Part shown: in pieces, positions 1 to 51,330 of the stretch
Layout: each line of letters starts with the position of its first letter
Numbering within the stretch: the first letter of the stretch is position 1
Origin: Acidobacteriota bacterium
GTDB taxonomy: Bacteria; Acidobacteriota; Polarisedimenticolia; SMYD01
Reading direction: 5' to 3'
Assembly: GCA_004356015.1 (NCBI GenBank)
Contig: SMYD01000033.1
Location: 1 to 51,330, forward strand
DNA: 51,330 nucleotides
Made by a program: the position numbers and the translations under genes
The notes under the pieces: generated by a model
Seen by the model: only the letters and a program-made list of their open reading frames with translations
Told to the model about the DNA's origin: nothing
Database searches by the model: none

Positions 1-360
1 GATGGCATGCTGGGACTCGATACTGGGCAGGCCGCCGATGCCGGACCCGATGGCGACACCGGTCCGCTCGGCGAAGTGCCCCTTGATCTCCAGCCCGGCA
101 TCTTCCATGGCCAACTGAGCCGCGGCGAGAGCATAATGGACAAAGAAGTCGAGCTTGCGGGCCTCCTTCTTGTCCATGAACTGAAGGGAGTCGAAGTCCG
201 GGATCTCTCCCGCAACACGACAAGGGAAGGTCTCCGCAGCGAAGCGCGTGATGGGACCGATCCCTGAGCGCCCCTCCATGAGGGCCTGCCAGTTGGCGTC
301 ATTCCCCACACCCAGGGGGGAAATCATGCCGATTCCAGTGATGACAACGCGTCTTCTCAC
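1..360 (-). CDS. fabF: 3-oxoacyl-ACP synthase II, N-terminal part (cut by window edge)
   Basis: This is the N-terminal 120 codons of the KAS II condensing enzyme, which elongates acyl-ACP with malonyl-ACP in the cytosol. Translation on the minus strand begins VRRRVVITGIGMISPLGVGN and continues through the KAS II landmarks FMDKKEARKLDFF and GSGIGGL before running off the window at base 1. The catalytic Cys-His-His triad lies outside. I chose the GTG at 360 because an AGAAAGG ribosome site sits just upstream. An in-frame ATG at 393 would overlap the acpP end and is less likely. It follows acpP by 13 bases and is the last visible gene of the fatty acid operon. Confidence 0.93.
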   Translation of the reverse strand, partial: MRRRVVITGIGMISPLGVGNDANWQALMEGRSGIGPITRFAAETFPCRVAGEIPDFDSLQFMDKKEARKLDFFVHYALAAAQLAMEDAGLEIKGHFAERTGVAIGSGIGGLPSIESQHAI

Positions 361-373
361 AGATCGCCTTTCT

Positions 374-604
374 TCAGGTATGGCTCTGGACATAGCTGAC
401 GGCATCCTGCACAGTCATGATTTTCTCGGCATCATCATCGCTGATCTCGATGCTGAACTCCTCCTCCAGGGCCATGACCAGTTCGACCGTGTCAAGTGAA
501 TCCGCACCCAGGTCATCGATGAATTTGGCGTTTTCCTTGACCTCGCCCTCCTCCACACCCAACTGTTCCACAATGATACTTTTCACCTTCGCGCTCACAT
601 CCAT
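374..604 (-). CDS. acpP: Acyl carrier protein
   Basis: This is the 76-residue carrier that holds growing acyl chains on 4'-phosphopantetheine. The attachment serine is Ser36 in the motif GADSLDTVE, and the protein is strongly acidic with the usual four-helix pattern. The start ATG at 604 has GGGAGGATT a few bases upstream. A longer frame reading upstream to 658 lacks such a site and would add 18 unconserved residues. It lies between fabG (63-base gap) and fabF (13-base gap), the standard order, so it is co-transcribed with its partner enzymes. Confidence 0.97.
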
Positions 605-667
605 GGTACCAATCCTCCCGTATGAGACAGATTTCCTGGCGCCGGCGGCACCTGCCATCGGCTCCTT

Positions 668-1411
668 CTACATATAGAGACCACCATTCACACGAATAAC
701 GGAGCCGGTGATGTAACCGGCCTGTTCAGAGAGCAGGAAGCGGATGGCCCCTGCGACATCGTCAGGTGATCCGGGCCGACCCAGCGGGATACGGCTCAGA
801 AGATCATCCCTCGCCGCCACCGGCATGGCCGTGGTCATCTCCGTCTCAATGAGACCCGGTGCAACGCAGTTGACCGTGATGCCGCGACTGGCGATTTCCC
901 GGGCCAGCGACCTGGTAAATCCGATGATCGCGGCCTTGCTGGCCGCGTAAGTCGTCTGACCCGGGTTTCCGGTCTCACCGATGACCGAGGACAGATTGAC
1001 CATGCGCCCGGTGCGGGCCTTGAGCATACGCGGAACCACGGCCTTGCTCACCCGGTAAACCCCGCCCAGATTGGTGTCCATGACCGCAGCAAAATCTTCG
1101 CTCCGGGTTCGCATGAGCAGGCTGTCTCGGGTCATCCCGGCGTTGTTCACCAGATGATCGATTCTCCCCCATTTTTCCATGACGGCGGCGACGGCTGCGG
1201 CTACAGATTCATCGGAGGTCACATCCAGGGCCAGCACCAGGGGCTCCCCTCCGGCTTCCTGGACCCTTCGTGCGGTTTCGGCCAGGGAGTCCATATTCCG
1301 GCCTCCCAGGGCCAGACGCCCGCCATCAGCGGCCAGGAGACAGGCCGTGGCCCGTCCGATGCCCCTTGATGCCCCCGTGATGAGGGTAACTTTGTCGTTC
1401 CTGCTGCCCAT
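668..1411 (-). CDS. fabG: 3-oxoacyl-ACP reductase
   Basis: This NADPH-dependent short-chain reductase performs the first reduction of each fatty acid elongation cycle. The 247-residue protein shows the dinucleotide-binding GASRGIG near residues 13-19, the NNAG motif, the catalytic Ser in NLSSVIG and the YAASK pair, and ends in the FabG-type tail GGLYM. I chose the ATG at 1411 (MGSRNDKVTLITG). The open frame continues about 140 codons upstream into fabD territory, but that stretch has no similarity to reductases. The neighbours fabD and acpP confirm the ACP-dependent role over other short-chain dehydrogenases. Confidence 0.95.
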   Translation of the reverse strand: MGSRNDKVTLITGASRGIGRATACLLAADGGRLALGGRNMDSLAETARRVQEAGGEPLVLALDVTSDESVAAAVAAVMEKWGRIDHLVNNAGMTRDSLLMRTRSEDFAAVMDTNLGGVYRVSKAVVPRMLKARTGRMVNLSSVIGETGNPGQTTYAASKAAIIGFTRSLAREIASRGITVNCVAPGLIETEMTTAMPVAARDDLLSRIPLGRPGSPDDVAGAIRFLLSEQAGYITGSVIRVNGGLYM

Positions 1412-1466
1412 TTCGCGTTCAGGTTCCTTTTGTGATCTCCGTTTGTATAAGGGAAACGGCGAGGGG

Positions 1467-2396
1467 TCAAGGGGTCGAGGTTTTAAGGTCCGCCAGCGCG
1501 GCCGCCGTGCCCGCCTCAAGGGTTCGGGTTCCCTTGAGGGTGCGGCGGGCGAGGCCCGCCAGAACCTTCCCCGGTCCCACCTCCAGGAACACACCGTGGC
1601 CGGTCTCATGCATGCCCCGCAGGGACTCCTCCCAGCGTACCGGGGAGGCCACCTGGCGCACCAGAGCAGCTCGAATGTCACCGGCAGAAGTGACGGGACG
1701 GGCATCAACATTGTTCCAGACAGGCATCCTGGCGTCGCGGATGTGGACCTTCTCCAGCGCTTCTTCCAGGCGCCTGGCGGCAGGTTCCATGAGGGCGCAG
1801 TGGAAAGGGACGGAGACATCCAGGGCCACGGCGCCACGGGCGCCGGCTTTTTTCAGGGCCACGACGGCACTCCGGACGGCGTCGGTATGCCCGGAGATAA
1901 CCACCTGGCCCGGCGCGTTCAGGTTGGCCGCCTGGACCACCTTCTCGCCGGCGACCTCCCGGCAGACACGGGAAACCTCGGCCGCGTCCAGGCCCAGAAC
2001 CGCTGTCATGGTCCCCTCCCCCTCCGGCACGGCTTCCTGCATGAAGCGGCCCCGCATGTGCACAAGGTGCACGGCCTCCTCGAAGGTCAGGCTGCCGGCG
2101 GCCACCAGAGCGCTGTATTCGCCGAGACTGTGCCCGGCCACCGCCGGGGGAGCAGGATGAAATTCTGCCAGAATCCTGGCTGCCGCCACGCTGCAGGTGA
2201 GAAGGGCAGGCTGGGTCACGGCTGTGCGTTTCAGGTCTTCTTTCGGTCCCTGGAAGCAGACCCGGGAGAGGGGGAACCCCAGCACCCGATCCGCGGTGGC
2301 GAACAATTCCCGAGCCAGCGGGTGCTTTTCCATCAGATCCAGGCCCATGCCCACGTACTGGGAGCCCTGCCCCGGGAACAACCAGACCGGGTTCAT
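1467..2396 (-). CDS. fabD: Malonyl-CoA:ACP transacylase
   Basis: This enzyme moves malonyl groups from CoA to ACP to supply chain extension. The 309-residue protein begins with the signature LFPGQGSQ, has the nucleophile Ser90 in GHSLGEY and the catalytic His199 in VPFHC, and is of normal length. Its ATG overlaps the fabH stop as ATGA, so translation is probably coupled. The 55-base gap to fabG has no visible terminator. The minus-strand frame is well supported by motifs; the long plus-strand open frame opposite it is a GC-rich shadow. Confidence 0.96.
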   Translation of the reverse strand: MNPVWLFPGQGSQYVGMGLDLMEKHPLARELFATADRVLGFPLSRVCFQGPKEDLKRTAVTQPALLTCSVAAARILAEFHPAPPAVAGHSLGEYSALVAAGSLTFEEAVHLVHMRGRFMQEAVPEGEGTMTAVLGLDAAEVSRVCREVAGEKVVQAANLNAPGQVVISGHTDAVRSAVVALKKAGARGAVALDVSVPFHCALMEPAARRLEEALEKVHIRDARMPVWNNVDARPVTSAGDIRAALVRQVASPVRWEESLRGMHETGHGVFLEVGPGKVLAGLARRTLKGTRTLEAGTAAALADLKTSTP

Positions 2397-3394
2397 GTGT
2401 CCCGCCCCCAGCGCACCACAGCACCGGCCCAGGTCAGGCCCGCGCCGAATGCAGCCATCAGAAGATGGTCGTCGGGACGCAGGCGTCCAGCCTCCACAAC
2501 ATCGTTGAGCGCGATGGGGATGGAAGCCGCCGAGGTGTTCCCTGTTTTTTCGATGTTCAGGTAGCAGCGCTCGGCGTCCAGGCCCAGGCGTTGAGCGACC
2601 GCGTCGATGATGCGCCGGTTCGCCTGGTGAGGCACGAACAGGTCGATCTGGTCGGGGGTCAGCCCGGCTGCCTCGATGACTTCCCGGGAGACATCTTCGA
2701 TGGACCTCACCGCCACCTTGAAGGTCTCATTGCCGCGCATTTTGATGGTGTTCACCTTTCGTTCCAGGCTCTCAGGCGTGATGGGGTAGCGTGAGCCGCC
2801 CCCGGCGATGGTGATGAAGTCGGCCAGAGCACCGTCTGAATGCATCCTCGAGGCCAGCACACCCCGCTCGCCTTCACCGGCGCGCAGGACCAGGGCACCG
2901 GCGCCATCGGCAAAAATGACGCATGTGGAACGGTCATCCCAGTTGATGAAGCGGGAGAGGATCTCGCCGCCGATGACCAGCACGGTGCGGGCATGGCCTG
3001 CCTCGATGAAGGTCTGGCCGGTGGTCAGGGCATAGAGAAAGCCCGAGCAACCCGCCGACAGGTCGAAGGCTGCGGCATTTTTTGCCTTGAGGTCTTCCTG
3101 GATGAAGCAGGCGGTGGCAGGCGTGATCATATCCGGGGTGACGGTGGCGCACAGAATCAGGTCCACCTGGTCAGGCTCGATCTCGGCCCGCTCCAGCGCC
3201 TGCCGGGCTGCCGGACTGGCGAACTGGGAGAGGTATTCGTCGGAGCAGGCGATGCGCCGCTCTTTGATCCCGGTGCGGGTGGTGATCCATTCGTCCGTGG
3301 TATCGACCATCTTCTCGAGGTCGGCGTTGGTCACCACGCGGGCAGGGAGCGCGGCCCCCGTCCCGACAATCTGCGCGCGCCTCTTCACACTCAT
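2393..3394 (-). CDS. fabH: 3-oxoacyl-ACP synthase III
   Basis: This KAS III enzyme starts fatty acid synthesis by condensing acetyl-CoA (or a branched starter) with malonyl-ACP. The 333-residue protein carries the full triad: Cys116 in DLSAGCSGF, His256 in VPHQANRR and Asn286 in KTGNTSAA. The N-terminus has the family motif DTTDEWITTRTGI. It overlaps plsX at its start and fabD at its end, both as ATGA, which points to tight translational coupling. Starter preference cannot be read from sequence by eye. Confidence 0.97.
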   Translation of the reverse strand: MSVKRRAQIVGTGAALPARVVTNADLEKMVDTTDEWITTRTGIKERRIACSDEYLSQFASPAARQALERAEIEPDQVDLILCATVTPDMITPATACFIQEDLKAKNAAAFDLSAGCSGFLYALTTGQTFIEAGHARTVLVIGGEILSRFINWDDRSTCVIFADGAGALVLRAGEGERGVLASRMHSDGALADFITIAGGGSRYPITPESLERKVNTIKMRGNETFKVAVRSIEDVSREVIEAAGLTPDQIDLFVPHQANRRIIDAVAQRLGLDAERCYLNIEKTGNTSAASIPIALNDVVEAGRLRPDDHLLMAAFGAGLTWAGAVVRWGRDT

Positions 3395-4428
3395 GGCTGC
3401 TCTCCCGAGGATGCATCCATGGCTGCAGCGACCCGGGCCAGTTCGGTTCGGATGCGGTCGTTGACCCTGTTCTCCACGTAATCTCTGGCCACACGGACAG
3501 CCGTCTGGATGGCGCGGGGCGATGAATGCCCATGGCAGATGATGGCGGCGGCGTTCATGCCCAGAAGAGGAACGCCGCCGAACTCTTCATAACTGACCCG
3601 TCGTTTGAAGCGCTTGAAGGCGCCTGCCATCAGCATGGCACCAAGACGCGATCGCCAGTTGCGCTCGATCTCCTGGCGTAAAAAAACTCCCACGGTTTCG
3701 GTCACCGCCTCGATGGCCTTGAGAGTGACATTTCCGATAAATCCGTCACACACGATCACGTCCGCCCGCCCGCTGAAGATATCCCGTCCTTCCACATTGC
3801 CGATGAGGTTGATCTCCTTTGTGGTCTCACGCAATCGGCGGATGACTTCCCGGGTCGTCTCGTTGCCCTTCCCCTCCTCTTCACCGATGGAGAGGATACC
3901 GACCCGCGGATTCTCGACCCCGAGAATGCGCCGGCTGTAGAGCCACCCCATGATGGCAAACTGCACCAGGTGGGAGGGACGGGTGTCCACGTTGGCACCC
4001 ACGTCCAGCCAGACGGATTGAGCCTTGACGCTTGGCAGGACGGCTGCCAGAGCCGGTCGGCTCACCCCTTCCAGGAGACCCAGTGTGACCTTCAGATTGG
4101 CCATGATGGCGCCGGTGTTGCCGGCCGAGACGAAGGCATCTGCCTCGCCTGCTTTGACCAGATTGGCAGCGATACGGATGGAGGACCGTTTTTTGCGCCG
4201 CAGGGACAGCACGGCAGGTTCATGCATGCCCACAACGTCTTCGGCGTGCACCACATCAACCAGGGGATCGTTGGCGTTCAGGCGGCGAAGTTCGGCCTTG
4301 ATGGCGTCTTCCCGGCCCACCAGGACGACATGGATCCCGTCCTCACGAGCGGCGCGAACCGCTCCCTCAACCGCGTGAGAGGGAGCATGGTCCCCACCCA
4401 TAGCGTCCACGGCAATGCGCAAAGTCAC
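3391..4428 (-). CDS. plsX: Acyl-ACP:phosphate acyltransferase
   Basis: PlsX makes acyl-phosphate from acyl-ACP, the donor for PlsY in the first step of phosphatidic acid synthesis, so it links fatty acid to membrane lipid production. The 345-residue protein opens with RIAVDAMGGDHAP, the family signature, and contains the conserved stretches VSAGNTGA and CDGFIGN. It lies 12 bases after rpmF and overlaps fabH as ATGA, the common bacterial rpmF-plsX-fabH arrangement. Confidence 0.97.
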   Translation of the reverse strand: MTLRIAVDAMGGDHAPSHAVEGAVRAAREDGIHVVLVGREDAIKAELRRLNANDPLVDVVHAEDVVGMHEPAVLSLRRKKRSSIRIAANLVKAGEADAFVSAGNTGAIMANLKVTLGLLEGVSRPALAAVLPSVKAQSVWLDVGANVDTRPSHLVQFAIMGWLYSRRILGVENPRVGILSIGEEEGKGNETTREVIRRLRETTKEINLIGNVEGRDIFSGRADVIVCDGFIGNVTLKAIEAVTETVGVFLRQEIERNWRSRLGAMLMAGAFKRFKRRVSYEEFGGVPLLGMNAAAIICHGHSSPRAIQTAVRVARDYVENRVNDRIRTELARVAAAMDASSGEQP

Positions 4429-4440
4429 GGTAACGGGCGA

Positions 4441-4623
4441 TCAGTTCTGTTCGACCCGGATAACGGTACGCCCCTTGTAGGTGCCGCAATGAGGGCAGAC
4501 ACGGTGGGGCAGCTTGCTTTCCTGGCACTGCGGGCAGCGCGAGAGTGAGCGGTGGGGCAAGGCGTCGTGAGTGCGGCGGCGGTCACGGCGGGCACTGGAA
4601 TGACGTCTCTTGGGATTGGGCAT
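4441..4623 (-). CDS. rpmF: 50S ribosomal protein L32
   Basis: This is a 60-residue zinc-ribbon ribosomal protein. It begins MPNPKRRHSSARRDRRRTHD, the basic L32 N-terminus, followed by the Cys4 metal site CPQC then CPHC and ending GRTVIRVEQN. The ATG at 4623 matches the family length; the frame stays open upstream but that part is unconserved. It sits between the DUF177 gene (43-base gap) and plsX (12-base gap). All four cysteines are present, so this is the zinc-binding form of L32. Confidence 0.97.
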   Translation of the reverse strand: MPNPKRRHSSARRDRRRTHDALPHRSLSRCPQCQESKLPHRVCPHCGTYKGRTVIRVEQN

Positions 4624-4666
4624 CTGTGTGATTCTCCACCAGCCCGAAGGCCGGACAGGGCTGGGT

Positions 4667-5197
4667 TCAAAAACGATTCCTGAGTTGGGCGAGAGCTGCA
4701 AGGCGCGGGTCGGACACCGGCAAGGTACATGCGCATGTCCCATTGTTCAGATCGGTCCCGCAGAGGCTGCACAATCCACGGCAGTCCCGGCGACAGCGAG
4801 GTTGAAGGGGCAGGGACAGGTAGATCTGATCCTTGCTGAAGCGGGTCAGATCGATACGTCCCTGGTCGTCCAGTTCCGCCATGTCGCATTCTTCGGTGGT
4901 CAGTTCATGGTCCTCGGGAAGTCCGACAGATGGTGACCCGGTTCGGCCTGTGAGCCCATACCGGAGGGAAAAATCGAGTTCCACGACCTGTTGCGAAACA
5001 CTGTTGCAGAGGGCACAGGCCAGCCCCACGCTGGTGGCGATGTGCCCCGCAAAGAGATAACCATCCTCTTCGCGCCGCAGGGTGGCGGTGATCCGGATCG
5101 TATCTGAACGACCCTCGATCCCCTCCATCGGCGGCCGCAGAAAAAACATGTCCACGGGGTGGGTGGATCCCCGCATCTGGCTGGCATGAATGTACAT
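4667..5197 (-). CDS. DUF177 (YceD-type) protein upstream of rpmF
   Basis: This 176-residue protein belongs to the DUF177/YceD family, which is almost always encoded just before rpmF and is implicated in 23S rRNA accumulation and ribosome assembly. Supporting marks are the paired cysteines in LACALCN (about residues 60-66) and the C-terminal CRRDCRGLCSLCGTDLN with further cysteines in NGTCAC, which may bind a metal. It is the first gene after the promoter at 5226-5253, and its ATG lies about 22 bases from the predicted transcription start. Exact biochemical function is unknown. Confidence 0.9.
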   Translation of the reverse strand: MYIHASQMRGSTHPVDMFFLRPPMEGIEGRSDTIRITATLRREEDGYLFAGHIATSVGLACALCNSVSQQVVELDFSLRYGLTGRTGSPSVGLPEDHELTTEECDMAELDDQGRIDLTRFSKDQIYLSLPLQPRCRRDCRGLCSLCGTDLNNGTCACTLPVSDPRLAALAQLRNRF

Positions 5198-5225
5198 GGT
5201 GGATTTTTCCCCACAAAAGCGAGGA

Positions 5226-5253
5226 ATTATACCACTGAGGGACTTCCGGTCAA
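5226..5253 (-). promoter_or_regulatory. Sigma-70-type promoter of the rpmF-plsX-fab operon
   Basis: Read on the minus strand there is TTGACC (5253-5248), a 16-base spacer, then TATAAT (5231-5226). The -10 is perfect and preceded by TGG, giving an extended -10. Predicted start is near 5219, leaving a leader of about 22 bases before the DUF177 ATG. No other promoter this good is visible before fabF, so it probably serves the whole operon. Confidence 0.8.
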
Positions 5254-5269
5254 GAAGGCCGCTGAGGAG

Positions 5270-6751
5270 TCAGGCCCGGTCCCTGGTGGAGTCCAGATGG
5301 CCGTGTGGCTGAGAGAGGGTGCGAGCTTTTTGAAAACAGCGGGCGGCACGTTGTTCAAGGCCCTGATTCTTGTAAAATTCACCCAATCTCATGTAATTGA
5401 CTGGATTCCAGGCATCCAGCTCGCAGGCGCGCTTGAGGGCCACTTCAGCCCGCAATTGCCACCGCCGGGCCGGGTTGCGGGCCAGCGCCTGTCCCAGGAG
5501 AGAATGGAGTTCCGCGATATCGTCGTTCTTCTTCAGGGCCAGGCTGCAATATTCGACCGTGTTGTGAAAATCGGCTTCGCGGAAGGCGTCCCGCGCTTTC
5601 CCCAGGTACAGCTCGGCGAGATGCTCCTGCTCGGCGATGTGCTCCTGCCGTGAGGTCCTTGTGGATTGGAGCCGTTTGCCCTGCATGTCCTCCAGATTGA
5701 TCTCCCGGGTTTCCGAGCGTTGCCGGTTTTTCTCGCTGGCTTCATCCATGCGCAGAGACTGAATCTTGAGATACGCCTCCACCAGGCCGGTTGAGATGAT
5801 CTGGAGCTCTTCGCGACATGACTGCCGTATCTCCGGCAAGAAATTGTCCGTCTGGTAACTGGTCTTCCGTTCCTCGTAAGCCTGCTTGATCTCGCTCCAG
5901 GATGCGCCATCGGTCACGCCCAGAACCTGGTAGGGCGTTCCCCCGCTCACCGTGGCGTAAAAACGGCCGACCTTCTTGCGTTCTGCCTTCTCCCGCCGGC
6001 GCTCACTCTCCTCTTTTCTGGCGTATTGCTCCAGCCTGAATGGAGAATTCAGGGCGGGGTCGAACTCAACGGCGCCGATGACCAGAGCGGAATAGACGAA
6101 GCGAGTGACCTGATCCGGGTCGGATCCCGGGAAGAGACTGCCTATCTGTGTGAATGTGGCGTTGCCATCCATGAGGCTGAGAAGGTACCCCTCCTCAGGC
6201 GCCAGGGGCAGTTGATCGACAGGAAAGAGCGGTATGGCAGATGGCACGAGAACCCGGTCCTGGGATGACAGAGTCCGGCCCACCTGGGCCCAGCGTTCCA
6301 CCGCTCCTAATCCCCTCAGAATGGCCTCCAGGGTACCCACCACGTCAGGCTCGAAGAGACCGGTCGTGTCATTCTCTTCCAGGTGCCATGTCCCGCCGCT
6401 GAGGCGGAACCCTTCCTGGATGGAGACGATGGCCTCCCGGCGAACGGCTTTTATGATCTCCGGCCTCTTTATCTCGTCGCCCAGGAAGTCTGCCAGACGC
6501 GCCGGGTCCAGGGGCTCCTCCTGGAGCTCCACCGGCGGCGCACGCCCATCCCGGGTCTGAGCCGCCAGATCGCGGAGAAACTCCAGGTGCGGGCCGGTCT
6601 GCAACGCCATGTCAATCAGGCCCCTGAAGAGATGAATACGAATCTCCTCACCGGTCTGGGCGGTGAGAACCAGGCAGCCGTTGCTCTCGTCGAGGAATCG
6701 ATCCCGGAGAATCTCGGCCAGAGAATGGGGTGTGAACCTCGCTTCGGACAC
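5270..6751 (-). CDS. DUF4388 / J-like / TPR protein
   Basis: This is a 493-residue cytoplasmic protein of unknown role. Residues about 1-60 resemble a DUF4388 domain (SLAEILRDRFLDESNGCLVL). A charged helix (about 255-275) leads to a DnaJ-like segment, TPYQVLGVTDGASWSEIKQAY (about 285-305), in which the HPD tripeptide is replaced by QTD. The C-terminus (about 395-485) holds TPR-like helices. I chose the GTG at 6751 because GGAGGG lies just before it and the upstream frame overlaps lon. It follows lon by 100 bases in the same direction, which suggests a link to protein quality control. Without HPD it should not stimulate DnaK ATPase. Confidence 0.8.
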   Translation of the reverse strand: MSEARFTPHSLAEILRDRFLDESNGCLVLTAQTGEEIRIHLFRGLIDMALQTGPHLEFLRDLAAQTRDGRAPPVELQEEPLDPARLADFLGDEIKRPEIIKAVRREAIVSIQEGFRLSGGTWHLEENDTTGLFEPDVVGTLEAILRGLGAVERWAQVGRTLSSQDRVLVPSAIPLFPVDQLPLAPEEGYLLSLMDGNATFTQIGSLFPGSDPDQVTRFVYSALVIGAVEFDPALNSPFRLEQYARKEESERRREKAERKKVGRFYATVSGGTPYQVLGVTDGASWSEIKQAYEERKTSYQTDNFLPEIRQSCREELQIISTGLVEAYLKIQSLRMDEASEKNRQRSETREINLEDMQGKRLQSTRTSRQEHIAEQEHLAELYLGKARDAFREADFHNTVEYCSLALKKNDDIAELHSLLGQALARNPARRWQLRAEVALKRACELDAWNPVNYMRLGEFYKNQGLEQRAARCFQKARTLSQPHGHLDSTRDRA

Positions 6752-6851
6752 ATTCCCTCCTGCGCCGTCCCGCGCCAGCGGGGGCAGCCCTTTAAACGTA
6801 GGAACCGGATGCCCCTGATTCAAGGAACGGGCGGATTGAGGGTGCGAAAAC

Positions 6852-9317
<2,466 letters not shown>

Positions 9318-9475
9318 TCTTGTCCCCTTCCCTGCGGCGGTCGGTGAATTCCCTTGTGGTGGACCGCAAGGTAGGCTGACCGCCTGGCTCCGGCAATGGC
9401 AATTTGGTTAGAAATGCCGTTCAGCGCAGGGGAATGACGAAATCGAAACCGGGCGCTGGAGACGTGCCCGTCCGA

Positions 9476-10117
9476 TCAGCGGGATGCAGCGGCCAGGATC
9501 CGGCTGACGTAGTTCCGTGTCTCACGATAGGGGGGAATCCCCCCGTACCGCTCCACGGCGGCGGGGCCGGCATTGTAGGCGGCAAGAGCAAGATCCACCC
9601 GCCCCTGGAAGCGCATCATCATCCATTTGAGGTAGCGAACGCCCCCGTCCAGGTTCTGTTCAGGATCGAACGGATCGGCCACGTTCATGTCGGCGGCCGT
9701 CCCAGGCATGAGTTGCATGAGCCCCATGGCGCCCACGCGGCTGAGGGCCAGCGGATCAAAGCCCGACTCCGCCCGCACCACTGCGGCCACAAGGTCCTCG
9801 TCCATGTCATACCGGCGGGCGACATCCCGGGCCAGGGATTCCAGGTTGTCAGGCGGGAGTTCCGCCACTTCAGGCTCAGGCGAGGGCAGATGAACCCTGG
9901 CCACCCTCTCGGGAGTCAGACCGATGACGCCACCTCCAGGCAGCCGGGCGTGAATCAAGCCGTCCTCCAGCCAGGCATCCTCCACGGTGAGTCCGCGTCC
10001 ATCAGTGAAATAGATGGTCCCGGCGGTGACGGGCAGGGCGGCCAGAACCACAACCGCCACAAGGACGGTTCTGCACACGATGTTCGTCACCCTTGCCAAT
10101 GGGGGAAAATGCTTCAT
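9476..10117 (-). CDS. Secreted lytic transglycosylase (SLT/MltE-like fold)
   Basis: This 213-residue protein cleaves peptidoglycan glycan strands in the periplasm. Residues 1-33 form a signal peptide (hydrophobic LVAVVVLAALPVTAG). The SLT domain follows, with catalytic Glu117 in RAESGFDP, then GAMGLMQLMPGTA and the AYNAGP motif. A short unassigned segment (34-90) precedes it and resembles the DUF4124-like leader found in many such enzymes. The start at 10117 is preceded by GGGGAC. It ends 158 bases before lon; that gap shows no gene. It lies 52 bases after mutL in the same direction. Confidence 0.9.
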   Translation of the reverse strand: MKHFPPLARVTNIVCRTVLVAVVVLAALPVTAGTIYFTDGRGLTVEDAWLEDGLIHARLPGGGVIGLTPERVARVHLPSPEPEVAELPPDNLESLARDVARRYDMDEDLVAAVVRAESGFDPLALSRVGAMGLMQLMPGTAADMNVADPFDPEQNLDGGVRYLKWMMMRFQGRVDLALAAYNAGPAAVERYGGIPPYRETRNYVSRILAAASR

Positions 10118-10169
10118 GTCCCCGCTCTTATAGGGGAAATGGCTCCTGGCGTCAAGGAGGGAATTCGTA

Positions 10170-11987
10170 TCATGACCTCCCGAACGCGCGCAGAAGCTGA
10201 TCATGTGGCCAGCGCACAACCGCTGTTCTGCCGTGGGGGCAGGTCAGAGGCTCACGGCAGAGCAGCCACCGCCGCACGATTTCGGTCATCCGTTCCCTGG
10301 TGAGGGAGTCATGAAACCGCACGGCCGCGTGGCAGGCCATGGTCGCCGCAAGCTTGTGCTCGAGGCGATGGCGCGCCTCCTGGTCCGCGTCCGGCGGCTC
10401 CACCTCAAGGAGGATGGGAAGAAGGTCCTTTAGAGCCTCCATGGCCCGCGCCTCGGGCAGACGGGCTGGCACGTGCCGCACCAGGAGTGTTTCGTCACCG
10501 AACGCCTCAAGGCCGAACCCGAGACTCTCCAGCCTGGGGAGGAGCGCGGGGATCCGGCTGCCATGTCCGGGGGGGACATCCATGGAGAGTGGGAAAAGAA
10601 GAGCCTGGCGCGGGCTTTCATGCCGGGCGAAGCTGGCGAGAATCTCCTCGTAGAGAACACGCTCGTGGGCCGCGTGTTGATCCAGGAGATAGAGCGCATC
10701 TGCATCATGGGCCACAATGAAACAATCCCGATACTGGGCAATGACCACCGGAACCGCCTCTTTCTGCTCCTTCAGGGCAGGAGAGGAGCTGGAGACCTCG
10801 GTGCCGGACTCCAAGGAAGAGCTCAGATCGCGATGAAATATATCGGCGGTCTCTGCCGGGCTTTGCAGCCTGCTGGCTGCCGACTCCTGGCCAGGCCCGG
10901 TATCCGCCATGGCCCGGGACCCTTCATGGACCGACCATGCGGCGCTCCCGCGGCCGTCGGCCACTTGAGGCGCCACTCCTGAACCCCGCGCCAGGTAGCC
11001 TGCCGGCGCCAGCGCTCGCCTCAAGGTACTCCGCACCAGTGTGAACACGGCGCTGCGCTGGGCGAACCGGACCTCGCTCTTGGCCGGGTGGACGTTCACG
11101 TCCACATCTCCGCCAGGCAGTTCCAGAAAAAGAAAAAGGACCGGGTAGCGCCCCTTGGGCAGGAGGCCGGCGATGCCCTCACCGGCAGCATGGATCAGCA
11201 GGGAGTCGCGCACCGGGCGCCCGTTGACAAAGATGTTCCAGCCACGCCTGGAGCCGCGGGTTTCATCCGGACCGCTCACCAGTCCGTGGACCTTCATGCC
11301 CGCCACTTGCTGCTGGATGGGAATCAGGCCGCCGGCCAGCCGCACACCCCAAAGGCCGGCGATCCGCTCGCGGAGATCGGCCGCCGGGGCCAGATCCACA
11401 CTCACGCGCCCCTCATGGGCCAGATAGAAACCGACCTGGGGACGGGCCAGCATCTCCGGGAGCAGGACATCTGAGATGCGCGTGAATTCCGAGGCCGGCT
11501 TTTTCAGGAACTTGCGGCGGGCGGGGGTATTGTAAAAAAGATCCTCCACGGTCACGGTGGTTCCCCGGGGTCGTGATGCCGGCTGTGCCGGCCCGGTGGT
11601 TCCCCCTTCCACGACCAAGCGCACGGCTTCTCCACCCTCCCCGGCGGCCGTCTCCAGGGTGAGCCGGGACACCGACGCGATGGATGGCAGGGCCTCCCCG
11701 CGAAAGCCCAGGGTCGTCACCCTGCTCAGGTCCTCCAGGCAGGTGATCTTGGAGGTGGCGTGGCGCTGCAGGGCCAGGCGCGCGTCGGCAGGGCTCATGC
11801 CTGAGCCGTTGTCGGCCACCCTCATGCGGACGAGGCCACCTCCGTGGATGTCGACGCGGATCCTCTGCCCGCCGGCATCAAGAGCATTCTCCACAAGCTC
11901 ACGGATCACCGATGCCGGGCGCTCCACCACTTCGCCCGCGGCGATGAGCTGGGCCTCCGAGGCCGGCAGAATGCGGACCTGCGTCAT
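10170..11987 (-). CDS. mutL: DNA mismatch repair protein MutL (endonuclease type)
   Basis: MutL couples MutS mismatch recognition to strand removal. The 605-residue protein has the GHKL ATPase motifs: Glu30, Asn34 and Asp37 in ELVENALDAGG, DNGSGM and TLGFRGEALPSI. The C-terminal domain contains DQHAAHERVLYEE from about residue 436, the metal-binding nicking motif DQHA(X)2E(X)4E, plus ACHAAV and CPHGRT near the end. It should therefore nick DNA itself, and a MutH partner is not expected. I chose the ATG at 11987, which matches the family N-terminus; the longer frame would run under the divergent hsp20 gene. Confidence 0.95.
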   Translation of the reverse strand: MTQVRILPASEAQLIAAGEVVERPASVIRELVENALDAGGQRIRVDIHGGGLVRMRVADNGSGMSPADARLALQRHATSKITCLEDLSRVTTLGFRGEALPSIASVSRLTLETAAGEGGEAVRLVVEGGTTGPAQPASRPRGTTVTVEDLFYNTPARRKFLKKPASEFTRISDVLLPEMLARPQVGFYLAHEGRVSVDLAPAADLRERIAGLWGVRLAGGLIPIQQQVAGMKVHGLVSGPDETRGSRRGWNIFVNGRPVRDSLLIHAAGEGIAGLLPKGRYPVLFLFLELPGGDVDVNVHPAKSEVRFAQRSAVFTLVRSTLRRALAPAGYLARGSGVAPQVADGRGSAAWSVHEGSRAMADTGPGQESAASRLQSPAETADIFHRDLSSSLESGTEVSSSSPALKEQKEAVPVVIAQYRDCFIVAHDADALYLLDQHAAHERVLYEEILASFARHESPRQALLFPLSMDVPPGHGSRIPALLPRLESLGFGLEAFGDETLLVRHVPARLPEARAMEALKDLLPILLEVEPPDADQEARHRLEHKLAATMACHAAVRFHDSLTRERMTEIVRRWLLCREPLTCPHGRTAVVRWPHDQLLRAFGRS

Positions 11988-12081
11988 ACCGCGAAGGTTA
12001 ACACTCCGGCGCAGCCTGCCGGCCGGGGTGGTAGAATTACTCCTCCGGCCGGGTTGTTCGCCCGCCGGGAGCGCATGGATC

Positions 12082-12537
12082 ATGGTAAAAATCCGCAAAG
12101 GCCTCCTGGGCGAGATGGATGTTCTCCACCGGCGTATGGAGCGCATGATGCAGAATGTGCTGCAGCGCCATGGCGCATCCTCCGATCCGGCCCAGTGGAA
12201 TCCGGCCGCCGACCTGTACGAGACCCGGGATCAGGTTGTGGTCATGCTGGAAGTTTCGGGTGTGGATCCCGATTCCCTGGAGGTGACCCTGGAGGGCAGG
12301 GTCCTGCGCGTCCAGGGCCGTCGCGGCGACCCTCCGCCACGGAAGGACTGCGTGGCGCTTCTCCAGATGGAGATCGAATACGGCCCGTTCGACAGATTGT
12401 TCACCGTTCCTGACAACCTGGATGGTGATGCGGCCCACGCCTGTCTGAACGATGGATTCCTGGAAATTCAGATCCCCAAGAGGACGGTTGAACCTGAAGA
12501 AACCGGCCCGGGCCGGGTGGAGATAGAAACAGCATGA
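12082..12537 (+). CDS. Small heat shock protein, Hsp20 family
   Basis: This 151-residue alpha-crystallin-domain chaperone holds unfolding proteins in a refoldable state. The crystallin domain spans about residues 45-140 (PAADLYETRDQVVVMLEVSGVD to NDGFLEIQIPKR), and the IQI near the end resembles the oligomerisation I-x-I motif. GGGAG lies about 10 bases before the ATG at 12082; a nearby ATG at 12075 is in another frame. The stop overlaps the lon2 start as ATGA, so chaperone and protease are translationally coupled. The gene diverges from mutL across 94 bases, in which only a lone TAGAAT resembles a promoter. Confidence 0.9.
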   Translation: MVKIRKGLLGEMDVLHRRMERMMQNVLQRHGASSDPAQWNPAADLYETRDQVVVMLEVSGVDPDSLEVTLEGRVLRVQGRRGDPPPRKDCVALLQMEIEYGPFDRLFTVPDNLDGDAAHACLNDGFLEIQIPKRTVEPEETGPGRVEIETA

Positions 12538-15026
12538 GCAACGCTCCGAGTTCGCCACCGGATGCACCACGCGATGCCCCGGCTCCCCGGACTGAGAGCA
12601 ACGGCGCGGGCGAGGAGCCCATCCCGGCTGAACTGTCGATCCTGCCATTGAAAGACACGGTGGTCTATCCCGGCATGTCGGTACCCCTGGTGGTGGGGCG
12701 CCCGGCCAGCCGCAAACTGGTTGATGCGGTCATCCTGGAGGAGCGCATCCTTGGTCTCATCATGCAGCACGATGCAACCGTCGAGGAGCCGGCTCCCGAT
12801 TCTCTCCATGAAGTCGGAACCGCCGCCAAGATCATCAAATTATTGAAGTTCCCTGATGGCAACCTGCGCCTCATCGTGCGCGGCATGGAGCGCATCCGCA
12901 TCCAGCGCTACACCGCGACCGCGCCCTACCTGAAGGCGCGCATCGAGGTTCTCCATGACGCCATCCGCCCAGGCCTGGAACTGGATGCCCTGGCCAAGAA
13001 CGTTTCCAACCTGCTGCAGAAGATGTTCGATCTCATGCCCATCGTGCCTGAAGAAGTCTCCGCCATGCTTCTCAGTGTGGAGGACCCCGGCCGTCTTGCG
13101 GATGCCGTGGCCGCCGTTTTTCTCAAAGATGCCAAACGCAAGCAGGAAATCCTGCGAACCCTGGATGTTCGCCAGCGCCTGGAAACCATCACCCGTCTCC
13201 TCTCCCAGGAGATCGAGGTCATGGAACTGGGCTCCAAAATCCAGCAGGAAGTGCAGGATGAGATGGGCAAGTCGCAGAAGGACTACATCCTGCGCCAGCA
13301 GCTCAAAGCGATCCAGAGAGAACTGGGGGAAGAAGACGAGGCCACCATCTTGGTGCGCGAATTCGAGGAGAAGATTGCTGCCGCCGGCATGAGTGAGGAA
13401 GCCGAGACCGAGGCTCGCCGGGAGTTGGAGCGCCTCAAGGTCATGCCGACCTCGGCCGCAGAATATACTGTCGCGCGCACCTACCTGGAATGGATGGTGG
13501 ATCTCCCCTGGTCGCGATCCACCCCGGACAACCTGGATGTGGCCCATGCCCGCCGGATTCTGGATGAGGACCACTATGACCTGGAAAAGATCAAGGATCG
13601 CATCCTGGAATACCTGGCTGTGCGCAAGCTCAAGGATGACATGAAGGGTCCCATCATCTGTCTGGCTGGGCCGCCGGGCACCGGCAAGACATCGCTGGGG
13701 CGCTCCATTGCCCGGGCCATGGGCCGGGAATTTCATCGCATGTCCCTGGGGGGTGTCCGGGATGAAGCCGAGATACGGGGGCACAGGCGGACTTATGTGG
13801 GTGCTCTTCCCGGCCGGATCATTCAGGCGTTGCGCAAGGTCAAGACCAATAACCCCGTGATCATCCTTGATGAGATCGACAAGCTGGGCGCCGACTTCCG
13901 CGGCGACCCATCATCCGCTCTGCTTGAGGTCCTGGACCCCCAGCAGAATGACAGCTTTACCGACCACTATCTTGGCGTGGCGTTCGATCTTTCCAGGGTA
14001 CTTTTCATCGCCACCGCCAACATGCTGGACACCATTCCCGCCGCCCTGCGGGATCGCATGGAGGTGCTGCACCTGGCCGGCTATACCCTCAATGAGAAAC
14101 TCCAGATCTCCCGCCGCTATCTGGTGCCCCGGCAGCTGGAGAACCATGGTTTGACGGCCGACCGCCTGGCGATCCGCAAAGATGCTCTGGGTCGCTTGAT
14201 CAGCGGCTACACCCGGGAAGCCGGCGTGCGTCAACTGGAGCGGTCCATCGGCAGCATTGTCCGCAAAGTGGCCCGGGAACTGGTGGAAGGAGAAGATCCG
14301 GAACGCCGCGTTGTGTTACGCGCCGGCGGTGTCGCTCACTATCTGGGTCCTATCGAGTTCGAGAGTGAAATCGCCGAGCGGACTGCCATGCCGGGCGTGG
14401 CCACCGGCCTGGCATGGACCGCGGCAGGCGGTGAGATTCTCTTCATCGAGTCAGCCCGCATGCCGGGGTCCAAGACCCTGACCCTGACCGGGCAACTGGG
14501 TGACGTCATGAAGGAGTCGGCCCAGACCGCCCTCTCCCTGGTGCGCAGCCGCAGCGCGACCCTGGGCCTGCCCACGGGCTTCTTCTTCAAGTCGGACCTC
14601 CACCTCCACGTGCCCGCCGGCGCCACACCCAAAGATGGCCCCTCGGCTGGAGTGGCCATGGCCACCTCGCTGGCGTCCCTCCTCACCGGGCGACTGGTAC
14701 GGTCTGACATGGCCATGACCGGCGAGATCACATTACGTGGCAAGGTCCTGCCGGTGGGCGGAGTGAAGGAGAAGGTTCTGGCTGCCCATCGGGCCGGTAT
14801 CCGTCTGGTGATCCTGCCCAGACGGAACCGCAAGGACCTTGATGAAATCCCGGAAGATGTCCGGCAGCACCTTGAATTTGTCTTTGCCGATGTCATCGAA
14901 GATGTCTGGGAAGCAGCGTTGCTGCCTGCCCAGCCCGGCCGGCAGCGGCCGTCATCGGCCAGGGGCTCCGACGGGGGAAGCCACGCCACCGGCTCGTCGC
15001 CGCCGGCCCTTCACAGATCCGTCTGA
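12534..15026 (+). CDS. ATP-dependent protease Lon (paralogue 2)
   Basis: This second Lon has 830 residues with the same domains: N-terminal domain from LSILPLKDTVVYPGMSVPL, AAA+ with GPPGTGKTSLG and VIILDEIDKLG, and protease domain with Ser704 (PKDGPSAG) and Lys747 (VKEKVL). The first 30 residues are a Pro/Ala-rich extension, and the last 35 (after LLPAQPG) are a Ser/Gly-rich tail not seen in the paralogue. It is coupled to hsp20 by a 4-base overlap. Known small heat shock proteins are Lon substrates in E. coli, so the pairing makes sense. It ends 7 bases from the convergent LeuA-like gene. Confidence 0.95.
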   Translation: MSNAPSSPPDAPRDAPAPRTESNGAGEEPIPAELSILPLKDTVVYPGMSVPLVVGRPASRKLVDAVILEERILGLIMQHDATVEEPAPDSLHEVGTAAKIIKLLKFPDGNLRLIVRGMERIRIQRYTATAPYLKARIEVLHDAIRPGLELDALAKNVSNLLQKMFDLMPIVPEEVSAMLLSVEDPGRLADAVAAVFLKDAKRKQEILRTLDVRQRLETITRLLSQEIEVMELGSKIQQEVQDEMGKSQKDYILRQQLKAIQRELGEEDEATILVREFEEKIAAAGMSEEAETEARRELERLKVMPTSAAEYTVARTYLEWMVDLPWSRSTPDNLDVAHARRILDEDHYDLEKIKDRILEYLAVRKLKDDMKGPIICLAGPPGTGKTSLGRSIARAMGREFHRMSLGGVRDEAEIRGHRRTYVGALPGRIIQALRKVKTNNPVIILDEIDKLGADFRGDPSSALLEVLDPQQNDSFTDHYLGVAFDLSRVLFIATANMLDTIPAALRDRMEVLHLAGYTLNEKLQISRRYLVPRQLENHGLTADRLAIRKDALGRLISGYTREAGVRQLERSIGSIVRKVARELVEGEDPERRVVLRAGGVAHYLGPIEFESEIAERTAMPGVATGLAWTAAGGEILFIESARMPGSKTLTLTGQLGDVMKESAQTALSLVRSRSATLGLPTGFFFKSDLHLHVPAGATPKDGPSAGVAMATSLASLLTGRLVRSDMAMTGEITLRGKVLPVGGVKEKVLAAHRAGIRLVILPRRNRKDLDEIPEDVRQHLEFVFADVIEDVWEAALLPAQPGRQRPSSARGSDGGSHATGSSPPALHRSV

Positions 15027-15033
15027 ATCTTCC

Positions 15034-16284
15034 TCAGGATTCGCCGCCGGCCGCAGGATGCTGCACCAGGGCCAGGATCTCTTCTTCCCTGAGCACTCTG
15101 TTCCCCTTCTTGGCGTGCTGCAGAATGCGATTGCAGACAGCCTCATCCGCAGGCAGGTCGCGAGAGCTCAACCAATACTGGACGTTGGACATGCCGGACA
15201 TGTGAGAGATCTCGATGACCTGGCTGCGACCCACCAGAGAGGCCGGTACGCCTGAATAGATCACATCGGCCAGATCCCGGGCGCCCTTCCGTTCTCCCTT
15301 GATGACCGCGGCGGCATGAACGCCGGTGGCGGTGCGAAAGGCGTCACGCCCCATGACCGGGTAATTGTAGGGAATGGGGACCTGGCAAGCCTCCGAGATG
15401 AGGGTGCAGTATTCCTCCAGAGAGGTGAGATCCTGATTGATGACGCCCTGCAGGTGCAGGTTCACCAGGAGCTGATCCATGGGCGTGTTCCCGACTCTCT
15501 CTCCAATTCCCAGGCCGCAGCCGTGGATCCGGTCCGCGCCTTCCTCGAAGGCCGCCAGGGTGACCGGGATGGAGAGTCCGCGGTCATTGTGGCCATGCCA
15601 GTCCACCAGGACATGGGTGCCGCTCTTGACCACCATTTCTTTGGCCCAGTTCACCAGCCGGCGGGCACCGTCGGGAGTGGCATGACCCACCGTGTCGCAC
15701 AGGCAGATACGGTAGGCGCCTTGATCCATGGCCCGGCGATAGAGGTCCTCCAGGGTCTCAGGTCGGGCCCGTGTGGTGTCCTCCGTCACCAGGCAGGCCG
15801 GGAGTCCGGCCTTGACGGCGTGGGCAATGGATTCCTCCACACAGCGCCTCATCATGGGCAGGTCCCAGTCCTCCACATACTGGCGAATGGGAGAGCTGCC
15901 GATGAAGGCCATCACCTCGATAGGAACGCCGGTTTCCTGGGAGATGCGCACAATCGGCTCCACGTCGGCAACCAGCGTGCGGGCGGCGCAGGATGCCCGC
16001 AGGCTCAGGCCGTCATCCCGGATGGTCTCAGCCAATGCCTTCACATCCTCAATCGCCCTCGGGCCCGCGCCGGGCAGCCCGATGTCGGCCCACTGAATGC
16101 CCAGCTTGTCCATGAGCCGCAGAAGCTGCTTCTTCTGCTCGATATCGGGGTCGGTGACCGAGGGAGACTGGATGCCGTCGCGGAGAGATTCGTCATACAA
16201 CTCCACGGCTGCCCGCCGGTTCTCTCCCTCCTGGTTCCAATCGTGAAGGAGGTCCTTGGCGGAAAGCTGATCCTCTGGCCTCAT
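15034..16284 (-). CDS. LeuA-family acyltransferase (DRE-TIM metallolyase), no regulatory domain
   Basis: This 416-residue enzyme condenses a 2-oxo acid with acetyl-CoA or does a related Claisen-type reaction. Diagnostic sites are YDESLRDGIQSP near residue 30 (metal and catalytic Arg), the metal ligands in HGHNDRGLSI, GERVGNTPMD and HAAAVIKG. LeuA proteins are normally about 500 residues with a C-terminal allosteric domain; here the protein stops after the two linker subdomains. It may be an isopropylmalate, citramalate or homocitrate synthase, and I cannot choose among them. GGGGGATT precedes the ATG at 16284. It starts 57 bases after cusA in the same direction but has no obvious metal role. 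Confidence 0.82.
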   Translation of the reverse strand: MRPEDQLSAKDLLHDWNQEGENRRAAVELYDESLRDGIQSPSVTDPDIEQKKQLLRLMDKLGIQWADIGLPGAGPRAIEDVKALAETIRDDGLSLRASCAARTLVADVEPIVRISQETGVPIEVMAFIGSSPIRQYVEDWDLPMMRRCVEESIAHAVKAGLPACLVTEDTTRARPETLEDLYRRAMDQGAYRICLCDTVGHATPDGARRLVNWAKEMVVKSGTHVLVDWHGHNDRGLSIPVTLAAFEEGADRIHGCGLGIGERVGNTPMDQLLVNLHLQGVINQDLTSLEEYCTLISEACQVPIPYNYPVMGRDAFRTATGVHAAAVIKGERKGARDLADVIYSGVPASLVGRSQVIEISHMSGMSNVQYWLSSRDLPADEAVCNRILQHAKKGNRVLREEEILALVQHPAAGGES

Positions 16285-16341
16285 GGCGAAATCCCCCTGA
16301 TCCGGCTGGCATCGGACCATGCCAATCCTACCACTCCCCCC

Positions 16342-19300
16342 TCAGGCGTCGCTCCCTTCTGCCGGAATGGGTTGCCGAGCGAGGCGGAACTGATGGCGCA
16401 GGATGAAGCTTTTCCACAGCATATAAAAGGAGGGAATGATCAGGAGGGTCAGAATCGTCGAGCTGACCAGGCCTCCCACCATGGGCGCCGCGATGCGTTG
16501 CATGACCTGGGAGCCGCTCTCGAAAACATTACCGACCATGACCGGCAGCAGGCCGATGATCGTCGTGGCAACGGTCATGAGTTTCGGCCGCACGCGCATG
16601 ACCGCGCCTTCCACGATGGCATTGTAAAGGTCGTGAATGCTGTTCATGCGCCCTTCCTTGATCCGCGTATCGTAGATCTGGTCCAGGTAGACCAGCATGA
16701 CGATTCCTGTCTCTGCGGCCAGTCCAGCCAGGGCGATGAACCCAACCCCTACCGCCACGCTCATGTTGTAGTCCAGAAGATAGAGGAGCCAGATGCCGCC
16801 GACCAGGGCAAAAGGAATGGTGAGGAGGACAATGAAGACTTCCACCAGGTTGTTGAAGTGGATATACAGGAGGAAAAAGATGATGAGAAGAGTGAATGGG
16901 ATGACCAGGGTGAGGCGTTTCTGGGCACGCTCCATGTATTCATAGCGGCCGCTCCACTTGATACTGTAACCGGTGGGCAACTCCACATGTTCAGCGACGG
17001 CTGCCTTGGCGCGCTTCACGTAGGTGGCCATATCGACTTCATCCTCCCGGATACTCACCTGAATCCACGCATTGAGGCGCGCATTTTCGCTCTTGATGCT
17101 GGGGGGGCCTTTGCGGATACGTAACTCGGCAAGCTGGCCCAGGGGAATATGCTCGCCCCGTGGGGTCGAGACCAGCACCTGCTTGAGTTTCTCGGGATCA
17201 TCCCGCAACTCCGGTGAATAGCGCAGGTTCACCGGATAGCGCTCCAGCCCTTCGACGGTCTGGGTGATGTTCATTCCGCCGATGGCAGTCATGATGACAT
17301 CCTGGATATCGCCCACGGTGAGGCCGTACCTGGCCGCTTCACGCCGGTTGATCTCGAAATCCAGATAGTTCCCGCCAAACGATTTATCGGGATAGGCCGA
17401 GAGAGTGCCCGGCAACTCCTCCACCACCTGGGCGATTTCCTGGGCGACCCTCTGCAGCGTCGTCAAGTCAGGGCCGGCAATTTTGATGCCCACAGGGGCG
17501 CGGATACCGGTGGTCAGCATGTCCAGACGAACCTTGATGGGTCCTTCCATGGCGGCGTTGGTGAGGCCGGGGAACTGAATGGCGTCGTTGATGGCCCGAT
17601 CCAGTTCCAGGGGCGTCCGGGCCGGGGCTGTTTCAGGCCACAGATGATGGAGAGCCCCGCGCACCCAGTCCGGTAGGGGCCAGTTGGTGAAGAACCGTTT
17701 GATGTCCCTCTGCGGCCATTCCTCCGCCGGCTTGAGCATGATGGTGGTTTCGAACATGGAAAGGGGGGCAGGATCCGTGGAGGTCTCTGCCCGGCCCAGT
17801 TTGGCGAAGGTGTGATGGACTTCGGGAAATGTCTTGATGATCTTGTTGGTCTGCTGAGCCAGTTCCCGGGCTTTGGTGATGGACAATCCAGGGTCGGTGG
17901 TCGGCATCCAGAGGAAATCGCCTTCATAGAGGGGTGGAATGAACTCACCACCGATGCGGGTGTAGGGCACCCAGGTGAGGGTGGTCACCATGAGGGCGAG
18001 AATAATGACGGTCTTGGGAAAGCGCAGTACAAAATGAATGAACGGATCGTAAACCCAGCGGAAGAACTGGTTGAGAGGATTGCTCTCTTCCGGGCGGATT
18101 TTGCCGCGCACCAGCAAGGCCATGAGTACGGGAATGACGGTGATGGCCAGAATCGCGGCCGAGGCCATGGCGAAGGTCTTGGTAAAGGCCAGGGGCCGGA
18201 ACAGGCGCCCTTCCTGGGCTTCCAGGGCGAACACCGGAAGAAATGACATGGTGATGATCAGCAGGCTGAAAAAGAGGGCCGGTCCCACCTCCTTGGCTGC
18301 GGCGATCATGATTTCATCATGAGAGAGTTTCAACCCGGCCTTTTTTGCCCTTGCCAGATGTTTGTGGGCATTCTCCACCAGCACCACGCTGGCGTCCACC
18401 ATGACCCCGATGGCGATGGCAATGCCGCCCAGGGACATGATGTTGGCATTGATGTCGAACAGTTTCATGACAATGAAGGACATGAGGATGCCCACCGGCA
18501 GGGTGAAGATGGCCACAAATGCGCTGCGGAAGTGGAGAAGGAAAATAAGACAGACCAGGGTAACGACGATCATTTCCTCCAGGAGTTTCCCCTTGAGAAC
18601 TTCCACCGCCTTCTCAATGAGAGTTGAGCGGTCATAGACCGGTATGATCTCGACGCCCTCAGGCAGGCCCGCCTTCAGATCATCGATCTTTGCCTTGACT
18701 CTCTCAATGGTGGCCAGTGCATTCTCGCCCAGGCGCATGACAACCACCCCTCCTGCCACTTCTCCTTCACCATCGAGCTCGGCCAGACCGCGGCGCAATT
18801 CAGGGCCAAGCCCGACATGGGCGATGTCTCTGATGAGAACAGGCGTACCGGTGTCGCTCACGCCGACGGGGATGTTCTCAATATCCTCGATGCTCTTGAT
18901 GTAGCCGAGGCCTCGAACCATGAACTCGGTCTCAGCCATCTCGATGAGCCGGCCGCCCACATCGTTGTTGCTGCGCTTGATGGCCGTACGAATCCGCGAG
19001 AGCGGGATGTCGTAGCCCCGTAGCTTGACCGGGTCCACGGTCACCTGGTACTGCTTGACATAGCCACCGATACTGGCGACCTCTGAGACTCCTTCCACGC
19101 TGGTCAACTCGAAACGAAGGTACCAGTCCTGGATGGAGCGCAACTCCTGGAGAGAGTGGTTCTGGGACTTGAGAACATATTCATAAATCCAGCCGACACC
19201 GGTGGCATCGGGCCCCAGTTCGGTTCTCGCCTCGGCCGGCAATTGGCTCTGAATCCCCGAGAGATACTCCAGAACCCGGCTGCGAGCCCAGTAGAGATCC

Positions 19301-19602
19301 GTGCCGTCCTCGAAGATGATGTAGACGAAAGAGAAACCGAAGAAGGAATAGCCCCTCACCACCTTGGCGTAGGGCACCGCCAGCATCTTGGTGGTCAGGG
19401 GATAGGTGACCTGATCCTCAACCACCTGAGGCGCCTGTCCTTCGAACGTAGTGAAGATGATGACCTGGACATCGGAGAGGTCAGGGATGGCGTCCAGGGG
19501 AATCGACGACATGGCCATGACACCGCCCACGATGATGGCCGCCGTGATGATGAGCACAAAGAATTTGTTCCGGATGCAGCCTTCGATGATCTTCTCGATC
19601 AT
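16342..19602 (-). CDS. cusA: Copper/silver efflux RND pump, inner membrane subunit
   Basis: This 1086-residue proton-driven pump exports Cu(I) or Ag(I) across the envelope. It has the heavy-metal RND layout: first helix at about 12-30, the opening DLSDVQVIIFTTFEGQAP, two large periplasmic loops and twelve membrane segments. The TM4 acid pair is in VMVDASVVLVENAHKH. The three methionines that bind copper in E. coli CusA are kept in context: FLWMPTT, LSMFETT and LDMLTTGIRAPVG. This supports Cu/Ag over Zn/Co/Cd. It begins 3 bases after cusB and ends 57 bases before the LeuA-like gene. Confidence 0.94.
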   Translation of the reverse strand: MIEKIIEGCIRNKFFVLIITAAIIVGGVMAMSSIPLDAIPDLSDVQVIIFTTFEGQAPQVVEDQVTYPLTTKMLAVPYAKVVRGYSFFGFSFVYIIFEDGTDLYWARSRVLEYLSGIQSQLPAEARTELGPDATGVGWIYEYVLKSQNHSLQELRSIQDWYLRFELTSVEGVSEVASIGGYVKQYQVTVDPVKLRGYDIPLSRIRTAIKRSNNDVGGRLIEMAETEFMVRGLGYIKSIEDIENIPVGVSDTGTPVLIRDIAHVGLGPELRRGLAELDGEGEVAGGVVVMRLGENALATIERVKAKIDDLKAGLPEGVEIIPVYDRSTLIEKAVEVLKGKLLEEMIVVTLVCLIFLLHFRSAFVAIFTLPVGILMSFIVMKLFDINANIMSLGGIAIAIGVMVDASVVLVENAHKHLARAKKAGLKLSHDEIMIAAAKEVGPALFFSLLIITMSFLPVFALEAQEGRLFRPLAFTKTFAMASAAILAITVIPVLMALLVRGKIRPEESNPLNQFFRWVYDPFIHFVLRFPKTVIILALMVTTLTWVPYTRIGGEFIPPLYEGDFLWMPTTDPGLSITKARELAQQTNKIIKTFPEVHHTFAKLGRAETSTDPAPLSMFETTIMLKPAEEWPQRDIKRFFTNWPLPDWVRGALHHLWPETAPARTPLELDRAINDAIQFPGLTNAAMEGPIKVRLDMLTTGIRAPVGIKIAGPDLTTLQRVAQEIAQVVEELPGTLSAYPDKSFGGNYLDFEINRREAARYGLTVGDIQDVIMTAIGGMNITQTVEGLERYPVNLRYSPELRDDPEKLKQVLVSTPRGEHIPLGQLAELRIRKGPPSIKSENARLNAWIQVSIREDEVDMATYVKRAKAAVAEHVELPTGYSIKWSGRYEYMERAQKRLTLVIPFTLLIIFFLLYIHFNNLVEVFIVLLTIPFALVGGIWLLYLLDYNMSVAVGVGFIALAGLAAETGIVMLVYLDQIYDTRIKEGRMNSIHDLYNAIVEGAVMRVRPKLMTVATTIIGLLPVMVGNVFESGSQVMQRIAAPMVGGLVSSTILTLLIIPSFYMLWKSFILRHQFRLARQPIPAEGSDA

Positions 19603-19605
19603 CTC

Positions 19606-21174
19606 TTATTCCCCAGACCCGGCGTTCTTGTCTTTTTTCTTTTTGGCCCGCCGTTCCATGAACTGGGCAATGGCCTCTTGCACCCGGCTTTCCGAGTCCA
19701 TCATGAACTGGGCCTGGGTCACGACCCGTTCTCCGGGCGTAATACCCGAGACGACCTGGATCACATCGCCTTCACCCCGAATGCCCAGTTGGATTTCTCT
19801 CGGCTCGAATTTTCCTTCTCCAAGTTCCACGAAAACCAGATCCCTTTCGCCGGACCTGAGAATGGAGGAGTTGCGGATGAGAACCGCATCATGGATGGTC
19901 GGCCCTTTAATGAGGACATCGGAATACATTCCTGCGCGCAGGTTCCGGGCTTCATTGGGGAGCTCAACGCAGATCTTCAGTGTCCTCGTTTTCTGGTTGA
20001 CCTCAGGATAGAGAAAGAGAATCGTGCCCGCGATCACTTTTCCAGGGTCGTAGGGAAAGCTCACCTGGACAGGTTGTCCTGCCCGAACCCAGGGCAGATC
20101 CGACTCGTAGATATCGGCGTGAACCCAGATGGAGGACATATCGGCGATCTTGTAGAGGTTCATGCCCGGCTTGACGTACATTCCCTCCAGAGACTGATTC
20201 ATGACCTCCACCACCACCCCATCCACGGGTGAGACGATGGGCAGCCGACGCATGGTTTTTCCCCGTGTCTCCAGTTCCTGTATCTGCTTGGGCGTGATAT
20301 CCCAGTACATGAGACGTTCTCGCGTGGAACGCACGAGGCTTTCCGCCTGCTTGCGAGCCTCCGGGCGGCCGCTGGCGCGCAGCGCTGTGGCGTAGTCCAG
20401 GGCGCGCAGGTATTCGTCCTGGGTCGTGACCAGTTCCGGGCTGTAAATCTCGAAGAGTGTTTCCCCCTTGCGAACGTCCTGCCCGACGTAGGCGACGTTT
20501 ACTTTCTCGATCCAGCCGGAGAATTTCGTGTTCACCCAGGAGAGCAGGTCCGCGTTGAAATCCAGAATTCCAACTGTGCGTACCGTCCTGCTGATATCAC
20601 CCAGGACTGCTTCGACACTGACCACGCCGATATTCTGAATCTGCACAGGATCGATCAGTATGGTGCCGGCGGCGGATCCGGCGCCGCCCTGGTCGGCATA
20701 TTTGGGCACAAGTTTCATTCCCATGGGAGACAACCCTGGTTCGTCACGCATGTAGGTGGCATCCATGGGGGCATACCAGTAGAGGACTTCCCGTTCGCCT
20801 GAGGAGGAGCGGTTCTGCTCACTCTTCCCGGCAGGATTGGCGCCGGCCTGGTCCATGGGCATGAGTGCCATGTTGCACACCGGGCAGTTCCCGGGTTCTG
20901 ATTCGATGACATGAGCGTGCATGGGGCATTGATAGAGCTGGGTCGGTTCGCTGGCTCCGGGAGCGTCTTCGCCGGCCTTGGCTGCCATCGGGATCCTGGT
21001 GTCATCCCCCTGCAGGAACGGTAGATTCAGCGGATTGAAGAGCACGAAGCCAAGAATGATGCCTGCAAGGACGATGAACAGCACACCGGAAAAAATTCTG
21101 AGTTCCATGCCCATAGGGGGAAGCTTCAACTTTTCGTCACGGGGAGACTTGGAGGGCTTTTGTTCCTTCTTCAT
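19606..21174 (-). CDS. cusB: Cus-type periplasmic adaptor with two heavy-metal-binding segments
   Basis: This 522-residue membrane fusion protein links CusA to the outer membrane channel and hands over metal. An N-terminal anchor (about 20-45) is followed by a heavy-metal-binding domain, YQCPMHAHVIESEPGNCPVCN (about 80-101) with MALMPM. A second degenerate copy, YAPMDATYMRDEPGLSPMG, lacks the cysteines but keeps methionines. The hairpin, lipoyl-like and barrel domains follow. The C-terminus is lysine-rich (RRAKKKKDKNAGSGE). Its ATG overlaps the cusC stop by one base (TGATG). The two-copy arrangement is typical of CusB from soil and sediment bacteria. Confidence 0.92.
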   Translation of the reverse strand: MKKEQKPSKSPRDEKLKLPPMGMELRIFSGVLFIVLAGIILGFVLFNPLNLPFLQGDDTRIPMAAKAGEDAPGASEPTQLYQCPMHAHVIESEPGNCPVCNMALMPMDQAGANPAGKSEQNRSSSGEREVLYWYAPMDATYMRDEPGLSPMGMKLVPKYADQGGAGSAAGTILIDPVQIQNIGVVSVEAVLGDISRTVRTVGILDFNADLLSWVNTKFSGWIEKVNVAYVGQDVRKGETLFEIYSPELVTTQDEYLRALDYATALRASGRPEARKQAESLVRSTRERLMYWDITPKQIQELETRGKTMRRLPIVSPVDGVVVEVMNQSLEGMYVKPGMNLYKIADMSSIWVHADIYESDLPWVRAGQPVQVSFPYDPGKVIAGTILFLYPEVNQKTRTLKICVELPNEARNLRAGMYSDVLIKGPTIHDAVLIRNSSILRSGERDLVFVELGEGKFEPREIQLGIRGEGDVIQVVSGITPGERVVTQAQFMMDSESRVQEAIAQFMERRAKKKKDKNAGSGE

Positions 21175-22604
21175 CAGAGATCCTCTTCTGCGCCGGAATG
21201 GGTGGCCGGCAAGTCTGCTTCAGGGAATGCTGTTCCGGTCGCCTGCTCGATATCCGCCAGGGCAATCCAGTAATCGGCCAGCAGGCGCTTGTAGGTGAGA
21301 CGAACCTGGAAGAGGATGCGCTCGGCATCCAGGAGATCAAGAAAATCCAGTTTGTTGGTCGTATAGGCCGCCTCGGCGGAGGCCAGGGATTCATGAGCCT
21401 GGGGGATCAGCACATCGCGATAGATCCGGCTTTGCTCACCTGTTGATTCGAGGCGAAGCACGGCTTCCTGAACCAGGTAGAGAAGCTGGTCCTGAACACT
21501 GTCCAGGGCCTGCTGGTTCGAGCTGGCGCTTTCTCTGGCCTCGGCAATACCGGCGCGGATGCGCTTTCTGAAGATGGGCAGATTGATACCCACAAGCAGG
21601 GAGACGCTGTCCTTGCCGTTTTCTTCAGGAGGATTAAGGGTGCCGGCGGTGTCGTCGCGGCGGCCGACATCGATGTAGGACAGACCCACGCGGAAATCCG
21701 GGCGTGACTCAAGATTTTGTCGGCGCGCCCACAACTCATCGGCTTTGACCAGACGCTTGATCTCCTGCACCCGTGGATGCCCGACCAGGGCCCGCTCTTC
21801 CAATTGGCCCGTATCGAACTGGACGGCCAGAAAAGAAAGGGCCACGGTGTCCAGAAAGAGCTCCGAGCCCGGCCTGCCCAGGAGTTCAGCCAGCCTGCGG
21901 GTGAAAATATCCAGTTGTCTTTGCAGAGATATTTCTCTGTCGGCCAGGCGGGTGAGTTCGGTCTGGACCTTGATCACGCTCTGCTGGATACCTTCTCCCG
22001 TTGCATACCTGGTGAGGGCGATCTCTTCAAAGCGACTGAGAAGCTCCACCTCTTCACGGTTGATGGTGAGAGCTTCCTGGATATAACCTGCATGAAAGTA
22101 ATTGGTTTTCAGCTCGGCCACGAGCCGGCGCTGGATGTCCCGGACGCGCCAAGCCAGGCTGCCGGCGAATTCTTCGGCGCGCTCACCCTGGAGCCGCCGT
22201 TTCCCAGCCCAGGGAATGGCCTGGTTCAGGTCCAGGGCCTGATCCTGGGGTCCAACCCGGGTCTCCGGGGAACGAACAAAGTAGCGATAGCTGAGTTGCG
22301 GATCCGGCAGGGACACAGCCTGGGGAACCCGCTGCAGCCCGGACCTGTAACGCGCCTGCGCCTGTCGGATGGCCGGATTCTCAGCCAGCATGATAACCAT
22401 GAGACGGCGAAGCTGAAAGTCGGCACTGTGGAATTGATCCACAGTGATTGGGCTCTCCGCCGCCGACTCTGTTTCTGAAGCAGGCGGGGAAGCGGCCATG
22501 ACAGCACTGCTCCAGGGGGCCAACAGCAACAGGAGGCATAGAGCGGATAGGTGTGATGTTCTTGCCTTCACGCCGCCCCTGGAAGATTTCAGTTGTTCAG
22601 CCAT
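21174..22604 (-). CDS. cusC: Outer membrane efflux channel, TolC/CusC family
   Basis: This 476-residue channel completes the tripartite pump. It has a cleavable signal peptide (LSALCLLLLLAPWSSAVMAAS, about residues 19-39) and then the repeated coiled helices and beta segments of the TolC family, for example LSYRYFVRSPE and GLSYIDVGRRDD. It has no lipobox cysteine at the predicted cleavage site, unlike E. coli CusC. It follows the degenerate sensor gene by 87 bases without a visible terminator, so both are probably in one transcript from the sigma-54 promoter at 23774-23789. Confidence 0.9.
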   Translation of the reverse strand: MAEQLKSSRGGVKARTSHLSALCLLLLLAPWSSAVMAASPPASETESAAESPITVDQFHSADFQLRRLMVIMLAENPAIRQAQARYRSGLQRVPQAVSLPDPQLSYRYFVRSPETRVGPQDQALDLNQAIPWAGKRRLQGERAEEFAGSLAWRVRDIQRRLVAELKTNYFHAGYIQEALTINREEVELLSRFEEIALTRYATGEGIQQSVIKVQTELTRLADREISLQRQLDIFTRRLAELLGRPGSELFLDTVALSFLAVQFDTGQLEERALVGHPRVQEIKRLVKADELWARRQNLESRPDFRVGLSYIDVGRRDDTAGTLNPPEENGKDSVSLLVGINLPIFRKRIRAGIAEARESASSNQQALDSVQDQLLYLVQEAVLRLESTGEQSRIYRDVLIPQAHESLASAEAAYTTNKLDFLDLLDAERILFQVRLTYKRLLADYWIALADIEQATGTAFPEADLPATHSGAEEDL

Positions 22605-22691
22605 TGGGTTCTGCTCCAGTTTTCTACAGGTGTGATGAACCGATCAGGTTCTCCCGTCCCGGCACAGTATGGGAATGCGGGATAAGTGACT

Positions 22692-23726
22692 TCATGAGAC
22701 AGGCTGTGCGACTGAATTTGCATCGCCTGACTCCGGTGGTTCGATGGCCTTGAGTCGTGCCAGGACGTTGAGAAGATGTTGCCGGTCTTCGCGAAGAGAT
22801 GAGCCGATGACACGCATATTGATATCATTCTCCGCTAAACCTTCAAGATAGAGGATGTGACGGTTCATGGCCTCCAGGGGCACCTGCATTTCTCGTGCCG
22901 CACGAAAAGCAACCATGCTGACCGCGGCATACTTCTCGGCACGCACAAGCTGCTCAATCGTCTCCTGCAGTGTGTGCCCCATATGGCTGAATCGCCGACC
23001 CATCCATGCCAGCTCGTCTTCCAGATCCTGACTTGGCCGAGCGGTCAGTTTGCCAGATTCAACATCATGAATCAAGGAAATGAGGCTGCGCAAGGGCTCA
23101 CGAACGAATCGGCGACCGATGACCTTGAAAAGGAGCAGGAAAACCAGGGCGGTGATCACCAGATGCAGTCCGTGGAATTTCATGAACATGCGCACGAATT
23201 GATCGATGTTCTGACCTGAGCGCAGGAGAACAAGCTGTGAACCTCCCGCTCCTCCAGAAAGAGGAATGGACGAAGCCAGCCAGCGGCCGGCCTCGGTCCT
23301 CCCATGCCGCCAGGGCCTATCCGAAGAAGCGTAGGGCCGAAGGGAGAAGACCTGCGGAAGAAACCGGCCCATGAGATTGGAGTGGCCGGTGGCAAGAATT
23401 CGTCCCTCACGATCCACCACCATCACCCTGTGGGCCGCCTTGGTTTGTTGCTCCAATGCGAGTTCAGCCTTCCGCAAAGCATTCTCCATGTGCCCCGAAC
23501 CACTGTTCAGAACCGATGCCAGAACACGCAGGGTCTCATCGAGATGCTGGTAGGTTTCCGTGTAGTACATACGGCGTTCCGCGGCGAAGGAAACGGCCAC
23601 AAAAACAAGCATGGTGAGGAGATACCCCACCATGACCGCCAGAGTCAGGCGTCGCAGGAAGCGATAGCCGGTTGGAGCCAGCTCTTGAATCGAGGACGGG
23701 ATCCTGGTTGTTTGCGGTCGACTCAT
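22692..23726 (-). CDS. Periplasmic sensor with HAMP and degenerate histidine-kinase core
   Basis: This 344-residue protein looks like the front half of a sensor kinase. It has TM1 (about 26-48), a periplasmic domain (50-183), TM2 (184-204), HAMP (about 205-257) and a DHp-like segment at 262-328. Aligned to the intact kinase encoded at 25851-27038, RAEKYAAVSMVAFRAAREMQ matches RADRLATLGTLAAGMAHELR, which places Arg278 where the phosphoacceptor His belongs. No ATP-binding domain follows; the protein ends 15 residues later. It cannot be a kinase. I infer that it senses periplasmic metal and works through a partner kinase. AGGAGAAAG precedes the ATG at 23726. It heads the cus operon. Confidence 0.85.
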   Translation of the reverse strand: MSRPQTTRIPSSIQELAPTGYRFLRRLTLAVMVGYLLTMLVFVAVSFAAERRMYYTETYQHLDETLRVLASVLNSGSGHMENALRKAELALEQQTKAAHRVMVVDREGRILATGHSNLMGRFLPQVFSLRPYASSDRPWRHGRTEAGRWLASSIPLSGGAGGSQLVLLRSGQNIDQFVRMFMKFHGLHLVITALVFLLLFKVIGRRFVREPLRSLISLIHDVESGKLTARPSQDLEDELAWMGRRFSHMGHTLQETIEQLVRAEKYAAVSMVAFRAAREMQVPLEAMNRHILYLEGLAENDINMRVIGSSLREDRQHLLNVLARLKAIEPPESGDANSVAQPVS

Positions 23727-23773
23727 CTTTCTCCTGGACTGAATCCACGACTTGGCTGTGGAGGTCACTGGGA

Positions 23774-23789
23774 TGCAAATGCCATGCCC
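23774..23789 (-). promoter_or_regulatory. Sigma-54-type promoter of the sensor-cusCBA operon
   Basis: Read on the minus strand the site is GGGCATGGCATTTGCA. Against the consensus TGGCACGN4TTGCA it matches 10 of 12 fixed positions, with GG and GC at the required 12-base spacing and a perfect TTGCA. The predicted start is near 23763, about 36 bases before the ATG at 23726. A sigma-54 activator gene with a GAFTGA loop lies nearby at 24484-25854. Confidence 0.7.
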
Positions 23790-23824
23790 AGGCCAGGAAT
23801 TGGAAGGTTTCCATGAATTAGTTG

Positions 23825-23934
23825 GGTGAGACGAAGCACGACCTCCCGGCCTGGAGTGGCTTCCTCTCACCGGACGGGAGGGAATCGTCGGATTTCAAGC
23901 AGCAGATTGCTTCATATCCACCAGACCTCTCACC
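23825..23934. repeat. Three TCTCACC motifs between the divergent sigma-54 promoters
   Basis: An inverted copy GGTGAGA lies at 23825-23831 and direct copies TCTCACC at 23865-23871 and 23928-23934. The two direct copies extend to an identical 10-mer, CCTCTCACCG (23863-23872 and 23926-23935), exactly 63 bases (six helical turns) apart. They sit 65-170 bases upstream of both predicted starts, the normal range for sigma-54 activator sites. Binding is inferred. Confidence 0.5.
23897..23912. promoter_or_regulatory. Inverted repeat, candidate activator site
   Basis: AAGCA, six bases, TGCTT form an inverted repeat about 105 bases upstream of the plus-strand sigma-54 start and about 140 upstream of the minus-strand one. 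The spacing suits an upstream activating sequence for the response regulator encoded at 24484-25854. A second short inverted repeat, GTTTC-N9-GAAAC at 23955-23973, lies closer to the plus promoter. Confidence 0.4.
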
Positions 23935-23982
23935 GCTGGCAGGCAACTCAGCGTGTTTCGACTGCTGGGAAACCCAACGCGT

Positions 23983-23998
23983 TGGCACGCTTCGTGCG
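23983..23998 (+). promoter_or_regulatory. Sigma-54-type promoter, divergent from the cus operon
   Basis: The site TGGCACGCTTCGTGCG has a perfect -24 half (TGGCACG) and GTGC at -12, with GG and GC 12 bases apart as sigma-54 requires. The predicted start is near 24009. It drives the structured leader at 24013-24109 and the 93-residue protein at 24175-24456. Confidence 0.7.
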
Positions 23999-24012
23999 AT
24001 GTGTTGCGAAAC

Positions 24013-24109
24013 ATGAGCTGTGACCTCTTCCATACTGCCACGGTCTGCTTCATGAGAACCGCATCACGTCCACCTGTGAAACCGTGCCACCGACCAGGTC
24101 ACAGCTCAT
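24013..24109 (+). ncRNA. Structured leader or small RNA at a sigma-54 start
   Basis: ATGAGCTGTGACCT (24013-24026) is perfectly complementary to AGGTCACAGCTCAT (24096-24109), a 14-bp stem. Inside it CACGGT (24039-24044) pairs with ACCGTG (24081-24086). The predicted transcription start (about 24009) lies only a few bases before the outer stem, so the RNA would begin with this closed structure. No T-rich terminator follows, so I favour a structured 5' leader of the downstream gene, with a processed small RNA as the alternative. It matches no riboswitch class that I recognise. Confidence 0.5.
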
Positions 24110-24174
24110 CTCCGCCTTCCACTGGACGAGGAAGTCATCGTCAAGATGGGAAGCCTCATCTGGAGCGGATCATC

Positions 24175-24456
24175 ATGACGCTCATCGAGGCGGACCGGAA
24201 GAAGGTTGTGTCCAGAATCAGCCTGGCTTGCGACAAACATCCCATGCCGCGCGCACGACGGATCCAGACTCTTGCGCAGACCATGAACAGCGTATCGGGG
24301 AATGATTGGGCCTGGATGGAGGTGGAGGAATCGATGACCAAGGTTGTCAATGCACTCGATCTGTTACGTGATCCCGAGGGCGCCGGCATGCGCAATTTCG
24401 CCCATCTGGAACCGTTCCCAGGTGCTTCCGTAAATACCCAGGATGCTGCGAAATGA
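24175..24456 (+). CDS. Unknown small cytoplasmic protein downstream of a sigma-54 promoter
   Basis: This 93-residue protein (MTLIEADRKKVVSRISLACD...) has no signal peptide, membrane segment or motif that I recognise. It has one cysteine near residue 20 and a mixed-charge helical N-terminal two-thirds; the C-terminus is polar and probably disordered. I chose the ATG at 24175 because GGAGCGG precedes it and because the upstream frame crosses the structured leader. It is the only coding sequence after the divergent sigma-54 promoter. In the E. coli Zra system the gene in this position is zraP, but ZraP is periplasmic and His-rich, unlike this protein. It ends 27 bases from the convergent activator gene. 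Confidence 0.6.
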   Translation: MTLIEADRKKVVSRISLACDKHPMPRARRIQTLAQTMNSVSGNDWAWMEVEESMTKVVNALDLLRDPEGAGMRNFAHLEPFPGASVNTQDAAK

Positions 24457-24483
24457 GACGATTGCCGCTTCTCTCATCTCGAA

Positions 24484-25854
24484 TCATTCCAGATCAAATT
24501 TCTTCAGGCGATAAAGAAATGTCTGGCGTGAGATTCCAAGAAACCGCGCCGCCGCACTGCGATTTCGCTGGCAACGACGCAAGGCCTCCTCCAGCAGGTC
24601 CCGTTCCAGCTCTTCAAGCACGATTCCGTTGGCCGGCAGTTCGATCCGCACTCCGCCATAGCGAGGTCTCTGCCTTAATAAGGACTGTGGCAAATCGGCC
24701 GCCCGAATGCTCTCTCCCCGACACAGGACGACCAGTCTTTCCATGGTGTTCTCCAGCTCACGAATATTACCGGGCCAGTCGTAGCTCTCCAGCCGCTCAA
24801 GAAGGTCCCCTTCCATCTGCGGGACGGTACGTCCATGATGACGCGCATGTTTTACCAGAAAATGCTCCGCCAGGACTGAAATATCCTCAGGGCGCTCGCG
24901 CAGTGGCGGCACACGCAGAAGGATCACATTGAGTCGATACCAAAGATCCTCGCGAAAAGATGCTTCCTTGATACGCGATTCCAGGTCCAGGTGAGTGGCT
25001 GAGATGATGCGCGCATCCACGGGAATGAGACCTGACTCACCGAGTTTCTCGATCTCGCCCTCCTGCAACACCCTCAGGAGCTTGGGCTGGAGAGGCATGG
25101 GCAGCTCACCGATTTCATCCAGAAACAGCGTCCCCCCCTGGGCCAATTCGAATTTACCTTTCCGATCCGCGACGGCGCCTGTGAAGGCACCCCGACTGTG
25201 GCCAAAAAGTTCGGATTCCATGAGGTTTTCAGGTATGGCGCCGCAATTTACCACGATGAAGGGACCTTCTCTGCGCGGTGAGTTGAGGTGCAGCGCCTTG
25301 GCGATGAGCTCTTTTCCCGTCCCACTCTCCCCCTGGATGAGAACAGTTGCATCGGAGTCGGCCGCCAGCTTGACATCGGCCAGCAGGGCTCTCAGTGCAG
25401 GGGACGACCCGGTGATGTTGCCGAAGTTCGCCTCGCTCTGGACCATGGCCCGCAGGCGCCGGTTTTCGTCGCGCAATCCCACCAACTGCAGCGCCTTGTC
25501 CACGGCCACGAGAATCCGTTCCCGGCTGAATGGTTTCTCCAGAAAATCCAAGGCCCCAAGTTGCATGGCTTCAACGGCTCGGTCGACTTCTCCATGAGCG
25601 GTGATGACGATCGCCGCTAGATCCGGATGGGCGATGCGGGCCCTCCGCAGCAGTTGCATGCCATCCATGCCCTGCATGAGAATATCGGTGATCATGAGAT
25701 GAAGCGATCCGCTTTTCAGAGCGGCCAGAGCGTCCTGTCCGGACGCGACGCTGGTGACAGCATAGCCTTCCTGGGTCAGCTGATATTCAACAACCCGCCT
25801 CAGGTTGTCGTCATCGTCAACCAGCAGGATATTGCTCCTGGTGTTTGCGCTCAT
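24484..25854 (-). CDS. Sigma-54-dependent response regulator, NtrC/ZraR family
   Basis: This 456-residue activator has a receiver domain (phosphorylated Asp57 in MITDILMQ, acidic pocket DDDD at 13-16), an AAA+ domain with Walker A GESGTGKE and the sigma-54 contact loop GAFTGA, and a Fis-type helix-turn-helix at the C-terminus (RSAAARFLGISRQTFLYRLKKF). It is complete. Its ATG overlaps the kinase stop at 25851-25854, so the pair is co-translated. The two sigma-54-type promoters at 23774-23998 are the obvious targets. This would put the cus pump under sigma-54 instead of the usual CusRS control. Confidence 0.93.
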   Translation of the reverse strand: MSANTRSNILLVDDDDNLRRVVEYQLTQEGYAVTSVASGQDALAALKSGSLHLMITDILMQGMDGMQLLRRARIAHPDLAAIVITAHGEVDRAVEAMQLGALDFLEKPFSRERILVAVDKALQLVGLRDENRRLRAMVQSEANFGNITGSSPALRALLADVKLAADSDATVLIQGESGTGKELIAKALHLNSPRREGPFIVVNCGAIPENLMESELFGHSRGAFTGAVADRKGKFELAQGGTLFLDEIGELPMPLQPKLLRVLQEGEIEKLGESGLIPVDARIISATHLDLESRIKEASFREDLWYRLNVILLRVPPLRERPEDISVLAEHFLVKHARHHGRTVPQMEGDLLERLESYDWPGNIRELENTMERLVVLCRGESIRAADLPQSLLRQRPRYGGVRIELPANGIVLEELERDLLEEALRRCQRNRSAAARFLGISRQTFLYRLKKFDLE

Positions 25855-27038
25855 GGCGATTTCTCTGCGGGAGCAGAGGGGAGCTTCAGACAGAAGATAG
25901 TCCCGCCACCTGGGGCGGCGGCCGCCGTCAGGGTGCCTCCGTGGGCCTTGGCAATCTGTCTGGCGACGGCCAGGCCCAGCCCGGTGCCACCTTCTTTGGT
26001 GGAGAAGAAGGGTTCGAAGATTCGTTCAATGGGTCCGGACGGAAGTCCCGTGCCATGATCTCGCACCGTGACAGAAATTCCTGCAGGACCGGATTCTGTG
26101 TCAATCTCAAGAATGCCTCCCGAGGGCATGGCCTGGATCCCGTTCAACAGCAGGTTGACCAGGGCCTGATGCACTTGCACCGGATCGGCCAGCGCCTGTG
26201 GCAGATCGGCGAGGGAGGAGCGCTGCATTTCCACACCTGCCCTGGCGGCATTCCGGCGCAGGAGTTCAACGGCGGACTTGATACACTCGTGGACATCCAG
26301 TGGCCGGAGGTCCGGCTCCTGGGGGCGGGCGAAATCGATATATTTGCCGGCCACCCTGTTGAGACGCAACACCTCAGCCTGCAGGATGGAAACAAATTCG
26401 CAGTGGGCACCCTCCGCAGGCAGCTCCTGTTCGAGAATCTCCAGGGCACCGGTCATGGCCGCCAGAGGGTTGCGCAACTCGTGGGCCATTCCCGCAGCCA
26501 GAGTTCCCAGGGTGGCCAGGCGATCCGCACGGCGCAGGGAATCCACAGTGTCCCGGAGGTTGACCAGCGCCGCATCCCGCTCAGCAGCCATGCTCTCCGC
26601 CTCTCGGCGATGATTTCGTTCGCGATCAGCAAGAACACCCGCCATACCGCCCAGCAGAAACATCATGGCCAGTTCCATGACCTGACTGACCTGATAGGGA
26701 TGGCTGTGGGTCCAGTGAAGGAGGATATGCGGGCTGTAAAAGATGGCGCACGCTATCGCTGTCACCAGGCCACCCCGCAACCCGAACCACGCCGCTGCCA
26801 GCAGCAGGGGGATGTAATAGAGACGCTGGAAGACATTATGCCAGAAGAAATGGGAAGGCGGGGTCAGATAGTGGGCGATGCTCACCACAAGGATCAGGAG
26901 GACACAGATGCCTATCCGTCTCCGCTTGCTTTTTCCCACACGCTGGAACCATTTATTCATCGGCTCTGAAAGAACTCCCATGACGCTCTGGCCGAATTTG
27001 ATCATTGTCACAACGGTACCTGTTGCGGACAGTAACAT
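25851..27038 (-). CDS. Membrane histidine kinase with His-rich loops
   Basis: This kinase of up to 395 residues has about four membrane segments (42-56, 74-88, 90-106, 120-137), a linker helix, a DHp domain with phosphoacceptor His186 in MAHELRNP, and a complete ATPase domain (N-box NLLLNGIQAM, DHGTGL, STKEGGTGLGL). It lacks a sizeable periplasmic sensor, but short loops are histidine-rich: His56, 63, 67, 104, 108, 111 and 113. This suits metal ligation. The start could instead be Met12 at 27005, since neither start has a strong ribosome site. Its DHp segment aligns closely with the degenerate one in the 22692-23726 protein. Confidence 0.9.
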   Translation of the reverse strand: MLLSATGTVVTMIKFGQSVMGVLSEPMNKWFQRVGKSKRRRIGICVLLILVVSIAHYLTPPSHFFWHNVFQRLYYIPLLLAAAWFGLRGGLVTAIACAIFYSPHILLHWTHSHPYQVSQVMELAMMFLLGGMAGVLADRERNHRREAESMAAERDAALVNLRDTVDSLRRADRLATLGTLAAGMAHELRNPLAAMTGALEILEQELPAEGAHCEFVSILQAEVLRLNRVAGKYIDFARPQEPDLRPLDVHECIKSAVELLRRNAARAGVEMQRSSLADLPQALADPVQVHQALVNLLLNGIQAMPSGGILEIDTESGPAGISVTVRDHGTGLPSGPIERIFEPFFSTKEGGTGLGLAVARQIAKAHGGTLTAAAAPGGGTIFCLKLPSAPAEKSP

Positions 27039-27137
27039 AACGCCGTTTTCGTTTCAGAAGAGATGCGCCTGGAAATTTCCGCCAGCAATGAGAAAGCGGA
27101 GACCGAGCGCCAGTCAAGTCACATTCAAGGAGCGAGC

Positions 27138-28277
27138 ATGAGCCAATTCCTCTTATCGTTCACCTCCCTGCCCAATCTGCATCCCGCGGTGGTGCATTTT
27201 CCGATTGTTCTTTTTCCCCTGGCCTTGCTTCTGGACGTTCTGAGTCTGGCAATCCCCTCAAGAAGAGAATATGAGCGCTTCGCAGTCTGCTTCTATGGCG
27301 CGGCTGCCCTGGCGGCTGCAGGGACATACTGGGCCGGCAGGGTCGCTGCCGATTCACTGGGCACGGTCTCGCCTCTTGTTGAACCCCGCCTTGCACTTCA
27401 TAGTGATTGGGCCCTTTATACGCTCTGGAGCATTCTCCTGGTGGCCTCAGCGCGCGTGACCCTGGCGGTCCTGGTAACCAGGAGACGGCGAGCATTGTTG
27501 GTGTCCATGCGTCTTCCGGTGTTGCTGGCCGCTGCCCTCACCGCCGGCGCACTGGGTTGGACCGCTGACGTTGGTGGAGGTCTGGTCTACAAGCTAGGTG
27601 TTGGCGTCACGGTCGAAAGGCAGGACTCCGTGACCATGGCAACGGAGCCAGGGACGGGGGCTTCCAGCACCCCCGGGGAGGTGGAACCGGACAAGATGGG
27701 CAGTTCTCCCGACAATGACCTGGTGGTCCTGGAGTCAGGTGAGCTGCAGTGGACACCGGGTGCAGAGGCCGCCGATCCCATGGGCAGGGTTCTTGCGCCG
27801 GCAGATAAAGGTTCGGAAAAGGCTGTCACCTGGCTGCCCTCTCCAGGAGGTGAAGGAGGTGCAACGCTGGTGGTGGATGGGCGAGCGCTGCTATTGCTCG
27901 GCGATCCTCTCGGTGATGTCAGCGTGGTCCTGGATCTGGAATTGAGCGATTTCAGCGGCTCAGTGGGCATTCTTCATCATTACGCTGAAACCGGGACACG
28001 GGGCTGGTTCAGTGCCTCCACAGATGGCGATGCCCTGCTGGCTTATGGCACGGAAAACTCGGTGGACGAAATTTCCCGCGCCCGGATCAAGGCACTCAAC
28101 GGACGGGTTCGGATCGCCGCATCATCAGCAGGACGACACCTGAAGGGTATGCTTGATGGTCAACTGGTGGCTCATGGCCACAGGGCTGCCCCACCTGATG
28201 GCCGATGCGGAATTCTTCTCCATGGAAAAGGGCGGGTTCGCATTATCTCTTTCCACCTCACACCTCTGACCCTCTGA
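27138..28277 (+). CDS. DUF2231 membrane protein with C-terminal beta-sandwich-like region
   Basis: This 379-residue protein has an N-terminal DUF2231 region with about four membrane segments, starting NLHPAVVHFPIVLFPLALLLD; the His15 and His20 pattern is the family mark. After a Pro/Gly/Ser linker (about 180-240), residues 245-379 look like an extracytoplasmic beta sandwich of the LamG/DUF1080 type (ALLLLGDPLGDVSVVLDLEL, FSASTDGDALLAYG). AAGGAG precedes the ATG at 27138. It diverges from the kinase gene; the 99-base gap holds the palindrome GGAAATTTCC (27071-27080). DUF2231 proteins are often found with metal or haem genes, but their function is not established. Confidence 0.72.
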   Translation: MSQFLLSFTSLPNLHPAVVHFPIVLFPLALLLDVLSLAIPSRREYERFAVCFYGAAALAAAGTYWAGRVAADSLGTVSPLVEPRLALHSDWALYTLWSILLVASARVTLAVLVTRRRRALLVSMRLPVLLAAALTAGALGWTADVGGGLVYKLGVGVTVERQDSVTMATEPGTGASSTPGEVEPDKMGSSPDNDLVVLESGELQWTPGAEAADPMGRVLAPADKGSEKAVTWLPSPGGEGGATLVVDGRALLLLGDPLGDVSVVLDLELSDFSGSVGILHHYAETGTRGWFSASTDGDALLAYGTENSVDEISRARIKALNGRVRIAASSAGRHLKGMLDGQLVAHGHRAAPPDGRCGILLHGKGRVRIISFHLTPLTL

Positions 28278-28616
28278 CGGTTGAAGCAAGGCACGGAATA
28301 TCACCAGCCATGGATCATCATCCGGACGATTCCGTTCATGTTCAGAAGGGTCGGCCCCCGGGTCCAGGATTTCTGTTGATTCCGGCCCTGTTGAAATGCG
28401 GGCCTCTGGCCACGGCGGCTGCGGATGAAGGCACCACATCCATCTGTGTCCCCGCTCAAGATGGCTTCCCCGGGGGAGGCCACCTGAGCGCTCTGAACAA
28501 GGCATTGAAGAGAAGAACCCGACCGCCCTGCAGGGGTTGTGACCGGCAGAGGATATTGCATACTATTTCCCATGAACCATGGACGACGGATCTCATTCTG
28601 GGACGAGGAACGCAAC
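28278..28616. other. Intergenic stretch with a weak promoter candidate
   Basis: I see no convincing gene in these 339 bases. Open frames on both strands lack recognisable motifs and ribosome sites. Near the end, TTGTGA (28537-28542), 18 bases, TACTAT (28561-28566) could be a sigma-70 promoter for the next gene. A sigma-54-like GG and GC pair at 28545-28559 is one base too widely spaced. Confidence 0.35.
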
Positions 28617-29090
28617 ATGACCATGAAATTAAAACTTGTCTGGGCCGGCATGATATTCCTGTTACCTTTGGCGGCGCCCGCCTTGGGGAACGAAAATATG
28701 GCGGGAGCGAGCAGTGTGGCTGCGGCCTATCTGGATGCCATGGAAGCCTCGGACCTGGACGCTGCCGAGGCATTGTTCACCAAGAACTCGTTGATTTTTG
28801 AAACAGGCGGTGTCGAGGGGGCCTGGGAACAGTATCGGCAGCATCATCTTGGTCCCGAAATGGAATCCGTATCCTCTTTTTCCACTGAAAGAGGTGAAGT
28901 TCGCACCTTTGCCAGTCAGGACGGGACCATGGTGACCGTCACCTGGCCTCTTGAATACCGGATCGTCCTGACCGACGAAACAACTATTCACAGCAAGGCC
29001 ACGCTCACCTTCGTGCTGATCAGCGAATCCGATACCTATCGGATTGTTCACATGCATTGGTCGTCACGCCGAGTTCGGTCGTCCCATTGA
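28617..29090 (+). CDS. Secreted NTF2-like (SnoaL/DUF4440-type) protein
   Basis: This 157-residue protein has a signal peptide (KLVWAGMIFLLPLAAPALGNE, about residues 6-26) and a single NTF2-like domain. The domain pattern is AAAYLDAMEASDLDAAEALFTKNSLIFETGG with later strands TMVTVTWPLEYRIVLTD and YRIVHMHWSSR, typical of DUF4440-like proteins. GAGGAA precedes the ATG at 28617. The C-terminal half has His and Met residues that could bind metal, but no defined site. It is the last plus-strand gene of the metal island and faces rnr. Ligand and function are unknown. Confidence 0.75.
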   Translation: MTMKLKLVWAGMIFLLPLAAPALGNENMAGASSVAAAYLDAMEASDLDAAEALFTKNSLIFETGGVEGAWEQYRQHHLGPEMESVSSFSTERGEVRTFASQDGTMVTVTWPLEYRIVLTDETTIHSKATLTFVLISESDTYRIVHMHWSSRRVRSSH

Positions 29091-29261
29091 GCCTGGGGAA
29101 GACATGACCCAGTCGAACTGACCGGATTTGGAGGTGAAGCGCGCTGAAGGGTATGCCCCGGTAGCTGTCCGAATCGGTGCAGGCGATCCACGCCACCACA
29201 ACCTGCCTCACATCCTGGGCATGCTCATCCAGATGCTCAAGCAGAGGACTCGCAGGGCCCC

Positions 29262-29314
29262 ATGTCGTCCTGGAGACACCTCAGGGGCTGCAGTGAGGCT
29301 TGCCTCCACGACAT
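29262..29314. other. Imperfect hairpin between convergent genes
   Basis: ATGTCGT (29262-29268) pairs with ACGACAT (29308-29314), then GGAG (29272-29275) with CTCC (29304-29307) and CCTCA (29279-29283) with TGAGG (29294-29298). It begins 10 bases past the rnr stop. No T-tract follows on either strand, so it is not a classical terminator; it may be an mRNA 3' end structure. The rest of the 234-base gap holds nothing I recognise. Confidence 0.35.
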
Positions 29315-29324
29315 CGGCAAGAAC

Positions 29325-31481
29325 TCACTTCCTGGTTGGAACGGTCCCGCTCAGGCGGAAATCGATCTTCTTGCTGAGCGCATTGACCCGGGCCACGACG
29401 ACGCGGATCTCATCACCAATCTTGAACCGCCTTCCCGTGCGCTCTCCCACCAGCATATGGCGGTTTTCCAGAAAGCGGTAGAAGTCGTCTTCCAGGGTAC
29501 TGATGTGAACCAGCCCGTCGATGAAGAGATCCTCCAGTTCCACGAACAAACCGAAGGAAACGACGCTGGAAACGATGGCTGTATACTCCTCGCCGACCCT
29601 GTCCATCATGAACCCGACTTTCTTCCAGTCGATGAGTTCCCATTGGGCCGAATCGGCATTCCGCTCTCTGACACCGGTCTGCTCCGCCAGGCTGTGGAGC
29701 ATCTTCGTGCGCGCTTCACGAGCATCCTTGTGAGCAGCCGTCCAGAGGTCGCCGTCGGTGAGGGTGCGATGAACAATCAGGTCAGGATACCTGCGAATCG
29801 GTGAGGTGAAATGAAGGTAGCGCCGTGTGGCCAGGCCAAAATGAAGGCCGGGTGACTCACTGTAACGCGCCCTCATCATGGACCGCAGGACGATGCGCTG
29901 AAGAGCGTTCTCCTCCGGCCGGCCTTCCACGCTGGCCAGGAACCTGCGGATATCCATAGAGGTGATGTCTTCGAACGGCTTGGGCAGGGTGAACCCGAAG
30001 GGACGCACCACCGCGTCCAGAGCTTCCAGCTTGAGGGGATCCGGCTTATCGTGAATTCTGTACAGAGTCGGCCACTGCCGCTGAACCATGAGGGTGGCCA
30101 CAGCCTCGTTGGCAGCCAGCATGAACTCTTCGATGATCTTGTGCGCGATATTGCGAGAGAGGGGCTTGATGCCGGTCATCTCCCCTCTGTCATCCAGCAG
30201 AATGACTGGCTCGGGGAGGTCGAAGTCGATGCTCCCCCGTTGTTCCCGGCGGCGGCGCAGGAGGCCGCATAGCTCCTCCATGAGTTCCATCTGCGCCACC
30301 AGGTTGCCCAGAGACGCGCCCACAGCCTCATCCCCTGCCAGACAATGAGCAACCTCCGTGTAGGTCAATCTTCTGTCCGAGCGAATCACACCTTTGACCA
30401 CCGTGGCCGGGGCAACCCTTCCTCCCTTGTCGATCTCCATGATGCAGGTCTGGCTAAGGCGATCCACACCGGGGTTCAGACTGCAGATCCCGGTGGCCAG
30501 AGCGGCGGGCAGCATGTGGATGGCACGATCGGGAAAGTACACACTGGTGCCCCGTTCCCGCGCTTCCAGGTCCAGGAGCGTGTCCTCCCGCACATAATGG
30601 CTGACATCGGCGATATGAACCCAGAGGGTGAAGCCGCCGTTTTCATGCCGGCGGATGGAGATGGCGTCATCAAAGTCACGCGCCGTCTCCCCGTCGATGG
30701 TCACGGTGGTGAGGGCCCGGAAATCCTCGCGGCCCTCGATATCTCCAGGGTCCACCCTGGTTGGGACCCTCTCCGCCGCGGCCGTTACCTCCGAGGGAAA
30801 TTCATCGCGCAGGCCGTACTTGCGGATGATGATCTTCAGATCCATGCCGGGCTCATCGGTGTGCCCCATGACCTCGACCACCTTGCCGTCGGGGATATCC
30901 TCGCCGGAGGGATAGCGGAACAGCTCGACTCCCACCACCATTCCCTCCCGGGCGTCCCCCTGGGCTCCCTCGGGAAGACTGACCTCCTCGTAGGGAGAGT
31001 TCCCGTAAGGTCGCACCACAAGATCTCTTCCCCGGCGCTCCAGGACGCCGGTGATCCTGTGCCGGGCTCGCTCCAGAACCTTGGTGATCCGGCCTTCCGC
31101 CCGGCCACCGCGCTTCTCCTGGGTGACATGGATCTGCACCCGATCCCGGTGAAGAGCGCCGTGCATGTAACGGCGGCGGACATAGATATCCGGCCCGGAA
31201 CTGTCCACGGGCACCACGAACCCATAGCCGTCCCGGTGGGAGTGAAGATGCCCCTCGACCAGGTGCTTCTCCCGGGCCAGGCGGTAACGGCTTCCCTTCA
31301 GGCGCTGGATGGCACCTTCCTCGACCAGTTGGCGCAGAAGCAGGCGAAAACTCTCGCGGTGACCGCTGCCCACTCTCAACTGGCGATTGAGTTCCCTCCC
31401 TGAGGCGGGCTGGTAATCTTCGCCTCCCAGGTGAGTCAGAAGCCGATCACGGTCTACAGGTGGCGGCTTGGAACGGGGCAC
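29325..31481 (-). CDS. rnr: Ribonuclease R
   Basis: This 718-residue processive 3'-5' exoribonuclease degrades structured RNA. Domains in order are an N-terminal helix-turn-helix-like part (1-70), cold-shock-like domains (75-220), the RNB catalytic domain (about 260-590, metal site DFDDAISI) and a C-terminal S1 domain (about 635-712). It lacks the long lysine-rich tail of E. coli RNase R and stops at TVPTRK. I chose the GTG at 31481 because GGAGAAGG lies 4 bases before it; the longer frame overlaps the preceding gene. Spacing to that gene is 28 bases in the same direction. Confidence 0.93.
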   Translation of the reverse strand: MPRSKPPPVDRDRLLTHLGGEDYQPASGRELNRQLRVGSGHRESFRLLLRQLVEEGAIQRLKGSRYRLAREKHLVEGHLHSHRDGYGFVVPVDSSGPDIYVRRRYMHGALHRDRVQIHVTQEKRGGRAEGRITKVLERARHRITGVLERRGRDLVVRPYGNSPYEEVSLPEGAQGDAREGMVVGVELFRYPSGEDIPDGKVVEVMGHTDEPGMDLKIIIRKYGLRDEFPSEVTAAAERVPTRVDPGDIEGREDFRALTTVTIDGETARDFDDAISIRRHENGGFTLWVHIADVSHYVREDTLLDLEARERGTSVYFPDRAIHMLPAALATGICSLNPGVDRLSQTCIMEIDKGGRVAPATVVKGVIRSDRRLTYTEVAHCLAGDEAVGASLGNLVAQMELMEELCGLLRRRREQRGSIDFDLPEPVILLDDRGEMTGIKPLSRNIAHKIIEEFMLAANEAVATLMVQRQWPTLYRIHDKPDPLKLEALDAVVRPFGFTLPKPFEDITSMDIRRFLASVEGRPEENALQRIVLRSMMRARYSESPGLHFGLATRRYLHFTSPIRRYPDLIVHRTLTDGDLWTAAHKDAREARTKMLHSLAEQTGVRERNADSAQWELIDWKKVGFMMDRVGEEYTAIVSSVVSFGLFVELEDLFIDGLVHISTLEDDFYRFLENRHMLVGERTGRRFKIGDEIRVVVARVNALSKKIDFRLSGTVPTRK

Positions 31482-31509
31482 AGAACCTTCTCCATGGCGG
31501 GATGCCACC

Positions 31510-33132
31510 CTACCATACCGCTGTTCGGCGGATGTAAACCAGCAGGCCCCGGGAACCGAAAACCCGCGACGGGTAGGTTCGCCAGAGTCTGTAGTCAGCA
31601 AGGAACCGCGGATCCCGGAGAAGACCGCGCCGGCCGAAGATCTCCAGGAAGACCACGAGTTCGGGTTTTTCAGCGGCGATCAAATCGGCAGGGATGGCGC
31701 TGTTGCCGGCAATCTCCGCCGGCGGCAGAGGGTAGTAGGGTCCTGCCACTGGCGAGACCAGACCCACCGTGTCCAGGATGGGCCCGGGGTAGGTGAACCC
31801 CAGGGCACCGATTTCCGGGGCCGCCAGCCGGGCGCGGCCACCGGTGAGGCGGGCCAGATCCGATCCGACTCGCAGATAGTCCGCTTCACGAATTTTTTCC
31901 CACTCGCTGAGCAGACGGATGGCACCCTGTCCCGGCAGGGGAAGCCACTGGTAGCGATGCAACTGGGGCAGGAGCAGGAGGGCAAGGGTCAAGCCCACAC
32001 CCACGGCGACCCGGCCTGCGGGGGCCAGGAGCAACACGAGGAGGTGGCGGGACAGGGTGGTGCCCACGGTGACCGCGCCCAGGGCCAGAAGAGCGATATA
32101 CACGGTTTCAAGGGGGACGTAGTACCAGCCCATCATGAACGGATTGGCGGCTGCGAAGGTCATGAAGAAAAGAACGGCATACCCGGCCAGAAAATCAGCG
32201 GCGGCGCCCAGGCGCCGCCGCCCGAGACGCCAGCCGCTCACCATGAGGCCCGCCGGTAGAATGGAAGAGGCCAGAAGGGTGGCATACTCCCGTCCCGCCC
32301 CGGGCAGGAACGGGAGAAGTCGGCCCAGAGGCAGTCGGGGCCAGGCCATCCCTGCCAGGTGCCGGCATAGGTAGCGCAGGGCATGGTCCGCCGGGATCAG
32401 GTAGATCTCCGACGCTTTGGCGCGCACCGAGGCTGGGATCGGATCCCCATAGGCCGCCCAGGCCAGTGCTGCCAGGGCCAGAATGATTCCGGTTGCCCCG
32501 GCGAGACCGCGCCAGGGCAGACGTCGGCCATGGATCCAGGCCACCCCGAGAACCACCACCAGGAGGAGCCCGCCGTCGGGTCGCACAGCGACCGAGATCG
32601 CCGCCAGGAGGGCCGACGCCGTGTACCTGGAACGGGAGAGAAGCCACGCGCAGCACAGCAGGCAGCCGATGAAGAGCGGCGTCTCCATACCACCGCTGGA
32701 GAAGTCGACGCTCTTGGCATCCAGGGCATAGAGGAGGCCAGCGGCGAATCCGGCCAGAAGCCCCCTGGTTCCCCCGCCCGCCAGACGTGCCACCAGGAGA
32801 AAGAGGACCATGACCAGGAGCCCGTCCAGGAGGGCGTTGAAGATCAGGGAAACCGTGGGCAGGCTCCGGACCCCGGCCAGGGCGGCCGCCGGGGCAAGGA
32901 CCAGAGCGTATGCGGGCGAGGAAGTCCCCAGGACCTGTTCACCGGCGTTGTAGACCAAGCCGCGACCCGCCGCCAGATTGCCGGCATACCGATAAGTGAT
33001 GAAGGCATCATCCACCGTGTTGCCGGTCTGCCGGATACGCAACGAGGTGGCTGTAAGGGCCAGCAGCAGCATGAGGGCCACGGGCAGGGCCTTGCGGAGC
33101 CGGTCTTGATGTCTTGACACGCCGGAGGGCAA
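31510..33132 (-). CDS. Polytopic membrane protein, GT-C mannosyltransferase-like
   Basis: This protein of about 540 residues has ten or more membrane helices. After the first helix there is DDAFITYRYAGNLAAGRGLVYNAGEQVLGTSS, with an acidic pair in the first extracytoplasmic loop as in GT-C enzymes that use polyprenyl-phosphate sugars. The C-terminal 130 residues form a soluble domain. The substrate is unknown; a cell envelope glycan or lipid is likely. The start is uncertain: TTG at 33132, or GTG at 33120, neither with a good ribosome site. The tRNA-Leu promoter overlaps this start on the other strand. Confidence 0.72.
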   Translation of the reverse strand: MPSGVSRHQDRLRKALPVALMLLLALTATSLRIRQTGNTVDDAFITYRYAGNLAAGRGLVYNAGEQVLGTSSPAYALVLAPAAALAGVRSLPTVSLIFNALLDGLLVMVLFLLVARLAGGGTRGLLAGFAAGLLYALDAKSVDFSSGGMETPLFIGCLLCCAWLLSRSRYTASALLAAISVAVRPDGGLLLVVVLGVAWIHGRRLPWRGLAGATGIILALAALAWAAYGDPIPASVRAKASEIYLIPADHALRYLCRHLAGMAWPRLPLGRLLPFLPGAGREYATLLASSILPAGLMVSGWRLGRRRLGAAADFLAGYAVLFFMTFAAANPFMMGWYYVPLETVYIALLALGAVTVGTTLSRHLLVLLLAPAGRVAVGVGLTLALLLLPQLHRYQWLPLPGQGAIRLLSEWEKIREADYLRVGSDLARLTGGRARLAAPEIGALGFTYPGPILDTVGLVSPVAGPYYPLPPAEIAGNSAIPADLIAAEKPELVVFLEIFGRRGLLRDPRFLADYRLWRTYPSRVFGSRGLLVYIRRTAVW

Positions 33133-33142
33133 ATCCTATTCT
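33114..33142 (+). promoter_or_regulatory. Sigma-70 promoter of tRNA-Leu
   Basis: A perfect -35 TTGACA (33114-33119), a 17-base spacer and TATTCT (33137-33142) predict a start near 33149, 12 bases before the mature tRNA. It overlaps the start region of the divergent membrane protein gene. Confidence 0.8.
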
Positions 33143-33160
33143 CGCAGTTCGCTGGCATCT

Positions 33161-33247
33161 GCCGAAGTGGCGGAATTGGTAGACGCGCTAGGTTCAGGAC
33201 CTAGTTGGGGCAACCCAGTAGGAGTTCGAGTCTCCTCTTCGGCACCA
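33161..33247 (+). tRNA. tRNA-Leu (anticodon CAG)
   Basis: This 87-base tRNA folds into a cloverleaf. The acceptor GCCGAAG pairs with CTTCGGC, the anticodon stem CTAGG/CCTAG frames the loop TTCAGGA with anticodon CAG, there is a long variable arm as in class II tRNAs, and the T arm contains GTTCGAG. The 3' CCA is encoded. It reads CUG. A short T-rich run follows the gene. Confidence 0.97.
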
Positions 33248-33503
33248 CCGTTTTATTCTCGCAGCACACCGGCACGGCAATCTCCTCCGGCTGCGGGATA
33301 CGGAGGGTCTCATCACGCCAGAGATCCTCCATTTCGTCCCAGGCCCAGTCCTCGTCCCATTCGATGGTCATATCGTCCTCATCTTCCCATTCGGGCCCGG
33401 GGAAAGGGGCCGAGCTCTCGGGTGGCGGCGGACAGCGGCGGGCGCCGCTGGGAACTTTCTGCTCTTCGTTCACGAGGCGAACGATGGCGGCCTGGTCAGC
33501 CAT
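33201..33503 (-). CDS. Small acidic Trp-rich protein of unknown function
   Basis: This is a candidate 100-residue protein. Its centre is strongly acidic and rich in Trp (EWEDEDD, EWDEDWAWDEMEDLW), and codon third positions are GC-rich like neighbouring genes, which argues for real coding. It starts inside the end of bioY (34-base overlap). Its last 15 codons run antisense through the tRNA-Leu gene, giving PKRRLELLLG, the usual antisense-tRNA tail seen in spurious frames. Either the gene is real and happens to end in the tRNA, or the frame is chance. I recognise no family. Confidence 0.4.
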   Translation of the reverse strand: MADQAAIVRLVNEEQKVPSGARRCPPPPESSAPFPGPEWEDEDDMTIEWDEDWAWDEMEDLWRDETLRIPQPEEIAVPVCCENKTVVPKRRLELLLGCPN

Positions 33504-34036
33504 TCCGCCACGCCCAGTTTGGCCAGGTCAACGGCCATGAACGGAAGGAAACTCATGGTCAACAGCCCGGTAAGGCCGGGTGTCGCACCCGGGAAGACCA
33601 GTGCCAGCCAGGCAGCACCGGCGAGGTGGATGATCACCAGCCCCGCGAGTCCGGCTCCCAGGCGTCGGCCGGCATGACCGGTTCCACCTGCCAGAAGACT
33701 GACCACCGCCGCGGCAAGAGGGAAGGCCAGAAGGTAGCCCCCACTGAACCCACTGAGCCCTGCCAGGCCACCGCTGAACATGGGCGCACCGGCCGCTCCC
33801 AGCCCGAGATAGAGGGCCATGCTGCCCGCGGCCACCCATGGCTTGAGGAGATATCCCGCGGCCAGGACCACCAGGACCTGCAAGGTGATGGGGACCGGGG
33901 TGAACGGGAGAGGAATTCGAATCTGGGCCGCGAGGGCGGTCAAGACAACCATGGCGAGCGCCATGGGCCATTGATTTTCTGCGGCTCTCACGGGGATGAG
34001 AGGCCAGGTGCGTTGCCATATCCGGGTCGAAGACAT
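33470..34036 (-). CDS. bioY: Biotin transporter substrate-binding subunit
   Basis: BioY is the S component of an ECF-type biotin importer. The 188-residue protein has about six membrane segments and the family signature IPLPFTPVPITLQVLVVLAAG followed by LYLGLGAAGAPMFSGG. The start at 34036 has AAGGAG upstream. No bioM or bioN (ATPase and T component) lies nearby, so it either acts alone or uses a shared ECF module. A 20-bp palindrome lies just upstream of its start. Confidence 0.93.
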   Translation of the reverse strand: MSSTRIWQRTWPLIPVRAAENQWPMALAMVVLTALAAQIRIPLPFTPVPITLQVLVVLAAGYLLKPWVAAGSMALYLGLGAAGAPMFSGGLAGLSGFSGGYLLAFPLAAAVVSLLAGGTGHAGRRLGAGLAGLVIIHLAGAAWLALVFPGATPGLTGLLTMSFLPFMAVDLAKLGVAEWLTRPPSFAS

Positions 34037-34058
34037 GAATTCTCCTTGCATGCGGCAC

Positions 34059-34086
34059 CCATGCCGCGCGCGGCATGGCAATTGTA
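34059..34086 (-). promoter_or_regulatory. bioY promoter -10 and overlapping 20-bp palindrome
   Basis: CCATGCCGCGCGCGGCATGG (34059-34078) is a perfect palindrome. Just upstream on the minus strand is TACAAT (34086-34081), a good -10, so transcription would start near 34074, inside the palindrome. No good -35 is visible. This placement suits a repressor operator. The sequence does not resemble the BirA or BioR sites that I know. Confidence 0.5.
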
Positions 34087-34129
34087 TCCCAGATGTTGGC
34101 CGGAATGCTAAGATGCGCCCGAGGTAGAG

Positions 34130-34756
34130 ATGAGCGACCCCAGCGATATCGACACGGATCTGCCGTCCAGTCCTCCGGCCACCGGGACTGCTGTTGGGAT
34201 GGATGAGGACTGGCGGAAGGCTGAACTCGAAAAAATGATGTTCGGGGAGGAGAAATCGTCCTCCGGCAAGATCATCATGGGCATCGCCTTTTTTTCGGTG
34301 GTCTCCATCGTGGGCTGGGTGGCCTTCGGCCCCACGGCCCCGGAACCGACCCGCGCCGCAATCCCCGCAAGGAGCGCGGCAGACGTTGCGCCTCTTGTGC
34401 CGCGGAAGCCGCCTCCACCTCCACCTCCGCCCAAACCGTACAAGGATCTCTTCGAGATTCAGACCCAGTTCGATGGCACCCGGTACATTGTCTACACCAT
34501 CCAGACAGGCGACACGCTGGCACGCATTGGTGAGATTCTTCATGACGTCACAGGAGTCTCCAGGCTGATCACCTACCAGGCTATAAGCGATGCCTACTGG
34601 AGCAAGTACTTCTCCTACGAGGATCAGAATGAAGACGTTGTCACCGACGAGATGGTCCAGAAGCGCGTTGGTGAATACCTGCAAATCCCCGTTCCGCTGC
34701 CCGAGTATCCCGATTTTGAACTGGCCGCGAAAATCGAGGAATACAACGCTTCCTGA
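34130..34756 (+). CDS. Single-pass membrane protein with LysM-like domain
   Basis: This 208-residue protein has a cytoplasmic N-terminus (1-46, with DEDWRKAELEKMMFGEE), one membrane helix (about 47-66), a Pro-rich linker containing a run of eight prolines (about 93-100) and a C-terminal LysM-like segment, YIVYTIQTGDTLARIGEILHD (about 118-138). LysM domains bind peptidoglycan, so it may tether the inner membrane to the wall. GAGGTAGAG precedes the ATG. It diverges from bioY. I recognise no closer family. Confidence 0.65.
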   Translation: MSDPSDIDTDLPSSPPATGTAVGMDEDWRKAELEKMMFGEEKSSSGKIIMGIAFFSVVSIVGWVAFGPTAPEPTRAAIPARSAADVAPLVPRKPPPPPPPPKPYKDLFEIQTQFDGTRYIVYTIQTGDTLARIGEILHDVTGVSRLITYQAISDAYWSKYFSYEDQNEDVVTDEMVQKRVGEYLQIPVPLPEYPDFELAAKIEEYNAS

Positions 34757-34862
34757 GCCGGCCCGCCGGTAGGGGTGCCTGCTCTCGCCCCGTTTGCCCC
34801 ACTCCATCCGCGAACCTATATTCGTTTCTGCCGGAGTGCAGATGTCTTCGGCTGGAGGAGGC

Positions 34863-35561
34863 ATGAGAGAAACGCTGACCACGCGTGTCTTCGGCAGGCG
34901 GCGCAATATCCTGGTCGACAGGCCGTATCAGCACCGCCTCTCCCTCATGACAACCCTGATGGCTCTCCTGCCGCCAGCCCTCTTTTTCGGGATGTACTCG
35001 CTGATCACCAGCGAAGGGTCCCGGCGTATCATCGAAGCCAGTCCGGCGCTGGAGGACATGGTTCGTATCCAGAATCGGACCGAGAGCCTCATGATTCTGG
35101 CTGCGGTTCTCTTCTATGGGATCGGCGTGTATCTGGTGACTCTGCTGGAATCTCACCGAACCGCCGGCTTCATCCATCGTATCGACGGCCGCCTCAAGGA
35201 GCTGTCCCGCGGCAAGTACGCTGGAGTCCTCACACCCCGGCGTGATGATCATTTCCACTTCCTCGCGGTGACCGTCAATCAGCTAAGCCAGGGCCTGCAT
35301 GAGCGTGCCGAGGAGGAGCTGGCTGCCCTGGACGCCCTCGGGGAGAACCTTGGCGAAGTCATTCTCGGGCTCCGCACGGGAAGCGAAAGCCGGGCCGGTC
35401 AAAAACTCGATGAAGTCCGCCACCGCCTGGAAGCCATGCGCCGGCTGAAGGCCGGACAGATGGAGAGCGCCACCGACGCTAGGATCGACATGGTCCAGGT
35501 GAGCGATGATCTCCCAGCCGAGAAGGTCGCGCCCCTGCCCCCCGATAGCCTCAGCGGCTGA
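34863..35561 (+). CDS. Two-helix membrane protein with HAMP-like segment
   Basis: This 232-residue protein has two membrane helices (about 28-50 and 75-96) with a short extracytoplasmic loop, then a HAMP-like region (FIHRIDGRLKELSRGKYAGVLTPRRDDHF) and a coiled-coil tail (about 150-210). It has no kinase, cyclase or methyl-accepting output domain. GGAGGAGG precedes the ATG at 34863; an upstream ATG at 34842 is possible. Its end overlaps the convergent yggS end by 11 bases. It may be a membrane-proximal signalling or scaffolding protein; function unknown. Confidence 0.65.
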   Translation: MRETLTTRVFGRRRNILVDRPYQHRLSLMTTLMALLPPALFFGMYSLITSEGSRRIIEASPALEDMVRIQNRTESLMILAAVLFYGIGVYLVTLLESHRTAGFIHRIDGRLKELSRGKYAGVLTPRRDDHFHFLAVTVNQLSQGLHERAEEELAALDALGENLGEVILGLRTGSESRAGQKLDEVRHRLEAMRRLKAGQMESATDARIDMVQVSDDLPAEKVAPLPPDSLSG

Positions 35562-36285
35562 CCGGCACACGCTTTCCAAAGAGAGAGGTCCCCACCCGCA
35601 CCAGCGTAGCCCCTTCCTCGATGGCAATCTCAAAATCCCGGCTCATTCCCATGGACAGGTCGAAATTCGCAGGCAGGAGTCCCCTTGTCTCCGCCTGCTC
35701 GGCCAGTTTTCGTAGACGGCGAAAATAAGGACGGATCTCCTCCGTCTCATCCAGCCAGGGCGGCAACACCATGACCCCGCGCGGCTCCAGCCCCGGGAGT
35801 CTGCCGGCCTCCGCGAGGACCTCGGGCAGCCGGGCCGGTGCCACGCCGTTTCGCCCCTGCTCCCCTGTCATCTCGACCTGGACCAGGATCTTGATGATCC
35901 GTTGCCCGGCGACGGCGGCCGTGGAAAGAAGACGGACAAGTTCGATGCTGTCCACACTGTGAATCCACGAAAACAGACCGGCGGCGGCGCGCACCTTGTT
36001 GCGCTGCAGATGCCCCACCAGGTGCCATTGGATATCTTCGGCTGCGAGCTCGTCCGCCTTGACCACCGCCTCCTGGACGCGATTTTCGCCGAAGTGACGC
36101 TGTCCGGCGACCCTCAGATCCAGGACGTTGCCGGCCGAAAAGGTCTTGGACACGGCCACGAGACGTGTGCTGCCCGGAGATCGCCCCGACCTGGCTTCGG
36201 CTGCTGCCATGCGCCGGTGGACCTCCGCCAGGCGCCGGGCTGGTGGATCGGGGTGCTGAAGGCTCCTGTTCTCCTGGGATTCCAT
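35551..36285 (-). CDS. yggS: PLP homeostasis protein, YggS/PROSC family
   Basis: This 244-residue cytosolic PLP-binding barrel protein buffers pyridoxal phosphate. Markers are Lys47 in LVAVSKTF (PLP Schiff base), GENRVQE, WHLVGHLQRNK, IHSVDS and the terminal LSMGMSRDFEIAIEEGATLVRVGTSLFG. The start at 36285 is favoured by length; an upstream in-frame ATG at 36333 adds unconserved residues. It has no catalytic partner nearby and overlaps the convergent HAMP-like gene by 11 bases. Confidence 0.92.
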   Translation of the reverse strand: MESQENRSLQHPDPPARRLAEVHRRMAAAEARSGRSPGSTRLVAVSKTFSAGNVLDLRVAGQRHFGENRVQEAVVKADELAAEDIQWHLVGHLQRNKVRAAAGLFSWIHSVDSIELVRLLSTAAVAGQRIIKILVQVEMTGEQGRNGVAPARLPEVLAEAGRLPGLEPRGVMVLPPWLDETEEIRPYFRRLRKLAEQAETRGLLPANFDLSMGMSRDFEIAIEEGATLVRVGTSLFGKRVPVSR

Positions 36286-36384
36286 GCCGACTATGCTGCC
36301 ATCTCCCGGCCCTGGCCACAACCTTGGCATCAAGACGCACCGAGAGCGCTATCCATGGGACGACGCGGCACCCGGGGAGAGATC

Positions 36385-36678
36385 ATGGCGACATTGCATC
36401 CGTTCCGAGGCTGGCGCTACGGTCCGTCCCACAAGGGGCGGCTTCAGCAGTTGATCTCACCCCCCTAAGACGTGGTTTCCGCGGCCCGGCGCCGGGAGAT
36501 AGCGGCGGTGGTGGCGGGGGTGCGCGCCGGCCAGAGCCAGGCGGCCTTTCTCCTGCGGCCCACCCCCATGCAGGATCTTCTGAAGGTGACCGCCGCGGGC
36601 CAGCGCATGCCCCAGAAATCCACCAACTTCTATCCCAAGATTCTCGCCGGCCTGGTCCTGTACAATTTCGCCGGCTGA
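36385..36678 (+). pseudogene. DUF1015 remnant: internally deleted, with in-frame stop
   Basis: Codons 1-27 read MATLHPFRGWRYGPSHKGRL then QQLISPP, the DUF1015 N-terminus. The next codon is TAA (36466-36468) where homologues have the Tyr of PPYDV. The frame then continues DVVSAARRREI and joins directly, still in frame, to the family C-terminus AAFLLRPTPMQDLLKV, RMPQKSTNFYPKILAGLVLYNF. Intact members have about 400 or more residues; only 98 codons remain, so some 300 were lost. It is a decayed gene. Function of the intact family is not established. Confidence 0.8.
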
Positions 36679-36745
36679 GCCGGGATGCGGGGTGCGTCCC
36701 GCACCGCCTGGTGCCGGGCTCGTTGCGCCCCCCCCTGCCGTTGGG

Positions 36746-36799
36746 TAAACTTGTATCTGGACTCATCGGAACGGAACAGCCTCAGCGGACCTCAGCGGA
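36746..36799 (+). repeat. Tandem decamer and weak promoter before the 36806 gene
   Basis: CCTCAGCGGA occurs twice in tandem at 36780-36789 and 36790-36799, directly before the ATG at 36806; the second copy supplies the GCGGAG ribosome site. Upstream, TTGCGC (36723-36728), 17 bases, TAAACT (36746-36751) is a weak promoter candidate. The duplication may be replication slippage. Confidence 0.35.
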
Positions 36800-36805
36800 G
36801 TTTTC

Positions 36806-37639
36806 ATGCAGCACCACCTTCTGACAGCACTTGCCATCCTGATGGTCATGAGCGGCTCGGCACAGGCCGCCAAAAAGGGCGAGAAGACGTCGCCGGCCAA
36901 GATCGACCTGGTGGGTATGGACTATCCGGACTACGTCGAAATCATCGGCGCTCTTTCTCTTCCGGATATCGCCCCGGAGGTGCTCACGGCCACCGAAGCC
37001 CAGTATCTGCGCCTCTCGCTGGTCGACGTGGAAGACGTCCCCTACCTCGCGACGGGGTACGTCATCTATCAGACCCTCACCACCGAGGCCGTGATTCCGG
37101 TGAACATCAACTTCATAGTGGACAAGGATGAAAACGCCTGGTGTTTCAACCCGGAGATCCCTTACTGCACCGACTTCTCGCAACTCAATACCTGGTTGCG
37201 AAAGGCCCATGTCAAGGTCAGCAACAAGAAGGAGGCCGGTTCCCTGGCGCGCTACGTCATTGCCTTGGGCATGTCCACCGCTCACCATCCTCAGGATTTT
37301 CTGTTTCTTCGGTTGTCCGGTAAATTCGGGGTGGAGCACTGGGAGTTTCTCAAGAACATCGAAGACATCTATGTGCCTGGAAAGGCCAATTTTCGCAGCG
37401 AAGCAGAACAGTCAGAGTACGACTCCATCATCCGGAGCTATGAAAAGCGGATCAACAGGCCAACAACGGAACCTCACGGCAAGGGCTGGCGCTTGCACGG
37501 GTTCACCTACAAGATCATGAGAGGTAGCGGCGATCTGCGTGAATGGAATATTGACGTGCATCCCAATGGGACGGTGAAGGTCAAGATGACGGCCCTGGAA
37601 ACAGGCATCGGCGAGATTTCATGGTCCTGGGCTCCGTGA
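36806..37639 (+). CDS. Secreted protein of unknown function
   Basis: This 277-residue protein has a short signal peptide (LLTALAILMVMSGSAQAA, about residues 5-22). The mature part is mixed alpha/beta with aromatic-rich strands; recognisable blocks are GMDYPDYVEIIGALSLPD, GYVIYQTLTTEAVIPVNINFIVDKD and WRLHGFTYKIMRG. There are two Cys near 113 and 121 (CFNPEIPYC) that could form a disulfide. I recognise no family. It is followed 22 bases later by the GWxTD lipoprotein in the same direction, so both probably act in the envelope. Confidence 0.7.
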   Translation: MQHHLLTALAILMVMSGSAQAAKKGEKTSPAKIDLVGMDYPDYVEIIGALSLPDIAPEVLTATEAQYLRLSLVDVEDVPYLATGYVIYQTLTTEAVIPVNINFIVDKDENAWCFNPEIPYCTDFSQLNTWLRKAHVKVSNKKEAGSLARYVIALGMSTAHHPQDFLFLRLSGKFGVEHWEFLKNIEDIYVPGKANFRSEAEQSEYDSIIRSYEKRINRPTTEPHGKGWRLHGFTYKIMRGSGDLREWNIDVHPNGTVKVKMTALETGIGEISWSWAP

Positions 37640-37661
37640 ACCCGGGACGCGCACCGCGTCC

Positions 37662-39488
37662 ATGACATCGCCGGGCACCACCTGTTCCCGGCTGGTGGTC
37701 GCCCTTGCCCTTCTGACTGTGTCGACGGCCGGCTGCCGGATGTTCACCCGCCCCAATCCGCAGTTGCCACCGGAATTGCGCCCCGGCGACGGACCCACCG
37801 CGTCCGCCCTGACCGCGAAGGAACGGCCATCACCCCCAGCCCGCGACACGACGCCGGAACCGGTCGCCACCACCCTGCCGGCGGGGGTGCTCTCCACTCT
37901 ACCATCCCCTCAACCAGCGGCCGTGAGCCTCCCGGATGCACCCCGGCCCTCCGAGGGCAAAAGTGGCCGCCTTCTCATCGAATCCATGCCGGTGGCACCC
38001 AGGGCCAGGGAGCTCACTCCTCTTCCGGATAATCCTGAGTTCCGCAAGGCACTCCGCACATGGGACCAGGGACCCATCCGCTACATCATCCTCAAGGAGG
38101 AAGAGGATCTTTTTCACGGCCTCAAGACCGATGAAGATCGGCTGATCTTCATCCAGGGATTCTGGGCCCGGCGCGACCGTTCGCCCGAGACCATCGACAA
38201 TGAGTACCGGCAGGAGTTCTGGCGGCGCGTGTCCCAGGCGGAGAGGCGGTTCATCGATGCGCCCATGCCCGGATGGAAGACCGACCGTGGCCGGATCTGG
38301 ATCATCATGGGGCCGCCCGACGAACGGGATGATTTTCGCGTTCGAGCCAAGGGTCCCGGCGTACTGCGCTGGATCTATCGCAACCGGCCCAATTATTATC
38401 TTGAACCAAATTTCATGGTCGCCTTCAGGCGCACCACGTCCGGAATCTGGGAACTCTCCAATCACCCCAAGGACTTTGATCCAGTGTTTCGCGATCTCAG
38501 ATCGTCGGTGCGGTCGGTGCCCTCCTCCATCGGGATCCAGGACGCCATTGCACCCAATCTGGGGGACTACATCGAGGTTCCATCCACGACGCTTCTCTCT
38601 CTCTACATGGACCTGGGCCAGGCCATTGCGCCGCCTGAGCTTTACCGGGTGCGGTCAGGCGTTTCCTCCGTGGAAACCACCGAGATCTTCGGGACCATGG
38701 ACCTGCGCACTTCCTTTGAATTTCTCGGGCCCACGTTCACGGGAAAAGTCCGCACGGGCATCGTTCTGGGCATTCTCAAGGGATCCCTCGTCGCCGAGAC
38801 GGACACCGAGGAAGCCGACTCGGATCTGAGCATCGATATGTCCATCTACCGCGGGACGGAGGAAGACCCCGGCGAAGTCATTCCGGTTCCAGGAAGTTTT
38901 GGCCCCAGTCGGGAAAATTACGTGGCCCGCCTGAATGATCGTCTCCTTTTTCGCACGGAATTGGAGCTGGAACCCGGATCCTATCTGGCTGTCTACCGGG
39001 TGCTGGATCGCACTTCGGGACAATCGGCCCAGGCGCGGGAAACCTTCACCATCCCATCCCGGTTCGAGGAAGGGCTGCAGCTCTCGACCATCGTTCTGGC
39101 CCGCCATCTGGCCCGCATCAACCTGGACACCGAACGACCCGACGCATTCACCCTGGGCCGTTTTCGTGTCGTCCCGGAGCTGGATGCCACGTACCACAAT
39201 GGTGAAACGTTTGCCTTCTATTACCAGGTTCATGGGGCAGGATACGACCCGCGAGACGGGAAGCACCGCCTTGATGTCGAGTACAGCTTTGCCGTCAAAC
39301 AGGACAGTGGCTGGCTGGAGCTGAGTGAGACCCTTATCTACCGAAATCTCACCAATCCCCAGGCGTGGTCGGTACCTCTTCAGGCCTGGCCACCTGCCAA
39401 CTATCGGCTGCGGGTTCAGATCACGGATCAGGTGACCGGCGAACGCACAAGCAACGACGCGTACTTCCGTGTCATCCCGGGACACTGA
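37662..39488 (+). CDS. GWxTD-domain lipoprotein
   Basis: This 608-residue protein has a lipoprotein signal ending STAG-Cys25, a Pro-rich linker (about 30-125), then a GWxTD domain: FWARRDRSPETIDNEYRQEF, GWKTD at 204-208 and GRIWIIMGPPDERD. The remainder (about 300-608) is beta-rich with repeated strands such as GSYLAVYRVLDRTSGQSAQARETF and NYRLRVQITDQVTGER. GWxTD proteins are frequent in Acidobacteriota and relatives and have no settled function. The start ATG at 37662 lacks a strong ribosome site, but the signal peptide supports it. Confidence 0.85.
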   Translation: MTSPGTTCSRLVVALALLTVSTAGCRMFTRPNPQLPPELRPGDGPTASALTAKERPSPPARDTTPEPVATTLPAGVLSTLPSPQPAAVSLPDAPRPSEGKSGRLLIESMPVAPRARELTPLPDNPEFRKALRTWDQGPIRYIILKEEEDLFHGLKTDEDRLIFIQGFWARRDRSPETIDNEYRQEFWRRVSQAERRFIDAPMPGWKTDRGRIWIIMGPPDERDDFRVRAKGPGVLRWIYRNRPNYYLEPNFMVAFRRTTSGIWELSNHPKDFDPVFRDLRSSVRSVPSSIGIQDAIAPNLGDYIEVPSTTLLSLYMDLGQAIAPPELYRVRSGVSSVETTEIFGTMDLRTSFEFLGPTFTGKVRTGIVLGILKGSLVAETDTEEADSDLSIDMSIYRGTEEDPGEVIPVPGSFGPSRENYVARLNDRLLFRTELELEPGSYLAVYRVLDRTSGQSAQARETFTIPSRFEEGLQLSTIVLARHLARINLDTERPDAFTLGRFRVVPELDATYHNGETFAFYYQVHGAGYDPRDGKHRLDVEYSFAVKQDSGWLELSETLIYRNLTNPQAWSVPLQAWPPANYRLRVQITDQVTGERTSNDAYFRVIPGH

Positions 39489-39580
39489 GCAGCACGGGTG
39501 GCTCGACGGCGTCCATGCCATGGATCATCGGGAACACCTCTTCGTTCTCGCGCCCTGTGCTCCCGACGGCCCTGACTCGT

Positions 39581-40393
39581 TCAGCGCTCTGCCACCGGCA
39601 GACCTGGTTTTGGCTGATTTTCCAGATACTCACGCCCCTCAGGGCAGTGATCCTTGAAGTCACACCAGTGACAGAGGATTCGGGTGCGCGCCGCGAACTC
39701 CGTCTCCTTCTCCACGCGGCGAATCGCCGCCGTGGTGGCGCGGGCAAACCCCTGGAGTTGGGTGCTGGAGAGAATCCGCTGGAAGCGTCGGCCGAAGGTC
39801 AGGTAATGCCACACATGCCTGACGCGGGCCGCGGCCGGAAGCTCCCCGCGCACGCCGAGTTCGTAGAGGGCCAGCTGCCGGTCCTGCTGGATATCCTGCG
39901 GTCGGGGAAGGGATCCTGAAGTCTTGTAATCATGAATCTCGTAGACGCCGTCGGCGCCACGCATGAAGCGATCGATGTAGCCGATCAGCCTGTAGCTCCC
40001 GGTCTTGCCCAGACGGATATGGATCTTCTTTTCAAGGCCCAGGACTTCGCCGAATTCCGACTCCGCCGCCTCAGCCTCATAGATCTCAAGGCAATGCCGG
40101 CCCAGAAGATGGTAGTCATTGCTGTCGAAGCCGGTTTTCACGATGCGCAGCCCGGCCACGGACGTGGCTGACCAGGCCTCTTCATAGACCGCCAGGAGAT
40201 CCGCCCGCGATGGCGCCGGCCTGCCCGCACGCAACTCGCCGAAATAGAATTCAAGCGCTTTATGGACACAGATACCGACGTACGCTTCGATCCCCGGTCC
40301 CGGCCGAGGAAGTTTGTCGAGATACCTGTAGCGATACTGTCGCGGGCAGTTTTCAAAGGTGGAAAGCCGGGAATGGGAGTAGGTCACGGGCAT
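39581..40393 (-). CDS. RecB-family PD-(D/E)XK nuclease with Fe-S cysteines
   Basis: This 270-residue protein is a stand-alone nuclease of the RecB/Cas4/AddB C-terminal type. It opens SHSRLSTFENCPRQYRYRYL. The active site is Asp141 in GYIDRF, Asp155 and Lys157 in HDYKTSG. Four cysteines fit a 4Fe-4S staple: Cys16, then Cys241, Cys244 and Cys250 in CHWCDFKDHC. No helicase or CRISPR gene is close, so a DNA repair role is likely. The 217-base gap upstream of its start has no gene. Confidence 0.85.
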   Translation of the reverse strand: MPVTYSHSRLSTFENCPRQYRYRYLDKLPRPGPGIEAYVGICVHKALEFYFGELRAGRPAPSRADLLAVYEEAWSATSVAGLRIVKTGFDSNDYHLLGRHCLEIYEAEAAESEFGEVLGLEKKIHIRLGKTGSYRLIGYIDRFMRGADGVYEIHDYKTSGSLPRPQDIQQDRQLALYELGVRGELPAAARVRHVWHYLTFGRRFQRILSSTQLQGFARATTAAIRRVEKETEFAARTRILCHWCDFKDHCPEGREYLENQPKPGLPVAER

Positions 40394-40610
40394 GGTCGGG
40401 CCTGTGCCAGTCTAGCAAACCCACCCTCGGCGCCACCTGACCGAAAAGGACCATCGCATCCGGCCGGGAAGCCCGGCACAACGCTTGATCCCAGGTTCGA
40501 CTTGGGGGGCAAGCTTGGGATACAGCGGCGGATACGACGGCCCGAGGCGACGAGTCCCGGATGCCGCCCGCTCATCCCAACCGGCTGCATGGAGTCTCTA
40601 TTCCCCGGTG

Positions 40611-41264
40611 TCACCGGAGTGGATCGAGAGAATCTCCTCCTCGACCGCCGCCCAGCCGATAGCCGTCACGGCTGACGATGATACCGGTCCAGTCCGGGAG
40701 AGGACCTGTGCCACCCAGGGCCCGAATCCGCGCGGAGATGCCCAGGACGGGGGGGAGAGCGTCCGCAAGCCTGCGGGCCTCGGCGACTGAGGGCGGCAAC
40801 CTGGATGGATTGGAACCGGCGTCGGCGGCCGCCATGAAACGATGAAATGCGCCCAGGCCCAGGGATGACGTCCACTCCGGAAAGGTCAGGACGAGACCGC
40901 TCACCTGCCAGTTGGTTCCGCGCAGGCCTGTGACGCGAAGATCGGGCCGCCCGCCGGACACACCCTCCAGGTGCAGGATCAGGGGATTCTCTCCGGTGAC
41001 CTGCACCCGCCCCGCTCGCGTCGGACCCATGACGGGTTGAAAGTCACGAACCAGCCACCGTGCGGCTCCCAGCGCGGACCCTCCCAGGAGAAGAACCGCC
41101 GCAAAGACGCAGGTGGACAGGGCCCGGCCGATGGAGCCCGGGACGTAGGGCTTACCCCGCCTGAAGCGAAAATGAACAGCGCGGCCGAGATGGCGAATTG
41201 CCGGTGCCAGGATGACACCACCCGCAAGCATGGTCAGGATGGCAATGAGATAGGCGCGTTCCAT
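40611..41264 (-). CDS. Membrane protein of unknown function
   Basis: This 217-residue protein has two membrane helices (about 4-22 and 44-64) joined by a basic loop (HFRFRRGKPYVPGS). The remaining 150 residues are extracytoplasmic or cytoplasmic with short beta segments (LILHLEGVSGGRPDLRVTGL). I recognise no family. Its start overlaps the stop of the DciA-like gene by one base (TGATG), so it belongs to the mltG operon ruvX-mltG-DUF721-this gene. Confidence 0.65.
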   Translation of the reverse strand: MERAYLIAILTMLAGGVILAPAIRHLGRAVHFRFRRGKPYVPGSIGRALSTCVFAAVLLLGGSALGAARWLVRDFQPVMGPTRAGRVQVTGENPLILHLEGVSGGRPDLRVTGLRGTNWQVSGLVLTFPEWTSSLGLGAFHRFMAAADAGSNPSRLPPSVAEARRLADALPPVLGISARIRALGGTGPLPDWTGIIVSRDGYRLGGGRGGDSLDPLR

Positions 41265-41680
41265 CAGGATTCCTCCTCACCGCACATCTGTTCCATGATC
41301 CAGCGTAAACGCCGGCCGGCGTCGGCGTTCGCCGGTGGCGCAGCCGGCGGCCGCCGGCCTCCTGCAGGTGGCGGTTTGCTCCCGGGTTCCATGACCCGGC
41401 CTGCCAGCGGCGGCACGTCCTTCCCGGCCGCAAGCAGGGAACCCCTCAGGCGCACCAGTTCGGCCTCCCATGCCGGCGACGGCAAACCGATGATCCAGAC
41501 CCCCTGCCGGATTTCCAGGAGGGGCAAGCGGCGGATCAGGCCCTCACCCGCCAGTTCCCGCCAGCGGCGGGCGGCATGGATCAGGGCGTCCATGCGCGGC
41601 GTGACGACAGGCTGGATGGCACTCAATCGTGTCGGCACCGTGCTTCCCGACATGGTTGGCTCGTCCCGGCGCCGCCTCAT
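41264..41680 (-). CDS. DUF721/DciA-like protein
   Basis: This 138-residue protein resembles DciA, the replicative helicase operator of bacteria without DnaC or DnaI. The supporting segment is ARRWRELAGEGLIRRLPLLEIRQGVWIIGLPSPAWEAELVRLRGSLL (about 37-83), the family pattern of W, G and PAWxxEL. The C-terminal third is Pro/Ala-rich and probably disordered. The ATG overlaps the mltG stop as ATGA. The assignment rests on this one segment. Confidence 0.6.
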   Translation of the reverse strand: MRRRRDEPTMSGSTVPTRLSAIQPVVTPRMDALIHAARRWRELAGEGLIRRLPLLEIRQGVWIIGLPSPAWEAELVRLRGSLLAAGKDVPPLAGRVMEPGSKPPPAGGRRPPAAPPANADAGRRLRWIMEQMCGEEES

Positions 41681-42708
41681 GGCGTCCTGGCCTCTGCCCG
41701 GTGGCTGCGCCAGAGGCGCACCGCTTTGTTGTGTTCCACGAGGCTCGGACTGAAACGGTGGCCACCCCGCCCGTCGGCGACGAAATAGAGGTCCTGGGAC
41801 GGCTGCGGATTCAGGGCTGCAGCCAGAGCGGCGCGGCCAGGATTGGCAATGGGTCCCGGAGGGAGACCGGTCCTGGTGTAAGTGTTATAGGGGTGTTCCA
41901 GATCCAGCCAGCGGGCCAGCGAACCTTCCTGCTGGATGCCGGCCAGCTGGAGCGCATAGGCGACCGTGGGGTCGCACTGCAGAGGCATACCGAGACGCAA
42001 GCGGTTCAGAAAAACGCCGGCCACGCGTCCTCTCTCCTCAGGGAGAGCGGTCTCCTTCTCCACCAGCGAAGCCAGGGCGACCCAGGATCGGGTGTTGGTG
42101 ATCGCCGGCGACGGCAGGCCTGGGCGGCCCTCGCGAAGCTGTCGGGAGACTTCCCGGAATCGCTCCACCATCACCTCCACAACCAACTCGGCGTCGGTGC
42201 TGCGGGCCAGTTGATAGGTGTCCGGGAAAAGATACCCTTCCAGATCAACAGCCTGGGAGTCGAAATCCGCCACCAGTTCGGTTCGCCCGGCGGCCGCCTC
42301 CAGATCACCTTGAATCTCCAGGTCGGACTCCGCAAGCAAGGCCACTGTCTGCCGCAGCGTGAGTCCCTCGGGAACAGTCAGCGCATGGAGAAGAACATCT
42401 CCTGCCACGAGGCGACCCAGCACCTCATGAGGTGCGGCCGCCTCAGCGAAAAGGTACTCTCCGGCCTGCAGGCGATGGCTGACGCCTTGCCACGCAGCCC
42501 GCAGGCGGAAACCCAGGGCGGAGCGGATCACACCTTCCCGGGCCAGAAGGCCGGCAACCTGGGTCACGGAGGCCCCCGCCGGAATGACAAGGATGACATC
42601 CCCCGGCAGAGGTGACGGAGGAGCCACGGCCGTCCACCCCCAGACGGAGCCCAGGAGCATCATTCCGCCGCCCACAATAAGGGCAGTCCCCTTCATCAAC
42701 CTGGCCAT
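41677..42708 (-). CDS. mltG: Endolytic murein transglycosylase MltG
   Basis: MltG cuts nascent glycan strands at the inner membrane and sets their length. The 343-residue protein has one N-terminal membrane helix (about 7-27), a LysM-like part (about 38-110) and the YceG catalytic domain. It shows the active site Glu217 in LASLVEKETALPEE, LEGYLFPDTY and PYNTYTRTGLPPGPIANPGRAAL. GGAGCAGG lies 11 bases before the ATG. It follows ruvX by 6 bases; ruvX-mltG adjacency is common. Confidence 0.95.
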   Translation of the reverse strand: MARLMKGTALIVGGGMMLLGSVWGWTAVAPPSPLPGDVILVIPAGASVTQVAGLLAREGVIRSALGFRLRAAWQGVSHRLQAGEYLFAEAAAPHEVLGRLVAGDVLLHALTVPEGLTLRQTVALLAESDLEIQGDLEAAAGRTELVADFDSQAVDLEGYLFPDTYQLARSTDAELVVEVMVERFREVSRQLREGRPGLPSPAITNTRSWVALASLVEKETALPEERGRVAGVFLNRLRLGMPLQCDPTVAYALQLAGIQQEGSLARWLDLEHPYNTYTRTGLPPGPIANPGRAALAAALNPQPSQDLYFVADGRGGHRFSPSLVEHNKAVRLWRSHRAEARTP

Positions 42709-42714
42709 GGTCAG

Positions 42715-43131
42715 TCAGCCTGCTCCCGCGAAAGCCTGCGCGTCCAGCCATCCCTGGAGAATCAGTATGGCAGCCAGGCGATCACGTTCCTGGCGCCGGC
42801 GCTTTCGCCGGGTGTTTCCCTCCAGAAGGGTTCGCTCGGCCTGAACCGTGGTCAATCTCTCATCCCAGAGTTCGACAGGGAGATGCACGCGCCCGGCCAG
42901 TTGGGCGGCGAAGGTCCGCGCCGCCAGGGCCTCAGGACCTTCCTCGCCACTGAGACGAAGGGGAAGACCGACAACGATACGAGCCACATCCTGTTCCTCC
43001 ACGAGGGATGCCAGGGCAGCCAGGACGGCCTTTCGCCCGTGCACTTCCAACGTCGGCAATCCCTGCGCGATAATACGCAGCGGATCGGACACCGCCACGC
43101 CGATCCTTCTGGCGCCGAGATCCAGGCCCAT
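42715..43131 (-). CDS. ruvX: RuvX/YqgF RNase H-like nuclease
   Basis: This 138-residue protein has the YqgF fold: GLDLGARRIGVAVSDPL at the N-terminus, IVVGLPLRLSGEEG in the middle, and LWDERLTTVQAERTLL followed by RDRLAAILILQGWLD. YqgF proteins process pre-16S rRNA ends and have a Holliday junction resolvase fold. I chose the ATG at 43131; the frame extends further but runs into the preceding cytochrome gene. It begins 13 bases after that gene. Confidence 0.93.
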   Translation of the reverse strand: MGLDLGARRIGVAVSDPLRIIAQGLPTLEVHGRKAVLAALASLVEEQDVARIVVGLPLRLSGEEGPEALAARTFAAQLAGRVHLPVELWDERLTTVQAERTLLEGNTRRKRRRQERDRLAAILILQGWLDAQAFAGAG

Positions 43132-43144
43132 GACACGGCCGGTC

Positions 43145-44614
43145 TCAGTGCCGGATGCGGGGCCAGGAGATGTAGAAGTCGAAGTCAGGCGAATTCTCCG
43201 GGTCATGGCAGCCCAGGCAGGAGCGCGCTCCTGCGGCGCCATAACGCCCACTGCTGTCTTTGACGTGCAGGGTGCCAGGTCCATGGCACGACTCGCACTG
43301 CACATGAATCAGTTCAGGGGTCGCCTTGGCGTTGACGAAGCCATCACGACGGCCAAAGCCCACGGTGTGACAGCCGACACATTCTTCACTGAAGTCCTGA
43401 TTCTTGGCGACCAGAGTGTCGAAGGCCGTGGCATGACTGGTCAGTTTCCATGAGAGCATGGTCTCCAGGTGGCATGTGCCACAGGTTTCCGACCCAGCAT
43501 AAGTCGCCCGCGAGAGCGGGATAGGCTCCCGCTCCACATGCTCAGTGGCCAGATCGCGATTGATATCGTTCTCTTTGCCCAGAACTTCCTGGGTGAGCAT
43601 CTGCAATTCCGGATCCTGAGGGTAATCCCGGTTCAAATAATGATTGCGGCGCCGGATACCGGGCTTCCCTTCTCCGTCGGCCGGGAGATGGACTCTGACC
43701 TCAGCCAGATACTTGCCCTGGTTACCGGAAAAGACGATGGGCACGCCGGCGGCCACATCCTGGGCCCTGGACAGCACGCCGCCGCTGGCGCCGATGATCA
43801 GATCCAGACCCGGCGCCTCCCGGGCCAGTTGGCGGGCCTGGCTGATGGACAGCGAAGTGAGGGCAACCACCAGATCCACCTCGTCCCGCATCTCCTTCAC
43901 CAGCGTGCGGGCCACTTTGAACGGACTGGCAATGACAATATTGCGACCATCCCGGGTGGCCTTGAGAAAGGCTGTGTTGTAACGGTTCAGACCCATGATG
44001 CCGATGCGGATCTCCCGCTCTCCATGCTTCACCTTGTGGAGTACCCAGGGTTTCACCAGGGTGGAGCCGTCATCTTCGAAATGAATATTGGCGGAGACAA
44101 AAGGGAAGGTGGCTTGTTTCTGCATGGCCTGAAACGTTTCATACCCTCCGGCCAGTTCCCGTTCGCCCAGCATGACCGCGGCGTATCCAATGATGTTCAA
44201 GCCCTGGATGATGCCTTCGTTGCGAACCTTAGCGCTGGCAATGCCCACGGCGGCAAAATTCCCCGCATCCACCCAGACCAGGGGCGACTCCGGATAGGCT
44301 CCCTGAAACATCTGTCCGTATCCAGCCCGCCGGGCCAGACCCCCACCAGGGTTCTTCTGTCAGCCGCAGGGTTCGATCTTACCCATGGTGTCACCGGTGG
44401 CAAAAAAGGTCACGTCAGGCTCAGGCCCGGGTTCAACCCCCACCGTGCTGTACTCGGTGGGCACGATGCCGCCGGTCTGGGGCGCCGGGACCGCCAGGGC
44501 CACCAGGGTTCCCAGGGACAGAATCGCGAGGAACGACAAATACGCCCGGAGCGGGCCAATGGATTCGGAGTTCAACGGAGGTCCCGATTGATTGCCATGC
44601 TGAGATGTTGTCAT
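43145..44614 (-). CDS. Candidate selenoprotein: 5'-nucleotidase-like domain with tetrahaem cytochrome tail, UGA at codon 85
   Basis: This 489-residue protein is read through TGA at 44362-44360 (codon 85). Codons 1-84 give a membrane anchor or uncleaved signal (about 25-45) and DVTFFATGDTMGKIEPCG. After the TGA come QKNPGGGLARRAGYGQ and 387 more residues in the same frame. Known relatives read EPCGC with GGLARR following, so the TGA replaces the second Cys, giving Cys83-Gly-Sec85. A UshA-like phosphoesterase-type domain follows. Four haem sites lie near the end: CGTCH 378, CVGCH 412, CESCH 440 and CLGCH 466. It is probably periplasmic. The alternative is a recent nonsense mutation. Confidence 0.78.
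44320..44340 (-). promoter_or_regulatory. SECIS-like hairpin after the in-frame UGA
   Basis: On the minus strand GTCTGGCCC (44340-44332), loop GGC (44331-44329), GGGCTGGAT (44328-44320) forms a 9-bp stem including G-U pairs. The apical loop begins 29 bases after the TGA and has G in its first two positions. Both fit the general rules for bacterial selenocysteine insertion elements. Confidence 0.6.
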
Positions 44615-44620
44615 GAAGGG

Positions 44621-44660
44621 ATTATATACCTCCCGGTGGCAGGGTCGTCCAGCACGACCC
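44621..44660 (-). promoter_or_regulatory. Promoter -10 and inverted repeat before the selenoprotein gene
   Basis: A perfect TATAAT lies at 44626-44621 on the minus strand. Across the -35 region is GGGTCGT (44642-44648), five bases, ACGACCC (44654-44660), a perfect 7-bp inverted repeat and possible operator. No clear -35 hexamer is visible. The predicted start almost coincides with the ATG at 44614. A ribosome site GGGAGG is present but 14 bases from the ATG, so the transcript may be leaderless. Confidence 0.45.
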
Positions 44661-44745
44661 CCACGAATTGCTCCTCCTTGGGATGCAGATCCTGGCCCAG
44701 CGGCCGTTGTGAGAACCGGCGGCGCGCTGCTACGATGGCGCTCCC

Positions 44746-45393
44746 ATGCCCTCCCAGCCACGCCTGATTCTTGCCTCGGCATCCCCACGCCGACTCCTTC
44801 TCCTGAGGAACCTTGATCTCTCCTTCATGGTCCGCACCAGCCACATCGCCGAGACTCGCGTGCCCGGCGAGGGTGCTCGTCAGCGGGCCGTCAGGCTGGC
44901 CCGGGAAAAGGCCCGGGATGTTGCCTCCCGACTGCGGCAGCCGGCGTGGGTGCTGGGAGCGGATACCCTCGTGGTGGCAGGCACGACGGTTCTGGAAAAA
45001 CCGGTGAATCGGGATGATGCCCTGCGCATGCTGGACCGGCTCTCGGGATGCCGGCATACGGTCATCACGGGAATCTGTCTCACTCCGGCACACCTGCCCG
45101 GACGACGGGAAAGCACTTCGTGCCGTACGACCAGGGTGACATTCTCTCCCCTGTCGCACCACCAGAAGAACTGGCTCCTGACCGATGACGAATACAAGGA
45201 CAAGGCCGGGGCCTATGCCGTTCAGGGGCGCGCGGCGGCTTTCATCAGCAGCCTGACCGGATCGCCATCCAACGTGATCGGCCTACCCCTGGACCTGGTG
45301 TATGAATTCCTGGAAGAGGCGGGCTACATGCCTGCACCGGTCAGGCGGCGCCACCATCCTGCAGCCAGGTCCGGTACCCGGCAGCGCTCATGA
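44746..45393 (+). CDS. maf: Maf-family nucleotide pyrophosphatase
   Basis: Maf hydrolyses noncanonical nucleoside triphosphates. The 215-residue protein opens [15 protein letters not shown] and contains [23 protein letters not shown], a kinked [16 protein letters not shown] and [12 protein letters not shown], all family marks. The C-terminal tail is basic ([16 protein letters not shown]). A weak promoter, TTGTGA (44707-44712), 18 bases, TACGAT (44731-44736), places the start just before the ATG. Its 3' end overlaps the convergent gcvH by 53 bases. Confidence 0.92.
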
Positions 45394-45724
45394 GATCTTC
45401 TCCGCCACTGGCCACACGCACCCGCAGCAACCAGCCTTCGCCGTAAGGGTCCTGGTTCACCAGCTCGGGGTGGTCGACCAGTGCTCCGTTGACCGCCACA
45501 ACTTCGCCGTCCACCGGAGCAAACAACTCTGAAACGGCCTTGACCGACTCCACCGTGCCAATCACCTTGCCGGTGGTGAGGCTGTCCCCTTCCGCGGGCA
45601 GTTCCACGAAGACCAGGTCTCCCATCTCTTCCTGGGCATGGTGGGTGATTCCCATGGTGGCAGTATCACCCTCCAGGCGCAGCCATTCATGCTCTTTGCT
45701 GTATTTCAGATCTTCGGGAACCAT
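45341..45724 (-). CDS. gcvH: Glycine cleavage system H protein
   Basis: This 127-residue lipoyl carrier shuttles the aminomethyl group between the P, T and L proteins. It begins [19 protein letters not shown] and carries the lipoylated Lys62 in [18 protein letters not shown] chose the ATG at 45724 because GAAGAGGG precedes it and it gives the usual length; an in-frame ATG at 45751 immediately after the gcvT stop is possible. It follows gcvT by 28 bases. No gcvP is in the window. Confidence 0.95.
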
Positions 45725-45752
45725 CAGGCCCTCTTCAGGCTTGCCAGGCATG

Positions 45753-46859
45753 TCAGCCTGGCGGCCGGCGATAGAACGGGAGAGGCACCACTTCCGCCTC
45801 AACCTCGTTGCCGCGAATGACAATCATCAATTTCGTACCAGGTTCACCATGGGCAACAGGCAGATAAGCCATGCCGATGGCGCGACCCAGTGTCGGTGAA
45901 TGAGTTCCGCTGGTCACAATGCCCACCTCCCGGCCGGCGACCCGAACCCCGTGCCCGGGACGGGCGATGCCGCGCCCTGTGACCGTGAAGCCGGTGAGAC
46001 GATGGCTGACTCCTTCTTCTTTCTGCCTGGCCAACGTCTCGCGACCCATGAAATCGCCTTTCTTCAGTTTGACGATGAAGCTGAGTCCTGCCTCCAGAGG
46101 GGTGCGGGTCGTGTCGATGTCCTGGCCGTAAAGAGGAAGGGACGCCTCCAGGCGCAGGGTATCGCGGGCTCCCAGGCCCACCGGAACCAGCCCATCCCCT
46201 TCTCCCTCGGCCAGCAACCGCTGCCAGACCGAGGGGGCCATGGCAGAAGGAAGGTAAATCTCGAACCCATCCTCCCCGGTGTAACCGGTGCGTGAAATCA
46301 AGAGCGTGGCGCCGTCCATGGGTTCCATGGTGAAACGGAAAGAGCCCATATGCTGCAGGTCCTTGCCGAGAAAACGGCCCAGGATATCTGCCGCCCGCGG
46401 GCCCTGCACGGCCAGGAGTGCGTATTCCAGGGACAGGTCGCGGACCTCGACGTCACCGTGCACATGGTCCCGGATCCAGGCCAGATCGCCGGCTGTATTG
46501 GCGGCGTTCACCACCAGAAGAAAGCGACCCGCGGCGAGGCGATAGATCAGAAGGTCATCCACAAAGGTCCCCGCCTGGGTGAGCAGGGCCGTGTACTGAG
46601 CCTGCCCTGTCGCCAGACGGCTCACGTTGTTGGGCGTCATCTCATCAAGAAACGCTTCCGCCTGGGCACCGGACACTTCGAGTTCGCCCATGTGGCTGAC
46701 ATCGAACAGTCCGGCGGCCGTGCGCACCGCCGCATGCTCGGCCATGACCCCACGGTACTGGACAGGCATCTCCCAGCCGGCGAAAGGAACCAGGCGCGCG
46801 CCATGGCGAACATGCTCGGCGTGAAGGGATGTGCGGCGCAGAGTCGTTTCAGGGTTCAC
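45753..46859 (-). CDS. gcvT: Glycine cleavage system T protein (aminomethyltransferase)
   Basis: GcvT transfers the methylene unit from the H protein to tetrahydrofolate. The 368-residue protein shows [42 protein letters not shown] and [21 protein letters not shown], all typical. I chose the GTG at 46859, with GGGAG about 8 bases upstream; the longer frame overlaps the promoter region. It is the first gene of a gcvT-gcvH pair read from the promoter at 46904-46933. Confidence 0.95.
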
Positions 46860-46865
46860 TGGAGG

Positions 46866-46879
46866 TCTCCCGCGGGAGA
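46866..46879 (-). promoter_or_regulatory. 14-bp palindrome over the gcvT ribosome site
   Basis: TCTCCCGCGGGAGA is a perfect palindrome 7-20 bases upstream of the GTG. In the mRNA its second half contains the GGGAGA ribosome site, so a small hairpin could mask it. Confidence 0.4.
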
Positions 46880-46903
46880 GGCCATCCCCCCGGATCCACA
46901 TGC

Positions 46904-46933
46904 ATGGTAACGAGGGCCTCGAGGGATCGTCAA
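46904..46933 (-). promoter_or_regulatory. Sigma-70-type promoter of gcvT-gcvH
   Basis: On the minus strand TTGACG (46933-46928), an 18-base spacer and TACCAT (46909-46904) predict a start near 46897. The leader of about 38 bases is too short for a glycine riboswitch. It overlaps the end of the hemD gene. Confidence 0.45.
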
Positions 46934-48108
46934 GATGCGCCGGCAAAGTGCCGGGCCAGGGCTGCGACCAGATCGGGAACGGTGAAACGAACTGCCTCGA
47001 TGGTCACGTTGAACCCCAAGTCGCGAGCCGTCTTGCCGGTGACGGGTCCGATGCAGGCAACGGCAACGCCCCCGTCCCTGAGGAGTTGCGGCGCCGACGC
47101 AGGCTCCAGGAGTGTTTTGAAGCGGCTGACGGTGGAAGAAGAGGTGAAGGTCACGGCATGAATCCGTCCGGCGCTCAGTTCCTTGCACAGATTCGCCGGC
47201 AAGCCCGAAGACGCCACCGCGCGGTACACCACCAGAACTTGCACCACAGCGCCCTGTCGCCGCAGGGTTCGCGGCAGAATATCCCGCGCCGTTTCAGCCC
47301 GGGGTATGAGAATCCGGCTGCCCGTGAGGTCCTCACCAGCCAGCTTCTCCAGCAGGCCTTCGGCATCAAACTGTTCCGGGACCAGATCGATCCGCAGACC
47401 GTGCCGGGCCAGCCGCCCGGCAGTGGCTGAGCCGATGGCAGCGACGCGGGCAGAGGCAAAGGCGCGCAGATCAAGTCCCCTCTCCCGCAACCGCTGGAAG
47501 AAGCAGTCGACACCATTGACACTGGTGAAGATCACCCACGTCTGCCGGCCCAGTTCGTCCATGGCCCTGTCGATCTCCTCCATGTCGGCCATGGGCTCGA
47601 TGCGGACGGTGGGACAGAGAATCGCCTCGGCGCCGGCTTCCTCGAGCCACGCGACCATCTCAGCGGCCTGATGGGGGGGGCGGGTCACCAGCACGCGCCT
47701 GCCATGCAGGGGGCGGCAATGAAGCGATGTCTGCACCTCAGTGGCCAAGGCAACAGAGAGAGGCAGGCCAGGCACGACTTCCACGGTGACACCCTGGCTC
47801 CGCAGAGCCTTCAGGGCGTCCGCTCCATGACCATCCACCATGGGGTCGCCGTGAGTCAAATAGACCACCACGAGGCCCCGGGCGGCAGAGTCGGCGACCC
47901 TGTCCAGCAGGTCCCCCTCCTGGTCCCCCATGCTGGCCGCACCCTCCCGCATCAAGGGCAGAACGCTGGCGTGGAGATCTGGCGGCAGCACCAGGAAATC
48001 CGCAGCGGCCACCAGCCCCCGGGTGCGCAGGGTCGTCAGCAGGGGATCGCCAGGGCCCCAGCCGGCCAGATACACGACTCCGGCACGGGCCGGAGCGCTC
48101 TCAGTCAT
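46930..48108 (-). CDS. hemD: Uroporphyrinogen-III synthase fused to a half-size tetrapyrrole methylase domain
   Basis: Residues about 137-392 are a full HemD (RRVLVTRPPHQAAEMV, IFTSVNGVDCFFQRL, VTFTSSSTVSRF, ACIGPVTGKTARDLGF), which closes hydroxymethylbilane to uroporphyrinogen III. Residues 1-136 match only the N-terminal half of a CobA/SUMT methylase: VYLAGWGPGDPLLTTLR, LTHGDPMVDG and VVPGLPLSVA are present, and then the protein passes straight into HemD. CobA-HemD fusions normally carry about 250 residues of methylase. The missing half forms part of the SAM site, so methyl transfer is unlikely. The start at 48108 overlaps the hemC end by 8 bases. Confidence 0.88.
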   Translation of the reverse strand: MTESAPARAGVVYLAGWGPGDPLLTTLRTRGLVAAADFLVLPPDLHASVLPLMREGAASMGDQEGDLLDRVADSAARGLVVVYLTHGDPMVDGHGADALKALRSQGVTVEVVPGLPLSVALATEVQTSLHCRPLHGRRVLVTRPPHQAAEMVAWLEEAGAEAILCPTVRIEPMADMEEIDRAMDELGRQTWVIFTSVNGVDCFFQRLRERGLDLRAFASARVAAIGSATAGRLARHGLRIDLVPEQFDAEGLLEKLAGEDLTGSRILIPRAETARDILPRTLRRQGAVVQVLVVYRAVASSGLPANLCKELSAGRIHAVTFTSSSTVSRFKTLLEPASAPQLLRDGGVAVACIGPVTGKTARDLGFNVTIEAVRFTVPDLVAALARHFAGAS

Positions 48109-49051
48109 CGGCCAAGGACTGGCCCGCCGGGTTCTCACGGGCCGCGCGCAGGAGTTCGACGGCGCCACGGCTCTTGAGAGCCTCGGCCACTTCGTGTCCC
48201 AGTCGGGCGGCAGCATCCGGACTGCCCCGCCGCTCCTCCCGGAGGATTTCAGTGCCATCGGGGCGGGCCACCAGGCCCCGGACGACCATGTCCCCGGCCT
48301 GGATGCGTGCCAGGGCCGCCAGGGGCACCAGGCAACCAGCATCCAGTTCCGCCAGCACCGTCCTCTCGGCCGTCACCTCCCGGCGGGCATCCGCGTTCTC
48401 CAGACACCTGAGAGCCCTGATCACCTCATGGTCGTCGGCCCGGCATTCAACGGCCAGGGTTCCCTGCCCAGGCGCCGGCAGGCAGGTTTCCACAGGAATC
48501 GGCCAGCAGCGATCATCCACAAGATCCAGACGCTGCAGCCCGGCCAGGGCAAGAACAATTCCATCCACCTCGCCGGCTTCCAGCTTGCGAATGCGAGTGT
48601 CCACATTGCCCCGCATGTCCATGAAGCGCAGGTCCGGCCGGCAGGCAAGAAGCTGGGCCCGGCGGCGGAGCGAAAGGGTGCCCAGGACGATGCCCTGAGG
48701 CAGATTCTCCAGGGAGAAGCCGTCCCGGGTCAGAAGAACATCGCGCGGGTCCGCCCGTTCAGGATGAGCCGCAAGGGTGAGGCCGCCAGGAAGCTCGGCG
48801 GGGAGATCCTTGGCGGAATGAACCGCGAGATCCACCTGCCCATGCAGGAGGGCATCCTCGATCTCCTTGACGAAAATTCCCTTGGTGGACATCTGGACGG
48901 GATGGCGATCCGCAAAACGATCACCAGTGGTGGCGATCACCTCCAGCACGACCTCCTCAACACCGTTCTCCCGCAGGCAGCGGGCAATATGCCGGGACTG
49001 CCAGAGTGCCAGCTTGGAGTCTCGCGTGCCGATTGTCAACTTACGCATCAT
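48101..49051 (-). CDS. hemC: Porphobilinogen deaminase
   Basis: HemC polymerises four porphobilinogens into hydroxymethylbilane. The 316-residue protein has IGTRDSKLALWQS, STKGIFVKEIEDALL, AVHSAKDLP, GTLSLRRRAQL and the cofactor cysteine Cys240 in ELDAGCLVPLA. The common form here is GGC; this one has AGC, a mild change. The start (ATG-ATG at 49051) overlaps the hemA end by 11 bases, and hemD follows with an 8-base overlap. Confidence 0.95.
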   Translation of the reverse strand: MMRKLTIGTRDSKLALWQSRHIARCLRENGVEEVVLEVIATTGDRFADRHPVQMSTKGIFVKEIEDALLHGQVDLAVHSAKDLPAELPGGLTLAAHPERADPRDVLLTRDGFSLENLPQGIVLGTLSLRRRAQLLACRPDLRFMDMRGNVDTRIRKLEAGEVDGIVLALAGLQRLDLVDDRCWPIPVETCLPAPGQGTLAVECRADDHEVIRALRCLENADARREVTAERTVLAELDAGCLVPLAALARIQAGDMVVRGLVARPDGTEILREERRGSPDAAARLGHEVAEALKSRGAVELLRAARENPAGQSLADD

Positions 49052-50408
49052 GTTGTTCGTTCCCTGCTTTGCTCACGGGCGCCTGCGGAGCGCCTTCATG
49101 CCGTGGCTCACCGGCTCGCGGTGGCGAGTCTATTTCGGCCTCCTGGCTGAGACCGAACAAGCGGCGCAAGAGATCCACCTGTCCCGGCGATGCGTTCCCA
49201 TTCATGGATTTCTTGAGCTCCACCATGGGACGGTGGAGTATTTTATTGACCAGGCCGCGCCCGAACTCCTCCACCACCGCCAGTTGTTCAGGGGTCATGG
49301 ACGTCATGCGTGAGCGAAAACGCTCGAACTCGTCCAGGCGGACATCGTGCATGGACTTGCGCATGGCGGCAATGGTGGGACCTGCCGCCAGGTTACGAAA
49401 CCAGGTCTGGAAGGCCTGCACTTCCTTTTCAACGATCTCCTCGGCCAGCCGGGCCTCCCGCTTGCGCTCCTGCAGGTTGTCGTCCACAACCCGCTGCAGG
49501 TCGTCGATGTCATAGAGGAAGACATTGTCGACCTGGTTCACCGCAGGATCGATATCCCGTGGCACGGCAATATCGATGAAGAAAATAGGCTTGTTGCGGC
49601 GCTTGCGCATGAGAGCCGTCACGTCTTCCCTCTTCAGAACGACGTTGGGCGCCGAGGTGGACGAGATCACGATATCCACCTGGAGGAGGCATTCTTTCAT
49701 ATGCGCGAAGCTGACGGCTTCTCCCTGGATCCTGCGCGCCACCTCCACGGCTCGCTCATACCGCCTGGTGCTCACGAAGATTCTGTCAGCGCCTGCGCCC
49801 ACCAGATGCTGGAGAGTCAGCTCACCCATCCTCCCGGCACCCAGGACAAGAACGGCCCGCCCCACCAGGGAGCCAAAGATCTGGCGGGCCAGTTCGCAGG
49901 CGGTGTAAGAGATGGAGACCGGATTGCGGCCGATGGCAGTATCCGTACGCACGCGCTTGGCACTCTGGAAGGCCCGCTGGCAGAGCCCGTCCAGAATGGT
50001 TCCCAGCTGGCCTTCCCGCAGCGCGCAGGTGTGCGCATCCTTCACCTGTTTGAGGATCTGGGGCTCGCCGATGATCATGGAATCAAGGGATGCCGCCACC
50101 CGGAAGAAGTGGCGAACCGCTTCAAGGTCCCAGAATGTGTAGAGAGAACGATCCAGGCTGCTCTTCTCGATACCACTCTTTTCCTGGAGAAAGCTCCGCA
50201 CCTGAGCCAGTGTGGCTGCGGGATCGTCGCAACGTAGAAGAACTTCGGTCCGGTTGCAGGTGGAGAGGAGCACGGCCTCCTTCACTGCCGGTGCCATCTG
50301 CCGCAGGCGTTCCAGCGCCTGAGGTACGGAGTCGGCGCTAAAAACCATGCGTTCTCGCACCTCCAGAGGCGCAGTGTGATGGCTGAGGCCGGTGAGAAGC
50401 AGCTTCAC
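49041..50408 (-). CDS. hemA: Glutamyl-tRNA reductase
   Basis: This NADPH enzyme starts C5 tetrapyrrole synthesis by reducing glutamyl-tRNA to glutamate semialdehyde. The 455-residue protein carries LSHHTAPLEVRE, the catalytic Cys51 in LLSTCNRTEV, SLDSMIIGEPQILKQVK, the nucleotide site VLGAGRMGEL and IDIAVPRDIDP. It is full length with a typical C-terminal dimerisation helix region. It starts 6 bases after the ccsA-like gene, the usual hemX-hemA order. Confidence 0.96.
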   Translation of the reverse strand: MKLLLTGLSHHTAPLEVRERMVFSADSVPQALERLRQMAPAVKEAVLLSTCNRTEVLLRCDDPAATLAQVRSFLQEKSGIEKSSLDRSLYTFWDLEAVRHFFRVAASLDSMIIGEPQILKQVKDAHTCALREGQLGTILDGLCQRAFQSAKRVRTDTAIGRNPVSISYTACELARQIFGSLVGRAVLVLGAGRMGELTLQHLVGAGADRIFVSTRRYERAVEVARRIQGEAVSFAHMKECLLQVDIVISSTSAPNVVLKREDVTALMRKRRNKPIFFIDIAVPRDIDPAVNQVDNVFLYDIDDLQRVVDDNLQERKREARLAEEIVEKEVQAFQTWFRNLAAGPTIAAMRKSMHDVRLDEFERFRSRMTSMTPEQLAVVEEFGRGLVNKILHRPMVELKKSMNGNASPGQVDLLRRLFGLSQEAEIDSPPRAGEPRHEGAPQAPVSKAGNEQHDA

Positions 50409-50414
50409 GGGTCC

Positions 50415-51209
50415 CTAGAGGAACGGGCCGCCGATGAGGCGCAACATGACGGCGGCGAAACCCGCGATGGTCAGAAACGCCATCTTTCGGCCGCGCCAGC
50501 CGGTCACCAGGCGGGCATAGAGAACAACACCGAAGATAACCCAGGAAACCAGGGCAAGGATCTCGCGCTGGCTCTGCCAGATATCGAAGGTGCCTCTCAT
50601 GTTGGCACTCCAGACGGCAGCCAGGGCGAGACCGATGGTCAGGAGACCGAACCCGATCATGAGAGAGACATACAAAACTCGATCGCAGGCCGACAGGGAG
50701 GGCAGGGGCAGGAAGAAACTCACCGGCCGTTTCTGTTTGAGTGCCTTCTCCTGGACCAGGTACATGACACTGAAGGTGAAGGTGAGAAAAAGAGCACCGA
50801 CACCCAGGGTGGAGACAGCGATGTGCAGCCGGAGGAGCGGCTGGTTATAGGCGGGGGCGACGACCACTGACTCGGGAAGCAGCCAGCCGCTGAACAGGAA
50901 CAGGAGCAGAGCCAGGGGAAGCATGAAGATTCCCAGGACATGGAGGCGGTAGCGCATGTACCCGTAGAGGTAAATGGCCACCGCGATGAGGGCCAGAGCG
51001 GAGAGCACGTTCCGGATCGCACTGCCCTGTGCGGCCGGCAGGTGCTGGAAAGTGATCGTGAAGGCGCCCAGGTGGGCCACGAAGCCTGCCCCGGCAGCGA
51101 TTGGCGCCAGAGCAAAGAACCCTTTTCGTCGCGCCAGCAGCGACCCGAAGGCCAGCAGCGTGGAGAAAGCGTACCCGCCGAGAGCCAGTCGTTGCAGGAT
51201 GATTTCCAA
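50415..51209 (-). CDS. CcsA/HemX-type cytochrome c assembly membrane protein
   Basis: This 264-residue protein has about eight membrane helices and the CcsA-family layout. It lacks the classic WGxxWxWD haem motif; it has GTFDIWQSQREILALVSWVIFG instead. Conserved histidines lie in HLGAFTITFQHLP and LRLHIAVSTLG. HemX proteins of this kind precede hemA in many bacteria and modulate GluTR level or haem handling. The start is TTG at 51209, without a strong ribosome site; no upstream ATG is in frame. A multihaem cytochrome is encoded nearby at 43145-44614. Confidence 0.82.
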   Translation of the reverse strand: MEIILQRLALGGYAFSTLLAFGSLLARRKGFFALAPIAAGAGFVAHLGAFTITFQHLPAAQGSAIRNVLSALALIAVAIYLYGYMRYRLHVLGIFMLPLALLLFLFSGWLLPESVVVAPAYNQPLLRLHIAVSTLGVGALFLTFTFSVMYLVQEKALKQKRPVSFFLPLPSLSACDRVLYVSLMIGFGLLTIGLALAAVWSANMRGTFDIWQSQREILALVSWVIFGVVLYARLVTGWRGRKMAFLTIAGFAAVMLRLIGGPFL

Positions 51210-51238
51210 GGAGAGTCCGCCGTAGGTTGACCGGCATC

Positions 51239-51268
51239 ATTCTATCAGCCCCGGCGCCACCCGGACAA
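51239..51268 (-). promoter_or_regulatory. Sigma-70-type promoter of the ccsA/hemX-hemACD operon
   Basis: On the minus strand TTGTCC (51268-51263), an 18-base spacer and TAGAAT (51244-51239) preceded by TGA form an extended -10 promoter. The predicted start near 51232 leaves a leader of about 23 bases before the TTG at 51209. Confidence 0.6.
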
Positions 51269-51330
51269 GGCGACAGAGAGCGCCTAGGACCGTGCCCCCG
51301 TGGCGCCGTCACGGGCGCGCAACCGGTTCA

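Follow-up and report, generated by a model that had tools for sequence, protein, structure and literature searches.

The question raised by this locus is whether a gene interrupted by a single TGA encodes a complete selenoprotein or is a broken copy of a cysteine-containing relative. The DNA analyzed, hereafter the window, covers positions 1 to 51,330 of contig SMYD01000033.1 (51,330 nucleotides) of Acidobacteriota bacterium (assembly GCA_004356015.1, lineage SMYD01). On its minus strand, a frame runs for 490 codons from an ATG at 44614 to a TGA stop ending at 43145 and would specify 489 residues; the sole internal TGA, at 44362-44360, is codon 85. This codon is preceded by GDTMGKIEPCG and followed by QKNPGGGLARR, while codons 86-489 (404 codons) are intact and include four CxxCH motifs (C378, C412, C440 and C466). 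On re-reading the frame, the coordinates, the motif, the count of 404 codons and the four CxxCH sites given by an earlier, sequence-only reading were all correct. The C-terminal part matched PF13435 (Cytochrome_C554) with 55.5 bits (cut-off 20.8), and its CxxCH motifs are invariant or nearly so in the aligned relatives. The features of the locus are collected in Table 1.

Table 1. Coordinates of the features of the selenoprotein locus and of its neighbors, in positions of the window.
Feature	Position	Strand	Basis
Complete UshA-like tetrahaem selenoprotein gene, predicted Sec at 85, stop 43147-43145	43145..44614	(-)	Frame, NF041198 score, full-length kin in the same genus
Cys83-Gly84-Sec85 motif (Sec predicted)	44360..44368	(-)	C83, G84 and C/Sec85 unchanged throughout 41 aligned sequences
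SECIS-like hairpin, 9-bp stem, GGC triloop	44320..44340	(-)	Predicted fold, covariation in 27 TGA forms, not in Cys forms
Helix near the N-terminus (residues 21-40), probably for export or membrane anchoring	44495..44554	(-)	AlphaFold2 helix
5'-nucleotidase/metallophosphatase-fold domain, residues about 64-340, most metal ligands replaced	43595..44425	(-)	
Tetrahaem cytochrome c554-like domain, residues about 372-489	43148..43501	(-)	Pfam PF13435, four CxxCH
RuvX/YqgF-like neighbor, begins directly beyond the selenoprotein stop	about 42715-43131		By eye from ORFs
MltG-like neighbor	41677-42708		By eye from ORFs
Maf-like neighbor	44746-45393		By eye from ORFs
Glycine cleavage GcvH-like and GcvT-like neighbors	45341-46946		By eye from ORFs

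The gene had been presented as a candidate for a new selenoprotein family. This claim fails, because the full protein matches the NCBIfam model NF041198 (UshA_like_PCGU, "UshA-like (seleno)protein") with 278.8 bits (E 7.9e-83), above the curated cut-off of 275, and because the family has been in print since 2008, when "COG0737, UshA-like, CxU" was counted in the Global Ocean Sampling selenoproteome (Zhang and Gladyshev, PMC2398784); it appears again in the tables of two later reviews (PMC9312934, PMC13188914). The P-C-G-[U/C] motif of NF041198 is found in the same place, as EPCGU at residues 81-85, and the 519 profile positions cover both the nucleotidase-fold and the haem regions, with the stretch 43175-43636 of the window matching profile positions 357-518 (E 1.7e-38; multihaem C-terminal region about 345-518). 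The product of 43145-44614 is an additional member of this already known family, and a divergent one, its score being barely above the cut-off. In the tree, it forms a branch of its own together with a sequence of the same genus. A second model of UshA-like (seleno)proteins, NF049981 (UshA_like_Sel_2), was matched only weakly (49.3 bits, far under its cut-off of 140), and its reported motif is CxxU rather than CxU (PMC13188914).

Relatives were taken from whole-genome searches of a phylum-wide sample, since a contig-level scan had given one real relative and one distant nucleotidase and nothing more; the homologue in a metagenome-assembled genome (MAG) of the same genus was added to them. The MAG of the same genus (G247; its locus is identical in sequence to JAPUKF010000284.1 of MAG KW1-S15_183) encodes a 489-residue homologue with 82% identity and a TGA at the identical codon. 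Across 57 distinct sequences, that of the window included, codon 85 reads TGA 43 times and TGC or TGT 14 times; the alternation of Cys and TGA, which the sequence-only reading had proposed to look for in an alignment of homologues, is thus confirmed. Within the intact motif, Cys is the only residue that replaces TGA. In a tree built with the codon-85 site masked, the TGA/Cys label changes seven times, and at least five of these changes are forced by well-supported branches. SelA was found in all 39 tested genomes bearing a TGA form; the three in which the test detected no SelA (G006, G046 and G193) gave no TGA form. An unrelated residue at this position in homologues had been named as evidence that would count against selenocysteine; the 57 sequences carry TGA or Cys only, while one relative from a genome without SelA (L078, G193:C196) has lost the CGU/CGC motif (EDPGLARAPGGG) with no Cys replacement. 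Besides, two genomes (G019 and G153; loci L091 and L040) hold two copies each, one with Sec and the other longer and with Cys; the longer copies group apart on the tree.

These observations bear directly on the possibility that a nonsense mutation or a sequencing error created the TGA in a Cys gene, which would make the locus a pseudogene or an assembly artefact. The occurrence of Cys forms in the family and the lack of a detected tRNA-Sec in the draft assembly would fit such an origin, but the same TGA stands at the same motif position in the MAG of the same genus and in dozens of distant relatives, it is accompanied by a covarying hairpin, SelA, SelB and SelD are encoded in the genome, and SelA accompanies the TGA form in every tested genome. 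The sequence-only reading had not expected a plain nonsense mutation to hit this one position and leave the 404 downstream codons intact; given the alternation across independently assembled genomes, we regard a mutation or an error as very unlikely.

The genome of the window is a 2.73 Mb draft in 196 contigs, 92% complete, in which we detected SelA (401 bits), SelB (319.8 bits, or 341.9 bits with the neighboring stretch) and SelD (340 bits). A genome without selB or tRNA-Sec had been considered incompatible with the selenocysteine interpretation. SelB is present; of the four components that had been proposed for checking, selC is the one that was not recovered, as no tRNA-Sec scored above the Rfam cut-off in this draft and a motif search of the same genome gave no match. 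The best tRNA-Sec-like matches were not accepted as selC because ARAGORN reads them as ordinary tRNAs, including a tRNA-Ser beside selD. On the other hand, a tRNA-Sec above the Rfam cut-off was found in 24 of the 26 genomes searched, that of the window being among the 26, although a few weaker matches among the 24 may be other long tRNAs. The tRNA-Sec of the MAG of the same genus scored 73.2 bits and was called by ARAGORN as tRNA-SeC with anticodon tca. The DNA near this gene matches contig C9 of the window's genome at 87%, and contig C9 stops short of the expected tRNA-Sec position; most likely, the gene is missing because it falls in a gap of the assembly. The selD gene of the window's genome (L018, about 1501-2430; G000:C27:4457-5386) carries an in-frame TGA of its own (TGGUAAKVGPADL), so SelD is probably a second Sec user in this genome.

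Downstream of the codon, the predicted hairpin of Table 1 spans nucleotides 23-43, numbering from the U of UGA. When 27 TGA forms sharing a register are aligned, 93.5% of the cells of the stem (24-31/35-42) are paired and the covariation score reaches 0.350, versus 0.134 for shuffled alignments (none of 500 shuffles as high); covariation at the hairpin columns far exceeds that of slid versions. The same columns in 13 Cys forms are paired in 58.7% of the cells, with no excess over shuffles. A wider scan, in which a G was sought at the first or second loop position, gave a stem of at least six pairs in 40 of the 43 TGA forms and a triloop starting with G (GGC, GGA or GTC) in 38; these hairpins lie at four distances from the UGA, with the loop starting at nucleotide 23, 25, 29 or 32 in most lineages. 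The stem thus retains its form but not its position in the gene, and this speaks against the hairpin being a mere side effect of the encoded motif. Taken singly, the window hairpin is no more stable than its shuffles (z 0.09), its signal upon synonymous-codon randomization is weak (P = 0.071), and an Rfam search for SECIS gave no match beyond one chance match. The predicted hairpin is therefore convincing through comparison across relatives, and not from the window sequence. Its confinement to TGA forms is what would be expected of a bacterial SECIS element, presumably one bound by the SelB of this organism. With a covarying hairpin in the set of 43 TGA forms and none in the 14 Cys forms, the family also provides a clean natural experiment on the requirements of a bacterial SECIS.

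Based on the Sec machinery, the alternation of Sec and Cys, a hairpin restricted to TGA forms and the presence of SelA in all tested TGA genomes, the reading of the codon-85 TGA as selenocysteine in a Cys-Gly-Sec motif, as first suggested from the sequence alone, is strongly supported. SelB, directed by the hairpin just 3' of the codon, would insert Sec at UGA 85. If recoding or suppression instead placed Trp, Cys or some other amino acid at this UGA, the open frame on both sides would fit, as would Cys as the sole alternative to TGA in the intact motif; this explanation is highly improbable, however, since the same gene ends in a TGA stop, the genome has Sec-specific machinery, a SECIS-like hairpin follows the codon, and no relative carries Trp at codon 85. 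Overall, we are confident that the product of this gene belongs to the known UshA-like PCGU family, as an exported 489-residue protein in which SelB and the hairpin would guide Sec insertion at position 85, with a probable haem-linked redox role. Table 11 ORF calling divides the gene into pieces of 142 aa (44360-44788) and 388 aa (43145-44311), and, as gene finders using the standard code split it in this way, this copy and many like copies in Acidobacteriota are likely mis-annotated.

The AlphaFold2 model of the protein (mean pLDDT 88.2, pTM 0.83) has CD73, UshA and SoxB as its best PDB matches, while it is uncertain at the motif loop (mean pLDDT 64 for residues 81-90). The metal-ligand motifs of UshA and CD73 are DxH, GD, GNHE, H and GH. 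Among these nucleotidase ligands, only the Asp of motif II (D116) is kept, in 40 of 41 aligned proteins; positions 75, 77, 151, 254 and 277 vary across the family, GNHE has become GERE or GERD in most members, and the ligand set of an active UshA 5'-nucleotidase was not found in the window's protein. C83, G84 and C/U85, on the other hand, are invariant in all 41. The N-terminal domain thus shares the fold of UshA, CD73 and SoxB but differs from them in lacking most metal ligands and in carrying the CGU motif, and a tetrahaem domain stands where UshA has its C-terminal domain. This haem domain resembles cytochrome c554 (PF13435; PDB 1BVB) in its four CxxCH motifs and differs in being fused behind a nucleotidase-fold selenoprotein domain.

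Since Cys-Gly-Cys/Sec is invariant while most metal ligands have been lost, we infer that the protein most likely performs selenol/thiol redox chemistry outside the cytoplasm and is connected electrically to four haems; its export is implied by the N-terminal helix and the c-type haem sites. The 5'-nucleotidase-fold domain and the tetrahaem cytochrome c554-like domain would be joined in one exported 489-residue chain, which has lost most of the nucleotidase metal site and instead has an invariant Cys-Gly-Sec after the first strand. Cys83 and Sec85 would then likely perform two-electron selenol/thiol chemistry on an extracytoplasmic substrate, with the four haems carrying the electrons. As a full account, in which a 5'-nucleotidase scaffold became a redox enzyme, Cys-Gly-Sec taking over from the decayed metal site and the tetrahaem domain moving electrons, this proposal remains tentative, with a chance that we place somewhat below even. 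Alternatively, Sec may be correctly assigned in a domain that still works as a metallophosphatase (nucleotidase- or SoxB-like), with Sec or Cys as a metal ligand or as a group holding the substrate. The nearest folds, the retention of Asp116 and the position of CxU closely after motif I are consistent with this possibility, which we nevertheless consider unlikely, given the variability of ligand positions 77, 151, 254 and 277, the change of GNHE to GERE or GERD in most members, and the haem domain (where present) and invariant C-G-C/U motif, which point to redox chemistry. The redox proposal gives a testable guess at function, suggested by the tetrahaem partner domain and by the contrast of a lost metal site with a Cys-Gly-Sec that never varies.

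Some relatives of full length have no CxxCH, and ten TGA forms (L036, L034, L057, L079, L065, L033, L080, L081, L088 and L089) are likewise devoid of it; a Sec site can thus occur without haems on its own polypeptide and may be independent of them. In the fetched flanks of haem-less relatives, no haem genes were found except for an out-of-frame tetrahaem stretch in L070 (G287:C168), whose tetrahaem and UshA-like parts lie in different frames, probably through an assembly frameshift. Around the gene in the window itself (41677-46946), the neighbors, judged by eye from their ORFs, are ordinary-looking housekeeping genes.
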